50,571 nucleotides of DNA from Bacillota bacterium (GTDB lineage: Bacteria; Bacillota; Dethiobacteria; Dethiobacterales; Dethiobacteraceae): positions 1-50,571 of the forward strand of contig JAAZIQ010000085.1 of the NCBI GenBank assembly GCA_012800795.1. The letters run 5' to 3'. The notes beneath the pieces were generated by a model, which was given only the letters and a program-made list of their open reading frames with translations, searched no databases and was not told the origin of the DNA. Shown here in pieces: positions 1 to 50,571 of this stretch; the stretch's first letter is position 1, and each line of letters starts with the position of its first letter. The position numbers and the translations under genes are program-made.

Positions 1-47
1 ATTTGACTATAGTTTACCAAATAAATTAAGTTTACGCAAGCAAAATT

Positions 48-1316
48 CTAGTGACCTCGTTCGCAATCTTTTTCGCGCAGCAACTTGATATCTGTCAAGT
101 TACCATTATCTAGATTATAGATAATTTTATTTCGAGCAATGGCATAACCGATAATACTGCCTATTGTTGCAGGCACTCCCACACTTAAGCCCACCATTTC
201 TATTAACAGGATAGAGGTAGCAATCGGTACATTTGCTGCACCGGCCAAACTTGCAGCCATACCGGTTACAGTTAACAGGGCTGTTAATGCAGAACCGGCA
301 TTAGGTATTAAAAGTGCGGTGAAATTACCGACAATGGCCCCTATCATTAGCGATGGAACCACTAGTCCCGCACTCCCCCCTGAAGCAATGGTAGCTGAAG
401 TTGCCAAAATCTTTGCTCCCAGCAAAATAAGCAGAAACATAAAACTGCTTTTGTTAAGTATCAGATGTTGAATAATATTTATACCAGTACCGGCAGCAAA
501 AGGTACAAAAACTAAAATCAAACCGGTAATCATCCCCCCTAAAACGGGATGATATTTTTTTGCGGGTAATTGTGTAAAAAATTGTTGTGCAGCGCCGAAC
601 ACAGCCATAAAAAGCAAAGAACACAAGCCGGCTAAAACAGCTGCCAGGATAAAATGGGGCACATTCGTCATAGATGCCGGATAAGCAGGAATATCGAAAA
701 ATGGTGCTGCTTCAGCCAACATACTATACGTTACAAATCCCATATTTGCAGAAAGAACGGCGGGGAAGAGGTCAGTATAGTGTAAAGTCGAACGATAAAG
801 CAATTCAACAACAAGGATGCCTCCCCCTAATGGTGAATGAAAGATAGCTCCAATGGCACCTGCTGCTCCACAAATAGTTAAGATACGGCGATCTTCCTTT
901 GTAATATTTTTACTAACAAAAGGGATCCTGGAGATCACACTAGCAATACTGCCGCCAATCACAAGCATTGGCCCCTCTACGCCTCCACTGCCATTGAAAC
1001 CCAGAGTTGCGGAAGTGGCGATTAGCTTGCCGAACAGGTTTTTAGGTTTAAGATGTTCATGCTGTATATTTACAGCTTGGATATAATGATCTGTACCAAA
1101 GCCTGCTGCTTTAGCATCCCAGCGCGAAATACCGGCGACCAACACACCACCAAGTATAGGGTTAAACCAAAGTGGCAGAACACTTGAAACACCAGCCACA
1201 AGCTGAATGGATTTTTTTAAAAGCACAGCACATAAGCCGCCACCCAGACCTGCCAAAACCGCTATAAAGAGCCATTTTGACATATAACTACTAACACGAT
1301 GAAAATCCTTTTTCAT
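48..1316 (-). CDS. ClC-family chloride/anion transporter
   Basis: Polytopic membrane protein of the ClC family, which moves chloride or related anions across the cytoplasmic membrane as a channel or a proton antiporter. Visible are about ten hydrophobic segments, GGVEGP around residue 111-116 (the G-x-E-G-P motif whose Glu gates the pore) and GGSAGLVVPS further on (the GxFxP-like motif). The usual GSGIP motif with the pore serine is replaced by GFGTDHY near residue 72, so this is a divergent subfamily whose ion preference cannot be read from sequence. There is no C-terminal CBS domain. Two starts are credible: ATG at 1316 with GGAGG six bases upstream (chosen), and GTG at 1343 with AGGAG five bases upstream. 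It is divergent from the response regulator at 1578. Confidence 0.9.
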   Translation of the reverse strand: MKKDFHRVSSYMSKWLFIAVLAGLGGGLCAVLLKKSIQLVAGVSSVLPLWFNPILGGVLVAGISRWDAKAAGFGTDHYIQAVNIQHEHLKPKNLFGKLIATSATLGFNGSGGVEGPMLVIGGSIASVISRIPFVSKNITKEDRRILTICGAAGAIGAIFHSPLGGGILVVELLYRSTLHYTDLFPAVLSANMGFVTYSMLAEAAPFFDIPAYPASMTNVPHFILAAVLAGLCSLLFMAVFGAAQQFFTQLPAKKYHPVLGGMITGLILVFVPFAAGTGINIIQHLILNKSSFMFLLILLGAKILATSATIASGGSAGLVVPSLMIGAIVGNFTALLIPNAGSALTALLTVTGMAASLAGAANVPIATSILLIEMVGLSVGVPATIGSIIGYAIARNKIIYNLDNGNLTDIKLLREKDCERGH

Positions 1317-1412
1317 GTCATTCCTCCAAGCTTGATAATTCACTATTTCTCCTAATATTCACATTCGTAAGATATAGGTTTATATGCATTACAAAATATA
1401 AAGAAATTGTAC

Positions 1413-1431
1413 CACTTTTTGACTCAAAGTG
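1413..1431. promoter_or_regulatory. short inverted repeat in the ClC/response-regulator divergent region
   Basis: CACTTT and AAAGTG arms (1413-1418 and 1426-1431) are separated by 7 bp, next to a TACAAT hexamer on the minus strand. It may be an operator for the ClC gene. The rest of the 1344-1577 spacer is AT-rich and shows nothing else I can name. Confidence 0.25.
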
Positions 1432-1537
1432 ATATCATTTTTTTGTATTATTTTTCGTCTTAGCCGCATCTTCTTTACTGTCTTAGTTTTGCAACATTAT
1501 TTTTTATAATGCCTTAATATACTACCAAGCAGCTCTT

Positions 1538-1546
1538 TGTTATAAT
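1538..1546 (+). promoter_or_regulatory. extended -10 promoter of the response regulator
   Basis: TG-t-TATAAT at 1538-1546 forms an extended -10 element about 30 bp upstream of the ATG at 1578. No good -35 hexamer lies 17 bp upstream, which is usual for extended -10 promoters. The ribosome binding site GGAGG lies at about 1565-1569. Confidence 0.5.
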
Positions 1547-1577
1547 AGATGTAATTGACAATAATGGAGGCAGTCCC

Positions 1578-2231
1578 ATGAATATATTGATTGTTGACGA
1601 CCATCCACTGGTCTGCAATGGTATTAGCAGTATCCTGCGTTTAGAAGATGAGATAGATAGTATTAGACAGGCAAATGACATCAAAACTGCTTTAGACATC
1701 ATGGCCCAACAGCCCATTGATCTTGCCCTGGTCGATATGAGGCTAAAAAATGAAAAAGGTATTGATTTTATTGCTTTAGCAAGAAATAAATACCCACAAT
1801 GCAAATTTATGGTATTGTCATCCTCTGCCGCAACGGCAGATTTTGAACAAGCTTTAGCTGCCGGCGTTGACGGCTATATTTTAAAAGATGCCTTCCCCGA
1901 AGATATTGTCTATGCAGTAAAAACAGTCCTCAAAGACCGAAAATATTTTGATTCTGCCTTTGTAGAAAAACAAAACTCTGGCGAGCAGTTAGCAGAGCAA
2001 CCGGTAAATATCCTTTCTCCACGCGAAATGGAAGTTCTACTCTGCCTTGCTGAAGGTATGTCCAATAAAAAAATCGCTGATAAACTTTATATCAGCGAAA
2101 ATACGGTCAAAAAACATGTCAGCCGGATTCTGGAGAAAATGAATTTTGCCGATAGGACTCAAGCTGCCCTTTATGCCAGTCAGATTGTCAATAAAAACGC
2201 AAAGAATGGGAGTAGAAATACTGCAGACTAG
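1578..2231 (+). CDS. NarL/FixJ-type response regulator
   Basis: Two-domain transcription regulator. The N-terminal receiver domain has the acidic pair D7/D8 and the expected phosphoacceptor D53 (in LALVDMRL). The C-terminal LuxR-type helix-turn-helix starts at LSPREMEVLLCLAEG (about residue 145) and contains SNKKIADKLYISENTVKKHV. At 217 residues it is normal for the family. Regulators of this class are phosphorylated by HisKA_3 kinases, and the only such kinase in the window is at 7137-8813, on the far side of the SipW/TasA cluster. The two genes therefore bracket the cluster and are probably partners, although they are not co-transcribed. The gene converges on the last cluster gene with only 11 bp between them. 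Confidence 0.93.
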   Translation: MNILIVDDHPLVCNGISSILRLEDEIDSIRQANDIKTALDIMAQQPIDLALVDMRLKNEKGIDFIALARNKYPQCKFMVLSSSAATADFEQALAAGVDGYILKDAFPEDIVYAVKTVLKDRKYFDSAFVEKQNSGEQLAEQPVNILSPREMEVLLCLAEGMSNKKIADKLYISENTVKKHVSRILEKMNFADRTQAALYASQIVNKNAKNGSRNTAD

Positions 2232-2251
2232 TGATTATATGATTACCAGTC
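2226..2251 (+). terminator. weak terminator at the end of the response regulator
   Basis: Arms 2226-2235 and 2242-2251 form a 10-bp stem with one A/C mismatch and one G-T wobble, followed by TATTTT. The left arm contains the TAG stop of the response regulator. The hairpin overlaps the end of the convergent gene at 2243. Confidence 0.4.
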
Positions 2252-2797
2252 TATTTTAGATTGCCCAAGCCTTTCCACCTCATTTATTAATGGGTAAAGT
2301 GCATTCCATTTTGTCCACAGTTCATTATGCAAATCATATAAATGTTTATGCTGGTCCCAAAAATCGGGGACTTTCTCCTTCTCTTCCGGAGTAGATTTCC
2401 GATAAAAATCAGCTAATTTATCAATGCACCCTTTATATTTATGGATATAGCTTTTATATTTTTCCATGTCGACTTTCCTATACTGCTTTAACTCTTCTCT
2501 AAGCTCGTCCCAGCTAAGACCGCCGACGGGTAAACCATTTAATTCTTCAATACGTGCTTCAAGCATACCGGCAAATTCATCGAGACGTCTAACTATAAAA
2601 TTATATTTACAGCCCTTTAACAGCTCAAGGCCTTCTTGAATAGTATCATATGTACCGCAGTTAAACTCATTCTCCGGAAAACTAATGGTCAATGTGAATT
2701 TTATTTCAGAATCATGTCTCCATAATGCATAACTTGTACCAATAAACATAATTGATACAAGTAAAACAACAAAAAAAATAGTTTTTAGATACTTCAT
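2243..2797 (-). CDS. SipW-leader helical secreted protein, unknown function
   Basis: A 184-residue protein with a hydrophobic N-terminal segment ending in GTSYALW, like the leaders of the neighbouring TasA-type proteins (SipW-type cleavage region). After about residue 40 it has no recognisable TasA/camelysin domain. The rest is charged, rich in Glu, Lys and Leu, and predicted by eye to be mostly helical, with three cysteines (two near residues 47 and 64, one near 123). It is the last gene of the block, 15 bp after the previous stop, with GGAGGG four bases before the ATG. A secreted accessory or capping component of the matrix fibre is plausible from context only. I do not recognise a family. 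Confidence 0.75.
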   Translation of the reverse strand: MKYLKTIFFVVLLVSIMFIGTSYALWRHDSEIKFTLTISFPENEFNCGTYDTIQEGLELLKGCKYNFIVRRLDEFAGMLEARIEELNGLPVGGLSWDELREELKQYRKVDMEKYKSYIHKYKGCIDKLADFYRKSTPEEKEKVPDFWDQHKHLYDLHNELWTKWNALYPLINEVERLGQSKIDW

Positions 2798-2812
2798 TTT
2801 TCCCTCCGGCTG

Positions 2813-3325
2813 CTACTTTGCGTGCAGAGCCTGCTCAAATTGTAAAATTGCACTAAAATTTAAATTATAGCAATAGCTTCCGCTAATTTTTACTTTAATC
2901 TGTTCCGTTGCTCCAGGAACAATGATGTCGGGAGCCTCCATAATTTCCATTGTTATTTCCGGATAAGCATCTTTTGTTAGGCCTCTGCAGGCTGCCGCAA
3001 CGGTTCCTGTATTTTCCACCGTAAATACAATGACCGCCTGATAGGGGTTAGAATAGGTTTCCACATTCATTTCCATTTTTTCAACCACCCCGTCATCCCG
3101 GTGCGCAGTAAAAGAAAGTGACTCATGACCGGCGGAATTCTCCAATACTGCATCTCTAATTTTAATCTGCAGCTGCCCGGTAGTAATATTGGCTCTAACG
3201 GTAAACTTCTGTGTCCAAGCAGCATAGCCTGCTCCCATAGCACCCAATGTAAAAATAAGTACAAATAAAATTAAAGCTAGATTTATGCTCTTTTTTTTTG
3301 CCTTTTTCCCAAAGATAATGCTCAT
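2813..3325 (-). CDS. TasA/camelysin-like SipW-dependent protein (third paralogue)
   Basis: A 170-residue exported protein. The leader (KKKSINLALILF, then GAGYAAWTQKFTV) is nearly the same as that of the protein at 4095-4718 and is the type processed by SipW signal peptidases. The mature part (NITTGQLQIKI, later FTVENTGTVAA and IKVKISGSYCYNLNFSAILQFEQ) resembles the beta-rich TasA/CalY fold that assembles into matrix fibres. It overlaps the preceding gene by 4 bp (ATGA), which indicates translational coupling. It is shorter than Bacillus TasA (about 260 residues) and is probably a minor subunit. Confidence 0.85.
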   Translation of the reverse strand: MSIIFGKKAKKKSINLALILFVLIFTLGAMGAGYAAWTQKFTVRANITTGQLQIKIRDAVLENSAGHESLSFTAHRDDGVVEKMEMNVETYSNPYQAVIVFTVENTGTVAAACRGLTKDAYPEITMEIMEAPDIIVPGATEQIKVKISGSYCYNLNFSAILQFEQALHAK

Positions 3326-3996
3326 TTTTTCACTTTCCTGTACGAATTTTTATTTTCCGGGAAATATTGGACAAAAACCGGTATTAACTTATAGGAAAAA
3401 TCGGCACCGCTACCAACAGGATCAATCTTATCACCAAGCTGCTGCTTGAGATCTAAAATAATTTTTTCGTCTCTACTTATTGTTCGATATTGCATTATAT
3501 TTGTCAAGGTGCCATTTAATCCGGCCAAACTGATATTTGCAAAAGAACCCAATAGATCAGCATGCTGCCCGTCATGATGCTCTACCTTTATTGTCCCGGA
3601 AAAGAAAAGACAATCAGCCAAGGAATCATTTTCCTCATCTACTTCCAAATACCATTCATCAACCATCACAGACAGTTCGCTGATATTCTGCATGCTAAGG
3701 CGATATTCAACAAATGAACCGGCAATAACATTTGCAGCCAATAAATTGACACTAGTTTTGTCTATAATCCGCCCTATCCCATCCCGCAGAAAATCAACTT
3801 CGGCCCAAACCCCTTCACTTGTTTCCAGCACGAGACACTCCTCCGGGACAAGTTCCAGTAAATTGCCGGTGATAAAAGTTGATTTCATATATGCCTGGGC
3901 ATTAGTCAGAGCATAACTAACACCGATGAAAATCAGAACCAGCGCAAATATTACCAAAATATGTTTATCCTTTTTATTGCCTAATTTAATTTTCAT
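3322..3996 (-). CDS. SipW-dependent TasA-like protein (second paralogue)
   Basis: A 224-residue exported protein with a hydrophobic leader ending in GVSYALTNAQAYMKSTFITGNLLELVPEE interrupted only by the predicted cleavage region. The T-x-G-x-L-x-x-L/I pattern after the leader (FITGNLLELV) is the one seen in the other paralogues (VQTGELFVLI, ITTGQLQIKI). The body contains beta-rich stretches such as YRLSMQNISELSVMVDEWYLEV, here split at about residues 95-117. It follows the hairpin at 4019-4064 and overlaps the next gene by 4 bp. A likely role is extracellular matrix or surface-fibre subunit; exact function is not visible. Confidence 0.8.
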   Translation of the reverse strand: MKIKLGNKKDKHILVIFALVLIFIGVSYALTNAQAYMKSTFITGNLLELVPEECLVLETSEGVWAEVDFLRDGIGRIIDKTSVNLLAANVIAGSFVEYRLSMQNISELSVMVDEWYLEVDEENDSLADCLFFSGTIKVEHHDGQHADLLGSFANISLAGLNGTLTNIMQYRTISRDEKIILDLKQQLGDKIDPVGSGADFSYKLIPVFVQYFPENKNSYRKVKK

Positions 3997-4018
3997 AGAT
4001 GTCAGCCTTCCTTTGAAC

Positions 4019-4064
4019 TAAAAGGGGACATCTGCCATCACGGAATTGTGGATGTCCCCTTTTA
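4019..4064 (-). terminator. intra-operon terminator/attenuator after the first TasA-like gene
   Basis: A perfect 14-bp inverted repeat (4019-4032 with 4051-4064, loop 18 bases) lies between the first TasA-like gene (stop at 4095) and the second (start at 3996). On the minus strand the stem ends in TTTT followed by AGTTC, so the U-tract is short and partial read-through is likely. This would make the first paralogue the most abundant transcript. Confidence 0.7.
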
Positions 4065-4094
4065 AATTTGTTTTAATTATCTTGTAGGCTATTA

Positions 4095-4718
4095 TTATTG
4101 ACCGGTGTACTGCTCAAATACTAACTCCACTGACCAATTCAAGTCCAAATTTTCAGTGCCTTCGCTATCTATAGGCAATTCCTGAGTAATAGTTACAGTT
4201 TTAGGTTCTGCATCTACATCCAGCACGCCTACAGCTTCCGCAATGGCTTCTGCTAAAGCCTGCAGTTTTGATTCCCCTTCACTTGCTGCTACCTCTACAC
4301 CATTAACTGTAAACTGCAATACATCTATATTATCATTGCCGCTTACATCGCTAATTCTTGGCATTGTTCTCATACTACCTTGGTTCTCAAAGCTAATCTG
4401 GCTAGTCACTTTAAGGCCGGGAATTAAATCTAGTTCATAAGTAATTTTTTGCAAGGTTTGGTTTTCACCAGAAGTATCACCGAGCTCAACGCTAGAAGTA
4501 GGATATTTAAAAGAATACTTATCCTCGGCATCCCTTGGGGATATCGTTTGACCATCAAGTGATACGTCGATAATTCCTTCATCAGTGATTAACACAAACA
4601 ACTCACCGGTTTGAACATGACCGCCAATCGTAAAACTTTGTGTCCAGGCGGCATAACCGGCACCCATCAATGCTAAAGCAGCCACAAGAGCCAATAAGAC
4701 AAATTTGGTTCTTTTCAT
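4095..4718 (-). CDS. TasA/camelysin-like SipW-dependent protein (first, probably major, paralogue)
   Basis: A 207-residue exported protein. The leader (MKRTKFVLLALVAALALMGAGYAAWTQSF is the family pattern; only key parts GAGYAAW and VQTGELFVLI are used here as evidence) matches SipW substrates such as TasA, YqxM/TapA and camelysin. The mature chain is acidic and rich in beta-prone stretches, with TITQELPIDSEG and NLDWSVELVFEQYTGQ-like C-terminal strands. It is the first of four leader-bearing genes downstream of the signal peptidase, has its own 124-bp upstream spacer with a dyad, and is followed by a hairpin. That layout is expected for a major fibre subunit. GGGGAG lies eight bases before the ATG. 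Confidence 0.87.
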   Translation of the reverse strand: MKRTKFVLLALVAALALMGAGYAAWTQSFTIGGHVQTGELFVLITDEGIIDVSLDGQTISPRDAEDKYSFKYPTSSVELGDTSGENQTLQKITYELDLIPGLKVTSQISFENQGSMRTMPRISDVSGNDNIDVLQFTVNGVEVAASEGESKLQALAEAIAEAVGVLDVDAEPKTVTITQELPIDSEGTENLDLNWSVELVFEQYTGQ

Positions 4719-4814
4719 CTATAACACTCCCCACCACATAATCTCCACCTGATCATTTTATAATGAATAATGAAAACTGCATATTACACATAGTTACCAT
4801 TTTTATGCTAAAAA

Positions 4815-4833
4815 AGTACTATGCCATGGTACT
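4815..4833 (-). promoter_or_regulatory. dyad upstream of the first TasA-like gene
   Basis: AGTACTATG and CATGGTACT form a 9-bp inverted repeat with one mismatch around a single central base. It resembles the paired-heptamer sites bound by NarL-type regulators. It lies about 100 bp upstream of the ATG at 4718, in the only sizeable gap (4719-4842) inside the cluster, so the regulator at 1578 could act here. A TATAAA-like element follows nearer the gene, but no clear -35 is seen. Confidence 0.4.
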
Positions 4834-4842
4834 AAAGTATCA

Positions 4843-5925
4843 TTAGCTGTCCAATTCCGCTTGAATGTGGCTTTCAGTCGGCAAAATTTCTCCAAATATT
4901 ACCATATAGTACACTCTGCTGCCATCAAAAACATAAAATTCAATTTTTCTTTCCAGGGGAGTATCAACTTTATAATAAAGAATAGGCTGGCTTAACTCAT
5001 CAGCAATTTTTACCATGTCGTCTATGGAATTAACATCAATAATATCAAATTCAGAAGCTTGGTAAGCAAGGCTGTGTTCCATTCCCGCCAGCCTTTCGCC
5101 GTGTTCCTTAAAGATTTGCGCAATAGTTTTTGCAAACTCATCCGGGGGATCGGCTGTTTTGACCAGTACAGCGACGGCAATGGCAAAACCAAAGAAAAGA
5201 GCTGAGAAAATAAAAAGAATGCTTAGCTTTGCGGTGTTAACAGCTAGGGCAAACTTTACCGTTTTGGTGATTGCATCTTCGCCCACGGTTTCGGGAGAGC
5301 TTTCTATTTTAAAGACACTTTCACCAATAGGTATTACAAGATAAGATTCAATGCTATCATCGAGAGAGCCGTCGGTACTTGATGCAGCTGTATGGACGGC
5401 AAAGACCACTTCCAAAACCACCGGGCTGTTTACTTCTGAATCAGCAAAAATCTTTTCCCTTTCAGCAAGATAATCATCAAGCTTAACCGGTACAGCCAGC
5501 TCAAGCGTTTTTACCGCGTTCCTCTCCCTTTCCACTACCGGAGGTATGAGGACATATTCTTTGCTCCAGAGCACCTCAATTCCTTTACCGTGTAGCCCCT
5601 GTAGTTTGGCTGTGACCAGATATTCAGTAGTCAGATCTGCAGCGGCACTGCCTTTATACTCGTACACAAATTTTGCTTCAATATAGTCAATGTATTTTAA
5701 AATATAATTGCGGTCTTTTGGCAAGTATGGTTCCTCATAAACAACATTGGGGCGAAGAAAAACTTTATAATCAATACTGCCTTTGCTTTGATAAGAAAAA
5801 AGAGTTTCTTCCATTTCCTCATATTGAGGTACCCGCCAGGTGTAAATGCCCAAGAACAATAAAACAGCTGCAACGACTATACACATTGCTACTAAAAAGG
5901 CTTTTACTTTCTTACCTAATTTCAT
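4843..5925 (-). CDS. DUF5305-type membrane protein
   Basis: About 360 residues with an N-terminal membrane anchor (KAFLVAMCIVVAAVLLFLGIYTW) shown here only by its core, an extracytoplasmic beta-rich domain of about 200 residues (including FSYQSKGSIDYKVFLRPNVVYE-like strands), a second hydrophobic segment around residue 240-265 (LSILFIFSALFFGFAIAVAV) and a short cytoplasmic tail. The pattern and the position next to a SipW-type signal peptidase fit the DUF5305 family. Function is unknown; helping export, cleavage or assembly of the fibre subunits is an inference from context. The ATG at 5925 is chosen because GAGGTG lies five bases upstream; an upstream in-frame ATG at 5985 would overlap the signal peptidase gene and has no better site. 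Confidence 0.8.
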   Translation of the reverse strand: MKLGKKVKAFLVAMCIVVAAVLLFLGIYTWRVPQYEEMEETLFSYQSKGSIDYKVFLRPNVVYEEPYLPKDRNYILKYIDYIEAKFVYEYKGSAAADLTTEYLVTAKLQGLHGKGIEVLWSKEYVLIPPVVERERNAVKTLELAVPVKLDDYLAEREKIFADSEVNSPVVLEVVFAVHTAASSTDGSLDDSIESYLVIPIGESVFKIESSPETVGEDAITKTVKFALAVNTAKLSILFIFSALFFGFAIAVAVLVKTADPPDEFAKTIAQIFKEHGERLAGMEHSLAYQASEFDIIDVNSIDDMVKIADELSQPILYYKVDTPLERKIEFYVFDGSRVYYMVIFGEILPTESHIQAELDS

Positions 5926-5944
5926 GTTTTCACCTCGGGCTCTT

Positions 5945-7111
5945 TTAGAATTCCGGCTCTGGGGCGGGAACTTTACGTTTAGCATTTAAGAAAATTGTTA
6001 GTTTACCCAGCTGGGGAACAGAAGCAATCATTTTGCCCCTTATTTGCTCAGGACTGACCAATTTGGCATCAGGCGCGCTGTTGTTATCACCTTTAGTCTG
6101 AAAGAAGCCGCTTTCATCAATTGCTATAACGCGATGGACAATAAAATACTCTCCCGTCCAATATTGAATGACATCGCCAATTTTAATGTCCTTAAGATCG
6201 CATCTTAACATTATAGCCACATCACCGGGAGACAAAACGGGTTCCATGCTTCCTGTCAGAATTACTGTCGGAAATACATGAAATACACCCACTGCAAACC
6301 AAATCAACAGAATTGACAGCACACTGGCGGCAATCCATGTTTTGGGGTTATATTCCTCCAGCTCGCGCAGCTTAATTTTTCTAGCCTTATATTGGTAAGC
6401 CTGCCGGACCGTAATGATAAAAATTAGCGGCAGGATAATACCAATAAATGCTTTGGTAATCCATTTCAAATCAGGTAGGTATGGTACCAGCCACTGGGGC
6501 AGGGAAATCAAAAGGATATAAATAATGGCAGGAAATGCTCCACCGAGATAAACAAAATATGTTAACAGGGCATTGGTCATCAGCTCCGGCAAAAGATATT
6601 CACCTGCATACTGGACTGCCTGCTGCCAAGATTGGATGCTTAAAAACAAACGCAAATTCAAGCGGTATGCCAAAAAAATAAAGACAGTAAACAGAGCAAA
6701 CAGCAGAAAATATTTCTTTTTCACCAGGTTTAGGACATAGTTTCGCACATACTCCATCATGGCAAGAACGCTGCCTAAACTGACAAGATTAAGAATTATA
6801 CCCTGCCATTTTTTTGTATAAGGACTTAAGCCGATGCCATCAATAAAACCGGCCCCAAAATAGAAGCAGATATAAATAATGGCACAAATAGTACTCCACA
6901 TTAAGATATAATTATACAGCTTAAGCTTGCCCTTGAATCTTTGGAGCGGCCTGCTCCAAACATAGACCGTCAAGCCCAACCAAATAAGCGGTTTAAAAAA
7001 ATACAAATAACAATCTGCACCCAGCAGTAAAGGTAAAACCCGATAATCCAAGGCAGCCAGTAAAGCAATTATTAAGATTAATAGCAGCGCTTCATGCTCT
7101 TTTTTACCCAT
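5945..7111 (-). CDS. sipW: SipW/ER-type signal peptidase I with long membrane N-terminus
   Basis: Signal peptidase of the S26B (ER/SipW) type that should process the leaders of the neighbouring TasA-like proteins. The C-terminal catalytic part has the nucleophile serine in TGSMEPVLSPGD (about residue 287), the histidine in FIVHRVI (replacing the Lys of ordinary bacterial signal peptidases) and an aspartate in TKGDNN. The protein is about twice the length of Bacillus SipW (about 190 residues). The extra N-terminal 250 residues contain roughly seven hydrophobic segments and no family I recognise. It lies 25 bp after the histidine kinase and precedes the DUF5305 gene. AAAGGG precedes the ATG. 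Confidence 0.9.
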   Translation of the reverse strand: MGKKEHEALLLILIIALLAALDYRVLPLLLGADCYLYFFKPLIWLGLTVYVWSRPLQRFKGKLKLYNYILMWSTICAIIYICFYFGAGFIDGIGLSPYTKKWQGIILNLVSLGSVLAMMEYVRNYVLNLVKKKYFLLFALFTVFIFLAYRLNLRLFLSIQSWQQAVQYAGEYLLPELMTNALLTYFVYLGGAFPAIIYILLISLPQWLVPYLPDLKWITKAFIGIILPLIFIITVRQAYQYKARKIKLRELEEYNPKTWIAASVLSILLIWFAVGVFHVFPTVILTGSMEPVLSPGDVAIMLRCDLKDIKIGDVIQYWTGEYFIVHRVIAIDESGFFQTKGDNNSAPDAKLVSPEQIRGKMIASVPQLGKLTIFLNAKRKVPAPEPEF

Positions 7112-7136
7112 TTTTTCCCTTTATAATATTAATGGC

Positions 7137-8813
7137 TTAAGTCAGTTTTTTCGTAATATCCGGGTTGGCAAAGACAAGCTCAATTGTTGTGCCGCTATCT
7201 GGAGTAGAGTTAATCGTTAAAGTTCCGTTTAGGATTCTACTTAAAGTTCTAATATTGCTTAACCCCAGACCGTCTTTTGCAGCTGCAGCTTTTTGCCAAT
7301 CAAAACCGCAGCCGTCATCTTGAATCGTTAAAATTAGCTCATCCTCAGTTAAATGCAGTTTTACACGGATTTGATTGCTTCCCCCATGCCTAATGGCATT
7401 GCCCACACTCTCAAGAATAATACGGTAAAGTGCTTTTTTTACACTTCTATCCAGAAAGTCGACCTCTGCCAATTCTAAATGAATCTGTACACCGCTAAGC
7501 CGCTCTAAATCTTTTAGATAAGCGGTTAGGTTTTCTTTAAATAAATCAACTTGCTGTTTTTTACTGCTTAAATTATAAATAGTAGAACGCAAATCCTGCA
7601 GTGAACTTTGAATTGTATTCATTACCAGCATAATCTGTTCCTTTTTTTCTCGCTCATCAATCTGTTCCCACTGCTTGATGGTTTCATATATCAGGCAGGA
7701 AGCGGCAAACAGCCGCTGCACCACACTATCATGAATATCATCAGCAATTCGATTCTGTTCTTCGGCAATGGCCAGCTCATGATTAAGCGCTTCCAACTCT
7801 TCCTTTTCCAGCAGTATCGCAGCCAGTCGGGCAAAGAAAAGTAAACTTAAAGTGCGCTCTTCCTGTTTTTCGTTCTGCTCATCTTTAGAAAATAAAAGAC
7901 CGAGAATACCGTAATCTTTGATATTGGCCACCTTTACCAGCAAAAGCTTTTCTTTTGCCGTTAGCTGGTGCATAGATACGGCATCCCAGGCAATGGCATC
8001 ATAGTTTTCGCTTATATATTTAAGCATCTTCAGCCTAATCTCGGTGCTAAATGGCCGCAGCGATTGAATGAAAGGCTGTTGAGAATCATTCTTTAAAAAG
8101 AAAAGGGCATGTGCTTTAGGAGCAATTTTCCCTGTAAAATCTAGCAGGATTTCTAATAGCTTGTCTTGTCCCCGCGGACCGCTAGACAAAGACTGTACCG
8201 CTTCATAAGTTAGCAAAAGATCTTCAATTAAGGCCTTTATTTTAATATTGGAATGTTCCAATTTTTCCTTGGCTTCCCGCAATTCTTTCTGCTTGGTGTT
8301 CAGCAGCTTGTAATAGCCAAAAAGCATATTTATTAAAATTAGAATTAAAAGATAACTCAAAATAATGTTAGAATGGTTGAGAAAATAAGCTGCCACACTT
8401 ACTGTTCTTTCCTGATAATAATCAATAAAAAAAAGCAGCAGCAAATTTACCGTAAGGTAGAAAACTTTTTCTTTAGTCTGTAAGTAATAAGAAATGATTA
8501 GAAGGGGATTTAAAAAATACCAAATAAAAGGGCTGCGCAATCCGCCTGTCGCCAGCATCAGTAGAGAAATGCCGATAATTTCCATAAAAAGCAGCACAAA
8601 AAGGCGTGTTTTCTGCTGCCAGCTCAGCCGGTACAAATACAGCAAAAGCGCGGCAGAAACAATAATGCAGAAGGCCAGCAAAAGCATAGCAAAAATATTA
8701 TATTGTGACAAGCTTCCGTTGATTAAGTAAATCGACAGAGTTAAAATTAGGGAAATAATACGGTAGCTTTCAATGAGGTTATTTAAATTGTGGCCGCTAT
8801 TTTTTTTAAACAA
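7137..8813 (-). CDS. DegS/LiaS-type sensor histidine kinase (HisKA_3)
   Basis: A 558-residue membrane kinase. The N-terminal 170 residues contain about six hydrophobic segments, then a coiled-coil linker, a GAF-like region (about 200-330), the HisKA_3 box with the probable phospho-acceptor His near residue 361 (RIADDIHDSVVQRLF), and a HATPase domain with ESVGNAIRHG (N box), DDGCGFDW and GLGLSNI. This kinase class phosphorylates NarL-type regulators, and the only one nearby is at 1578-2231. It is followed directly by the signal peptidase, so it probably senses envelope or matrix state and controls the cluster. TTG start at 8813 with GGGGAG six bases upstream. Confidence 0.92.
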   Translation of the reverse strand: MFKKNSGHNLNNLIESYRIISLILTLSIYLINGSLSQYNIFAMLLLAFCIIVSAALLLYLYRLSWQQKTRLFVLLFMEIIGISLLMLATGGLRSPFIWYFLNPLLIISYYLQTKEKVFYLTVNLLLLFFIDYYQERTVSVAAYFLNHSNIILSYLLILILINMLFGYYKLLNTKQKELREAKEKLEHSNIKIKALIEDLLLTYEAVQSLSSGPRGQDKLLEILLDFTGKIAPKAHALFFLKNDSQQPFIQSLRPFSTEIRLKMLKYISENYDAIAWDAVSMHQLTAKEKLLLVKVANIKDYGILGLLFSKDEQNEKQEERTLSLLFFARLAAILLEKEELEALNHELAIAEEQNRIADDIHDSVVQRLFAASCLIYETIKQWEQIDEREKKEQIMLVMNTIQSSLQDLRSTIYNLSSKKQQVDLFKENLTAYLKDLERLSGVQIHLELAEVDFLDRSVKKALYRIILESVGNAIRHGGSNQIRVKLHLTEDELILTIQDDGCGFDWQKAAAAKDGLGLSNIRTLSRILNGTLTINSTPDSGTTIELVFANPDITKKLT

Positions 8814-8848
8814 ATCTATCTCCCCGCGCTTAACTAATTACTTCCCAG

Positions 8849-9880
8849 CTACAGACTATAATTTAAAACTTCTTCTTTGGAAATTAGGCCTTGGCTGTGT
8901 AGAGCAGTTAGGGAATCTTTCATGCTCATCATGCCCAGCATTTTGTTTGCCTTAATTACATCCGGAATTTGATGAAATTTATTTTCAAAAATTAAATTTC
9001 TAACAGCCCTTGTAGCCAGCATCACTTCCATGGCAAGAACGCTGCCGCCACCTTGCTTTTTAGGTATCAGCTGCTGCGAAGTAATGGCTTGCAAAGTATT
9101 TGCCAGCTGCATTTTTATCCTGTTTCTTTTCTCAGCAGGAAATAATTCATAGATATAACGAATTGTTTCCACTGTGCCAACGGTATGTAAAGAAGCAATT
9201 ACCAGGTGCCCATGCTCGGCAGCGTCCAAAACAGCAGCAAAAGTCTCCGGTTCACCGGCATTACTGATCATAATCACATCAGCATCCTGCTGCATAGCAG
9301 AATAGATCCCTTCGGGGAAGTTGGCTGCATCTATGCCAATTTCTTTTTGATTCACAATGGCTTTATCATGTTTAAATAAATACTCTATGGGATCTTCAAC
9401 AGTAATTATGACACAATCACGTGTTTCACTTATTCTTTTGACTAAAGCGGCACGGGTGGTGGAAATGCCGCTGTATCTGCTGCCGCAAACGAGAATGAGC
9501 CCATTTTTTTGCTCGGCCAAATCCATAACCACATCGGGAATACCTAATTCCTCCGGTGTTTTTACCAACCTGTCCAACAGTTTAAAATTAATAGAATAAG
9601 AACTGCGCTGCAGGTAAATATTGGCCCGCGCTCTGCCGATACCTTTAAAGGATATAGGCAGGCTAAGAAAATGCTTACTATCAAGCTTCTCTTTTTCATC
9701 TGCAGAAAGCAGCTCTTCCACAATCTGTTTGGTATCCTCCGGAGTAACATGCGGAAAAGCAGTAGGGTGCAGCTTCCCCTCCACCCTGATATGAGGAACC
9801 GCTCCCGCCGCAAGATGTAAATTCGTAGCATTACTCTCTCTGGCATATGCCAATATTTTTAAATATGAGCTTTTTTCCAT
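8849..9880 (-). CDS. PilT-like protein with degenerate Walker A and B (probable pseudo-ATPase)
   Basis: A 343-residue protein aligning over its full length with PilT retraction ATPases: the N-terminal PAS-like part (NATNLHLAAGAVPHIRV), the Asp box VEDPIE (161-166), the His box GHLVIASLHT (224-233), the ISQQLIPKK region and the C-terminal GLISKEEVL are all present. The Walker A stretch, normally GPTGSGKST, reads GSRYSGIST (133-141), with Ile in place of the essential Lys. The Walker B region, normally ILVGEMRD, reads IMISNAGE (203-210). The reading frame is intact, so the protein is probably made but unable to hydrolyse ATP. It lies 35 bp upstream of the histidine kinase on the same strand and may be the first gene of the TasA/SipW operon. 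No other pilus genes are in the window. Confidence 0.85.
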   Translation of the reverse strand: MEKSSYLKILAYARESNATNLHLAAGAVPHIRVEGKLHPTAFPHVTPEDTKQIVEELLSADEKEKLDSKHFLSLPISFKGIGRARANIYLQRSSYSINFKLLDRLVKTPEELGIPDVVMDLAEQKNGLILVCGSRYSGISTTRAALVKRISETRDCVIITVEDPIEYLFKHDKAIVNQKEIGIDAANFPEGIYSAMQQDADVIMISNAGEPETFAAVLDAAEHGHLVIASLHTVGTVETIRYIYELFPAEKRNRIKMQLANTLQAITSQQLIPKKQGGGSVLAMEVMLATRAVRNLIFENKFHQIPDVIKANKMLGMMSMKDSLTALHSQGLISKEEVLNYSL

Positions 9881-10001
9881 TAGCCTAAACTCCCCCTACA
9901 TAGCCAGATAAATTTCTACATAAATTTTCCAAAACCTTTTTTAGACTCAAATTTATCTAATTCAGAAAGCTGCTGATACAATTTTTGTCATATCAGGCCA
10001 C

Positions 10002-10024
10002 AAAAAAACTGGAATTACTTCCAG
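10002..10024 (-). terminator. terminator of the glycosyltransferase gene
   Basis: CTGGAA and TTCCAG (10009-10014 and 10019-10024) with a TTAC loop, followed on the minus strand by seven T residues (10002-10008). It separates the glycosyltransferase from the PilT-like gene downstream. Confidence 0.75.
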
Positions 10025-10040
10025 CATAAACTATCGTGTT

Positions 10041-10688
10041 TTATTCTAAATAACCATTTTCCCTCATTAAACTTAAGACAATAGCCTGCCGTTCTTGTGC
10101 CTTTTCCAGGGAAATGATTGGATTATAAATACTTGGCCCTTTTAAGACCCCTGCCAAAAGAGCACATTCCTCCACAGTTAACTGGCTCACATCTTTTTGA
10201 AAGAATTTCTCACTAGCTTCTGCAATACCATAAGCTCCGGCACCAAAATAACTATAATTCAAATACATCTCCAATATTTCTTCTTTGCTGTAATTCCTTT
10301 CCAAAGCCAGCGTTAAAAATAACTCTTTTATTTTTCTGGTAATAGTTTGTTCCTGTGACAAAAAAAGATTTTTTGCCAACTGCTGTGTAATGGTACTGCC
10401 GCCCTGTACAAAGCGGCCGCTTTTAATATTTACCAGAATTGCTCTACCCAAGCCAATAAAATCTACTCCTGCATGAGAAAAAAATCTCTGATCTTCTACT
10501 GAAATCACGGCATTAATTAAATCCTGCGGTATCTGCTCATAAGTAATGTAATTTTTCATCTGGCTTGCCACCTGCAGCGGCAAGTCTTCTTCAATTTGAA
10601 AGCGGTCATCAGTCTCATTAATAACAAAACTACCGAAACCAACAAAGAAAACCGCCGCCAGGCAAATCAACGCTACTATCTTTTTCAT
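10041..10688 (-). CDS. mtgA: monofunctional peptidoglycan glycosyltransferase (GT51)
   Basis: Membrane-anchored GT51 enzyme that polymerises lipid II into glycan strands. After one N-terminal hydrophobic segment the family motifs follow in order: ISVEDQRFFSHAGVD (catalytic Glu near residue 65), QGGSTITQQLAKNLF, KIKELFLTLALER and ILEMYLNYSYFGAGAYGI. At about 215 residues it carries only the glycosyltransferase domain, without a transpeptidase, so it works as a monofunctional enzyme. The ATG at 10688 with GGGG six bases upstream is chosen over an in-frame TTG at 10721 that has no ribosome binding site. It has its own terminator and appears monocistronic. Confidence 0.92.
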   Translation of the reverse strand: MKKIVALICLAAVFFVGFGSFVINETDDRFQIEEDLPLQVASQMKNYITYEQIPQDLINAVISVEDQRFFSHAGVDFIGLGRAILVNIKSGRFVQGGSTITQQLAKNLFLSQEQTITRKIKELFLTLALERNYSKEEILEMYLNYSYFGAGAYGIAEASEKFFQKDVSQLTVEECALLAGVLKGPSIYNPIISLEKAQERQAIVLSLMRENGYLE

Positions 10689-10813
10689 GGTAATCCCCAA
10701 ACAAATTACATAAAATTGCAAGCATTAACAAATTTATTATACCATAAAAAATGCCGGTGCGTTTGCAGAAAAAAAATTATATAGCTACCCAAAACAGATG
10801 GCAGTTTAAAAAA

Positions 10814-10960
10814 CTAGATGCTATCAATTATTTTTTTGCGCTTTGCGTGATATTCCTCTGCAGTTATTAAACTTTGCTCATCATACCCTCCCAATCTTAA
10901 GCCGCCCGCAAGGCGACATCTGCCTAATTTTAATTTACCATCTATAAGAGCTGCAGGCAA
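10814..10960 (-). pseudogene. possible SHOCT-like C-terminal remnant
   Basis: An open frame of 48 codons on the minus strand whose end reads DEQSLITAEEYHAKRKKI and resembles the short C-terminal SHOCT helix found at the ends of many small proteins. There is no ribosome binding site and no ATG, so it looks like the tail of a lost gene rather than a working one. It lies in a 518-bp stretch (10689-11206) without a complete gene. Confidence 0.3.
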
Positions 10961-10973
10961 TCACAAAAAAATT

Positions 10974-11144
10974 ATGGCCAGCTTTAAAAACAATGGGCAT
11001 CTCCTATTGCAGCAAGGAATGATTTATTTTAGTTAAAATTCTTTAGTAGTCAAAAAAGGCGCCAATGATACCACTTATCAAGATTCCGTTGTCTCTGTTA
11101 ATAGAAACGGCAAGCTGTTACAAGAAACCAAATTTTTTGTTTAA
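10974..11144 (+). pseudogene. possible decayed small gene
   Basis: On the plus strand an ATG at 10974 opens a 20-codon frame that stops at TAA 11034 and continues in the same frame for another 35 codons to TAA 11142. The second part (VVKKGANDTTYQDSVVSV and NGKLLQETKFFV) looks protein-like. No ribosome binding site precedes the ATG and I recognise no family. With the fragment at 10814-10960 it suggests that this gap holds remains of former genes. Confidence 0.2.
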
Positions 11145-11155
11145 GCTAATAATAA

Positions 11156-11195
11156 AAAAGTTGGGATCAGACCGTAAATGTCTTTCCCAACTTTT
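11156..11195 (-). terminator. terminator after nagB
   Basis: A perfect 11-bp inverted repeat (11156-11166 with 11185-11195, loop 18 bases) lies just downstream of the nagB stop. T-rich sequence flanks it on both sides, so it could work in both directions. Confidence 0.7.
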
Positions 11196-11206
11196 GTTTT
11201 ACTTAG

Positions 11207-11929
11207 CTACAGATACTTGGCAGCAGCTTTATCTATAATAAATGTACAGTCTGGATGCAACTGCAAAATAGAAGCGGGAACGCCAGGGTTTATTTCACCC
11301 GTTACAGCTTCCTTGATGGCGTGTGCTTTCCCTTCGCCATTTGCCAAAAGCAGTATTTTTTTTGCCTGCATAATTGTTTTAATCCCCATAGTAATGGCCC
11401 GGGTCGGCACTTCTTCCCGGGAAGGGAAAAAGCGAGCATTATCATTAATGGTGTCAGCGTCCAATTCTACCAAGTGCGTCTCAGCAATAAATACGGTTGA
11501 CGGTTCGTTAAAACCTATATGCCCGTTTCTACCAATACCCAATACTTGTAGATCCAGGCCATTTGCTTGCTTGATGGCTTCTTCATAGCGTATGCATTCA
11601 TCATCAACATTTTCCGCCAAACCATTGGGGATATGGATATTCTCCGGCTTTACATTAACATGTTTAAAAAAGTTTTCATGCATAAAATAATGGTAACTCT
11701 GAACATTATCAGGAGATAAACCCCAATATTCATCTAAATTAAAAGTAATAACGTGACTAAAATCCAAACCTTGCTGATGCAGCTTTACCAATTCTTTATA
11801 CATTCCAATCGGTGTACTGCCTGTGCAAAGGCCAAGAATGCTGTCAGCCTTCATTGTTATTTGTCCGGCTACAATTAGTGCTGCTTTTACACTCATTTGC
11901 TCATAATCATCAACTATATATACGCGCAT
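11207..11929 (-). CDS. nagB: glucosamine-6-phosphate deaminase NagB, behind a glmS ribozyme
   Basis: Catalyses the reversible reaction GlcN6P + H2O = fructose-6-phosphate + NH4+. The 240-residue chain is full length, with the substrate loop [10 protein letters not shown], the aspartate in NLDEYW (about D66) and the active-site stretch [11 protein letters not shown] containing H137 and E142. There is no glutaminase domain, so it is not GlmS. It occupies the place glmS holds in Bacillus-type cdaA-cdaR-glmM-glmS operons and is preceded by a well-conserved glmS ribozyme. Product-activated cleavage of its leader makes sense mainly if the enzyme runs toward GlcN6P synthesis, which is an inference. 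The ATG at 11929 has GGAGG six bases upstream. A terminator follows. Confidence 0.95.
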
Positions 11930-11970
11930 AAATAACCTCCATCAGCAATGCAGCTGTTAAGAATAGTCTA

Positions 11971-11990
11971 TTAATTTGCGGACAAATTAA
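11971..11990 (-). repeat. hairpin between ribozyme and nagB
   Basis: TTAATTTG and CAAATTAA form a perfect 8-bp inverted repeat with a 4-base loop directly downstream of the ribozyme. There is no U-tract, so it is not an obvious terminator. It may isolate or stabilise the ribozyme 3' end. Confidence 0.4.
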
Positions 11991-11995
11991 CCTGG

Positions 11996-12136
11996 CAAAA
12001 TCGCACCCGAACCTTTTGTCCCGAAAATCGCTTTTCGGTTTTGTGGGCTCTTTCACGGTCGTAGCTCAACCGGGAGGCATCCGCCGAATCTTCGATTAAC
12101 CTCCACCTCGTCAACACCCAAAGGTGTTCTGGCGCT
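11996..12136 (-). ncRNA. glmS ribozyme (self-cleaving, GlcN6P-responsive)
   Basis: The minus-strand RNA starts with A-GCGCC (cleavage expected between 12136 and 12135), then a short P1 hairpin (GAACACC with GGTGTT), the invariant core GTTGACGAGG, GGTTAATCGA, TTCGGCGGATG and CCTCCCGG, a P3 stem CGGT...ACCG, and a P4 domain with a CCGAAAA...TTTTCGG hairpin. This matches the glmS ribozyme in order and in core bases. It begins only about 30 nt after the glmM stop, leaving no room for a promoter in the gap, so it must be carried on the glmM transcript or on one starting inside glmM. The gene behind it is nagB, not glmS. The 3' boundary is approximate. Confidence 0.95.
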
Positions 12137-12165
12137 TAATATTCAGTTGTAATGAGCATCCCCCC

Positions 12166-13509
12166 TTATGCAAGTTCATTTTTGATGATTTGTGCCAGGT
12201 TATTAGCCATCATTTGCAAATCTGTTTCCTTTGTTCCCTCTAACATTACACGTATCAGCGGTTCAGTACCGGAAGGACGAACTAGAAGTCTACCCTGACC
12301 GGCTAATTTTTTTTCTGTCGCCTGTATAGCTGCCTGAATGCGCGGGTTTTGCTCCCAGCCGTCTCTTTTTTTAACACGGCAGTTAACCAAAACCTGTGGA
12401 TAACGCGTATAAGCAGCAGCCAGTTGACCCAGCGGCATTTTTTTCTCGGCAATAACATTGGCTAAATGCAGTGCTGTCAGCAGACCGTCTCCCGTTGTAT
12501 TATGCTGCAGCAGAATGATATGGCCTGATTGTTCACCACCAAGAATGCATCCTTCTGCCAGCATCCTTTCCAACACATAGCGGTCTCCCACTTTGGTACG
12601 CAGCAGTTTAAATCCATGTTCCTGCGCCGCCTTCTCCAAGCCCATGTTGCTCATGACAGTGGCCACAAGCGTGTTCTTTTTAAGCTGGCCTTTTTCCCTT
12701 AAATAAATTGCCAGGATTGTCATGATTGCATCGCCGTCAATAAGCTGTCCATTGCTATCTGCCGCCAGCACTCTATCTGCATCACCGTCAAAAGTAAAAC
12801 CAAAGTCAGCCTTGTGCTTTTGCACCAGCGAAATTATTGCTTCGGGGCAAGTTGAACCGCAATGACGGTTGATATTGACACCATTGGGAGAATCATTACA
12901 CGAAATAACTTCTGCTCCCAAAGCTTTAAATGCCTTTGGTGCCAGGCTGTATACCGCTCCGTTGGCACAATCCAGCACCACACGGTAACCATCAAGCCGG
13001 CAGGAAACTGTGGAAAGTATATACTGCAGATAACGTTCGCCGGCGGTTGGATCGTGCAGGACACGACCAAGGGCGTCAGCATCCGGGCGCGGCAGTGTAT
13101 CTTTATCCTGGAAATACAGCTTCTCTATTTCTTCTTCCACTTCATCCGGCAGTTTAAATCCTTCGCAATTAAAGAATTTTATGCCATTATCGGGATAAAG
13201 GTTATGAGAAGCAGAAATCATGACACCACCGCAGCAGTCGTCTACCTGCCTTACCAGATAGGCCGCGGCAGGTGTGGAAATAACACCGACATTATAAACA
13301 TTAACCCCGACGGAAGTAATGCCGGCAATTAATGCACCTTCCAACATTGAGCCGGAAATACGAGTATCACGAGCAAGCAGGAAAGCATTTTTACCACTGT
13401 TTTGCTGCAGCACATAAGCACCAATGCGACCAATCTTAAATGCCAATTCAGGCGTCAAATCCTTATTGGCCACACCACGAATACCGTCTGTACCAAATAA
13501 TTTTCCCAT
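12166..13509 (-). CDS. glmM: phosphoglucosamine mutase GlmM
   Basis: Converts glucosamine-6-phosphate to glucosamine-1-phosphate on the way to UDP-GlcNAc and cell wall. The N-terminus GKLFGTDGIRG and the active-site loop ISASHN with phosphoserine S101 are present, as are the metal loop DGDADR and the phosphate-binding RPSGTEPLIRV near the C-terminus. Length is 447 residues, normal for GlmM. The ATG at 13509 is chosen because AGGAGGTG lies directly upstream; an in-frame start nine codons earlier has no site. It follows cdaR by 60 bp in the operon cdaA-cdaR-glmM and is followed by the glmS ribozyme. Confidence 0.97.
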   Translation of the reverse strand: MGKLFGTDGIRGVANKDLTPELAFKIGRIGAYVLQQNSGKNAFLLARDTRISGSMLEGALIAGITSVGVNVYNVGVISTPAAAYLVRQVDDCCGGVMISASHNLYPDNGIKFFNCEGFKLPDEVEEEIEKLYFQDKDTLPRPDADALGRVLHDPTAGERYLQYILSTVSCRLDGYRVVLDCANGAVYSLAPKAFKALGAEVISCNDSPNGVNINRHCGSTCPEAIISLVQKHKADFGFTFDGDADRVLAADSNGQLIDGDAIMTILAIYLREKGQLKKNTLVATVMSNMGLEKAAQEHGFKLLRTKVGDRYVLERMLAEGCILGGEQSGHIILLQHNTTGDGLLTALHLANVIAEKKMPLGQLAAAYTRYPQVLVNCRVKKRDGWEQNPRIQAAIQATEKKLAGQGRLLVRPSGTEPLIRVMLEGTKETDLQMMANNLAQIIKNELA

Positions 13510-13569
13510 CTTTTCACCTCCTTTCAGGCAGGACATTTTAGTATAGCACAGCTTCTATAGTTTTGACAA

Positions 13570-14499
13570 TCATTCTGGTACGATAATAATTTCCACCTCT
13601 ACCTCTGTTGTGAGGGTTTTTACATTTTCCGGAATCTTTAGCGCTAAGGAAAAAGTTTTATTCCCTGTAGCACCGGTAATATCTGCCGGTTCTGTGATTA
13701 ATTTATCTATTGTTTTCAGTTGACCTTCAGCAGCTTCCACAGTGACAGACGGGGGATTGACTTTAATCTCCTGCACTTTAAAACCTGCGGCAGGTTCACC
13801 CTCTAGAGGCACCTCAATTTCCACCTCTTTGCGTGGTTGTGAAAGAGGAATGGAAACCTCCACAACTTGCGGAGCAATTTCTACACCCTCCACCACCTGA
13901 CCACTGCTGTCTACGGCCTGCACCGGAACAATACGTGTTAAATTTTCTCCTGCTTCATTTATATTCACAATTACCCTAACACGTTCTATAGTTTGCAAAG
14001 CTGATTTGGCACCCCTGACAAAGACGGAACTGGGATTGATCTTTACTTCCCCCATCACAAAACCTGCAGCAGGTGTTCCCATCACATCCAATACTACCGG
14101 TATTTGCAAAGATTGAATTTCTTCCAGTTCCACAACCACCTGCTGCGGTTCAATGGAAAGCACTGTCACTCCCGCAGGCACTTCTACCTGAGGTGTTATA
14201 CTATGCCGTCCTACCCCTAGATTGCGCAAATCCACAAAGGCCTGTACATTTTGAGGCGTCATACTATTTAAAACATTAGAACGACCCCTTAATACTACTT
14301 CAACTTGCTCGGGAATCTCTGCAATGGCCACCTCTGCGCCCAAATTTAACCACGCTAAAGGTATATTGCTGTAAGTCATGGTTATCTCATTGGGAAGACT
14401 GTCACGGACAGCATCTCCGGTCACAAAGGCCCAGAAAATTATTGCCATAAAAAATGCAGCCAGTTTGAGCACAAAATTATTTTTTAAACGATCCAACAT
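13570..14499 (-). CDS. cdaR: CdaR, YbbR-domain regulator of diadenylate cyclase
   Basis: Membrane-anchored extracytoplasmic protein that in other Bacillota modulates CdaA. One N-terminal transmembrane segment (LKLAAFFMAIIFWAFVTG) is followed by about three or four YbbR repeats of some 75 residues, recognisable by recurring V-x-P-x-x-V-x-V and I-x-x-V-x-T patterns such as INPSSVFVRG and VNPPSVTVEA. Its ATG abuts the cdaA stop with no gap, so translation is coupled. The arrangement cdaA-cdaR-glmM is the conserved one that links c-di-AMP to cell-wall precursor supply. Confidence 0.93.
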   Translation of the reverse strand: MLDRLKNNFVLKLAAFFMAIIFWAFVTGDAVRDSLPNEITMTYSNIPLAWLNLGAEVAIAEIPEQVEVVLRGRSNVLNSMTPQNVQAFVDLRNLGVGRHSITPQVEVPAGVTVLSIEPQQVVVELEEIQSLQIPVVLDVMGTPAAGFVMGEVKINPSSVFVRGAKSALQTIERVRVIVNINEAGENLTRIVPVQAVDSSGQVVEGVEIAPQVVEVSIPLSQPRKEVEIEVPLEGEPAAGFKVQEIKVNPPSVTVEAAEGQLKTIDKLITEPADITGATGNKTFSLALKIPENVKTLTTEVEVEIIIVPE

Positions 14500-15315
14500 T
14501 TAACTCGACCTCCACTGCCAGAAACTGCTGATGGGATTAGTTGTTGGCTTGCAGAGATTAATCAACATCTGTTTTAGTGTTGTATCATCGAGATAGCGGG
14601 TTAATTCACCGTCATTTGTTAATGAGACAGCACCCGTTTCTTCTGAAACTACAATGCAGATTGCATCTGATTGTTCAGAAAGACCCAGCGCCGCCCGATG
14701 GCGCGTCCCCAATCCCTTACTTAAATTAGGATTTTCCGTCAGCGGTAAAAAGCAGCCCGCAGCTATTATTCTGTTGCCGCGGATAATAAGCGCACCATCA
14801 TGCAGTGGACTGCGAGGCATAAAAATATTAATTAAAAGTTCAGCCGAAATTTGTCCATCAATAACTATGCCTGTCTCTACTATTTCGTTTAAACCTGTTT
14901 CTCTTTCCAAAACGATCAGGGCACCAACACGTTTCTTAACTAATACCTGGATGGCTTTAATTATTTCTTCCAACATCCGGTCGAAATCGGCATCACCATA
15001 AAGTTGACTGCTGCGAGTAAATATTTTGCCTCTTCCCAATGTCTCCAGAGCTCGTCTAAGTTCAGGCTGAAAAACTATGGGGATAGCTACAATCCCCATG
15101 GTCATAAAATTGGTCAGCAGCCAGTCAAAGGCATAAAGTTTTAACTGTCGGCTTACCACAGTGGCAATCAGCAGAACAGCTAGTCCCTTTACAAGCTGCT
15201 CAGCACGTGTGCCGCGAATTAAAACAATTGCTTTATAAAAGACAAAGGTGACGATGGCAATGTCTAAAATACTGCGCCAGCTAAACGTACTGATGATCTG
15301 GAGAATCTGCGTCAT
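14500..15315 (-). CDS. cdaA: diadenylate cyclase CdaA
   Basis: Makes c-di-AMP from two ATP. Three N-terminal membrane segments are followed by a DAC domain with the metal-binding motif DGALIIRG (about residue 172) and the nucleotide-binding motif GTRHRAALGLSEQSDA. At 271 residues it matches the CdaA/DacA family. It is first in cdaA-cdaR-glmM-[ribozyme]-nagB. GGAGGTG lies upstream of the ATG at 15315. In the 109-bp gap before it I see a weak TTGCAG/TAACAT promoter-like pair, not convincing enough to list. Confidence 0.96.
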   Translation of the reverse strand: MTQILQIISTFSWRSILDIAIVTFVFYKAIVLIRGTRAEQLVKGLAVLLIATVVSRQLKLYAFDWLLTNFMTMGIVAIPIVFQPELRRALETLGRGKIFTRSSQLYGDADFDRMLEEIIKAIQVLVKKRVGALIVLERETGLNEIVETGIVIDGQISAELLINIFMPRSPLHDGALIIRGNRIIAAGCFLPLTENPNLSKGLGTRHRAALGLSEQSDAICIVVSEETGAVSLTNDGELTRYLDDTTLKQMLINLCKPTTNPISSFWQWRSS

Positions 15316-15424
15316 CTCATCACCTCCGTTTTTTCTTTATTAATGTTAGTTTTTCGCTAATTATCTGCAAAAAACCTTCCTTTGAAAAACCAAATCAAAG
15401 ATATTTTGCCTAAACTCGCAGGAA

Positions 15425-16774
15425 CTATTTTTTTACCCGAAAATTTCGCGTTAATTGGACTATTATACCGTTTAAACACAATAAACCAATAAGATTGGGA
15501 ATGGCCATTAAGCCATTTAAAGTATCTGCCAACTGCCAAATTGTTCGCAGCCCGCCCATTGCACCGACAGGAATTAAGGCGATCCATAGCAATCGGTAAA
15601 TAAATATCGGACGGGAGCCAAGTAAATATTCAAAACACTTCTCTCCATAATATGACCAGGAAATTATGGTGGAAAAAGCAAAAAAAACAATACTTATAGC
15701 GACAATGTAACCACCCAGTTGCGGCAGGGCACGACTAAATGCAGCGGTGGTTAGTGCCGCGCCGTCAAGGCCGGTAGTCCAACTGCCCGTCGTTAGAATA
15801 ACTAATGCCGTGAGCGTACAAATAAGATGAGTATCAACAAATACTTCAAACATCCCCCAAAGCCCCTGCCTAGCCGGATGATCTGTGCGGGCCGCTGCGT
15901 GAGCAATGGAAGCACTGCCTAAGCCGGCCTCATTAGTAAATATTCCACGCGCTATACCATAGCGAAATGCTTGCTGCATTGTAGCACCGGTAAAACCACC
16001 TACAGCTGCTCTGCCGGTAAAAGCATTTTGAATTATTTGGCTAAAGGCCGTGGGAATTTGTTCCCGGAAAATAAAAAGAGTTATAAGAGCGCTCATGATA
16101 TAAAAAAAAGCCATTATGGGAACCATTTTTTCAGTAAAAGCAGCTATACGACGAATACCGCCGATACTGACAAGAGCCGTAATAATCGCCATTAGCAGCC
16201 CTGCTGCAAGCGGAGAAAAATTAAATGCTTCTTCCACGGCATTGGCCACGGAATTTGCCTGCACAAGATTACCGATCCCAAAAGCCGCCAGTGCGCCAAA
16301 AGCCGCAAAAGCAATGGCCAAAAGCCTGCTTTGCAAACCATGCGCTAAAAAATACATTGGACCTCCGACAACCGTTCCATCCGGCTTGGTATAGCGAAAA
16401 TAAACGGCCAAGACTACTTCTGCATATTTAGTAACCATCCCAAGGCAGCCGGAAAACCACATCCAAAAAATAGCGCCTGGGCCGCCCAACATGATGGCTG
16501 TGGCTACTCCGGCCATATTGCCTGTGCCAATAGTTGCTGCCAAAGCAGTAGTTAAAGCCTGGAAGGAGCTGATCTCACCTATGCCGTCTTGCTGTTTTTG
16601 CAAGAGGCTAAAGACAGTTTCGCGCCACATCTGAAAAAAACAGCGAAACTGCAGCCAATTGGTGCGCAGAGTTAAAAACAAACCGGTCAGCAAAACTGCT
16701 GCAATCATAACCGGGCCGCCGACAAATTCAGTTGAAAAAGCATTTACTGTTTCGATCATGGCTGCTGTAGGCAT
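15425..16774 (-). CDS. sodium:alanine/glycine symporter (AGCS family)
   Basis: A 449-residue secondary transporter that imports alanine or glycine with Na+ or H+. About eleven hydrophobic segments and family signatures are visible: TALAATIGTGNMAGVATA, GGPGAIFWMWFSGCLGM, KPDGTVVGGPMYF and GIFTNEAGLGSASIAHAAA. ATG at 16774 with GGAGGG six bases upstream. It lies 66 bp downstream of cwlD on the same strand, and both may serve cell-wall turnover, although that link is only positional. Confidence 0.93.
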   Translation of the reverse strand: MPTAAMIETVNAFSTEFVGGPVMIAAVLLTGLFLTLRTNWLQFRCFFQMWRETVFSLLQKQQDGIGEISSFQALTTALAATIGTGNMAGVATAIMLGGPGAIFWMWFSGCLGMVTKYAEVVLAVYFRYTKPDGTVVGGPMYFLAHGLQSRLLAIAFAAFGALAAFGIGNLVQANSVANAVEEAFNFSPLAAGLLMAIITALVSIGGIRRIAAFTEKMVPIMAFFYIMSALITLFIFREQIPTAFSQIIQNAFTGRAAVGGFTGATMQQAFRYGIARGIFTNEAGLGSASIAHAAARTDHPARQGLWGMFEVFVDTHLICTLTALVILTTGSWTTGLDGAALTTAAFSRALPQLGGYIVAISIVFFAFSTIISWSYYGEKCFEYLLGSRPIFIYRLLWIALIPVGAMGGLRTIWQLADTLNGLMAIPNLIGLLCLNGIIVQLTRNFRVKK

Positions 16775-16840
16775 AGTAGACCCTCCAGTTTAGAATTTAG
16801 CTGCAAAACAGGAATTTGCCTCTTAAACCAGAACTGTATA

Positions 16841-17566
16841 CTACATGAGACCATGACAGTAGCGCAATAAACCCATATAAATCGCCCAAGCCACTTTTGT
16901 TTGATAGGCCGGATCTGACAAAAGTCTGGCTTCCTCAGGATTGGAGATGAAACCGCATTCTACCAAAATTGCTGTACACTCGGCTTCATTAAGGACATAA
17001 AAGTCACCGGGTTTAATTGCTCTGTCAGTATTGGCTAAAACGCGGATTAGTTCCTGCTGTACGGCAGCAGCTGCGGCTTTGGAGGGTTCGTGCTCAATTT
17101 TATGAAAGACCTGTGCACCCCGCCAGCGGGAAGAATTTATAGCATTGGCATGAACACTAATAAATAGATCTGGGTTTGCATCGGTAACAATTTGCATCCT
17201 GTTTTTCATATCCTGTTGCTTCTTGGGGCCTGCGGTAGGAACAGTTAAGAAGTCTTTATCTGTCTCCCGCGTTAATATTACCTTTGCCCCGGCTGCCTGA
17301 AGATAATCACGCAAGCGTAAAGAAATCTCCAAAACTATTTTTTTTTCTTCCACATTATTGTGTCTGACACCGGGATCATATCCTCCATGTCCCGGATCGA
17401 GAACAATAGTTTTATCTAGTAACGATAAACTTCCAGCAGTAGTAAAATTGCCAACAGGTATAATAGTTTTTGCCAGCAGCATAGCAATAAAAATAAATGC
17501 AATAACTAATAACAATAGGAAAAAAATGCGCTTAATTTTTGCAGTAGTAATAAAAAGAATCTGCAA
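16841..17566 (-). CDS. cwlD: N-acetylmuramoyl-L-alanine amidase, CwlD type
   Basis: Zinc amidase (Amidase_3) that cleaves stem peptides from muramic acid; the CwlD branch makes muramic-delta-lactam in the spore cortex. The zinc and catalytic residues are in LDPGHGGYDPG, VEEK, SVHANA and VECGFISNPEE. One N-terminal hydrophobic segment (FFLLLLVIAFIFIAMLLA) exports or anchors it. At about 240 residues it has CwlD length. The start is probably the TTG at 17566, because GGGAGGG lies five bases before it; the upstream in-frame GTG at 17581 overlaps that site. Its presence supports an endospore-forming host. It is divergent from the transporter at 17615. Confidence 0.9.
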   Translation of the reverse strand: MQILFITTAKIKRIFFLLLLVIAFIFIAMLLAKTIIPVGNFTTAGSLSLLDKTIVLDPGHGGYDPGVRHNNVEEKKIVLEISLRLRDYLQAAGAKVILTRETDKDFLTVPTAGPKKQQDMKNRMQIVTDANPDLFISVHANAINSSRWRGAQVFHKIEHEPSKAAAAAVQQELIRVLANTDRAIKPGDFYVLNEAECTAILVECGFISNPEEARLLSDPAYQTKVAWAIYMGLLRYCHGLM

Positions 17567-17614
17567 AGCTGACCCTCCCACTGCAATATATGAAAAAAAC
17601 CAGCGGCTTATGAG

Positions 17615-18202
17615 GTGAAACTGAAATTGAACACTAATAGTTTACTGCAGCTGTTTTTTACTTTCTTTAAAATAGGAGCAACAACTTTTGGTGGCGGGTA
17701 TGCCATGCTGCCCATCATTAAACGAGAAGTGGTGGAAAGATTTTCCTGGCTTTCAGACGAAGAATTTGTTGATGCACTGGCGGTAACACAATCTTTGCCG
17801 GGTGCAATTGCCGTTAATACCGCTATTTTTATTGGTTATAAAGTCCGCGGTTTTATGGGAGCAGTTATTTCCATGCTGGGGGCAGTTCTGCCCTCTTATA
17901 TTGTTATTCTGTTTATCGCCGCTTTTTTAACTCACTTTACCGAATATAAATTAGTGCAAGCTGCCTTTTCCGGTATCCGTCCTGCCATTGCGGCGCTAAT
18001 TGCGGCTGCAGTATTAAAAGTAGGCAGGCCCGTCATAAAAGAACGACTAAATCTCGCCTTGGCTTTTTTATTTCTTATATTTTCAGAAGTTCTGGGTCTA
18101 CATGCGATTTTAGTGATCCTGTCTGGGGGTTTGATAGGTTTAATACGTCATTATATACACTATAGACAAACAAAAAAGAAATGCGAGGCTGATACCGAAT
18201 GA
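17615..18202 (+). CDS. chromate-type transporter, first half (CHR domain)
   Basis: A 195-residue single-CHR-domain membrane protein. The signature FFKIGATTFGGGYAMLPII and the VTQSLPGAIAVNTAIFIGY motif are diagnostic of the ChrA family, in which two short proteins often form the transporter. The true substrate in organisms with such pairs is usually unknown, so chromate resistance should not be assumed. The GTG at 17615 is used; a TTG four codons later (17627) is an alternative given GAGGTG at 17612-17617. It overlaps the second half by 4 bp. Confidence 0.88.
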   Translation: MKLKLNTNSLLQLFFTFFKIGATTFGGGYAMLPIIKREVVERFSWLSDEEFVDALAVTQSLPGAIAVNTAIFIGYKVRGFMGAVISMLGAVLPSYIVILFIAAFLTHFTEYKLVQAAFSGIRPAIAALIAAAVLKVGRPVIKERLNLALAFLFLIFSEVLGLHAILVILSGGLIGLIRHYIHYRQTKKKCEADTE

Positions 18203-18726
18203 TCCTACTGCAGCTTTACCTGGCTTTTGCAAAAATGGGCTTTTTTAGTATTGGCGGCGGCTATGTAATGCTCTCACTAATTGAAAATGAAATAATCAAT
18301 GCCCGCGGCTGGCTCACTTCAGCGGAATTTGTAGATATCTTAGCCATCTCGGAAATGACACCGGGGCCCATTGCCATTAACTCCGCCACTTTTATCGGTT
18401 ATCGGGTTGCCGGCGTCATGGGGTCAATCATAGCTACTATTGGCGTCATTACACCCTCTATCCTGCTGGTGCTCTTGGCTGCCACACTGTTTAAGCGTTT
18501 TTATCAAAACAGTTGGGTACAGGCAGCATTTTCCGGACTGCGGCCTGCCGTAATCGGCCTTATTGCCGGAGCCGCCATCTTCATTACCCGTACGGCCTTA
18601 ATTGATCTACCTTCAATTATCATTGCCCTCGGCGCTTTTCTGCTGTTGATTCTTACGCGCCTGCATCCCATTGCCGTCCTCGCTTTTTCTGCTTTGGCCG
18701 GCGTTATCTGCCAGTATCTTTTTTAA
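18199..18726 (+). CDS. chromate-type transporter, second half (CHR domain)
   Basis: A 175-residue partner of the preceding protein, with the same fold signatures: FAKMGFFSIGGGYVMLSLI and SEMTPGPIAINSATFIGY. About five or six membrane segments. The ATG overlaps the TGA of the first half (ATGA), so the two are translated together and probably form a heterodimer. A bidirectional terminator follows. Confidence 0.9.
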   Translation: MILLQLYLAFAKMGFFSIGGGYVMLSLIENEIINARGWLTSAEFVDILAISEMTPGPIAINSATFIGYRVAGVMGSIIATIGVITPSILLVLLAATLFKRFYQNSWVQAAFSGLRPAVIGLIAGAAIFITRTALIDLPSIIIALGAFLLLILTRLHPIAVLAFSALAGVICQYLF

Positions 18727-18769
18727 GATATCCTTATCGGTAAGTAAGATTTAAAAGATCATTCAAGTA

Positions 18770-18809
18770 AAAAATTATCTCCCGTCCTTGTAGGCGAGAG
18801 ATAATTTTT
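18770..18809. terminator. bidirectional terminator
   Basis: A 12-bp inverted repeat (18770-18781 with 18798-18809) with A-rich left and T-rich right flanks lies between the convergent chromate-type transporter genes and the DUF4358 gene. Confidence 0.8.
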
Positions 18810-18847
18810 ATTATTGTGAAACTACCCTTGATTTAATCGGCACATTA

Positions 18848-19324
18848 TTATTTGTCGTTAATAAGCTTATCTAAAACAGCTGCTGCCGTTTCATTTTGAT
18901 CCGAGATACAAAGTACAACATAATTGCCCTCAACCTTTAGAAACGGCTCTTCCAGTTTGGGCAGCTCCAAAGGCAAATAGTCAGCAAAAGCGGCCTTTCG
19001 TTCTGCAATATATCGCTGCAGCGCCTCTTCTATCCTTAGCGCAGCCTCATTATTAACGGCTTCAAAAACAGCAATTTCTTCTGCCGTTGCTCCTGTGCCG
19101 GCGTAAACTTTGTGCGTCACTACATCCTCTGGCTTTATTTGATAAATGGTTGTAATAAGCTCTGAAGAGACAGCTGCCAAAGTGTCGCTAAAAGTAATTG
19201 CTTCTTTCAGCAAGTTCGCACATTCCTCCACATCAAGAGTGATGCCGGCAGTATTTTTTTGACAGCCGCCAAGTATAACCGCTATTAAAAGAAAGGCTAA
19301 TATTAGTCTATAGTTTTTATCCAT
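18848..19324 (-). CDS. DUF4358 lipoprotein
   Basis: A secreted lipoprotein of about 158 residues: a short hydrophobic leader ending in the lipobox ILGGC, then an all-alpha/beta domain with YAGTGATAEEIAVFE, typical of DUF4358. DUF4358 genes of Clostridia commonly accompany GDSL hydrolases, DHHW proteins and MBOAT acyltransferases involved in decorating surface polysaccharide. Here it follows the GDSL hydrolase by 12 bp. The ATG at 19324 is preferred over GTG at 19333 because GGTGG lies five bases upstream of it. Biochemical function is unknown. Confidence 0.82.
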   Translation of the reverse strand: MDKNYRLILAFLLIAVILGGCQKNTAGITLDVEECANLLKEAITFSDTLAAVSSELITTIYQIKPEDVVTHKVYAGTGATAEEIAVFEAVNNEAALRIEEALQRYIAERKAAFADYLPLELPKLEEPFLKVEGNYVVLCISDQNETAAAVLDKLINDK

Positions 19325-19345
19325 TTTATCCACCGTCTTTTATTT

Positions 19346-20158
19346 TTATTTTTCACTAACATAATGTGTGCGCAAATATTCAATCCACAAGTCACAATAT
19401 TTCTTATTAAGGTGAACTCCATCGGCAGAGGCCTCCTCGGGCAAATTACCCATCTGATCAAGCATACATTCTGCTACATTTAAATAATAAACAGAGTATT
19501 TTTCAGCCATTTTTTGGATTAACTGATTATACTCTCTAATTTTTGCATTATTATAAATTTGATCACTCTCTGATTTCTTTTTCGAAACCGGAAGAATGGA
19601 TTGTACATAAATCTGCGCTTTCGGTTCTATTTTTTTTATTTCCTCAATTAGCTCTTCATATTTTGCAATAAATAAATCACTGTAAGCCCAACCTAATTCA
19701 TTAATACCCAGCATTATATACACTTTCTTAAAGGGTTTCTGCCGTAAGGCAGTTATAATGGTCTTTTTACTGCCATCCTTTGTGTTTACCACTTCTTTGG
19801 TAAAAATGGTATCTACCTTTAAACCAATGGCTGTATAATAAGTAGCTTCAGTTAAGCCACCTAATTTTTGCAGTCCGGCAGTACGCGAGTCACCGATAAA
19901 AACTGCATCGCGGAAAAAGTCATCTGCAGCAGCATGCGTTGCAGGAACAGGCTGACTGTAATCATATTCCTCTTCAAGCGCTACTTCTTCCCTTTGTTCA
20001 TTGGATTCTGTCTCCGTCTGGTGATCGATAGGGGTATTATTACCGTCATCGCTTGCTGTCTGAGCAGGAAGGAAAATAATGGTGCCGGCAACAATTAAAG
20101 AAAGCAGCAGCAACTTCAAAGGTAAACCATTATGTTTTCTACTGTACGACATCCGCAT
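19346..20158 (-). CDS. SGNH/GDSL hydrolase, exported
   Basis: A 270-residue protein with an N-terminal membrane segment and a low-complexity acidic linker, then an SGNH domain: FIGDSRTAG (block I with the nucleophile Ser), LGINELGW (block III-like Asn) and ADGVHLN (block V with the catalytic Asp/His). Such proteins add or remove acyl groups on extracellular glycans. It is first in a two-gene unit with the DUF4358 lipoprotein. Its upstream spacer is shared with the PhoP-like regulator and holds the Pho-box-like operator at 20217-20254. The MBOAT/DHHW partners usually next to such genes are at 36653-39215. Confidence 0.87.
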   Translation of the reverse strand: MRMSYSRKHNGLPLKLLLLSLIVAGTIIFLPAQTASDDGNNTPIDHQTETESNEQREEVALEEEYDYSQPVPATHAAADDFFRDAVFIGDSRTAGLQKLGGLTEATYYTAIGLKVDTIFTKEVVNTKDGSKKTIITALRQKPFKKVYIMLGINELGWAYSDLFIAKYEELIEEIKKIEPKAQIYVQSILPVSKKKSESDQIYNNAKIREYNQLIQKMAEKYSVYYLNVAECMLDQMGNLPEEASADGVHLNKKYCDLWIEYLRTHYVSEK

Positions 20159-20216
20159 CTGCTACATCCCTTCTTTTTTTACTATTTTTATTGTATCTGC
20201 TCTGTATCGACAGTGA

Positions 20217-20254
20217 TTTACAAAGTAGTTAAAAATGTTTACAAAAAAGTTACG
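20217..20254 (+). promoter_or_regulatory. Pho-box-like operator, copy A
   Basis: Four direct hexamers TTTACA (20217), GTTAAA (20228), TTTACA (20238) and GTTACG (20249), spaced 11, 10 and 11 bp, as in PhoP boxes (TTHAMA repeats) bound by OmpR-family regulators. It lies between the divergent GDSL gene and the PhoP-like regulator. A -10-like TATTAT at 20276-20281 places the box in the -20 to -65 region of the regulator promoter; a second -10 candidate, TACAAT, is at 20303-20308. A copy with 31 of 38 identical positions lies at 39272-39309. Confidence 0.7.
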
Positions 20255-20338
20255 TTTTAAACAAGAAAAAGTTTCTATTATAAAAGCCCGTCTTTCTTAT
20301 AGTACAATATAGGTAAAGTTTTTGTCGGGGTGATTACT

Positions 20339-21058
20339 TTGTCAGAACAGCAAGCAAAAGTGCTGCTGGTAGAAGATGAAGTTCCCATTCGCAAGTTTAT
20401 TGCCATTAATTTGCAGCGCAGCAATTTTACCGTTTTAGAAGCCGCCGATGGTGAAACCGCTATCGAATTAGCAAGACAATTTAATCCTGCTGCAGTTATC
20501 CTTGATGTAATGCTGCCTGGCATAGATGGATTTGAAGTATGTATGCAGATCCGCAAAATTTTGCCGCAAGTTGCTATTATCATGCTCACAGCCAGAGGTG
20601 AAGATATGGATAAAATTATGGGGCTGGAGCTGGGTGCAGATGATTATATGGTCAAGCCCTTTAATCCCTTGGAACTTGTGGCACGCATTCGTGCCAATTT
20701 ACGCAAATTGGCTAGCATACCCACGGAACTAGGCAATAATAAAAATTGTATCCATTACCGAGAACTAACCCTTGATTTAGAAGGGCAGCGGTTCTTCAAA
20801 GGTAAGCTGGAAATAGAATTAACGCCGACCGAATTTGCCATTATGAAATTACTGATGAATAAACCGTCAAAAGCATTCACACGCAATGAAATTATGAATC
20901 ATGTCTGGGGACAAAATTACTTTGGCGACCTTAAAACTGTGGATGTACATATCCGCAGAATTAGGGAGAAACTGGAGGACGACCCTTCTTCACCCCAATG
21001 GATAGAAACTGTCTGGGGATATGGCTATCGCTTAAAGGGAGCAGGTAAAAATGTATAG
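20339..21058 (+). CDS. OmpR/PhoP-type response regulator
   Basis: Two-domain transcription factor of about 239 residues. The receiver has VEDE, the phosphoacceptor aspartate in VILDVMLPGIDG, and the K in MVKPFNP. The winged helix has ELTPTEFAIMKLL and TVDVHIRRIREKLE with WGYGYRLK. It resembles PhoP/WalR. The TTG at 20339 is chosen because GGGGTGA lies six bases upstream; a GTG at 20330 sits inside that site. The gene overlaps its kinase by 8 bp. The operator at 20217-20254 fits autoregulation by this protein. Confidence 0.93.
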   Translation: MSEQQAKVLLVEDEVPIRKFIAINLQRSNFTVLEAADGETAIELARQFNPAAVILDVMLPGIDGFEVCMQIRKILPQVAIIMLTARGEDMDKIMGLELGADDYMVKPFNPLELVARIRANLRKLASIPTELGNNKNCIHYRELTLDLEGQRFFKGKLEIELTPTEFAIMKLLMNKPSKAFTRNEIMNHVWGQNYFGDLKTVDVHIRRIREKLEDDPSSPQWIETVWGYGYRLKGAGKNV

Positions 21059-22443
21059 TATTAAGCAAAGAATGGTAATGAACTTTATGTTCATCATTAT
21101 TATTACTGTCATTATCATGGAATTATTTTTGATTACCAATATCAGGAAAAAATTTTTATCAGAACTTAGAAGGCATATTAATCAGCCAGCTGCAAACCTC
21201 CACCGCTTTATACGCTCGTTATTTTTCCGATGCAACCCTCCAGGAAAATGTTTTAAACAATGTGGATACTTTCTGGAAACAAGTCACGGCACAAGTTGAA
21301 ATTATAGATATGAACGGTCAGGTACTGATGAATTCTTTTGGAGTAATCTCTGCAGACAAAGAACTAGCGTCGGATGTGCAGACTGCACTACAGGGCGAAG
21401 AAGGAGTTTGGATCGGCCATGTAGGCCGGCAAAAAGAAAAAGTAATGGCCGCCGCTTCCCCCATCCTTGTGGAAAATCAACAAATTGGCGTTCTACGTTT
21501 TATAGCTTCCCTGCGGGAAATAGATCAGGCTGTCAGAGAAATTGCTATTAAGTATCTTTCTTTTGGGTTAGTGGTAATTCTTTTCTCAGGTCTCGTCAGC
21601 CTATTTTTAGCTCGCTCCATTACAGACCCTCTTAAAGAAGTCACATTAGTGGCAGAAGAAATGGCCAGAGGCAATTTTAAAGTAAAAAGCAAGCAGAATT
21701 CACAGGACGAAATAGGTAAACTATCAGAAACATTAAATTTTTTAGCCAGTGAGATCTTAAAAAAAGATCAGCTAAAAAATGATTTTATTTCTTCTATCTC
21801 CCACGAATTACGTACACCCCTTACTTCCATTAAAGGCTGGGCCGTTACACTAAAACAAGGTTATGAAAACAAAGAATTACTGCAGGACGGTCTGGAAATA
21901 ATCGAAAAAGAAAGCGATCGCCTGACGCATATGGTTGCTGAATTATTAGATTTTTCCCGTTTTGTTTCAGGGAAAATTACCCTACAGCGGCAATATGTGG
22001 ATATTGCAGGACTTATGGGGCATTTGCGCATTCAATTGACTCCCAGAGCCCTACGGGAAGAAATAGATTTTCAAGTTATCTGTGACGACAACATTCCACC
22101 CTTATACAGCGATGAAAACCGCTTAAAACAAGTTTTTATTAACCTGTTGGATAATGCCTTTAAGTTTACAGCTCCAGGCGGAAGCGTCTTATTAAAAGCC
22201 GAGGTCGATGATAAACATTATCACTTTCACATCATAGACAACGGTTGTGGGATTAGCCCCGAAGAGCTGCCCCGTGTTAAGGAAAAATTTTTCAAAGGAA
22301 AATCCAGCAAATCACAAAATGGTATTGGGCTTTCCCTGGCTGATGAAATCGTTCAGCTGATGCAGGGTAAACTTGAACTGGCCAGTGAACTGGGAAAGGG
22401 CACTAAAGTAACCGTTACTTTACCGCTGCAGGAGGCTAAATAA
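21051..22443 (+). pseudogene. PhoR/WalK-like sensor histidine kinase, frameshifted in this sequence
   Basis: The ATG at 21051 opens a frame with the first membrane segment that runs off-frame near residue 35. The rest of the kinase continues in the +1 frame. Removing one base from the A6T5 run at 21147-21157 restores a single protein of about 464 residues reading RKKFYQNLEGILISQLQ across the junction, which looks natural. Beyond it lie an extracellular sensor domain, a second membrane segment, HAMP, the H box SSISHELRTPLTSIKGW, NLLDNAFKF and DNGCGIS/GIGLSL motifs. The gene overlaps the regulator by 8 bp and is followed at once by a lipoprotein gene. A sequencing indel, true mutation or slippage cannot be separated here. 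Confidence 0.88.
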
Positions 22444-22444
22444 A

Positions 22445-23944
22445 ATGAAAAAAAAGCTGATACTGATACTGAGCTGCCTTTGCTTTGCTATTTTGTTAAG
22501 CAGCTGCTTTAGCGCCGGTACTGATTATACATTGAGAGTCATTCCGCCGGAAAACCCAACACCACCTCTACAGGGAACGTGGAAAATTACCTCCCTCCTT
22601 TCCCCGGAGGCAGGCAACCTGGCGCAAGACTGGGTTGGGAAAAATATCTACTTTGGTGAACAAGTTGTACTGTTGGACAAATATTTAATAAGCAGCCCTC
22701 ATTTTCAAATTAAAAAGGTGCAAGCTGTTGATTATATAAACTATTACAAAAAGGCTTTTCCGGATAACTTTTCTTTTCAAGAGCAAGAACTGGAAGTGCT
22801 GACACTCTCTAGCGATCAGTTCTTCTTCTGCGAGTTTTTATGCAGTGCAGATGATGAGCTAATTCTGCACCTTTTTAACCACAGCTACCAAGTAAAAAAA
22901 ATTTCTGCTGCTACCGGTGATCTTTCAGCAAAGCTAAAAACTACTGAAATAAAAGATATTAGCAATCTGACAGAAACGGCAAAAGAAAAAACAGGAGTTC
23001 TACTGGGCTTACGTTATGACCGGCAGGGACAAAGAGATGAACAATATCGTACACTTTGGCTGGCATTAACTGAAGACAAAAGCTTAGCTCCCGTTTTGCA
23101 AGCTAACACCATTATTTTTCCGCGTAAAAACGGTTTCTACGAACTGCAGTTAACAAAAGTCGCCACCACAGAAGCTAAAGAAGATTTTATCAGCGCCGTC
23201 AGCATTTTGGGAAATAATACGCCAACTACCGCACCATCGTTAGACCCGCTGATCTGGGAAGGGAAAAAAGGTAGCATTAAACGCAAAATTCTCTTTCTTA
23301 GCAATGACTACCTTGCTGTTGAAGAAACAATAAGACAAACATCCAAAGCAAATAACAGCAAAAATGAAGAAAACAAGCTGAAAATAATTGCCATTGACAG
23401 TTTGCCAAAAATGAAAGCAGTAAAAATATCAGATCTGATTAACCCCGGGGCAGCTCAAGCCATGGCAAAAGGCCGGCAAAAATTGCTCAGCCAGCTTAAT
23501 TTCAGTAAAGTCTCCCCCCAAGATGAAACTAATTTAGGACTAATGCGCAATAAAGGTTACTGGATGTTTATGGGCAGAATAAATTATCAACAGGGCAGCA
23601 ACACTTTGACTGCAGATTATCCCCTTAGTGTCATTCCGCCTGCACACTTGGTTGTTTATGATGAATTAAAGATTCCATGGCTGAAAATTAAAAATCATGT
23701 TCCGAACGCCCTGGATGTTTTTACGGCCCCAAATGGAAATTTAGCTTTGGTAGTAACACAGAACGAAATTCTGGTCTACCCCATGGCACAAGGCAACTTA
23801 CTGGACACCCCTTTAACCAAAATACCTTTACAGGAAAATGAGCAGATAATCATGGCTGAATGGGCAGTGGGTCATTATGTGGAAAACTGGGGTCTTACTT
23901 TTCAAACTTATTTAAAACAAAAAAATAACTCTCCCGCATCGTAA
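22445..23944 (+). CDS. lipoprotein of unknown function, co-transcribed with the two-component system
   Basis: A 499-residue protein with a lipobox (ILLSSC) and a large beta-rich extracytoplasmic body. It contains alternating strands and a repeated IPP pattern (VIPPENPTPPL near the N-terminus, SVIPPAHL near residue 397). I recognise no family. Its ATG follows the kinase stop by 1 bp, so the three genes form one operon. A lipoprotein in this position may modulate the kinase, as YycH and YycI do for WalK, but no sequence similarity to those is visible. The stop codon lies in the loop of the terminator. Confidence 0.8.
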   Translation: MKKKLILILSCLCFAILLSSCFSAGTDYTLRVIPPENPTPPLQGTWKITSLLSPEAGNLAQDWVGKNIYFGEQVVLLDKYLISSPHFQIKKVQAVDYINYYKKAFPDNFSFQEQELEVLTLSSDQFFFCEFLCSADDELILHLFNHSYQVKKISAATGDLSAKLKTTEIKDISNLTETAKEKTGVLLGLRYDRQGQRDEQYRTLWLALTEDKSLAPVLQANTIIFPRKNGFYELQLTKVATTEAKEDFISAVSILGNNTPTTAPSLDPLIWEGKKGSIKRKILFLSNDYLAVEETIRQTSKANNSKNEENKLKIIAIDSLPKMKAVKISDLINPGAAQAMAKGRQKLLSQLNFSKVSPQDETNLGLMRNKGYWMFMGRINYQQGSNTLTADYPLSVIPPAHLVVYDELKIPWLKIKNHVPNALDVFTAPNGNLALVVTQNEILVYPMAQGNLLDTPLTKIPLQENEQIIMAEWAVGHYVENWGLTFQTYLKQKNNSPAS

Positions 23945-23959
23945 AGCGGGAGAGTTATT
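23924..23959. terminator. strong bidirectional terminator
   Basis: A perfect 14-bp inverted repeat (23924-23937 with 23946-23959) with an 8-base loop that contains the lipoprotein stop codon. T-rich sequence flanks it on the plus side and A-rich sequence on the other. It ends both the two-component operon and the convergent ABC operon. Confidence 0.9.
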
Positions 23960-23975
23960 TTAATAAAAGCATCAG

Positions 23976-25889
23976 CTATCCTGTTTGACTGTAGAGTTCT
24001 GAACCGGCAAATTGGCTGTTATAAATTTCAGCATAAAAACCGCCTTTGGCCAAAAGTTCTGTATTGGTACCTTTCTCCACCACATCTCCCTTATTCATGA
24101 CTAAAATCAAATCTGCATCCCGAACAGTAGAAAGACGGTGGGCAATGACAAAATTAGTGCGTCCTTTCATTAAACGATTCATAGCTTTTTGGATCAAGAT
24201 TTCAGTACGTGTATCGACACTGCTGGTAGCCTCATCCAGAATCAGAATGGCCGGATCAGCCAGAATGGCCCGGGCGATAGTTAAAAGCTGACGCTGTCCT
24301 TGTGAAATATTGGATGCATCTTCATTTAAAACCGTATAGTAACCATCGGGCAGAGTACGAATAAAATGATCAGCATGTGCTGCTTTCGCTGCTTGGATAA
24401 TTTCCTCATCAGTAGCATCTTTTTTGCCATAGGCTATATTATCCCTAATTGTGCCTTTAAACAGCCATGTGTCCTGAAGGACCATGCCAAAAATGCTACG
24501 CAAGGTGCTGCGTTTAATATCAAGGATGTCAACTCCGTCTATTGTGATCCGTCCTCCCTGCACTTCATAAAAGCGCATTAATAAATTAACCAATGTAGTT
24601 TTGCCTGCTCCGGTCGGGCCAACAATGGCAATGGTCTGACCGGCTTTCACATCTATATTCATATTTTTCATCAGGATATTATCATCACTATAGCCAAATT
24701 TAACATTTTCAAAACGCACATCACCGCGCGGCGTAAATTCAGCTAAAGCCTTTTCTCTGTCCGGCAGCTCTTCTTCTTCATCCAATATTTCAAAGACACG
24801 CTCTGCTGCGGCAATGGTCGACTGCAAGATATTGGCAATATTGGCTGTAGAAATAATGGGATGGGTAAACTGCCGTGAATACTGGATAAATGCCTGCACA
24901 TCGCCTATGGGAATGGTACCCCGGGTGACAAAGATGGCACCAAACACAGCCACCAAGACATAGCCAATATTGTTGACAACACTCAACAGCGGCATGATTA
25001 AACCGGAAACAAATTGAGCTTTCCAGCCCGCTTCATATAAGCGATTATTAATGGCATTAAACTCGGCAATGGATTTTTCTTCGCGGTTAAATGCTTTGAC
25101 AATCAAATGACCGCCATACATTTCTTCCACATGACCGTTAAGTTCCCCCAATTCCCTCTGCTGCGCTGCAAAAAATTTTTGTGAGTAGCGCGCTATAATG
25201 CGTGTTATTAAAGCGGAAAGGGGAATGGTCACCAGCGCAATTAATGTCATCCACCTGCTGATGGTCAGCATCATAAACAAGACACCGAGAATGGTTACCA
25301 CCGAATGAATAACCTGCGACATACTTTGCTGTAGTGTCCCGGCAATCAGATCCATATCATTGGTTACACGGCTCAAAACTTCACCATAGGGGCGTGAATC
25401 AAAATATTTCAGCGGCAAACGCGTTAATTTCTCACTTACTTCCGTCCGCATATCATAAACAGTTTTCTGAGAAACGCCGGCCATCAGATAGTTTTCAAAG
25501 TAACGAAAAGCGGCACTCATCAGGTAAAGTCCCATGAGTAAAAACAAAATTTGGCGAATACGCGCAAAATCAATACCGGCTCCGGGAACATTATTCATTT
25601 TACCAATTATGCCTTCATAGATTATGGTAGTAGCCTGACCCAGTATTTTAGGACTGACAATGGAAAAAATCGTACCGGCAAAAGCGGCAATTAACACCAA
25701 CAGCAGCGGTAGCCAATGGGGCTTAAGATAACCCAATAGCCGCTTAAAATTTTTCCTAAAGTTTTTTGGTTTTTCCACCGGCATCGCTAAGCCGCCGGCA
25801 GGACCTCTGGGGCCGCGACCTCCTGGGCGCATGCCCGGTCTCATACTTGAGTGAGTAGTGCTGGTATGACGCTCATTATTATTACTCAT
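23976..25889 (-). CDS. ABC exporter half-transporter with consensus ATPase site
   Basis: A 637-residue half-transporter: a Gly/Arg/Pro-rich N-terminal extension of about 35 residues (MRPGMRPGGRGPRGPAGG), six membrane segments, then a nucleotide-binding domain with Walker A GPTGAGKTT, signature ISQGQRQLL, and Walker B ILILDEATSSVD with the catalytic Glu. The signature with Q in place of the second Ser/Gly is the one found in the TM288-like half of heterodimeric exporters. It overlaps the partner gene by 4 bp. Together with the MarR gene this looks like a regulated drug or lipid exporter. Substrate unknown. Confidence 0.93.
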   Translation of the reverse strand: MSNNNERHTSTTHSSMRPGMRPGGRGPRGPAGGLAMPVEKPKNFRKNFKRLLGYLKPHWLPLLLVLIAAFAGTIFSIVSPKILGQATTIIYEGIIGKMNNVPGAGIDFARIRQILFLLMGLYLMSAAFRYFENYLMAGVSQKTVYDMRTEVSEKLTRLPLKYFDSRPYGEVLSRVTNDMDLIAGTLQQSMSQVIHSVVTILGVLFMMLTISRWMTLIALVTIPLSALITRIIARYSQKFFAAQQRELGELNGHVEEMYGGHLIVKAFNREEKSIAEFNAINNRLYEAGWKAQFVSGLIMPLLSVVNNIGYVLVAVFGAIFVTRGTIPIGDVQAFIQYSRQFTHPIISTANIANILQSTIAAAERVFEILDEEEELPDREKALAEFTPRGDVRFENVKFGYSDDNILMKNMNIDVKAGQTIAIVGPTGAGKTTLVNLLMRFYEVQGGRITIDGVDILDIKRSTLRSIFGMVLQDTWLFKGTIRDNIAYGKKDATDEEIIQAAKAAHADHFIRTLPDGYYTVLNEDASNISQGQRQLLTIARAILADPAILILDEATSSVDTRTEILIQKAMNRLMKGRTNFVIAHRLSTVRDADLILVMNKGDVVEKGTNTELLAKGGFYAEIYNSQFAGSELYSQTG

Positions 25890-27616
25890 GCAATTTCCTC
25901 CTCTAAAAGCTGTGAAGAAACAATTTCCTGATAAACAGGGTTGGTTTCCATTAGCTCTTCATGAGTACCGATGCCGACTATCTCACCGTTTTCCAAAACA
26001 ATGATGCGGTCAGCGTCCATAATGGTACTTACACGCTGCGCTACAATAATAACTGTAGCATCTGCGATTTCTCTATTAAGCGCTGCCCGTAAACGGGCAT
26101 CCGTTTTAAAATCCAGTGCGGAAAAGCTATCATCAAAAATATAGATCTCCGGCTTGCGTACAAGAGCTCTGGCTATTGACAGTCTTTGTTTTTGGCCGCC
26201 CGAAACGTTTGTGCCGCCCTGAGCTATTTCAGAGTAGATGCCATGAGGCATAGCAGCGACAAAATCGCTGGCTTGTGCTATTTCTAATGCCTTTTTTATT
26301 TCCTCCTCACTGGCATCATCTTTACCGTAACAAATGTTATCTGCCACTGTACCGGAAAAGAGTACTGCTTTTTGTGGCACATAGCCAATCCTGCTGCGCA
26401 GATCTGACTGGGACATTTCCCTGATATCCACGCCATCCACCAGTATGCGGCCACTGTCCACTTCATAAAAACGCAGCAAAATACTTGATATTGTTGATTT
26501 ACCGGATCCTGTGCCGCCGATAATAGCCGTCACCTCACCAGGACCGGCAGTAAAGGAAATATTACGTAAAGCAGGGCGCTCTGCACCAGGATAGCTAAAG
26601 GTAACATTATCAAATTCTACATAACCTTTTTTGTCTTCCTCCGGCTTTTTAACCACATCGGCATCAACAATTTCCGGTTTTGTCTCCAGAACTTCATTAA
26701 TCCTTACTGCAGAAGCCGCTGCCCGTGGAATCATTACAAACATCATGGAGAGATTAAACATGGAAAACATAATATGCATGCCGTATTGAATAAAAGCCAT
26801 TAAATCTCCCACCATCATTTCTCCATAACTAATGCGAATACCGCCAAACCAAACAATGCTGATAGTAGTTAAGTTCATGATTATCATCATTGACGGCATC
26901 ATCGCCGACATAATGCGGTGGACACGAATGGCTGTAGCAGTATAGTCATAATTCCCTTTTTCAAAACGTTTTTTCTCGTACTCATCACGATTAAAAGCCC
27001 GGATAACGCGTATACCGGTTAATCTTTCCCGCAAAATTAAGTTAAGGTTATCGAGCTTTGCTTGGATATCCCGAAAAAGCGGTGTTCCTTTACGGGCAAT
27101 AAATGTAACAACTGTGAACAAAAGCGGCAAAGCAACGACAAAAACAAGTGAAAGTGTGGCATCCTTAGATATTGCCATAATAAGGCCGCCAATACTCATA
27201 ACCGGTGCCATAACCACCATCCGCATCGACATCATTATAACCATCCGCATTTGTGTGATATCGTTTGTGGTACGGGTAATTAAAGATGCCGTGCCGAACT
27301 TATCAAATTCATTTAGAGAAAAACTCTCTACATGCTTAAAAACATCTTCCCGCAGATCCCGGGCAAAACCATTAGACGCTCGGGCAGTAAAGTAGTTGCC
27401 CATAACAGCGCAGACACCGCCGAATGCCGCCACAAACAGCATTTTCACGCCTACCCGCAAAATATAATCAATGTCGCCACTTACAACACCATTATTAACA
27501 ATATCAGCCGTAAGTGTAGGCAAAAATAAGTCAGTTAAGGCGCGTGTCATTACAAGTAATAAAGCAATAATCATCTGAAACCTATAGGGCTTTAAATAGC
27601 GAAAAAGTTTTATCAT
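25886..27616 (-). CDS. ABC exporter half-transporter with degenerate ATPase site
   Basis: A half-transporter of about 576 residues with six membrane segments and a nucleotide-binding domain: Walker A GGTGSGKST, signature VSGGQKQRLS, and Walker B IYIFDDSFSALD, in which Asp replaces the catalytic Glu. This degenerate site is normal for one half of TM287/288-type heterodimers and matches the consensus partner at 23976. The ATG at 27616 is preferred because AAGGAG lies eight bases before it; an in-frame GTG at 27625 directly abuts that site. It overlaps or abuts the MarR stop, so MarR and both halves are one operon. Confidence 0.93.
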   Translation of the reverse strand: MIKLFRYLKPYRFQMIIALLLVMTRALTDLFLPTLTADIVNNGVVSGDIDYILRVGVKMLFVAAFGGVCAVMGNYFTARASNGFARDLREDVFKHVESFSLNEFDKFGTASLITRTTNDITQMRMVIMMSMRMVVMAPVMSIGGLIMAISKDATLSLVFVVALPLLFTVVTFIARKGTPLFRDIQAKLDNLNLILRERLTGIRVIRAFNRDEYEKKRFEKGNYDYTATAIRVHRIMSAMMPSMMIIMNLTTISIVWFGGIRISYGEMMVGDLMAFIQYGMHIMFSMFNLSMMFVMIPRAAASAVRINEVLETKPEIVDADVVKKPEEDKKGYVEFDNVTFSYPGAERPALRNISFTAGPGEVTAIIGGTGSGKSTISSILLRFYEVDSGRILVDGVDIREMSQSDLRSRIGYVPQKAVLFSGTVADNICYGKDDASEEEIKKALEIAQASDFVAAMPHGIYSEIAQGGTNVSGGQKQRLSIARALVRKPEIYIFDDSFSALDFKTDARLRAALNREIADATVIIVAQRVSTIMDADRIIVLENGEIVGIGTHEELMETNPVYQEIVSSQLLEEEIA

Positions 27617-27621
27617 AAAAC

Positions 27622-28101
27622 TCACTCCTTGCTTCCCATATCTCCCACAATTTTTGCATGTGAATTATTACGTAAAAAATCGAAACTTTCCGTAAGCAGC
27701 TCAATGAGCTGCATAGTCTTTTCTTCCCCTAAATATAAGACGAGTGAGCTAAATTCAGCAAAGAAAGCATCTGCAGCTTCCTGAATAACAGCTTCGCCTT
27801 CCTGTGTAAGGGTTACTAGGATTGAGCGCCTATCATTGGGGTCTACGTTGCGCTCAACTAGACCCCTCTCTTCCAAACCATTAACAAGTTGTGTAACCGT
27901 TGGCGAAGTCACACGCATTACTTTACTTAGCTCAGATATTCTTGCACCACGCTCATTGGTGGTCATTATTTTCTTTAAACGAAAAAGGATGCGTAATTCA
28001 CTATGTTTTATTCCAGGGAGAGGACTGCCCCGATGTAAACGCCTAAAACGGGAAAATGCATCCATTAATTTTTGCGTTAATTCCCGCTGCCCATTTTCCA
28101 T
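27622..28101 (-). CDS. MarR-family transcription regulator
   Basis: Winged-helix repressor of about 159 residues with ISELSKVMRVTSPTVTQLVNGLEERGLVER (helix-turn-helix) cited by its core SPTVTQLV and the wing DPNDRRSILVTLT, both diagnostic of MarR. It is first in the ABC exporter operon and is probably the local repressor, since a perfect inverted repeat (28126-28162) overlaps its promoter. The ATG at 28101 is chosen; an in-frame TTG at 28116 overlaps the GGAG ribosome binding site. Confidence 0.93.
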   Translation of the reverse strand: MENGQRELTQKLMDAFSRFRRLHRGSPLPGIKHSELRILFRLKKIMTTNERGARISELSKVMRVTSPTVTQLVNGLEERGLVERNVDPNDRRSILVTLTQEGEAVIQEAADAFFAEFSSLVLYLGEEKTMQLIELLTESFDFLRNNSHAKIVGDMGSKE

Positions 28102-28125
28102 ATATCTCAACTCCAATCAGAAAAC

Positions 28126-28162
28126 AATTAGGTAGGCTACTTATTATTTAGCCTACCTAATT
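28126..28162 (-). promoter_or_regulatory. MarR operator (perfect 14-bp inverted repeat)
   Basis: Arms 28126-28139 and 28149-28162 are perfectly complementary (core GGTAGGCTA / TAGCCTACC) with a 9-bp spacer. It sits just downstream of and overlaps the -10 of the promoter at 28160-28188, so a bound repressor would block initiation. MarR autoregulation is the obvious reading. Confidence 0.8.
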
Positions 28163-28188
28163 ATATTGCTTTTTATTCCTATTTGCAA
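28160..28188 (-). promoter_or_regulatory. promoter of the MarR-ABC operon
   Basis: On the minus strand a -35 TTGCAA (28183-28188) and a consensus -10 TATAAT (28160-28165) are separated by exactly 17 bp. Confidence 0.8.
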
Positions 28189-28233
28189 CCCTTAAATCTT
28201 TAATAATTAATTAAATATTATTATTTATAACTA

Positions 28234-29826
28234 TTATTGCTCAGAACATAAATTCCCTTCTTCGCTTTTTTCCCTATCGGACAAACTGCAGGGAAAAACA
28301 AGTTCCACCACAAAAAGATCGCCATTAATATCAAGCTTAAACTCTCCGCCCTGTAATTCAGTTAAACTTTTGGCAATGGTCAGGCCCAAACCGCTCCCCT
28401 CGGTATGACGCGATTTATCACCTCGCACGAAGCGCTCCATTAATTCCTCCGGGGAAATATTTAGTTTTTCTGCAGAAATATTTTTAATAATTAGCCTCAT
28501 CTTTTCAGCGGCAGCAATTAAATCAAGATAAACACGTGTTTTCGGCAGAGCATATTTTTTGATATTGGAAAAGAGATTTTCCAAGATTCGGCTCATATGC
28601 CGACGATCGGCTTGAATAAAAATTTTTTCAGCCGGTAAGTTCTGGATAAGATCTAAATTTTTCTCCCGTAAACGCTCATCATATTCACCGGTAATCTGTT
28701 TAATCAATTCGTTAACCTCAATTTCTGTCAATTCAACTGTAATATTGCCGGTGCTGGCCTTGGAAGCTTCCATCAGATCTTCAATTAATTCTTTCAAGCG
28801 GTATGATTTTTTAGTTAACACATCCAGGTATGCAGTTGCTTTTTCATTGTTTAGCTCTTCTTTTTTAAGTAAATCCACATAATTAATAATGGAAGTAAGG
28901 GGCGTTTTTATGTCATGGGAGACATTGGTAATCAATTCCGTTTTAAAACGTTCACTGCGCATTTTTTCTTCTACTGCCCTTTGCAGCCCGGAACTAATGG
29001 CATTTAACGCCTGTGCCTGCTCCTTAAAGGTAAGAATAAATTTACTGCTGTCTAGATTTACTTCTATCTGGCCGGCGGCAATCTGCTGCATGCTTTGTTT
29101 GATTTGTGAAACCTGCAGTGCCAGATATAATATAAAAATAAAAACAGCTAAATTAAACATCAGAAAAAATATAGGAAACCGGCGAAACCCGGTAAAAAGT
29201 AAAACTATGTTGATAAAGCCAAAGGCAATGACAGCTAACCCAGCCTGGAACACTTCACCCAAATTAAGGAATATTAATTTCAGCAGCGAGAAAAAGCGGT
29301 AAATTAAACTATTTGTATATAATGTTTGTGCTCTAAACCTTTTAACAATAGTAGTACACCATAACATAAAAATACTGTAATAATAAAAGAGAATTGTGCT
29401 GAAGAACAAGCCGAATTCTGCAGAAGTATTTAAGCCGTAACGGGTATTTACTCCAGAATTAATACTGCTAAAGGAAATTGCCAGCAGCGGCAAACCCAAT
29501 ATAAATAATATTGCGCAAATAACAGTGATTACATCAGAAGGAATACGATCCAAGCCGTTTAGGACAATTTGTTTGCTGTCCTTTTGTGTTCCTGCTGCTG
29601 AAAGCAGAAAGGCGAAAAGAAAAATACTGATAACTATAAGTAAAGGTAGGGCAATACCGGCAATGGGCACAAACCAAGAAAATGGCCACATATATTGCAG
29701 CACCGTTTCTCCAATGTGCTCTCCCACCAGCAAAATGAAGGCAGTTACCAGCATGGCGTATCCGCTTAAGTAAAGCAGAAAGAAAGCAATTATTTTAACA
29801 GCTAAACTATATTTTAGCTCTTTCAT
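28234..29826 (-). CDS. sensor histidine kinase, VanS-like position
   Basis: A 530-residue membrane kinase with six or more N-terminal hydrophobic segments, a HAMP-like linker (around SQIKQSMQQIAAG), the H box NVSHDIKTPLTSIINYVDLL cited by its core SHDIKTPLTS, the N box ILENLFSNIKKYA and GSGLGLTIAKSL. Its start overlaps the response regulator stop by 4 bp. In the order VanY-like peptidase, regulator, kinase, it probably senses cell-wall stress. It is longer in the membrane part than classical VanS (about 380 residues). No vanHAX ligase genes are nearby. Confidence 0.92.
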   Translation of the reverse strand: MKELKYSLAVKIIAFFLLYLSGYAMLVTAFILLVGEHIGETVLQYMWPFSWFVPIAGIALPLLIVISIFLFAFLLSAAGTQKDSKQIVLNGLDRIPSDVITVICAILFILGLPLLAISFSSINSGVNTRYGLNTSAEFGLFFSTILFYYYSIFMLWCTTIVKRFRAQTLYTNSLIYRFFSLLKLIFLNLGEVFQAGLAVIAFGFINIVLLFTGFRRFPIFFLMFNLAVFIFILYLALQVSQIKQSMQQIAAGQIEVNLDSSKFILTFKEQAQALNAISSGLQRAVEEKMRSERFKTELITNVSHDIKTPLTSIINYVDLLKKEELNNEKATAYLDVLTKKSYRLKELIEDLMEASKASTGNITVELTEIEVNELIKQITGEYDERLREKNLDLIQNLPAEKIFIQADRRHMSRILENLFSNIKKYALPKTRVYLDLIAAAEKMRLIIKNISAEKLNISPEELMERFVRGDKSRHTEGSGLGLTIAKSLTELQGGEFKLDINGDLFVVELVFPCSLSDREKSEEGNLCSEQ

Positions 29827-30524
29827 TTTTCCACCCTCTCTATTTTATAACCCAAACCCCAAACAACTTTTAAATACATGGGGTTTTGCGGATCAACTTC
29901 TATTTTTTCCCGCAGATGCCTGATGTGAACGGATACTATATTGCTGGAGCTTAACGGTGGCTCCTGCCAAACATGTTCATAAATTTGATCAGTGGAAAAA
30001 ACCCTTCCTTTATTCATCAATAAAAATTTTAAAATTTTATATTCTATAGGCGTTAGATTAACAGGCTTTTCATCGACAGTAACACGCTTTTCCAGATCAT
30101 CCAAAACTAAACCGCCTGAACGATAAACATGTTTATTTATTTCCCGGCTGCCTAATGAGGCATATCTTCTCAGCTGTGCTTTAACCCGCGCAATTAATTC
30201 TAAAGGATTAAAAGGCTTGGTTATATAATCGTCGGCCCCCAAGTTTAAACCCAAAATTTTATCGCTGTCTTCACTTTTGGCACTTAACATAATGATGGGA
30301 ATATTTTTATCTTCCCTGATTTTGACTGTGGCGCGAATACCATCCATTTCCGGCATCATAATATCTAAAATAATCAAATCAACATGCTCATTTTTTAGTA
30401 TTGTCAAAGCTTCTCTGCCATCATAAGCTTTCAAAACTTTATAACCCTCATTGGCAAGGTAAATTTCCAGGGCGGCCACAATCTCACGATCATCATCACA
30501 AACTAAAATAGTAAATTGCTCCAT
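29823..30524 (-). CDS. OmpR-type response regulator, VanR-like
   Basis: A 233-residue OmpR-family regulator: receiver with CDDDREI, the phosphoacceptor aspartate in LIILDIMMPEMDG and ITKPFNPLEL, then a winged helix with NLTPIEYKILKFLL and NIVSVHIRHLREKIE/VWGLGYKIE. It closely resembles VanR-type regulators. It lies between the VanY-like gene (17 bp upstream) and its kinase (4 bp overlap), so all three are co-transcribed. Confidence 0.94.
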   Translation of the reverse strand: MEQFTILVCDDDREIVAALEIYLANEGYKVLKAYDGREALTILKNEHVDLIILDIMMPEMDGIRATVKIREDKNIPIIMLSAKSEDSDKILGLNLGADDYITKPFNPLELIARVKAQLRRYASLGSREINKHVYRSGGLVLDDLEKRVTVDEKPVNLTPIEYKILKFLLMNKGRVFSTDQIYEHVWQEPPLSSSNIVSVHIRHLREKIEVDPQNPMYLKVVWGLGYKIERVEK

Positions 30525-30541
30525 TTAAAGCACTCCCTCTT

Positions 30542-31411
30542 TTATTCAAGACCTATTTCCGCAGTCACAATGTAGTGGCCGGTACCATCACTGGAAAACC
30601 AATAATTCCGGCCCTGTGGCACCGGGAGATAATTTCCCTGCGCTTTGACACGGTAAAGAAGATATTTTTTGCCGGCAAAGGCAGCCTGATAAAAATTGCC
30701 CGGCTCAAGTGCTGCTATATATTCTTCGAGGCAAAAGCCGCTTTCATAAATAACAGCGGCATGGGGATTTCCCACATAGCGATAGTGCCAGGGTTCATAT
30801 GGTTTCCCGGTATGAGCTACTTTTTCCTGCGGATAACGCATAATAAAACCATATTTATGAGCATGCTGCGCTAACCACCTTTTAGTTTTCAAAGCGGTGA
30901 TGCTTCTTAGAACTTGTATATCTAGAGCCAATCCCAGTTCGTGTTCACTGGTGCCGGGACGTGCCACATATTTCTTGTTTTTTGCTTCACGATAAAGCTT
31001 CTCCTGTTCCTGCTTGATCCTATAGCCGCTTGTAACCACAAGATTAGTAATACCCGCCTCAGCTGCGGCAGTAAACATTTTTTCCGCCTGCAACAATGTT
31101 TCCTCCTCCAGTTGGATTTCCGACGTCGATAAAGGTACACGGCCATAGGCTGGAACAATTTTTTTAGCTCCCTCCTCCAACAGTTTAGGATATTCTTCAT
31201 TAACAAGGAGAAGTTTATAGCTATCCTCATGATGGTAAAGAGGGACAGTTAAAAAAATTATACTCTCTGCATCTACTTGTTGTAAAATCTTGCTTTCACT
31301 TTGGGCGGGCTGTACTGTAAAACAAGGCTCGCTAAAAACAAAAACTGCACCTAAGGCAAAGGCAAATATTATTAAACAAATTAAGAAAAAGCTTTTGGTC
31401 TTATTTTTCAT
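30542..31411 (-). CDS. VanY-type D-Ala-D-Ala carboxypeptidase (M15B)
   Basis: A 289-residue exported zinc peptidase that trims the terminal D-Ala of peptidoglycan stems. An N-terminal hydrophobic segment is followed by an M15B domain with the zinc motif TSEHELGLALDIQ (S-x-H-x-x-G-x-A-x-D) and the second site EPWHYRYVG (E-x-W-H). It opens an operon with a VanR/VanS-like pair. Carboxypeptidases of this type occur both as accessory glycopeptide resistance genes and as ordinary wall-editing enzymes; without ligase genes the second is more likely. Confidence 0.92.
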   Translation of the reverse strand: MKNKTKSFFLICLIIFAFALGAVFVFSEPCFTVQPAQSESKILQQVDAESIIFLTVPLYHHEDSYKLLLVNEEYPKLLEEGAKKIVPAYGRVPLSTSEIQLEEETLLQAEKMFTAAAEAGITNLVVTSGYRIKQEQEKLYREAKNKKYVARPGTSEHELGLALDIQVLRSITALKTKRWLAQHAHKYGFIMRYPQEKVAHTGKPYEPWHYRYVGNPHAAVIYESGFCLEEYIAALEPGNFYQAAFAGKKYLLYRVKAQGNYLPVPQGRNYWFSSDGTGHYIVTAEIGLE

Positions 31412-31417
31412 AGGGCT

Positions 31418-31444
31418 AATGTCACCGTCCTTGTCAGTGACATT
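31418..31444. promoter_or_regulatory. inverted repeat in front of the VanY-like gene
   Basis: AATGTCAC and GTGACATT (31418-31425 and 31437-31444) form a perfect 8-bp inverted repeat with an 11-bp spacer, just upstream of the ATG at 31411. It may be an operator or a leader hairpin hiding the weak ribosome binding site. Confidence 0.45.
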
Positions 31445-31507
31445 TTACCCGGAAGCCCTTAAAATTTAGTGCCGGAAAAACTTAAGAATTTATTAAAAAT
31501 ATGAATA

Positions 31508-31528
31508 GGAGCCGTCTTTGACGGCTCC
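31508..31528 (-). terminator. terminator of the aldo/keto reductase gene
   Basis: GGAGCCGTC and GACGGCTCC (31508-31516 and 31520-31528) with a 3-base loop, followed on the minus strand by TATTCATATTTTT. It ends transcription of the gene at 31538. Confidence 0.75.
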
Positions 31529-31537
31529 GCTCGCAGT

Positions 31538-32710
31538 TTATACATTTACATCATCGTAAGTCTTTCCTTCGCCCAGTACATCATGTACTTTGGGCATCCA
31601 CTCACTAATGGGAATCTCCTGTGGGCAGGCCTCCTCACAGACCCGGCACTGTATACAGCTACCTGCCCTTGTTTCCTCCGTAAGAAAAATCCGGTAAGTA
31701 CCACGAGCACCTTTAACATCATTGTACATATAGCCTTCATTAAATGCCTTGAAATTCCGCGGTATATCAACCTTATTGGGACAAGGCATACAGTAGGCAC
31801 AAGCGGTACAGGGGATTAATGTTTTGGCTAAATAGCGCCTACGAGCTTCTGCCACTACCTCTAACTCCTGCTCGCTTAAGGAGTTAATGCCGGACTTGGC
31901 GGCAGAAAGAAGGTTTTGCTTAACCTGCTCCATGGTAGACATGCCGCTTAAAACAACAGACACCTCAGGCTGGTTCCATAACCACTGTAGGGCCCAATCC
32001 ACCGGAGTACGGTCAGGATCTGCCTCTTTAAATAAATCAATAATATCTTGAGGCGGGTTAACCAGCCTGCCGCCAAGGAGAGGCTCCATAATCACTACCG
32101 CTAAGCCTTTAGCTGCCGCATATTTTAAACCGGCTGTACCTGCCTGGTTTTCAATATCCATATAATTATACTGAATTTGGCAGAATTCCCATAGGTCGGT
32201 AGCATCAACTATCATTTTAAAAGTTTCCAAATCATCATGGAAGGAAAAGCCTAGATGGGAAACCAACCCATCCTTTTTAGCCTTCTCTGCTTTTGCCAGC
32301 AAATCATACTTTAATACCACGTTTTCCCATGATCTCTTATTTAAACCATGTAAAAGATAAAAATCTATCTGTTCAGTCTGCAATCTTTCTAACTGTTCAG
32401 TTAAAAAGCGCTCAAAATCTTCTGCTTGCTTGTAAAAGCGAATCGGCGATTTGGTTGCCAGTTTAACCTTTTGGCGATAACCATCCTGCAGTGCTTTACC
32501 TACAACCACTTCACTTTTTCCATCATGATACGGCCAAGCAGTATCAATATAGTTAACACCGTGATCAATGGCATAACGAATCATGGCAATGGCTTCATCT
32601 TCGATAATATTTCCACTTGACCGCTCTCCATCTACAGTAGGTAAACGCATGGCACCAAAGCCTAAGGCCGAAACCTCCCAGTCTAATCGACCAAATTTTC
32701 TGTACTGCAC
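31538..32710 (-). CDS. aldo/keto reductase with C-terminal 4Fe-4S domain
   Basis: A 390-residue NAD(P)H-type oxidoreductase. The N-terminal AKR barrel has YIDTAWPYHDGKSE (catalytic Asp and Tyr), KLATKSP (Lys) and FYLLHGLN (His). The last 90 residues add two ferredoxin-like clusters: CTACAYCMPCP and CIQCRVCEEACP. Such fusions are common in anaerobic Clostridia and likely link the reductase to ferredoxin; substrate unknown. GTG start at 32710 with GGGGG about nine bases upstream. It stands alone between two terminators. Confidence 0.92.
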   Translation of the reverse strand: MQYRKFGRLDWEVSALGFGAMRLPTVDGERSSGNIIEDEAIAMIRYAIDHGVNYIDTAWPYHDGKSEVVVGKALQDGYRQKVKLATKSPIRFYKQAEDFERFLTEQLERLQTEQIDFYLLHGLNKRSWENVVLKYDLLAKAEKAKKDGLVSHLGFSFHDDLETFKMIVDATDLWEFCQIQYNYMDIENQAGTAGLKYAAAKGLAVVIMEPLLGGRLVNPPQDIIDLFKEADPDRTPVDWALQWLWNQPEVSVVLSGMSTMEQVKQNLLSAAKSGINSLSEQELEVVAEARRRYLAKTLIPCTACAYCMPCPNKVDIPRNFKAFNEGYMYNDVKGARGTYRIFLTEETRAGSCIQCRVCEEACPQEIPISEWMPKVHDVLGEGKTYDDVNV

Positions 32711-32850
32711 TTGCTGATTTCCCCCTTATTTTAAGAATTGTGCAAAAACTCGTCCCCTAAATAAACAGCAGGTTAATTGCCCATATTGTACCACACTTTT
32801 TCACAAAAAAAAACTTGGATTTATTTGTTTTCAAAATGTTTAATAAACAA

Positions 32851-32885
32851 ATACAGCCCACAGTGCACTTTCCTGTGGGCTGTAT
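32851..32885 (-). terminator. terminator of the lipoprotein gene at 32896
   Basis: A perfect 13-bp inverted repeat (32851-32863 with 32873-32885), loop 9 bases, followed on the minus strand by TTGTTTATT. Confidence 0.85.
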
Positions 32886-32895
32886 CTCATTCAAT

Positions 32896-33678
32896 TTAAT
32901 CAGCAGTCGGGGGCGCCACTTCTTTTCGTTTTTCAAAAGCATCCTTTAAGGCGCCTAAAATATCTCCGTGGGCATCACTTAAGCTCATGGTGGCAGTAGA
33001 TCTCAAATCTTCCAATTCTGCTTTTTCCTCATCAGATAGTTTATCAATTTTAGCCTTATCTTCTTCCTTATCAGTCTGTGGGTCAATGGGGCGCCCATTG
33101 GTGTCGGAAAAACCTTTGTTGAACCATTCTTCAATTTCAGCCACTGTTTTGCCTTTAAACCAATCTTCAAAAGCATCCATCTGCTCATGCCAATCATTAT
33201 CGGGATTCATATTATAATCATCGCCGCGCTCGCGTTTTGTCCTCCAATTACTGACTTCTTCACTAATGCTTTCTTCAGTGTTTTCCGAAACACCTGTAAC
33301 CTTCCCGGTATCCGTATCGGTAACATTATACCCTTCTTTTCCCGGCCAGCCGGAAAAACGGGGCATACCGGCTCCATCATAATTGGGCGTAGCCACTTCT
33401 AAAATATCTATCTCTGAATCTACAATCCTGTCATTTTCATCAAAAATAACTGAAGCCATTACAAAGTTAAAGCTGTATACTTGCACGCCTTCACTGTCAG
33501 AGCCGGGGCCAACACGGAAATTTTTAGCCGTGCCCAAACCATGATATAGTTTGGTGTCTCCTAAGGACATACCATTATTACCATTATTGTTATCCTGTTT
33601 TTTATCGCCTCCTGCACAACTTACCAATAAAACAGTTGTCATCAACAAAATAATAAAAATGGAAAACAGCCTTTTCAC
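32896..33678 (-). CDS. hypothetical lipoprotein
   Basis: A 260-residue lipoprotein: lipobox LLVSC, an Asn-rich linker, then a domain beginning GDTKLYHGLGTAKNFRVGPG with FNFVMASVIFDENDRI, followed by PNYDGAGMPRFSGWPG and a Trp/Glu-rich helical part ending TMSLSDAHGDILGAL. I have seen this arrangement in proteins of anaerobes, where the first strands recall FMN-binding-type extracellular domains, but I cannot name a family with confidence. GTG start at 33678 with AGGAGG upstream. It is monocistronic. Confidence 0.75.
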   Translation of the reverse strand: MKRLFSIFIILLMTTVLLVSCAGGDKKQDNNNGNNGMSLGDTKLYHGLGTAKNFRVGPGSDSEGVQVYSFNFVMASVIFDENDRIVDSEIDILEVATPNYDGAGMPRFSGWPGKEGYNVTDTDTGKVTGVSENTEESISEEVSNWRTKRERGDDYNMNPDNDWHEQMDAFEDWFKGKTVAEIEEWFNKGFSDTNGRPIDPQTDKEEDKAKIDKLSDEEKAELEDLRSTATMSLSDAHGDILGALKDAFEKRKEVAPPTAD

Positions 33679-33816
33679 TTGCCAGACGACCTCCTATAAA
33701 ACATTATTTCAAAACAAGTTTTCCCATTTTCACCGGCAATAATACAGAAGTAATTGCCTTTGTAATGATGCTAAAAAAAAATTCTGCACATCGGCAGAAG
33801 TAACAAAAAGTAAAAA

Positions 33817-34137
33817 TTAGTAAACATTAGATTTAAAAATTTTACGAAATAAGTAGCGTAAAGTTAAAAACGGGCTTTTGTAGAGCATTCTTGGCCCTGC
33901 ATAGCGCATAACTTTCTTTATTTCAGCCCGCTGCTGCGGTGCATAACAATGTATTGTGCACTTAGCACAAACAGGTTTCTTTTCACCAAAAGGGCATTTC
34001 TCTATTCTTTTCTGACTGTAATTTAACAGCTTTCTGCAGCCGTCACAAATTTCACTATTAGAATTGTGGTTGTCACGGCAGTAAATTGCAATCATTTTTG
34101 CCACAGTCTTTTCTTCCAATGTTCTGGAAAAAGCCAT
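33817..34137 (-). CDS. YgbA_NO (nitrous oxide-stimulated promoter) family protein
   Basis: A 106-residue protein with four conserved cysteine pairs or singles in CDGCRKLL, EKCPFG, CAKCTIHCY, which fits the YgbA_NO family (named after a promoter responding to nitrosative conditions; E. coli ygbA is NsrR-regulated). The pattern suggests bound metal or an iron-sulphur cluster. No regulator is adjacent. It is divergent from glnS, sharing a 143-bp spacer. Confidence 0.88.
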   Translation of the reverse strand: MAFSRTLEEKTVAKMIAIYCRDNHNSNSEICDGCRKLLNYSQKRIEKCPFGEKKPVCAKCTIHCYAPQQRAEIKKVMRYAGPRMLYKSPFLTLRYLFRKIFKSNVY

Positions 34138-34220
34138 TTCCTCGCCCCCGCATTTTTTCTTTACTGCTGCTGTCAGTAAGCATTATACCATACTATTAAT
34201 TGTTTCTTTTAGACAAACTC

Positions 34221-34229
34221 TGGTATAAT
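34221..34229 (+). promoter_or_regulatory. extended -10 promoter of glnS
   Basis: TG-g-TATAAT at 34221-34229 is an extended -10 element about 70 bp before the glnS ATG. A weak TTGTTT lies 18 bp further upstream. The leader is too short for a T-box and none of the T-box signature is seen. Confidence 0.6.
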
Positions 34230-34298
34230 AGGGTAGAAATTATACAATTTTGCTAAACTAAAGCCCTTGTAAGGAATAAAATGGAGGTTGATTTTCAA

Positions 34299-35999
34299 AT
34301 GACCAACGGCTCTGAAGTACAATCCAACTTTATTTACAATATGATTGTTAAGGATATAGAAGAAGGCAAAAATAACGGGAAAGTTCACACCCGTTTTCCA
34401 CCGGAACCAAACGGTTATCTACACATTGGACATGCCAAAGCCATTCTACTTAACTATAATATGGCGAAACAATTTAATGGCTTGTTTAATGTGCGTTTTG
34501 ATGATACTAATCCGGTGAAAGAAGAACAAGAATATGTTGATTCAATTCTCGAAGATCTGCGCTGGCTCGGAGTAGACTGGGGAGATCGCTTGTTTTTTGC
34601 CTCTGACTCCTTTGACCTCAAGTATGAATTTGCCGAGCGTTTAATTAAAGCCGGACGCGCTTATGTCTGTGACCTTTCACCGGAAGAAATCCGTGAATAT
34701 CGCGGTACCCTGACAGAACCAGGAAGGGAAAGTCCTTACAGGAACCGCTCTGTTGAAGAAAACCTGGATCTTTTTCGCAGAATGCGCAACGGAGAATTTG
34801 CCGAGGGCGAACGTGTACTACGTGCCAAAATCGACATGTCATCAGGCAATCTAAATATGCGTGATCCTGTTATCTATCGCATCCTACATGCCACTCACCA
34901 TAGAACCGGTGACAAATGGTGCATTTATCCCATGTACGATTTTGATCATCCCTTTACCGACGCGCTGGAAGGAATTACTCATTCACTCTGTTCCATAGAA
35001 TATACTGACCACCGCCCTCTCTATGATTGGGTCGTAGAAAATGCCTTGGAATTAATGCCTGAAGTAATAAAAACACGCTCACAGCAAACAGAATTTGCGC
35101 GTTTAAATATGACATATACGGTTTTGAGTAAACGCAAACTGCGCCGCTTGGTAGAGGAAGGTTATGTTGAAGGCTGGGATGATCCCAGAATGCCTACCAT
35201 TGCCGGACTGCGCCGCCGTGGTGTAACTCCGGCCGCCATTGCTGATTTCCAGGAGCGCGTTGGTGTTGCGCGTGCTGACAGCACTGTAGATTTAGCACTG
35301 TTTGAGCACTGCATCCGCAGTGATTTAGAAAAAAAAGCCCAGCGCGTGATGGCTGTTCTCGACCCTTTAAAGGTAGTTATTACTAATTGGCCGGCTGACA
35401 AAGTGGAAATGCTGGAATTGGAAAATATGCCGGGTAATGACAGTTTTGGTACACGCCAAGTTCCCTTTGGCCGCGAAATTTATATCGAAAGGGAAGATTT
35501 TCTGGAAAACCCACCCAAAAAGTTTCACCGCCTTTCCCCCGGACAGGAAGTTCGTCTCAAAGGCGCCTATATCGTCCGCTGTGATGAAGTAATTAAAGAT
35601 GCAGCAGGAAATATCATTGAACTGCGCTGTAGCTATGACCCGCAAACAAAAAGCGGAAATGATAGCAGCGGCAAAAAGGTTAAAGGTGTGATTCATTGGG
35701 TATCTGCACAGCATGCTGCTAAAATTACCGTCCACCTTTATGATACTTTGTTTACAAAAGAAGACCCGGAAAATGAGGAGGACGGTGATTTTACCAATAA
35801 CATTAACCCTGATTCTTTAGTAATACTCACAGATGCCGTTGCAGAACCCTCTCTAGCTGAAGCCGCCCCCGGCAGCCATTTCCAGTTTATGCGCAAAGGC
35901 TATTTCTATTTAGATCCCGTGGCGGCCAAAGAAGGTAAAATGATATTTAACCGTACTGTCACTCTCCGTGATACTTGGGCCAGAAAAGTACAGAAATAA
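34299..35999 (+). CDS. glnS: glutaminyl-tRNA synthetase
   Basis: Class I synthetase that charges tRNA-Gln. The ATP site shows [15 protein letters not shown] (HIGH at residues 42-45) and VLSKRKL (the KMSKS counterpart). The GlnRS-type catalytic domain and the C-terminal anticodon-binding beta barrels are present, with normal length (about 566 residues). GlnRS is unusual in Bacillota, most of which use GltX plus GatCAB, so it was probably acquired by transfer. The ATG at 34299 is preferred because GGAGGT lies ten bases upstream; ATG 34281, preceded by AAGGA, is also possible. Confidence 0.95.
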
Positions 36000-36000
36000 A

Positions 36001-36025
36001 AAAACCCCGCCAAAAGCGGGGTTTT
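36001..36025. terminator. bidirectional terminator
   Basis: A perfect 10-bp repeat (AAAACCCCGC with GCGGGGTTTT, 36001-36010 and 36016-36025), loop 5 bases. It ends glnS on the plus strand and the convergent TipAS gene on the minus strand. Confidence 0.9.
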
Positions 36026-36033
36026 CATTTTCA

Positions 36034-36456
36034 CTACTTTACTCCTGTGTAGATCTTGATGGCGTCTCTTAAAAAAGCGGCGGTTCCGGGCTGCTCCTGA
36101 TCATAATAAGCGGTAAAACGCTCATCGTCAACATACATTTGGGCTAAACCGGCATGGGCCTCTTTATTATAATCGCCCCAAACCATCATCAGCCACTGCT
36201 TATGCAAATCTGCAGCCTTTTGTGCCAAGGGACCGGCAAGATCACCTTCTTTAAATGCTTCCGTCAATGTGGTACGCATTTTCTGCTCCAGTTCTGTCAT
36301 ACGCTGGAAATCTTCCTTTGACATATTTAAAAGAGCCCGATTTGAGCGTTCCACGGCCTCATCACCATATTTTTCCCTTGCTTCTTTGCCATATTTTTGC
36401 TCATTTTCACGAACAATCTTTTCTTTAAAGCCTTCAAATTTTTCCTGATCAGACAT
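36034..36456 (-). CDS. stand-alone TipAS-type drug-recognition domain
   Basis: About 140 residues that match the TipAS antibiotic-binding domain: SDQEKFEGFKEK, the NEQKYGKEAREKYGDE region, WLMMVWGDYNKEAH and MYVDDERFTAYYD. In complete TipA-like regulators this follows a MerR helix-turn-helix and a dimerisation helix. Here it has its own ATG (36456), two bases from the stop of the MerR fragment, preceded by GAGGGGAG. An upstream in-frame TTG at 36477 gives seven more residues. TipAS is normally made by internal initiation as a drug sponge; here a deletion produces the same effect as a separate gene. Confidence 0.87.
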   Translation of the reverse strand: MSDQEKFEGFKEKIVRENEQKYGKEAREKYGDEAVERSNRALLNMSKEDFQRMTELEQKMRTTLTEAFKEGDLAGPLAQKAADLHKQWLMMVWGDYNKEAHAGLAQMYVDDERFTAYYDQEQPGTAAFLRDAIKIYTGVK

Positions 36457-36457
36457 G

Positions 36458-36595
36458 CTAATTCTCCCCTCTGCCAAAGCAATAGCCGGATGAATTTATT
36501 CTGGCTGGTTTTAGGAGTCCTATTTCATCATAATAACGCAGTGTCCTCGTACTAACACCAGCCATCCTACCTAACTTTTGCACCGTATATTCCAT
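36458..36595 (-). pseudogene. truncated MerR-family DNA-binding N-terminus (TipA-like)
   Basis: Forty-five codons: VQKLGRMAGVSTRTLRYYDE, the MerR helix-turn-helix, then GLLKPARINSSGY followed by a divergent tail CFGRGEN and TAG. In intact TipA proteins SSGY continues into a wing and a long dimerisation helix before TipAS. That part is missing, and the sequence jumps out of frame into the TipAS part. The fragment keeps a strong ribosome binding site (AGGGGTGG) and promoter. It is too short to form the usual dimer. Confidence 0.75.
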
Positions 36596-36618
36596 CCGCA
36601 TCCACCCCTGACGATATT

Positions 36619-36649
36619 AGCATACAACTTGACGTAACGTTAATGTCAA
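36619..36649 (-). promoter_or_regulatory. MerR-type promoter with 19-bp spacer
   Basis: On the minus strand -35 TTGACA (36644-36649) and -10 TATGCT (36619-36624) are separated by 19 bp, the overlong spacer typical of MerR-activated promoters. The spacer holds a TTGAC...GTCAA dyad around AACGTT, like the operators of TipA-type multidrug regulators. It precedes the truncated MerR gene. Confidence 0.75.
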
Positions 36650-36652
36650 TAC

Positions 36653-37807
36653 TTAATTTATTTTTTGCAGATTAGCCGCCAGTTTAGCCGGGAAACGTTC
36701 CTCGGCAAATGTTAATGTGTTATAGACACAAAGAATTTCATCAATTTCATTATCAATACAATAATTTTGTACATTCCCATGATAATAACGCAAATCAAGT
36801 ATATGAATTTGTTCGAAATGATTAATGAGAAAAGGTATTAGACAGTGAGCAAAGGAGTCTTTAACTACCAACAATTTTTTACCATTTGCAATTTGTGTGG
36901 TAATCTTAATCAAAGCATGGTTCCCGTCAAGAAAAACACTATACTGATCTCTCTTTTTTAAATGCTCAAATTCATATAAACTGCTGCTTATTCTGCCCTT
37001 ATCTACGTACTCCACCTGATATTTTATTTCGTGCAATGGCTGAAAAAGGAAAATTGTATCCGGCTTACTAAAAAAGTGGCCGCTTTTGGCAGAAAGAGCA
37101 CCGTAAAAACTATCACTAACTTCTATAAGGGAAAAATCTTCAATGCTTAAAGCTTTAAACTTCATCACCCGGGCCAGTTCCTGGTAGGCATAAAAAGCAG
37201 CTCTTGTTGTCCAGTGATGGTCAGTTTTATAATAAATATCTTCTTTCCGATGTGCCACAAGTAGAGGATAAAGATCTAGAAAATGAACTTTTCGCCGGTG
37301 CTCTGCCGACACCAACTGCCGCACCTTATCGAGCTCCGTTGCAGAAGCAAAGGGCGGCAGCTTATCCTCCAAAAGCTGAACTGAATTGGGGACAAGCAAT
37401 AAATAAACAGGCAATGGTGCGGTGTCTGCAGCAAATTCGTTAATTGCGGCAATATTTTGCCTGGCAATTGTTAAATTAAGTCGGCCGGGCTTTTGTAACA
37501 AATAGCCCTCCTTCCCAAAATATACACCATTGTTATCTTTCTTTTGCAATAGTATCTCACAAACATTTTTTATTCTCACCCAAGAATCCCTAAAGACAAA
37601 TTGATCACTTAGGTAATTTTCAATTTCCTTCATATACTTTCCCGATAGTATTTTATCCCAGGAAAAAACAGCTTTCTGCTGCAGCATGCGGTTTTCGGTG
37701 TCTGAAAAAACTCGCTTGGGCGCCACTGCTTGCAGCAGGCTGATGGAAGTAAGGAAAAGCAAGAAAACAGCAGTTGAAATATTCTTATTAGGTCTCAAAA
37801 CAATCAC
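36653..37807 (-). CDS. DHHW-family (AlgX/SGNH-like) protein
   Basis: A 384-residue exported protein: one N-terminal membrane segment, then an SGNH-like domain with YYKTDHHWTTRAAFYAY (the DHHW motif near residue 200) and a later VVKDSFAHCLIPFL (catalytic Ser-type motif). DHHW/AlgX proteins accept acyl groups from an MBOAT partner and transfer them to extracellular polysaccharide. The MBOAT gene lies 13 bp upstream on the same strand, so the two are co-transcribed. Confidence 0.9.
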   Translation of the reverse strand: MIVLRPNKNISTAVFLLFLTSISLLQAVAPKRVFSDTENRMLQQKAVFSWDKILSGKYMKEIENYLSDQFVFRDSWVRIKNVCEILLQKKDNNGVYFGKEGYLLQKPGRLNLTIARQNIAAINEFAADTAPLPVYLLLVPNSVQLLEDKLPPFASATELDKVRQLVSAEHRRKVHFLDLYPLLVAHRKEDIYYKTDHHWTTRAAFYAYQELARVMKFKALSIEDFSLIEVSDSFYGALSAKSGHFFSKPDTIFLFQPLHEIKYQVEYVDKGRISSSLYEFEHLKKRDQYSVFLDGNHALIKITTQIANGKKLLVVKDSFAHCLIPFLINHFEQIHILDLRYYHGNVQNYCIDNEIDEILCVYNTLTFAEERFPAKLAANLQKIN

Positions 37808-37820
37808 CTGACCTTCTCAA

Positions 37821-39215
37821 TTAAAAACGAAAATAAAGAAAAGGATTATAGCTTGCATCAACAAGATAAGCAGTTGCCAAAACCAAGATAATGGCCTGCA
37901 ACACAGCATGAAGAATTGCTGCTTTAAACTCAATTTTTTGCAGCAGTTTTGACACCAGTGGAGTTGCAGCAAAAAACAAAATGATTAATAGTATGGCATT
38001 TGTGCTAAAAAGGTAAAATGTTTCCCGGTTATATAAGCCCTGACCCTGCATGCCGAACATCACTTGTATATAAGAAAGACCTAAAGACAACTTGTCAAAA
38101 GCAAATAATACCCACCCTAAAAGTACTAACAAACAAGTATACAAGTGACGCACATAACCCGGCAGTTTTTCCAGCAATTGCAGTAAAAAAGTTTTTTCCA
38201 TAATAAGAATAAGACCATAATAAAGCCCCCATACCACAAAGTTCCAGCTGGCACCATGCCACAAACCTGTTAGCAGCCAAACAAGCAAAAGATTGCGAAA
38301 CAGTTTTATTTTACCAACACTATTTCCGCCCATAGGGATATAAACATATTCACGAAACCAGCTGCCTAAAGAAATATGCCAGCACTGCCAAAATTCAGTT
38401 ATACTTTGCGCCAGATAGGGGTAACGAAAATTTTCCGGAAAAGAAAAGCCAAACATTTTACCCAATCCTACCGCCATAGCGGAGTAGCCGCTAAAATCAA
38501 AATAAATTTGCAAAGCAAAAGCCACAATGCCCAGCCATGCCGTTAAAGTAGTAAGTTCTGCAGGCGGAATCTGCTGAATCTCATGCCATAGATGTCCCAC
38601 ACTGTTGGCCATTAACACTTTTTTTGCCAGCCCCGCTATAAAATGCTGTACACCTTGGCCGAAGCCGTTAAAACTCTCTTGTCTCTCTTCCAGTTGTGAT
38701 GCAAGCTGTTGATAACGTATTATAGGACCAGCAATTAACTGCGGGAAAAGAGATACATATAGAGCAAAATTAAGTAAGTCCCTCTGCGCCGAAATCTCAC
38801 CGCGGTAAAGATCAATAACATAAGATAGAACCTGGAAGGTATAAAAAGAAATACCAATGGGTAACGGCAAATCCAGTGGGCCCAAAGATGTCCCCCACAG
38901 CTGGTTTAAAGTCCGCAACAAAAAGTCGCCATACTTAAAAAAAGTCAAAAGACCCAAATTAGTAAAAAGAGAACCTAAAAAAATTAAGCGAAATATTTTC
39001 TTCTCTGCTTTATGCTTTTCCAGCGCTAAACCACAGACAAAATTCACACAAATGGAAAAAAGCATTAAAATTAGATACACAGGTTCTCCCCAGGCATAAA
39101 ACAACAGGCTGAAAAATAGCAGTACAAAATTTCTATACTTTCGCGGTGCTAAATAATAAAATAAGAAAACAGCCGGCAGAAAAATAAACAAAAAAAATAA
39201 ACTACTAAAAACCAT
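37821..39215 (-). CDS. MBOAT-family membrane O-acyltransferase (AlgI/DltB-like)
   Basis: A 464-residue membrane protein with about ten to twelve hydrophobic segments and the MBOAT active-site region LLTGLWHGASWNF (invariant His), plus LPIGISFYTFQ and YFDFSGYSAMAVGLGKMFGF. It moves acyl (usually acetyl) groups from the cytoplasm across the membrane to the DHHW protein for polysaccharide O-acylation. Its spacer (39216-39377) is shared with DUF3787 and contains the second Pho-box-like operator. ATG at 39215 with AAAGGA upstream. Confidence 0.93.
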   Translation of the reverse strand: MVFSSLFFLFIFLPAVFLFYYLAPRKYRNFVLLFFSLLFYAWGEPVYLILMLFSICVNFVCGLALEKHKAEKKIFRLIFLGSLFTNLGLLTFFKYGDFLLRTLNQLWGTSLGPLDLPLPIGISFYTFQVLSYVIDLYRGEISAQRDLLNFALYVSLFPQLIAGPIIRYQQLASQLEERQESFNGFGQGVQHFIAGLAKKVLMANSVGHLWHEIQQIPPAELTTLTAWLGIVAFALQIYFDFSGYSAMAVGLGKMFGFSFPENFRYPYLAQSITEFWQCWHISLGSWFREYVYIPMGGNSVGKIKLFRNLLLVWLLTGLWHGASWNFVVWGLYYGLILIMEKTFLLQLLEKLPGYVRHLYTCLLVLLGWVLFAFDKLSLGLSYIQVMFGMQGQGLYNRETFYLFSTNAILLIILFFAATPLVSKLLQKIEFKAAILHAVLQAIILVLATAYLVDASYNPFLYFRF

Positions 39216-39271
39216 TTTGCACTGTCCTTTGCTGCTTTTTTTTTATTTTACCTGCTAGGCAGACAGATTGC

Positions 39272-39309
39272 TTTACAAAGACATTAAGATTGGTTACAAA
39301 AAAGTTACA
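39272..39309 (+). promoter_or_regulatory. Pho-box-like operator, copy B
   Basis: Four direct hexamers TTTACA (39272), ATTAAG (39283), GTTACA (39293) and GTTACA (39304), spaced 11, 10 and 11 bp. It has the same architecture as, and 31 of 38 positions in common with, copy A at 20217-20254. It lies between the MBOAT gene (minus) and DUF3787 (plus). A TAAAAT at 39344-39349 could be the -10 for DUF3787. Confidence 0.65.
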
Positions 39310-39377
39310 GCTACTTGTGTAAGAAAACTTTCTCGGGGCAAGCTAAAATAAACAGCAAAAGAAAGGATGAATCAATT

Positions 39378-39542
39378 ATGCCCAATAAAAAAAAAGAAAA
39401 AAAAATGAAAGTTCCTATTGAAAAACATAATACAGCTGCCTGGGCCGATATTGAACAATTAAAAGAAAAATCAAAGGTAAGTATCCCCAGTGAAGCTGAT
39501 GTGCTTAATGCAAAAGAATATGTAGATTCCAACCAAAAATAA
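39378..39542 (+). CDS. DUF3787 small protein
   Basis: A 54-residue basic and polar protein with HNTAAWADIEQ, SKVSIPSEADVLNAKEYVD, matching the conserved core of DUF3787, a family found mostly in Clostridia. Function unknown. The ATG at 39378 is preceded by AAAGGATG; an in-frame ATG upstream (39315) has no site. It is preceded by the Pho-box-like operator copy B and followed by a terminator. Confidence 0.85.
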   Translation: MPNKKKEKKMKVPIEKHNTAAWADIEQLKEKSKVSIPSEADVLNAKEYVDSNQK

Positions 39543-39544
39543 AA

Positions 39545-39583
39545 TAACTTAAGGAAGCCCCATTGATCGTCTTCCTTAAGTTA
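39545..39583. terminator. bidirectional terminator
   Basis: A perfect 13-bp inverted repeat (39545-39557 with 39571-39583), loop 13 bases, between the convergent DUF3787 and MEDS-kinase genes. Confidence 0.8.
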
Positions 39584-39607
39584 CAAAACCATTTTTTATA
39601 ATTTGAA

Positions 39608-40924
39608 TCAAACATCGCTTCCTTTACTGGGAAAGTAAATAATGAAAGTAGTGCCATCTGATGAAGATTTAATATTAACGGAAGCATTGTAACTGTCCAA
39701 AATTTTCATGCTAACGGGCAGTCCTAGGCCTGTACCGTTTTCTTTAGTCGTTAAAAATGGCTTTCCCAAATTATCTAAAATTTCTTGAGGAATTCCGCAT
39801 CCCGTATCACTAACCTCTAATACAACCTTATCACTAGCCATGTAAGTTTTAATTGCTAAAATGCCACCACCCGGCATTGCCTCCAGGGCATTGCGAGCCA
39901 AATTTAGAATTACCTGGCGGACATCTTTAGCATCCACATAAACATCTTTAATCACACCTGTTGAAAGTACCAAATCTACATTTTCTCTTACAGCTGTTGC
40001 CTGCAGTAAAGGATAAATTGCGCGTAAAATATCATTTAAATTATGCTCTTTTATGTCTTTGGCCTTTTCGCGCGCTAAAGATAAATACTCAGTAATTATA
40101 TCATTGGCACGATCCAATTCATCTATCATTAACGAGAAATAATCATTATAATCTGCCAATTCCTTTTTGCTCTGTAAAAGCTGGATAAAACCTTTAACAG
40201 CAGTCATAGGATTTCTAATTTCATGTGCAATACCGGCCGCCATTTTACCTACCAATTCAATTCTTTCATATTTTGCCAAATCAGTAATGGTATTTTCATC
40301 AAATCTGCTTTTGAGAAAAGCAAAATTATGGTTACTCACAATCTCCAACATCTCATGCTTGCTATATTTGACCAGCGGATAAGGGCAAAGGCCTATTATT
40401 TGCAGTGTTGCCAATGCTTTATTTATGGCAGCTTCATACTCCATAAAAACCTGCCAGTGTTTTTTCTTTACCCAGCTTGTGCATCCTAAAACTCTTAAGC
40501 CTTCATAGCCCTCTGCAAGGGCTGCTGCAACTTTTTTCTCCCACATTGATAGGATATTATCCCTATTAAAATTTCCATTATTCAGATAAAACTCACTAAA
40601 TTTCAGTATTTCAAGTTGTTGTAAATAAAGTGCAAAATTAGGAATGACTTTTTGCAGGGAGCTGACAGCCACGGCAGGTGAGATACTTTCCGGAACTATC
40701 CAGACACAATATTCATTATTCTCCAACCCTGCGCGAAAATATTGTGCTGCTATATCTATTAAGTCGCGATCTGTTTCGTAAAATACACATAGATGTGTAC
40801 CCCAAGGAATGTCCTTGATATAACAAATACCCGCTTTTCGTAATTCTCTAAAGAGTGCTGTTCTGGTCTGTTCTATACCGGTAAAGCGACTTTTGCTCTC
40901 GTCTATGATTTTTTTTTTTGACAT
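39608..40924 (-). CDS. MEDS-domain sensor histidine kinase, sporulation-kinase-like
   Basis: A 438-residue soluble kinase without membrane segments. The N-terminal MEDS domain (GTHLCVFYETDRDLIDI, then YCVWIVPE and GLRVLGCTSWVKK) is a sensory fold first seen in DcmR-type proteins. The C-terminal half has the H box AAGIAHEIRNPMTAVKGFIQLL (core IAHEIRNPMTAV), LNLARNALEAMPGG, DTGCGIPQE and GTGLGLP. The H-box type is that of KinA/KinB-family sporulation kinases, so it may feed Spo0F, although no response regulator is adjacent. Signal unknown. ATG at 40924 after GGGGGGA. Confidence 0.92.
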   Translation of the reverse strand: MSKKKIIDESKSRFTGIEQTRTALFRELRKAGICYIKDIPWGTHLCVFYETDRDLIDIAAQYFRAGLENNEYCVWIVPESISPAVAVSSLQKVIPNFALYLQQLEILKFSEFYLNNGNFNRDNILSMWEKKVAAALAEGYEGLRVLGCTSWVKKKHWQVFMEYEAAINKALATLQIIGLCPYPLVKYSKHEMLEIVSNHNFAFLKSRFDENTITDLAKYERIELVGKMAAGIAHEIRNPMTAVKGFIQLLQSKKELADYNDYFSLMIDELDRANDIITEYLSLAREKAKDIKEHNLNDILRAIYPLLQATAVRENVDLVLSTGVIKDVYVDAKDVRQVILNLARNALEAMPGGGILAIKTYMASDKVVLEVSDTGCGIPQEILDNLGKPFLTTKENGTGLGLPVSMKILDSYNASVNIKSSSDGTTFIIYFPSKGSDV

Positions 40925-40955
40925 AGATAAACATCCCCCCTTGAAAGGTGCTCTG

Positions 40956-40971
40956 CACTATACATGTAGTG
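40956..40971. promoter_or_regulatory. dyad upstream of the MEDS kinase
   Basis: CACTA and TAGTG arms (40956-40960 and 40967-40971) around TACATG, about 30 bp upstream of the kinase ATG. A candidate operator only. Confidence 0.3.
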
Positions 40972-41075
40972 TGATCCCGCAAAGTAAAATGATTCGACAT
41001 TCCAATTTAAATTCCTTTATCCTCTTTACAAGCACTCCCATTATTTTGTTTTTTTAGTAATAAGGGTTACCAGTT

Positions 41076-41738
41076 TTACAAAACTGCTATATTTTGAAAC
41101 CAATAACCACTTCGTTCCAACCGCTCCAAAATTTTAATTTTTAATTCGGTTTTAAAGATGGGCCCATCAATAACCGCAGTATGATATTCTCCATTTTCCC
41201 CCGCCGGGTCAATTCCCACTTGCTCAAATTCACGCAGCAATTGTTGGTCTACCACCCGGCCCAAAAAATCTTTAGATAAAAGCTTACCATTTACCGCCAC
41301 CACCACAGCTTTAAAACCGGCAGCGATAAATTCAGCCAAAACTTCCCGGCGAGGCTTCTGCCAAAGAGGATGATAAGCCTCTATCCCGGCTGCCTGCGAG
41401 ACTTTAAGTACCCAGCTGCGGTGGTCTTCCAAATCAATATCACCATAGACACCCATTTTAATACCTTCAGCCCGCATTGACTTTAGTGTGCTGATAAAGT
41501 TTTCCTCATAGCTTGCCCAAGTTGCCGCCACTGTCACTAAGGGTATGTCCAGCAGTTCAGCCTGTTTTTTTAATAGCGGCAGCGACAGTCCATGGGAATG
41601 GGAGCGCTCACCGCTTTCAATCATAACTGTTAACAGCTTTTTTGCCACTCCCCCCTGCTGCAAAGCATAGAACAAAGCTAAACAAGAATCCTTTCCACCA
41701 CTCCAGGAACAAAAAAAATCTTTCTGCTTAATATCCAT
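41076..41738 (-). CDS. Dph6-related PP-loop ATP pyrophosphatase
   Basis: A 220-residue member of the adenine-nucleotide alpha-hydrolase/Dph6-like family, which forms an adenylate on a carboxylate and amidates or ligates it. The PP-loop SGGKDS is at residues 13-18, and the family motifs GVYGDIDLEDHRSW and GENGEYHTAVIDGP follow. In eukaryotes and archaea Dph6 acts on diphthine, which bacteria lack, so the bacterial substrate is unknown. GGAG lies six bases before the ATG. It appears monocistronic. Confidence 0.9.
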   Translation of the reverse strand: MDIKQKDFFCSWSGGKDSCLALFYALQQGGVAKKLLTVMIESGERSHSHGLSLPLLKKQAELLDIPLVTVAATWASYEENFISTLKSMRAEGIKMGVYGDIDLEDHRSWVLKVSQAAGIEAYHPLWQKPRREVLAEFIAAGFKAVVVAVNGKLLSKDFLGRVVDQQLLREFEQVGIDPAGENGEYHTAVIDGPIFKTELKIKILERLERSGYWFQNIAVL

Positions 41739-41772
41739 TTTTGTCTCCTTCTTAAATTTTGCTAATCATTTT

Positions 41773-41788
41773 ACTATGCATACATAGT
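41773..41788. promoter_or_regulatory. dyad upstream of the Dph6-like gene
   Basis: ACTATG and CATAGT (41773-41778 and 41783-41788) around CATA, 35 bp before the ATG at 41738. A candidate operator; no promoter hexamers are convincing. Confidence 0.3.
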
Positions 41789-41871
41789 TTTTATTTCTCC
41801 ATAGTTAGGATATTTCCTTTTCATAAAGATAGATACTGGCCTTAGAACTAGAAATATCAGCATAAAACAGA

Positions 41872-41900
41872 AAAACAGCAAGCCCAAGGCCTGCTGTTTT
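41872..41900 (-). terminator. terminator of the RND transporter gene
   Basis: AAAACAGCA/TGCTGTTTT arms (41872-41880 and 41892-41900) plus an inner GCC/GGC pair with one mismatch, followed on the minus strand by T-rich sequence. Confidence 0.7.
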
Positions 41901-41913
41901 AAAGTCACACTAC

Positions 41914-44900
41914 CTATGCTTTATGGAAAAGAGCGTACATAACCGGAATAACCAATAGGGTTAGAATAGTGGCATAAAGCAATCCGCCTATGGCGACAAT
42001 GGCAAAGGGTTGAAGGGCTTCTGCTCCCATACCAACACCCAGCGACATTGTAGATAAACCAAGAATAGTAGTCAATGCCGTCATCAAAATAGGACGCAAG
42101 CGTGTTTTCCCGGCGGTAATCAGGGCATCTGTTGTATCCAAACCCCGTTCTCTAAGCATATTGGTGTAATCAACAAAAACAATACCGTTGTTTACCACGA
42201 TGCCGCTGAGAACCAAAAAGCCCAGCATGGCAATCAGGCTTACGTCATAACCGGTTAAAGCTAAAGCCAACAAACCGCCGGTAAAGGCAAGCGGAATGGT
42301 AAACATAACAATAAAGGGTGAAAGCAGCGACTGAAACTGGGCTACCATGATTAAATATATTAAAATAATGGCCAAGGCTATCATATAGATTAAATCACGT
42401 AATGATTCACTTACTAATTTAGTTTCACCGGCCAGCTCTACCTGATATCCATTAGGAAGGTCTAAATTATCCAATTTTGCCGCCACTTCACGGCTGACTA
42501 AACCAATATTGGCGTCAGCAGCAATACTTGCCCTGACCGATAAATATCTAACTTGCGCATCTCGCGTAATCGCAGCAGGGCTGCTGCCTTCACTTATTTC
42601 AGCAATATCACCCAATCTAACTTCCATTGCAGCACCGTTTTTTGTACCCTGCAGCACCAAATCCGCCAGCTCTTCCCTCTTCATCTTCCGGTTAGCGGCA
42701 ATAATAACCGGATAATCTTTATCTACATCAGATAAAGTTGTGGCCGTTTTATCGGACAAAAGAGAATTTAGTTTGGCATAAACTTGTGCTACAGTCAGGC
42801 CGTTTTCCATGGCCTTTTCTTTATTTACGGCAATTCTTATTTCTGCGGCACTATCCTCTAAACTTGAAGAAACCTCGTCTGTTCCCTCTGTCTCCTGCAG
42901 CAGCTTGCTTATTTCACCGGCAAGTTCCTGCAGTGTATCCAGCTCACGACCTTTAATAACCACTTCGATGCCGGAACCGCCCAAAGCAGACATATCCATA
43001 TTAGTGGTTACAACACTAATATCACAGGGTAAATCATCGGTTTTCTCCCGAATAACAGCCGCAATTTCCTGGTTACTTAATTCTTTGTCTTCTTTTAAAA
43101 CCAGATATAAAGACATGGCATTATCTCTGCCGCCCCTCATACCAAGACCCATTACCGGATTTTGAAATACGCCAATTGTCTCGATATCATCTATTATTTC
43201 AATGCGCTCTATTACCTTTTCCGTCATCGCAATTGTGTCTGCAAGTTCTGTCTCCCGCGGCATTTCAATGCTAACGGACATTTGCGGCGCATCCATTTCC
43301 GGGAGAAATGAAGTACCCAGGGAAAAAGCTAAAACGCAGCTTAAGACAAACAACACAGTCACAAACAGCAAAACCGCACCTTTATACCTCAGCGACCAGC
43401 GCAGTATCGGCTCATAAAAATTAAGCATTTTTTGATAAGCGCGCTGCTCTGCCGTTTGCGTTTTATGCAGTGTTAAAGAGGCCATGGTCGGCACCAGTGT
43501 AATGGCCACTAAAAGGCTAGCAGTTAGAGAATAAGCAATGGTTAGACCCATATCAGCAAAGATTTGCCTAGTCAAACCTTTGGTAAAAACAATGGGTAAA
43601 AAGACACAAACCGTAGTCAGGGTAGATGCTGCAATGGCGCCCGTTACTTCCTTTGTTCCCTCTATCGCAGCTTGGATTGGCGACAAGCCTTCACTTCTTA
43701 GACGATAAATATTTTCAATAACTACAATGGAGTTATCCACCAGCATGCCAACGCCTAGCGCAAGGCCTGCCAAAGAGATAATATTTAGAGTTAAACCTGT
43801 AAAGTACATCAGGGCTAAAGCAAAAATGACACTAATGGGAATTGATAAGGCAATAACTATCGTTGGCTTTAAATCCTTTAAAAAAACCAAAAGAATTAAA
43901 ACAGCCAATATGCCGCCGTAGATAAGATTATCAAGCACCGAATCTATGACAATATCAATGTACATGCCCTGATCCATTAAAGTTGTCAGATGCAGCTCAC
44001 TGTTTTTTTCGGTTAACTCGTCAATTTTTGCTGCAATATCATCTGATACCGCTGCAGTTGAATAGTTACTTTGCTTTTGCAACAGCAAAATAACAGCATC
44101 ATTACCGTCAATTTTAGCGTAATTCTCATCCCCATTATCCCGCAGCCTTATTTCAGCCACATCTTCCAGATAAATCTTACCAACGCCATCAATAGCTGTA
44201 TCAAAAAGGACAAGGCCTTTTAACTCATCAATATCTTTTATTTTATTGCCGACCTTAATCAGATATTCTGCTCCCTCTTCATTGATATAACCGGCCGGCA
44301 TGGCAAAGTTTTGAGCAGCCAAAATTCCTGCAATCATTTCCGGTGTCAGCATTCCTTGCAGTGAAGCTTTTTTAAATGCTTCTTCTTTGGCAGCCTCAAA
44401 CTCTGCCAATTTAGTGTTTAAAGTGATTTCACCACTCAACAGCTGCGTTTTAGCTTTCTCCATTTCAGCTGCCAGCAGTTTCTTACCTTCCGCCAATTCT
44501 TTTTCTTTTGTGTTCAATTCCTGCTGCCGTACTTGCAAAAGAGCCTTCTGCTCCTGAATTTGTGACAGCTCTGCATCAAGCTCCGCCAGTTTTTCTTCCA
44601 GCACTGTCTTCAGGGAGCCCTGAAGATCACCAAAATCCTTCTGCTCCAGCGGTATACCCTTATCTTTTAGAAAATCCAATATTTCTTGTCCCGATGCACC
44701 ATTACCCAGCAAATCTAATGCATTTAACAGCGCCTGTTTTGCCTGTATTAGCCCTAATTCGCTAATTTCAATTTGTTTTTCTGCAGCTGTTATTTGCTCC
44801 CGTGCCGCAGCAATGGCTTTTTCACCTTCTGCAATTTTTTCACTTTGTTTGGCATTCTCCTCTACTAGCCGCTCTTTGCCCTTTTCAATCTCTTTTTTTG

Positions 44901-45549
44901 CTGTTAAAAGCTCTCTTTCAGCCTGCGCCAGGTTAGCATCAACGCCAGCCAACACTTTACTGTTAATTTCCTCGATCTTTTCCTCACTAATGACTACTTC
45001 GATTTTTTCTTCCAACAAACCAACGGCTGAAACGGAAGCAACTCCATTAACACTTTCTAAAGAGGGAATAATTTCTTCTTTTGTAATCCGTGACACTTCG
45101 GCTATATCTTTTCCTTCAATATCTACAGCCGCCACCAAAATCGGCATCATTTCCGGGTTTAAGCGCATCAGCACGGGCGAGCCCACATTGTCCTGCCAAG
45201 CTGATTTGATTAAATCAAGGTTGTTATTTACTTCAATGGTGGCAGAATCAAGATTTACATCATTATTAAATTCCAGAATAACAATTGAAGAATTTTCGCG
45301 TGAAATAGAACGAACATTTTTGATATTATTAACCGTAGCCATAACTTGTTCTATTGGTCTGGTCACAACCATTTCCACTTCTTCCGGGCTGGCACCCGGA
45401 TAAGACGTCATTACCAGCAAATACGGTAAATCAATTTTGGGTAGCAAATCTGTTTGCAAATTTATAAATGATACCATGCCTAAAATTATAACTGCCACCA
45501 CGGCAACAAATACGGTATATTTTCTTTCCACACTTAATTTGGCCAGCAT
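41914..45549 (-). CDS. RND-family efflux transporter (SwrC/YerP-like) with coiled-coil insertion
   Basis: A 1211-residue proton-driven exporter with the AcrB fold: a first membrane helix after LAKLSVERKYTVFVAV, porter domains (TSYPGASPEEVE, EIIPSLESVNGV), six-helix bundles with GVGMLVDNSIVVIENI and GIVVNNGIVFVDYTN. Between about residues 205 and 395 the first porter region carries a long Glu/Lys/Ala/Leu-rich coiled coil, an insertion common in Gram-positive RND proteins. No membrane-fusion protein gene accompanies it. A TetR-type palindrome lies just upstream of the ATG. Confidence 0.93.
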   Translation of the reverse strand: MLAKLSVERKYTVFVAVVAVIILGMVSFINLQTDLLPKIDLPYLLVMTSYPGASPEEVEMVVTRPIEQVMATVNNIKNVRSISRENSSIVILEFNNDVNLDSATIEVNNNLDLIKSAWQDNVGSPVLMRLNPEMMPILVAAVDIEGKDIAEVSRITKEEIIPSLESVNGVASVSAVGLLEEKIEVVISEEKIEEINSKVLAGVDANLAQAERELLTAKKEIEKGKERLVEENAKQSEKIAEGEKAIAAAREQITAAEKQIEISELGLIQAKQALLNALDLLGNGASGQEILDFLKDKGIPLEQKDFGDLQGSLKTVLEEKLAELDAELSQIQEQKALLQVRQQELNTKEKELAEGKKLLAAEMEKAKTQLLSGEITLNTKLAEFEAAKEEAFKKASLQGMLTPEMIAGILAAQNFAMPAGYINEEGAEYLIKVGNKIKDIDELKGLVLFDTAIDGVGKIYLEDVAEIRLRDNGDENYAKIDGNDAVILLLQKQSNYSTAAVSDDIAAKIDELTEKNSELHLTTLMDQGMYIDIVIDSVLDNLIYGGILAVLILLVFLKDLKPTIVIALSIPISVIFALALMYFTGLTLNIISLAGLALGVGMLVDNSIVVIENIYRLRSEGLSPIQAAIEGTKEVTGAIAASTLTTVCVFLPIVFTKGLTRQIFADMGLTIAYSLTASLLVAITLVPTMASLTLHKTQTAEQRAYQKMLNFYEPILRWSLRYKGAVLLFVTVLFVLSCVLAFSLGTSFLPEMDAPQMSVSIEMPRETELADTIAMTEKVIERIEIIDDIETIGVFQNPVMGLGMRGGRDNAMSLYLVLKEDKELSNQEIAAVIREKTDDLPCDISVVTTNMDMSALGGSGIEVVIKGRELDTLQELAGEISKLLQETEGTDEVSSSLEDSAAEIRIAVNKEKAMENGLTVAQVYAKLNSLLSDKTATTLSDVDKDYPVIIAANRKMKREELADLVLQGTKNGAAMEVRLGDIAEISEGSSPAAITRDAQVRYLSVRASIAADANIGLVSREVAAKLDNLDLPNGYQVELAGETKLVSESLRDLIYMIALAIILIYLIMVAQFQSLLSPFIVMFTIPLAFTGGLLALALTGYDVSLIAMLGFLVLSGIVVNNGIVFVDYTNMLRERGLDTTDALITAGKTRLRPILMTALTTILGLSTMSLGVGMGAEALQPFAIVAIGGLLYATILTLLVIPVMYALFHKA

Positions 45550-45574
45550 TTTTACTCCCCCTGCGCCTCATTCT

Positions 45575-45596
45575 AGTGACCGCTCGGTCAGTCACT
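45575..45596. promoter_or_regulatory. TetR-type operator in front of the RND gene
   Basis: TGACCG-CT-CGGTCA (45577-45590) is a 6+6 palindrome, nested in a second repeat GTGAC...GTCAC (45576-45580 and 45591-45595). This is typical of TetR-family operators controlling RND pumps. It lies about 26 bp upstream of the ATG. No TetR gene is in the window. Confidence 0.7.
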
Positions 45597-45646
45597 TAAT
45601 AGTGTAAATGATTCAAAGTAACCCGTCAACAGATATAGTAATAAAA

Positions 45647-45679
45647 AACTGCGACTTTGGTTTTATTATCGTCGCAGTT
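45647..45679 (-). terminator. terminator of the ThDP enzyme gene
   Basis: AACTGCGAC and GTCGCAGTT (45647-45655 and 45671-45679), loop 15 bases, followed on the minus strand by TTTTTTATTA. Confidence 0.8.
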
Positions 45680-45690
45680 GAATTCTAAAA

Positions 45691-47409
45691 TTAAAGTTTG
45701 GCAACGGCCGGAAAAACAATATTAATTACTGCACATTTGCCGTCCTTGACTGCTGCCATGCCTTCCTGCAGTGCATTCTTAACTTCCTTAGGATCAGTAA
45801 CTGTTTGAGCAAAAGCATCACCAACGGCTTCAGCCACATGCGCTAGTTGTGACGTAGGTTCAAGTGCTACCCAAAAAGTATCATTCTTGGCAGCATAGCC
45901 GTTTGGATGCTCACGTTTTGCCGCCAGTTTTGGTGCTCCCCAGCCTTGGTTATTAAATATCACCGTTAAAAATGGCGTCTTATATTTGCGTGCCGTCCAA
46001 TAAACAGCGGCCGGACATGTTAACATATAAGTTCCATCGCCCACCAAAGCCACCACATCTTTTTCCGGAACAGCCAGTTTAGCACCAATAGCAGCACCGC
46101 CGACCCAACCCAGCGCACTTCCCCCGCTCATTATCATGGTTCCCGGCTTATTCCGGGGCAAGTGCCTTTGCACAACAGGGTGAAAAGAGGTTGTCTCATC
46201 TAAAATAAGGGTATCATCAGTCACAATTTCTCTTAAACAAGCCACCACATATTCCGGTGTCATTATGGACTGCATTTCCTCTTTACTTTTCCACTCTGCC
46301 CTCATTCTTTTATGTTCATCTTCAAGCAAAGCACGTCTTTGTGTAATTCGTGCCTTATTTTCGCTTTCCATTGCAGCAAGACGTTTATTAAGCTGCTGCA
46401 GAGCCAAATATGAATCAACTTTCAAATAAGCTTCCGCCGGAATATACCATAAAGGAGTATTTTCTTTTACAGGATCGACATCCAAATAAAAAACACGGCA
46501 ATCTTTTGCAGGTTGTAGATTAGCGGGAACCCAAGGCAGGTCACAGTCTAAGACTAAAATTAAATCGGCTTTGCGTACAAATTTTCCAACATCATAACCT
46601 AAATGCAGCGGGTGATTGGCGGGAAAATTCATATAAGTACTTCTGCCTTCAATCACCGGAATAGCTAATTGTTCGCAAAGCTTAACTAGCTCCGGCACAG
46701 CTGCAGGATTTCTACCCAAATAAGAAGTGATAATTAAAGGATTTTCCGCCTCAAGCAGCGCTGCCACCAATGTCTCAAGTGCTTTGTCATTTAAACCATT
46801 TGGTGCTATTGGACCCCAGTATTTTGGATCAAGTTCAACTTTTATGCTTTCTTCTTCCAGTACTTCACGGGCAGCCATGAGGTAAACCGGGCCTTGAGGA
46901 TCGCTATGGGCAATTTGCATTGCCCTCTGTACTAATTGGGGAATGTTTTTAGCAGTGCCAATTTTAAAATGCCATTTTGTATACTCACGGACAATACTGG
47001 CCTGGTCATATACATCCTGGATAAATTGAACAGGTGAATTGCGCGTCCCTTTCAATTCTCCTTCCATGGTATAAGGTGACAGTCCGGCTAAAATAAATGC
47101 CGGTACCCGGCAGCGAGCGGCATTATGAATGGAGCCGCCAAGGTTTTGTGTACCAACATCCACATGGACAAAAACCGCCTGGGCTTGTCCCGTTATTTGC
47201 GCATAACACTGCGCAGCACTTAAAGCAACCATTTCATGCGGACAAAGTATTACTTCTGGTTTCGGCAGGCCCTTTTCCTCATATTTTGCCCAGCTCTCAA
47301 TTATGGGCGGATAGTCTGTGCCGGAATTAAGAAAAACATAAGAAACACCGGCTCTAACCAAAGCATCTGTCAATGCGTCGGCACCGGTATAACGTTCCGA
47401 GTCAGCCAT
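45691..47409 (-). CDS. thiamine-diphosphate-dependent enzyme (acetolactate-synthase-like)
   Basis: A 572-residue enzyme with the three-domain ThDP fold: N-terminal pyrimidine-binding domain with CPHEMVALSAAQ (the catalytic Glu), central domain, and C-terminal domain with the ThDP/Mg motif GDGTYMLTCPAAV...NNQGWG. It belongs to the broad acetolactate synthase/benzoylformate decarboxylase superfamily, but lacks features that would fix the substrate. It stands alone: no ilvN small subunit and no amino-acid biosynthesis neighbours. AGGAGGGG precedes the ATG. Confidence 0.9.
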   Translation of the reverse strand: MADSERYTGADALTDALVRAGVSYVFLNSGTDYPPIIESWAKYEEKGLPKPEVILCPHEMVALSAAQCYAQITGQAQAVFVHVDVGTQNLGGSIHNAARCRVPAFILAGLSPYTMEGELKGTRNSPVQFIQDVYDQASIVREYTKWHFKIGTAKNIPQLVQRAMQIAHSDPQGPVYLMAAREVLEEESIKVELDPKYWGPIAPNGLNDKALETLVAALLEAENPLIITSYLGRNPAAVPELVKLCEQLAIPVIEGRSTYMNFPANHPLHLGYDVGKFVRKADLILVLDCDLPWVPANLQPAKDCRVFYLDVDPVKENTPLWYIPAEAYLKVDSYLALQQLNKRLAAMESENKARITQRRALLEDEHKRMRAEWKSKEEMQSIMTPEYVVACLREIVTDDTLILDETTSFHPVVQRHLPRNKPGTMIMSGGSALGWVGGAAIGAKLAVPEKDVVALVGDGTYMLTCPAAVYWTARKYKTPFLTVIFNNQGWGAPKLAAKREHPNGYAAKNDTFWVALEPTSQLAHVAEAVGDAFAQTVTDPKEVKNALQEGMAAVKDGKCAVINIVFPAVAKL

Positions 47410-47540
47410 CTAACAACCCCTCCTTCTTTACAAAAGTTAAATATGTCTTCTCCTTTGTGGCAGCAAATTCCTGTGCGCTTTGTAGAATTGCTATTAATTA
47501 ATTTTAGAGTTCTACGCCCAGCTACCTAAGTATTTGCATA

Positions 47541-47576
47541 AATTAAAGGGAATCGCCCAAGCGACTCCCTTTAATT
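47541..47576 (-). terminator. terminator of the P-type ATPase gene
   Basis: A 16-bp stem (47541-47556 with 47561-47576), loop 4 bases. One position is A/C on the plus strand but G-U wobble on the minus strand, so it fits the minus transcript. It abuts the stop codon of the ATPase. Confidence 0.8.
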
Positions 47577-50234
47577 TTATTTTGCTGCTGCAAATCTCAT
47601 AAAGACTTTGATTACTTCATTAACAATTAGTGGAATTAAAGAGAAAATAATTACTAAACCCCAATCATGCATACTAAGATTCGTAACGCTAAAGGCATCG
47701 GCTAAAAAAGGTATGGAGATAACGCCAAATTGCAGCAGAAAACCTACTAAAATAGCACAAATTAAGTAACGGTTAGAAAAGACACCAATAGTAAAAATGG
47801 ACTTGGTAGTATTTCTGACAGTGAGAGAATAAAATAATTGAGAAGCTGCCAAAACCACAAATGCCATGGTGCGCGCATAGGTTAAAACATGTTCAGGAAT
47901 ATTAGCATCACCTAAACTAAAGCCATGCTCTGCTATACCAAAATAGAAAGCAAGCAGTGTTAAAATCCCAATCAGAGTACCACCAATAATGGCTCTAAGA
48001 CCAGCTCCCTCCGCAAAGAAACTTTCATTAGGATCTCTAGGTTTTTTAGACATTACGTCTTTATCACCGGGATCTACTCCCAGGGCAATGGCCGGCAGAG
48101 CATCAGTGATTAAATTGATCCACAAAATTTGTGTCGGCAGCAAAGGTACCGGCCAAAAGAAAAGAATAGAAAACAAAATGGTAAATACTTCGCCTAGATT
48201 GCAGGACAAAAGGAAAATAACGGATTTCTTGATATTATTGTAAATATTTCTACCTTCTTCAATGGCACGCACAATGGTGGTAAAATTATCATCCGTCAAA
48301 ATCATATCACTGGCACCTTTTGCAACATCAGTGCCGGTAATCCCCATAGCTACGCCAATATCAGCATACTTGAGTGAAGGTGCGTCATTAACTCCATCAC
48401 CCGTCATGGAAACAATATTCCCCTGCGCCTTATACGCCCTTACAATTTTTACCTTGTGTTCCGGTGAAACCCTGGCAAAGACACGATAATCTTTAATACG
48501 CTGAGAGAATTCTTCATCCGAAAGCGCGTCAATCTCCGCCCCTGTCAGGCTCTCTTCTATGGAAGTGGCAATGCCGAGTTCTTTGGCAATGGCAACGGCT
48601 GTATTTCTGTGATCTCCTGTAATCATGATGGGAACAATACCGGCCTTTTTGGCTTTGCGGATGGAATCCTTAACCTCCAGACGGGGTGGGTCAATCATGC
48701 CGACAAAACCAATCAAGGTCAGGTCCTTCTCCATCTCTGCCGGATCAATGATCGTCTCAGTATCTTTATAAGCAGCACCCAATACCCGCAAAGCATCATT
48801 GGACATATCTTCAGCTATTTGTAAAAATTGCGCTTTCATTTCCTCTGTTAACGGAATAACTTTACCATTAACCAGCACACTGCGGGAAAGTTTAATAATA
48901 TTATCCAGTGCGCCCTTTGTATGTACGCGATAGCCGCCATTCCATTCCGTCAAAGTTGACATCAATTTACGGTCTGAATCAAATGGCTTTTCCCCCACCC
49001 TTTTATAGTGCTGATCAAGTTGTGTTTTGGCTAGATTATAACGTGCACCCAAAACCACTAGAGCAATCTCCGTGGGATCTCCGGTACTTTCACCATTTTC
49101 GTAGGTAGCATCAGAACAAAGTACCAGTGTTTTTATAAGTTCCTCCAGATCACCGTCAGCCCGGAAGCTTTCACCGGTTCTCGGTATTTCTGTCAAGCGG
49201 TCAAAAGTATAACTTTTTACGACCGTCATTTTGTTTTGCGTAAGTGTACCCGTTTTGTCCGAGCAAATAATGTTTACTGAACCCAAAGTTTCGACCGCAG
49301 GCAATTTTTTCACAATGGCATTGACTTTAGACATTTTGGTTACCCCAAGAGCCAAAACAATGGCCACAATGGCTGCCAGTCCCTCTGGAATAGCGGCAAC
49401 TGCCAAGCTAATGGATGTAAGAAACATATCAAATAAATCACGTTTTTGAAACAGTGCAATGACAAAGATGGCGGCACAAATGCCAATGGCAATAAAGCCC
49501 AGGACCTTTCCCAACTCTTCTAATCTTTTTTGCAGTGGTGTCATTTCCTCGTGATCGTCATCAAGAATCTGGGCTATCTTACCTACCTCTGTATTCATGC
49601 CTGTAGCCACTACCACGCCTTCACCGCGACCGTAAGTTGTTAAGGTAGACATAAATGCCATGTTTACTCTGTCGCCCATGGGCGTTTTAGGGTCATCCAA
49701 AATTGCAGCGGCATCTTTATCAGAAGGAACGGATTCTCCTGTCAAGGCAGACTCTTCTACCTGCAAGTTTGCACTTTCAATTAAGCGTAAATCTGCTGGA
49801 ATCAAACGTCCTGCATCCAAAATAACTATATCACCGGGAACAACTTTTTCTGAACTAATTTCTCTCACTTCTCCGTTACGTCTGACTAAAGCCTTGGGAG
49901 TTGTCATTTTCTGCAAGGCCTCTATGGCTTTTTCCGCCTTATATTCCTGTACCACACCGATTACTGCGTTTAAAATAACAACTAGCAAAATAATTAAGGC
50001 GTCCACATATTCCTGGATTAAAATAGTGATCAAAGTTGCGCCCAGCAAAACATAAATCAACATATCCTGCAGCTGAGCAAAAAAGAGGGCCAAGATGCTT
50101 TTTTTAGGCTTACCTTTCAACTTATTTTCACCATATTGTTCCAGCCTTTTTTGAGCCTCTTCATCAGTAAGCCCCACCGCACGTTCCACATTTAACTCCT
50201 GCAGTACCTCTTCCTGCGATTTTGTAAACCACAC
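47577..50234 (-). CDS. P-type cation ATPase (Ca2+/Mn2+ type, P2A)
   Basis: ATP-driven cation exporter of about 885 residues with ten membrane segments. It shows the phosphorylation motif CSDKTGTLTQNKMT, the actuator motif ALTGESVPSDK, the hinge TGDGVNDAPSLKYADIG, the M4 site AVAAIPEGL and the M6 sequence ILWINLITDALPAIALG, all of the SERCA/PMR1 type. It is normally annotated as a Ca2+ ATPase, but its leader is a yybP-ykoY riboswitch, which senses Mn2+, so Mn2+ export is likely. The GTG at 50234 is preferred (AAGGGG eight bases upstream); the GTG at 50243 is only one base from that site. Confidence 0.94.
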   Translation of the reverse strand: MWFTKSQEEVLQELNVERAVGLTDEEAQKRLEQYGENKLKGKPKKSILALFFAQLQDMLIYVLLGATLITILIQEYVDALIILLVVILNAVIGVVQEYKAEKAIEALQKMTTPKALVRRNGEVREISSEKVVPGDIVILDAGRLIPADLRLIESANLQVEESALTGESVPSDKDAAAILDDPKTPMGDRVNMAFMSTLTTYGRGEGVVVATGMNTEVGKIAQILDDDHEEMTPLQKRLEELGKVLGFIAIGICAAIFVIALFQKRDLFDMFLTSISLAVAAIPEGLAAIVAIVLALGVTKMSKVNAIVKKLPAVETLGSVNIICSDKTGTLTQNKMTVVKSYTFDRLTEIPRTGESFRADGDLEELIKTLVLCSDATYENGESTGDPTEIALVVLGARYNLAKTQLDQHYKRVGEKPFDSDRKLMSTLTEWNGGYRVHTKGALDNIIKLSRSVLVNGKVIPLTEEMKAQFLQIAEDMSNDALRVLGAAYKDTETIIDPAEMEKDLTLIGFVGMIDPPRLEVKDSIRKAKKAGIVPIMITGDHRNTAVAIAKELGIATSIEESLTGAEIDALSDEEFSQRIKDYRVFARVSPEHKVKIVRAYKAQGNIVSMTGDGVNDAPSLKYADIGVAMGITGTDVAKGASDMILTDDNFTTIVRAIEEGRNIYNNIKKSVIFLLSCNLGEVFTILFSILFFWPVPLLPTQILWINLITDALPAIALGVDPGDKDVMSKKPRDPNESFFAEGAGLRAIIGGTLIGILTLLAFYFGIAEHGFSLGDANIPEHVLTYARTMAFVVLAASQLFYSLTVRNTTKSIFTIGVFSNRYLICAILVGFLLQFGVISIPFLADAFSVTNLSMHDWGLVIIFSLIPLIVNEVIKVFMRFAAAK

Positions 50235-50299
50235 TTCCGACACCCCTTATGTTTTGTTTGTATTTTTTCAGGAAAGCTGTTTTTTATGCTAAAACAAGA

Positions 50300-50345
50300 A
50301 GACTCTACATCCTTTTTTGCATCAGCAAGAAAGGACGCAGAGTCT
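50300..50345 (-). terminator. riboswitch expression-platform terminator
   Basis: Arms 50300-50315 and 50330-50345 form a 16-bp stem with two G-U wobbles on the minus strand, followed by TCTTGTTTT. It lies between the yybP-ykoY aptamer and the ATPase, so ligand binding probably decides termination. Confidence 0.8.
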
Positions 50346-50355
50346 CACGTTTTAA

Positions 50356-50430
50356 TATAAAGCCGGGCAACAATGCCGTAATGACGACTTTATCCTGCCA
50401 AATAGGCAGACGTTACTCCCTCTGACAAAA
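50356..50430 (-). promoter_or_regulatory. yybP-ykoY riboswitch aptamer (Mn2+)
   Basis: On the minus strand the conserved core is visible: GGGAGTAACGTC, then a GCC...GGC stem, ATAAAGTCGTCATTACGG, and the closing CCCGGCTTTA. These are the conserved internal-loop blocks of yybP-ykoY RNAs, which bind Mn2+ and switch on exporters. It is followed by an intrinsic terminator (50300-50345) and preceded by a promoter. Boundaries are approximate. Confidence 0.9.
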
Positions 50431-50441
50431 TCGCCAACTAA

Positions 50442-50470
50442 AGTTTACCATAACTGCCGACCGGCGTCAA
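50442..50470 (-). promoter_or_regulatory. promoter of the riboswitch-ATPase transcript
   Basis: On the minus strand -35 TTGACG (50465-50470) and -10 TAAACT (50442-50447) are separated by 17 bp, directly upstream of the aptamer. Confidence 0.7.
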
Positions 50471-50477
50471 TTGTTTA

Positions 50478-50508
50478 CTAAAGACTTGATAGTGTCAAGA
50501 CACTTTAG
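50478..50508. repeat. inverted repeat upstream of the ATPase promoter
   Basis: Nested arms CTAAAG...CTTTAG (50478-50483 and 50503-50508) and CTTGA...TCAAG (50485-50489 and 50495-50499), followed on the plus strand by GGTTTTATT. It may be a terminator for an unseen plus-strand transcript or an operator; the minus strand also shows a TTGACA inside it. The rest of the window to 50571 shows nothing I can name. Confidence 0.35.
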
Positions 50509-50571
50509 GTTTTATTGAACCCCACATCATTTACACGAAACAACGTTCATTTAACTTTCTCAAAGCTGATC

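Follow-up and report, generated by a model that had tools for sequence, protein, structure and literature searches.

A predicted glmS ribozyme stands upstream of nagB, in the position of glmS, in several genomes of one bacterial family

The window analysed here, the whole stretch of 50,571 nucleotides, carries a predicted glmS-class self-cleaving ribozyme directly upstream of nagB, and the same junction recurs in other genomes of the family. We put forward that this ribozyme is probably a product-feedback switch on a NagB that aminates fructose-6-phosphate to glucosamine-6-phosphate (GlcN6P). The usual context of the glmS ribozyme is upstream of glmS, and the nagB and glmS families are unrelated. 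What is new here is the pairing of a glmS ribozyme with nagB; the RNA and the protein are each of a known class. On the minus strand the gene order is cdaA-cdaR-glmM-ribozyme-nagB, with the following features:

14500..15315, minus strand: cdaA, diadenylate cyclase (TIGR00159, 270 bits)
13570..14499, minus strand: cdaR, YbbR-domain protein (PF07949, 102 bits)
12166..13536, minus strand: glmM, phosphoglucosamine mutase (TIGR01455, 568 bits)
12136..12159, minus strand: short upstream ORF, MLITTEY-stop, directly after glmM and with its own Shine-Dalgarno sequence at 12160-12165
11997..12147, minus strand: predicted glmS-class self-cleaving ribozyme (Rfam RF00234, full model 1-167)
11936..11940, minus strand: Shine-Dalgarno sequence of nagB, GGAGG, 3' of the ribozyme (read from the sequence)
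11207..11929, minus strand: nagB, B. subtilis-type glucosamine-6-phosphate deaminase/isomerase of 240 aa (TIGR00502, 2bkv)
11156..11195, minus strand: terminator-like hairpin with U-run after nagB, closing the unit (RNA fold)

Relatives normally have glmS after glmM and the ribozyme, so that nagB occupies the place where glmS is expected, as the sequence-only reading of this DNA had claimed. The match to the RF00234 covariance model scores 104.6 bits (cut-off 37; E 1.5e-23) and is the sole gathering-level Rfam match within the window. Throughout the assembly of the window's genome (G000; 1.67 Mb in 99 contigs, 90.4% complete) there is one glmS-ribozyme match, this nagB-linked copy. Cleavage is predicted between A12136 and G12135, in the context AA/GCGCC (the slash marks the cut). 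The sequence-only reading had recognised the conserved core and the cleavage context, and both hold; it had placed the RNA at 11996-12136, where the site is right and the limits are not, since the model covers 11997-12147.

Sixty columns are invariant in all 24 aligned ribozyme copies, the cleavage context and core included, and the stretches AAGCGC, TGACGAGG, ATCGA and TCGGCGG are shared by the 24, nagB-linked copies among them. The alignment has 34 helix pairs, with 95.7% of their cells paired. Double-sided changes are seen in 18 of them, against 10.5 in shuffles, which ignore relatedness; none of 500 shuffles reaches that number. Slid control structures reach a covariation score far below that of the true structure, a comparison that favours the latter in that the reference structure derives from one aligned sequence. 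Both-sided switches occur in P1 and P4 among the nagB-linked copies alone (e.g., C-G to G-C, A-U to G-C), and the helix in columns 118-122/187-191 fits those copies more poorly (80.4% of cells paired over all copies). Identity over the ribozyme span is 92.4% versus 70.2% over the spacer for G000 and G001, and 95.5% versus 48.1% for G008 and G014. Score, core with cleavage context, and helix covariation all agree with RF00234, and the downstream gene is nagB where glmS would be expected; by these features the window RNA, its unusual neighbour aside, belongs to the glmS ribozyme class. A chance match as its origin is ruled out by the score together with the covariation. The pattern of conservation indicates that the ribozyme is under selection, nagB-linked copies included.

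A spacer of 67 nt separates the 3' end of the ribozyme from the start of nagB, and the ribozyme-glmS spacing elsewhere in the family is 23-81 nt (10 copies). Within the interval is an A/T-rich perfect hairpin without a U-run, TTAATTTG-TCCG-CAAATTAA (window 11971-11990); in its place G001 has a different sequence, by eye an imperfect inverted repeat. The last nucleotide of the stop codon of the short upstream ORF is the one immediately 5' of the cleavage site, and this ORF may be incidental. By a simple rule, a Shine-Dalgarno sequence with ATG lies ahead of 13 of 23 ribozymes, against about 1 in mononucleotide shuffles, and the peptides seem unconserved. At the other end of the unit, the region 11140-11210 folds at -24.5 kcal/mol (z -5.76; 0 of 200 shuffles equally stable), and the hairpin at 11156-11195 is absent from the list of the consensus terminator scan.

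With the TIGR00502 equivalog model the nagB product reaches 303 bits (cut-off 236.9), and its best solved relative is B. subtilis NagB, 2bkv (E 4.6e-74). Pfam finds the Glucosamine_iso domain alone, with no glutaminase or SIS domain, so the domain composition is not that of GlmS; a true GlmS, that of G007 (L037), has both. A full-length NagB lacking a glutaminase domain, as read earlier from the letters, is therefore what the window encodes. An intact active site had also been claimed. The active-site residues D66, H137 and E142 bear this out and are invariant in the 8 aligned family NagB proteins; the claim needs amending at the position of E. coli Asp141, which Asn135 occupies instead, as in 2bkv. 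In three pairs the dN/dS of nagB is 0.057 (G000 versus the same-genus copy), 0.087 and 0.074, the fourth pair being saturated, and by these ratios nagB is under purifying selection. The window protein and its closest solved relative, the B. subtilis-type NagB (2bkv/2bkx), are alike in length (240 versus 242 aa) and share a 13-residue motif; they differ in setting, since nagB here follows a GlcN6P ribozyme within an operon for cell-wall precursors, in a family without NagA over the cut-off. Set beside RF00234-glmS systems, the locus agrees with the ribozyme-glmS genomes of the family in model match, core, cleavage site and position after glmM, whereas the controlled gene is nagB and the nitrogen donor is possibly ammonium rather than glutamine.

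Our survey covered 59 genomes, 19 of the same family (G000-G018). The ribozyme is present in 18 of the 19, in 19 copies; G004 gave no match under filters that lose weak matches. Ten copies are followed by glmS, five by nagB and three by glmM, and one copy is at a contig end, G017 having a contig that stops after the ribozyme and before nagB. Direct ribozyme-nagB junctions are thus found in five of the 19 family genomes (G000, G001, G007, G008, G014), from three genera, and this recurrence rules out mis-assembly of the junction. Both g1 (G000, G001) and g7 (G007) have the order cdaA-cdaR-glmM-ribozyme-nagB, while in g8 (G008, G014) ribozyme and nagB stand together, apart from glmM. Upstream in g8 all three aligned sequences, G017 included, share an unchanged promoter-like site, TTGTCA-17-TATACT, which has an extended -10 TG. 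It is suggestive only, because scanning G008 gives 4 such sites where shuffles give 0.6, and one on the minus strand in the same place matches better (11 versus 10 of 12).

The copies directly before glmM belong to G009, G015 and, as the first of its two, G010. In g9 (G009, G015) the ribozyme heads glmM-acetyltransferase-nagB. The acetyltransferase is similar to the C-terminal portion of archaeal-type GlmU, although its score in G015, 142.6 bits, is under the model cut-off of 292.1. The order in G010 is ribozyme-glmM-ribozyme-glmS-acetyltransferase-unknown-nagB. Its two ribozymes (L035 6941-7094 and 8598-8751) lie 1.5 kb apart and flank glmM, and cutting at both would free glmM as a separate message. 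TIGR00502 NagB matches occur in 8 of the 19 family genomes; in seven of these nagB lies behind the ribozyme in a unit without glmS, and the eighth is G010. GlmS over the cut-off is found in 14 of the 19 and is missing from G000, G001, G009, G014 and G015. NagA, the usual catabolic partner of NagB, is over the cut-off in none of the 19, some of which give short sub-threshold matches.

Beyond the family, under stricter filters that lose weak matches, the ribozyme occurs in 23 of 97 genomes of the class, all within the examined set, and no ribozyme-nagB pair was found outside the family among the 97. A fuzzy core pattern that recovered the known ribozyme copies found none near the named nagB genes in the best 80 of at least 583 confirmed matches (two loci, L076 and L126, have fewer than 400 bases upstream of nagB); a NagA match falls within the examined flanks of 35 of these 80. 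In G025 and G027 glmM and nagB are adjacent, with neither ribozyme nor GlmS over the cut-off, and G025 carries a NagA; G053 has glmM-nagB plus a GlmS. Candidatus Aerophobetes (JAGGVN010000129.1; L089 5541-9052) has Arch_GlmM, NagB and alt_bact_glmU in a row, apparently a UDP-GlcNAc operon with NagB in the role of GlmS, and there the fuzzy pattern finds no ribozyme. GlmS over the cut-off is missing from 18 of the 59 genomes, among them G026 with a GlmS fragment at a contig end. NagB matches are present in 13 of these 18, two only as sub-cut-off fragments, versus 15 of the 41 with GlmS, counts that ignore relatedness. Five of the 18 (G022, G026, G030, G036, G050) have neither, which shows that an assembly may lack GlmS and yet have no NagB in its stead.

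The phylogenetic analyses provide clues on how nagB came to its place. Our NagB tree has 52 rows, 26 from the class and 26 of the 80 named proteins (the best 80 of at least 583). The sequences of g1, g7 and g8 form one clade (100/99) among NagB mostly of other Bacillota, and the closest named NagB among the matches listed is that of Fonticella tunisiensis (65% identity). Another clade (96/89) unites G009, G015 and G010 with the majority of class NagB. Four named proteins, three carrying a halanaerobial label, form a separate branch within it, and a further two named sequences belong to it as well. Outside both clades are G033, G037 and G045, and support for the deeper branching around the g1 clade is weak (88/90, 98/76). 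Because the g1 NagB lies outside the class-typical clade, it looks like a non-orthologous replacement in place. The non-homologous replacement of glmS suggested earlier gains support from this position and from the arrangement in five genomes of three genera.

In the GlmM tree (24 rows) g9 joins g10 (99/97), away from g1, g7 and g8. The latter group with g2 (84/92), which has ribozyme-glmS, and the tree gives no resolution on g1, g7 and g8 as a clade alone. These branching patterns suggest two origins of nagB downstream of the ribozyme. As glmS is still present in G010, the most economical account has at least two losses of glmS from the locus and two routes by which nagB came under the ribozyme. 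A G010-like ancestral operon minus glmS is ruled out as the source of the g1 arrangement, since the NagB of g1, g7 and g8 are not sisters of that of G010; the g9 arrangement may have arisen by glmS deletion from a G010-like operon.

In G000 we found no GlmS (TIGR01135) over the cut-off and no SIS domain anywhere in the genome, which rules out a SIS-only GlcN6P synthase and agrees with the earlier proposal. Three sub-threshold TIGR01135 matches are, from their translations, two PurF copies and an AsnB-like protein, and no hidden GlmS; the PurF copies adjoin purL, one being cut by a contig end. A second, ribozyme-controlled glmS, which would have counted against the proposal, was not found in G000 either. 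NagB may well be the main or only source of GlcN6P in g1 and g9. A second GlmS, full-length (771-785 bits), ribozyme-free and beside purA, is present in G007, G008 and G017 (g7, g8). It is distant from native GlmS, and its contigs agree in GC with the host, leaving contamination unsupported as its source. NagB is therefore not the only route to GlcN6P in these three genomes. In the overall interpretation first offered, ribozyme-nagB in the glmS position stands, and NagB as the sole GlcN6P source is conjectural, a second GlmS being present in g7 and g8. The region of the second GlmS may be a horizontally gained cluster. At these loci (L037, L038 and L184 in G007 and G008) the gene lies in G007 also beside glnA, near nadE-like and nitrogen genes, and G008 has purC and a second glnA on another contig; several of these gene names are read from translations.

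Purine genes bear on the same question. PurA is absent over the cut-off in exactly the five GlmS-less family genomes, of ten tested. PurB is over the cut-off in none of the five, that of G007 being sub-cut-off and cut by a contig end, and PurC over the cut-off is missing from the five and from G007, a shorter paralogue being present. The purine operon of G000, purE to purS, has a gap of ~50 bases where G010 has purB and purC (names from translations). Two purL-purF regions are apparently present in each g1 genome (L163 and L003 in G000, L164 and L189 in G001), and the stretches read there contain no purB. GlnA gives one match each in g1 and g9, likewise in G003, which has GlmS and PurA. Either the five GlmS-less genomes truly lack purA, purB and purC, or a block possibly carrying a second glmS is missing from their assemblies; the co-absence of PurA and PurB, with the purA-linked GlmS of g7 and g8, makes an assembly gap possible.

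In the mechanism we favour, NagB would run its textbook reaction in reverse, forming GlcN6P by amination of fructose-6-phosphate with ammonium. Accumulated GlcN6P would lead the ribozyme to cut the mRNA 5' of nagB, and the cut nagB message would be degraded. Such decay of the cut message is known from the glmS ribozyme of B. subtilis. On the line to g1, g7 and g8, glmS just behind the ribozyme would have given way to a nagB foreign to the class-typical clade, and the ribozyme would have kept its old ligand and logic; in g9, a class-typical nagB would have come under the ribozyme heading glmM-acetyltransferase-nagB, after a separate loss of glmS. An off-switch activated by GlcN6P suits an enzyme that makes GlcN6P and would run backwards on one that destroys it. 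We prefer product feedback on an aminating NagB because of this switch logic, the lack of NagA, the glmM-nagB adjacency, the Aerophobetes row, the GlmS and NagB counts and the NagB of Giardia. The genomic context, with no NagA over the cut-off in 19 family genomes, argues against a catabolic, deaminating NagB. As to the fuller scenario, in which one family lost glmS twice and on both occasions recruited an ammonium-using NagB as the GlcN6P synthase of the cell under the inherited ribozyme, we consider the case evenly poised.

McCown 2011 is said to be the main survey of glmS ribozymes. We found no description of a ribozyme upstream of nagB in the glmS ribozyme and nagB literature covered, which consisted mostly of titles and the starts of abstracts, that survey lying outside it, and the word nagB does not occur in the available part of a recent glmS ribozyme paper (PMC11602151). 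According to the accessible text on Giardia NagB, the enzyme efficiently forms GlcN6P from fructose-6-phosphate and ammonia, with a Km for NH4Cl near 20 mM and a higher Vmax than for deamination, although NagB usually does so only at high substrate levels and is catabolic in most organisms (PMC4281351). Giardia lamblia thus offers a GlcN6P-making NagB, as proposed here; it is a eukaryote, and that text makes no mention of a ribozyme (PMC4281351). Akkermansia muciniphila, as portrayed in the part of the source at hand, is a bacterium with NagB and without GlmS, in which NagB is physiologically non-aminating (Km 41 mM for NH4, 5.5 mM for fructose-6-phosphate) and GlcNAc or GalNAc is required; a ribozyme link goes unmentioned there (PMC5902328). 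We read Akkermansia as a counter-precedent to an aminating NagB in a GlmS-less bacterium.

That precedent lends some weight to an alternative in which NagB is mainly a deaminase for imported or recycled glucosamine, restrained by the ribozyme, with GlcN6P supplied by a second GlmS missing from the g1 and g9 assemblies. The second GlmS of G007, G008 and G017, on contigs matching the host in GC, would fit, as would the joint absence of PurA and PurB from the five GlmS-less genomes and the NagA matches flanking 35 of the 80 named NagB loci (the best 80 of at least 583). Nevertheless, a GlcN6P-triggered off-switch on a consumer of GlcN6P would be perverse feedback, no NagA passes the cut-off in the family, nagB seems to have arrived behind the ribozyme in two separate origins, and it follows glmM or glmM-acetyltransferase in several genomes. 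We consider this alternative unlikely, if worth keeping in mind.

The ribozyme might also be a leftover, decayed or only trimming the 3' end of the glmM message, with nagB there by happenstance, as its position directly after glmM in g1 and g7 would allow. The chances of this seem slim given the invariant core and helix covariation in nagB-linked copies and the better conservation of the ribozyme than of the spacer; moreover, in g8 (G008, G014) ribozyme and nagB are separated from glmM and preceded by a promoter-like site, and in g9 the ribozyme precedes glmM. Slimmer again are those of an amino-sugar auxotroph like Akkermansia, whose NagB only balances salvaged GlcN6P. Small genomes (1.67 Mb in G000 and 1.8 Mb in G001 versus 2.0-3.2 Mb in the other 17 of the family) and missing purine genes hint at such dependence, but no NagA passes the cut-off, cdaA-cdaR-glmM is retained, and the logic of the ribozyme would be reversed.

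The function of a gene is often guessed from the riboswitch upstream of it. In this family the ribozyme points, in two lineages, to amination as the direction of an enzyme annotated as a deaminase. If product feedback on an aminating NagB is the true reading, free ammonium can replace glutamine in the synthesis of peptidoglycan precursors, and some walled bacteria manage without GlmS, so that NagB annotations in GlmS-less genomes would need a second look. A feedback RNA would then have stayed faithful to its metabolite while the enzyme was swapped for an unrelated one.
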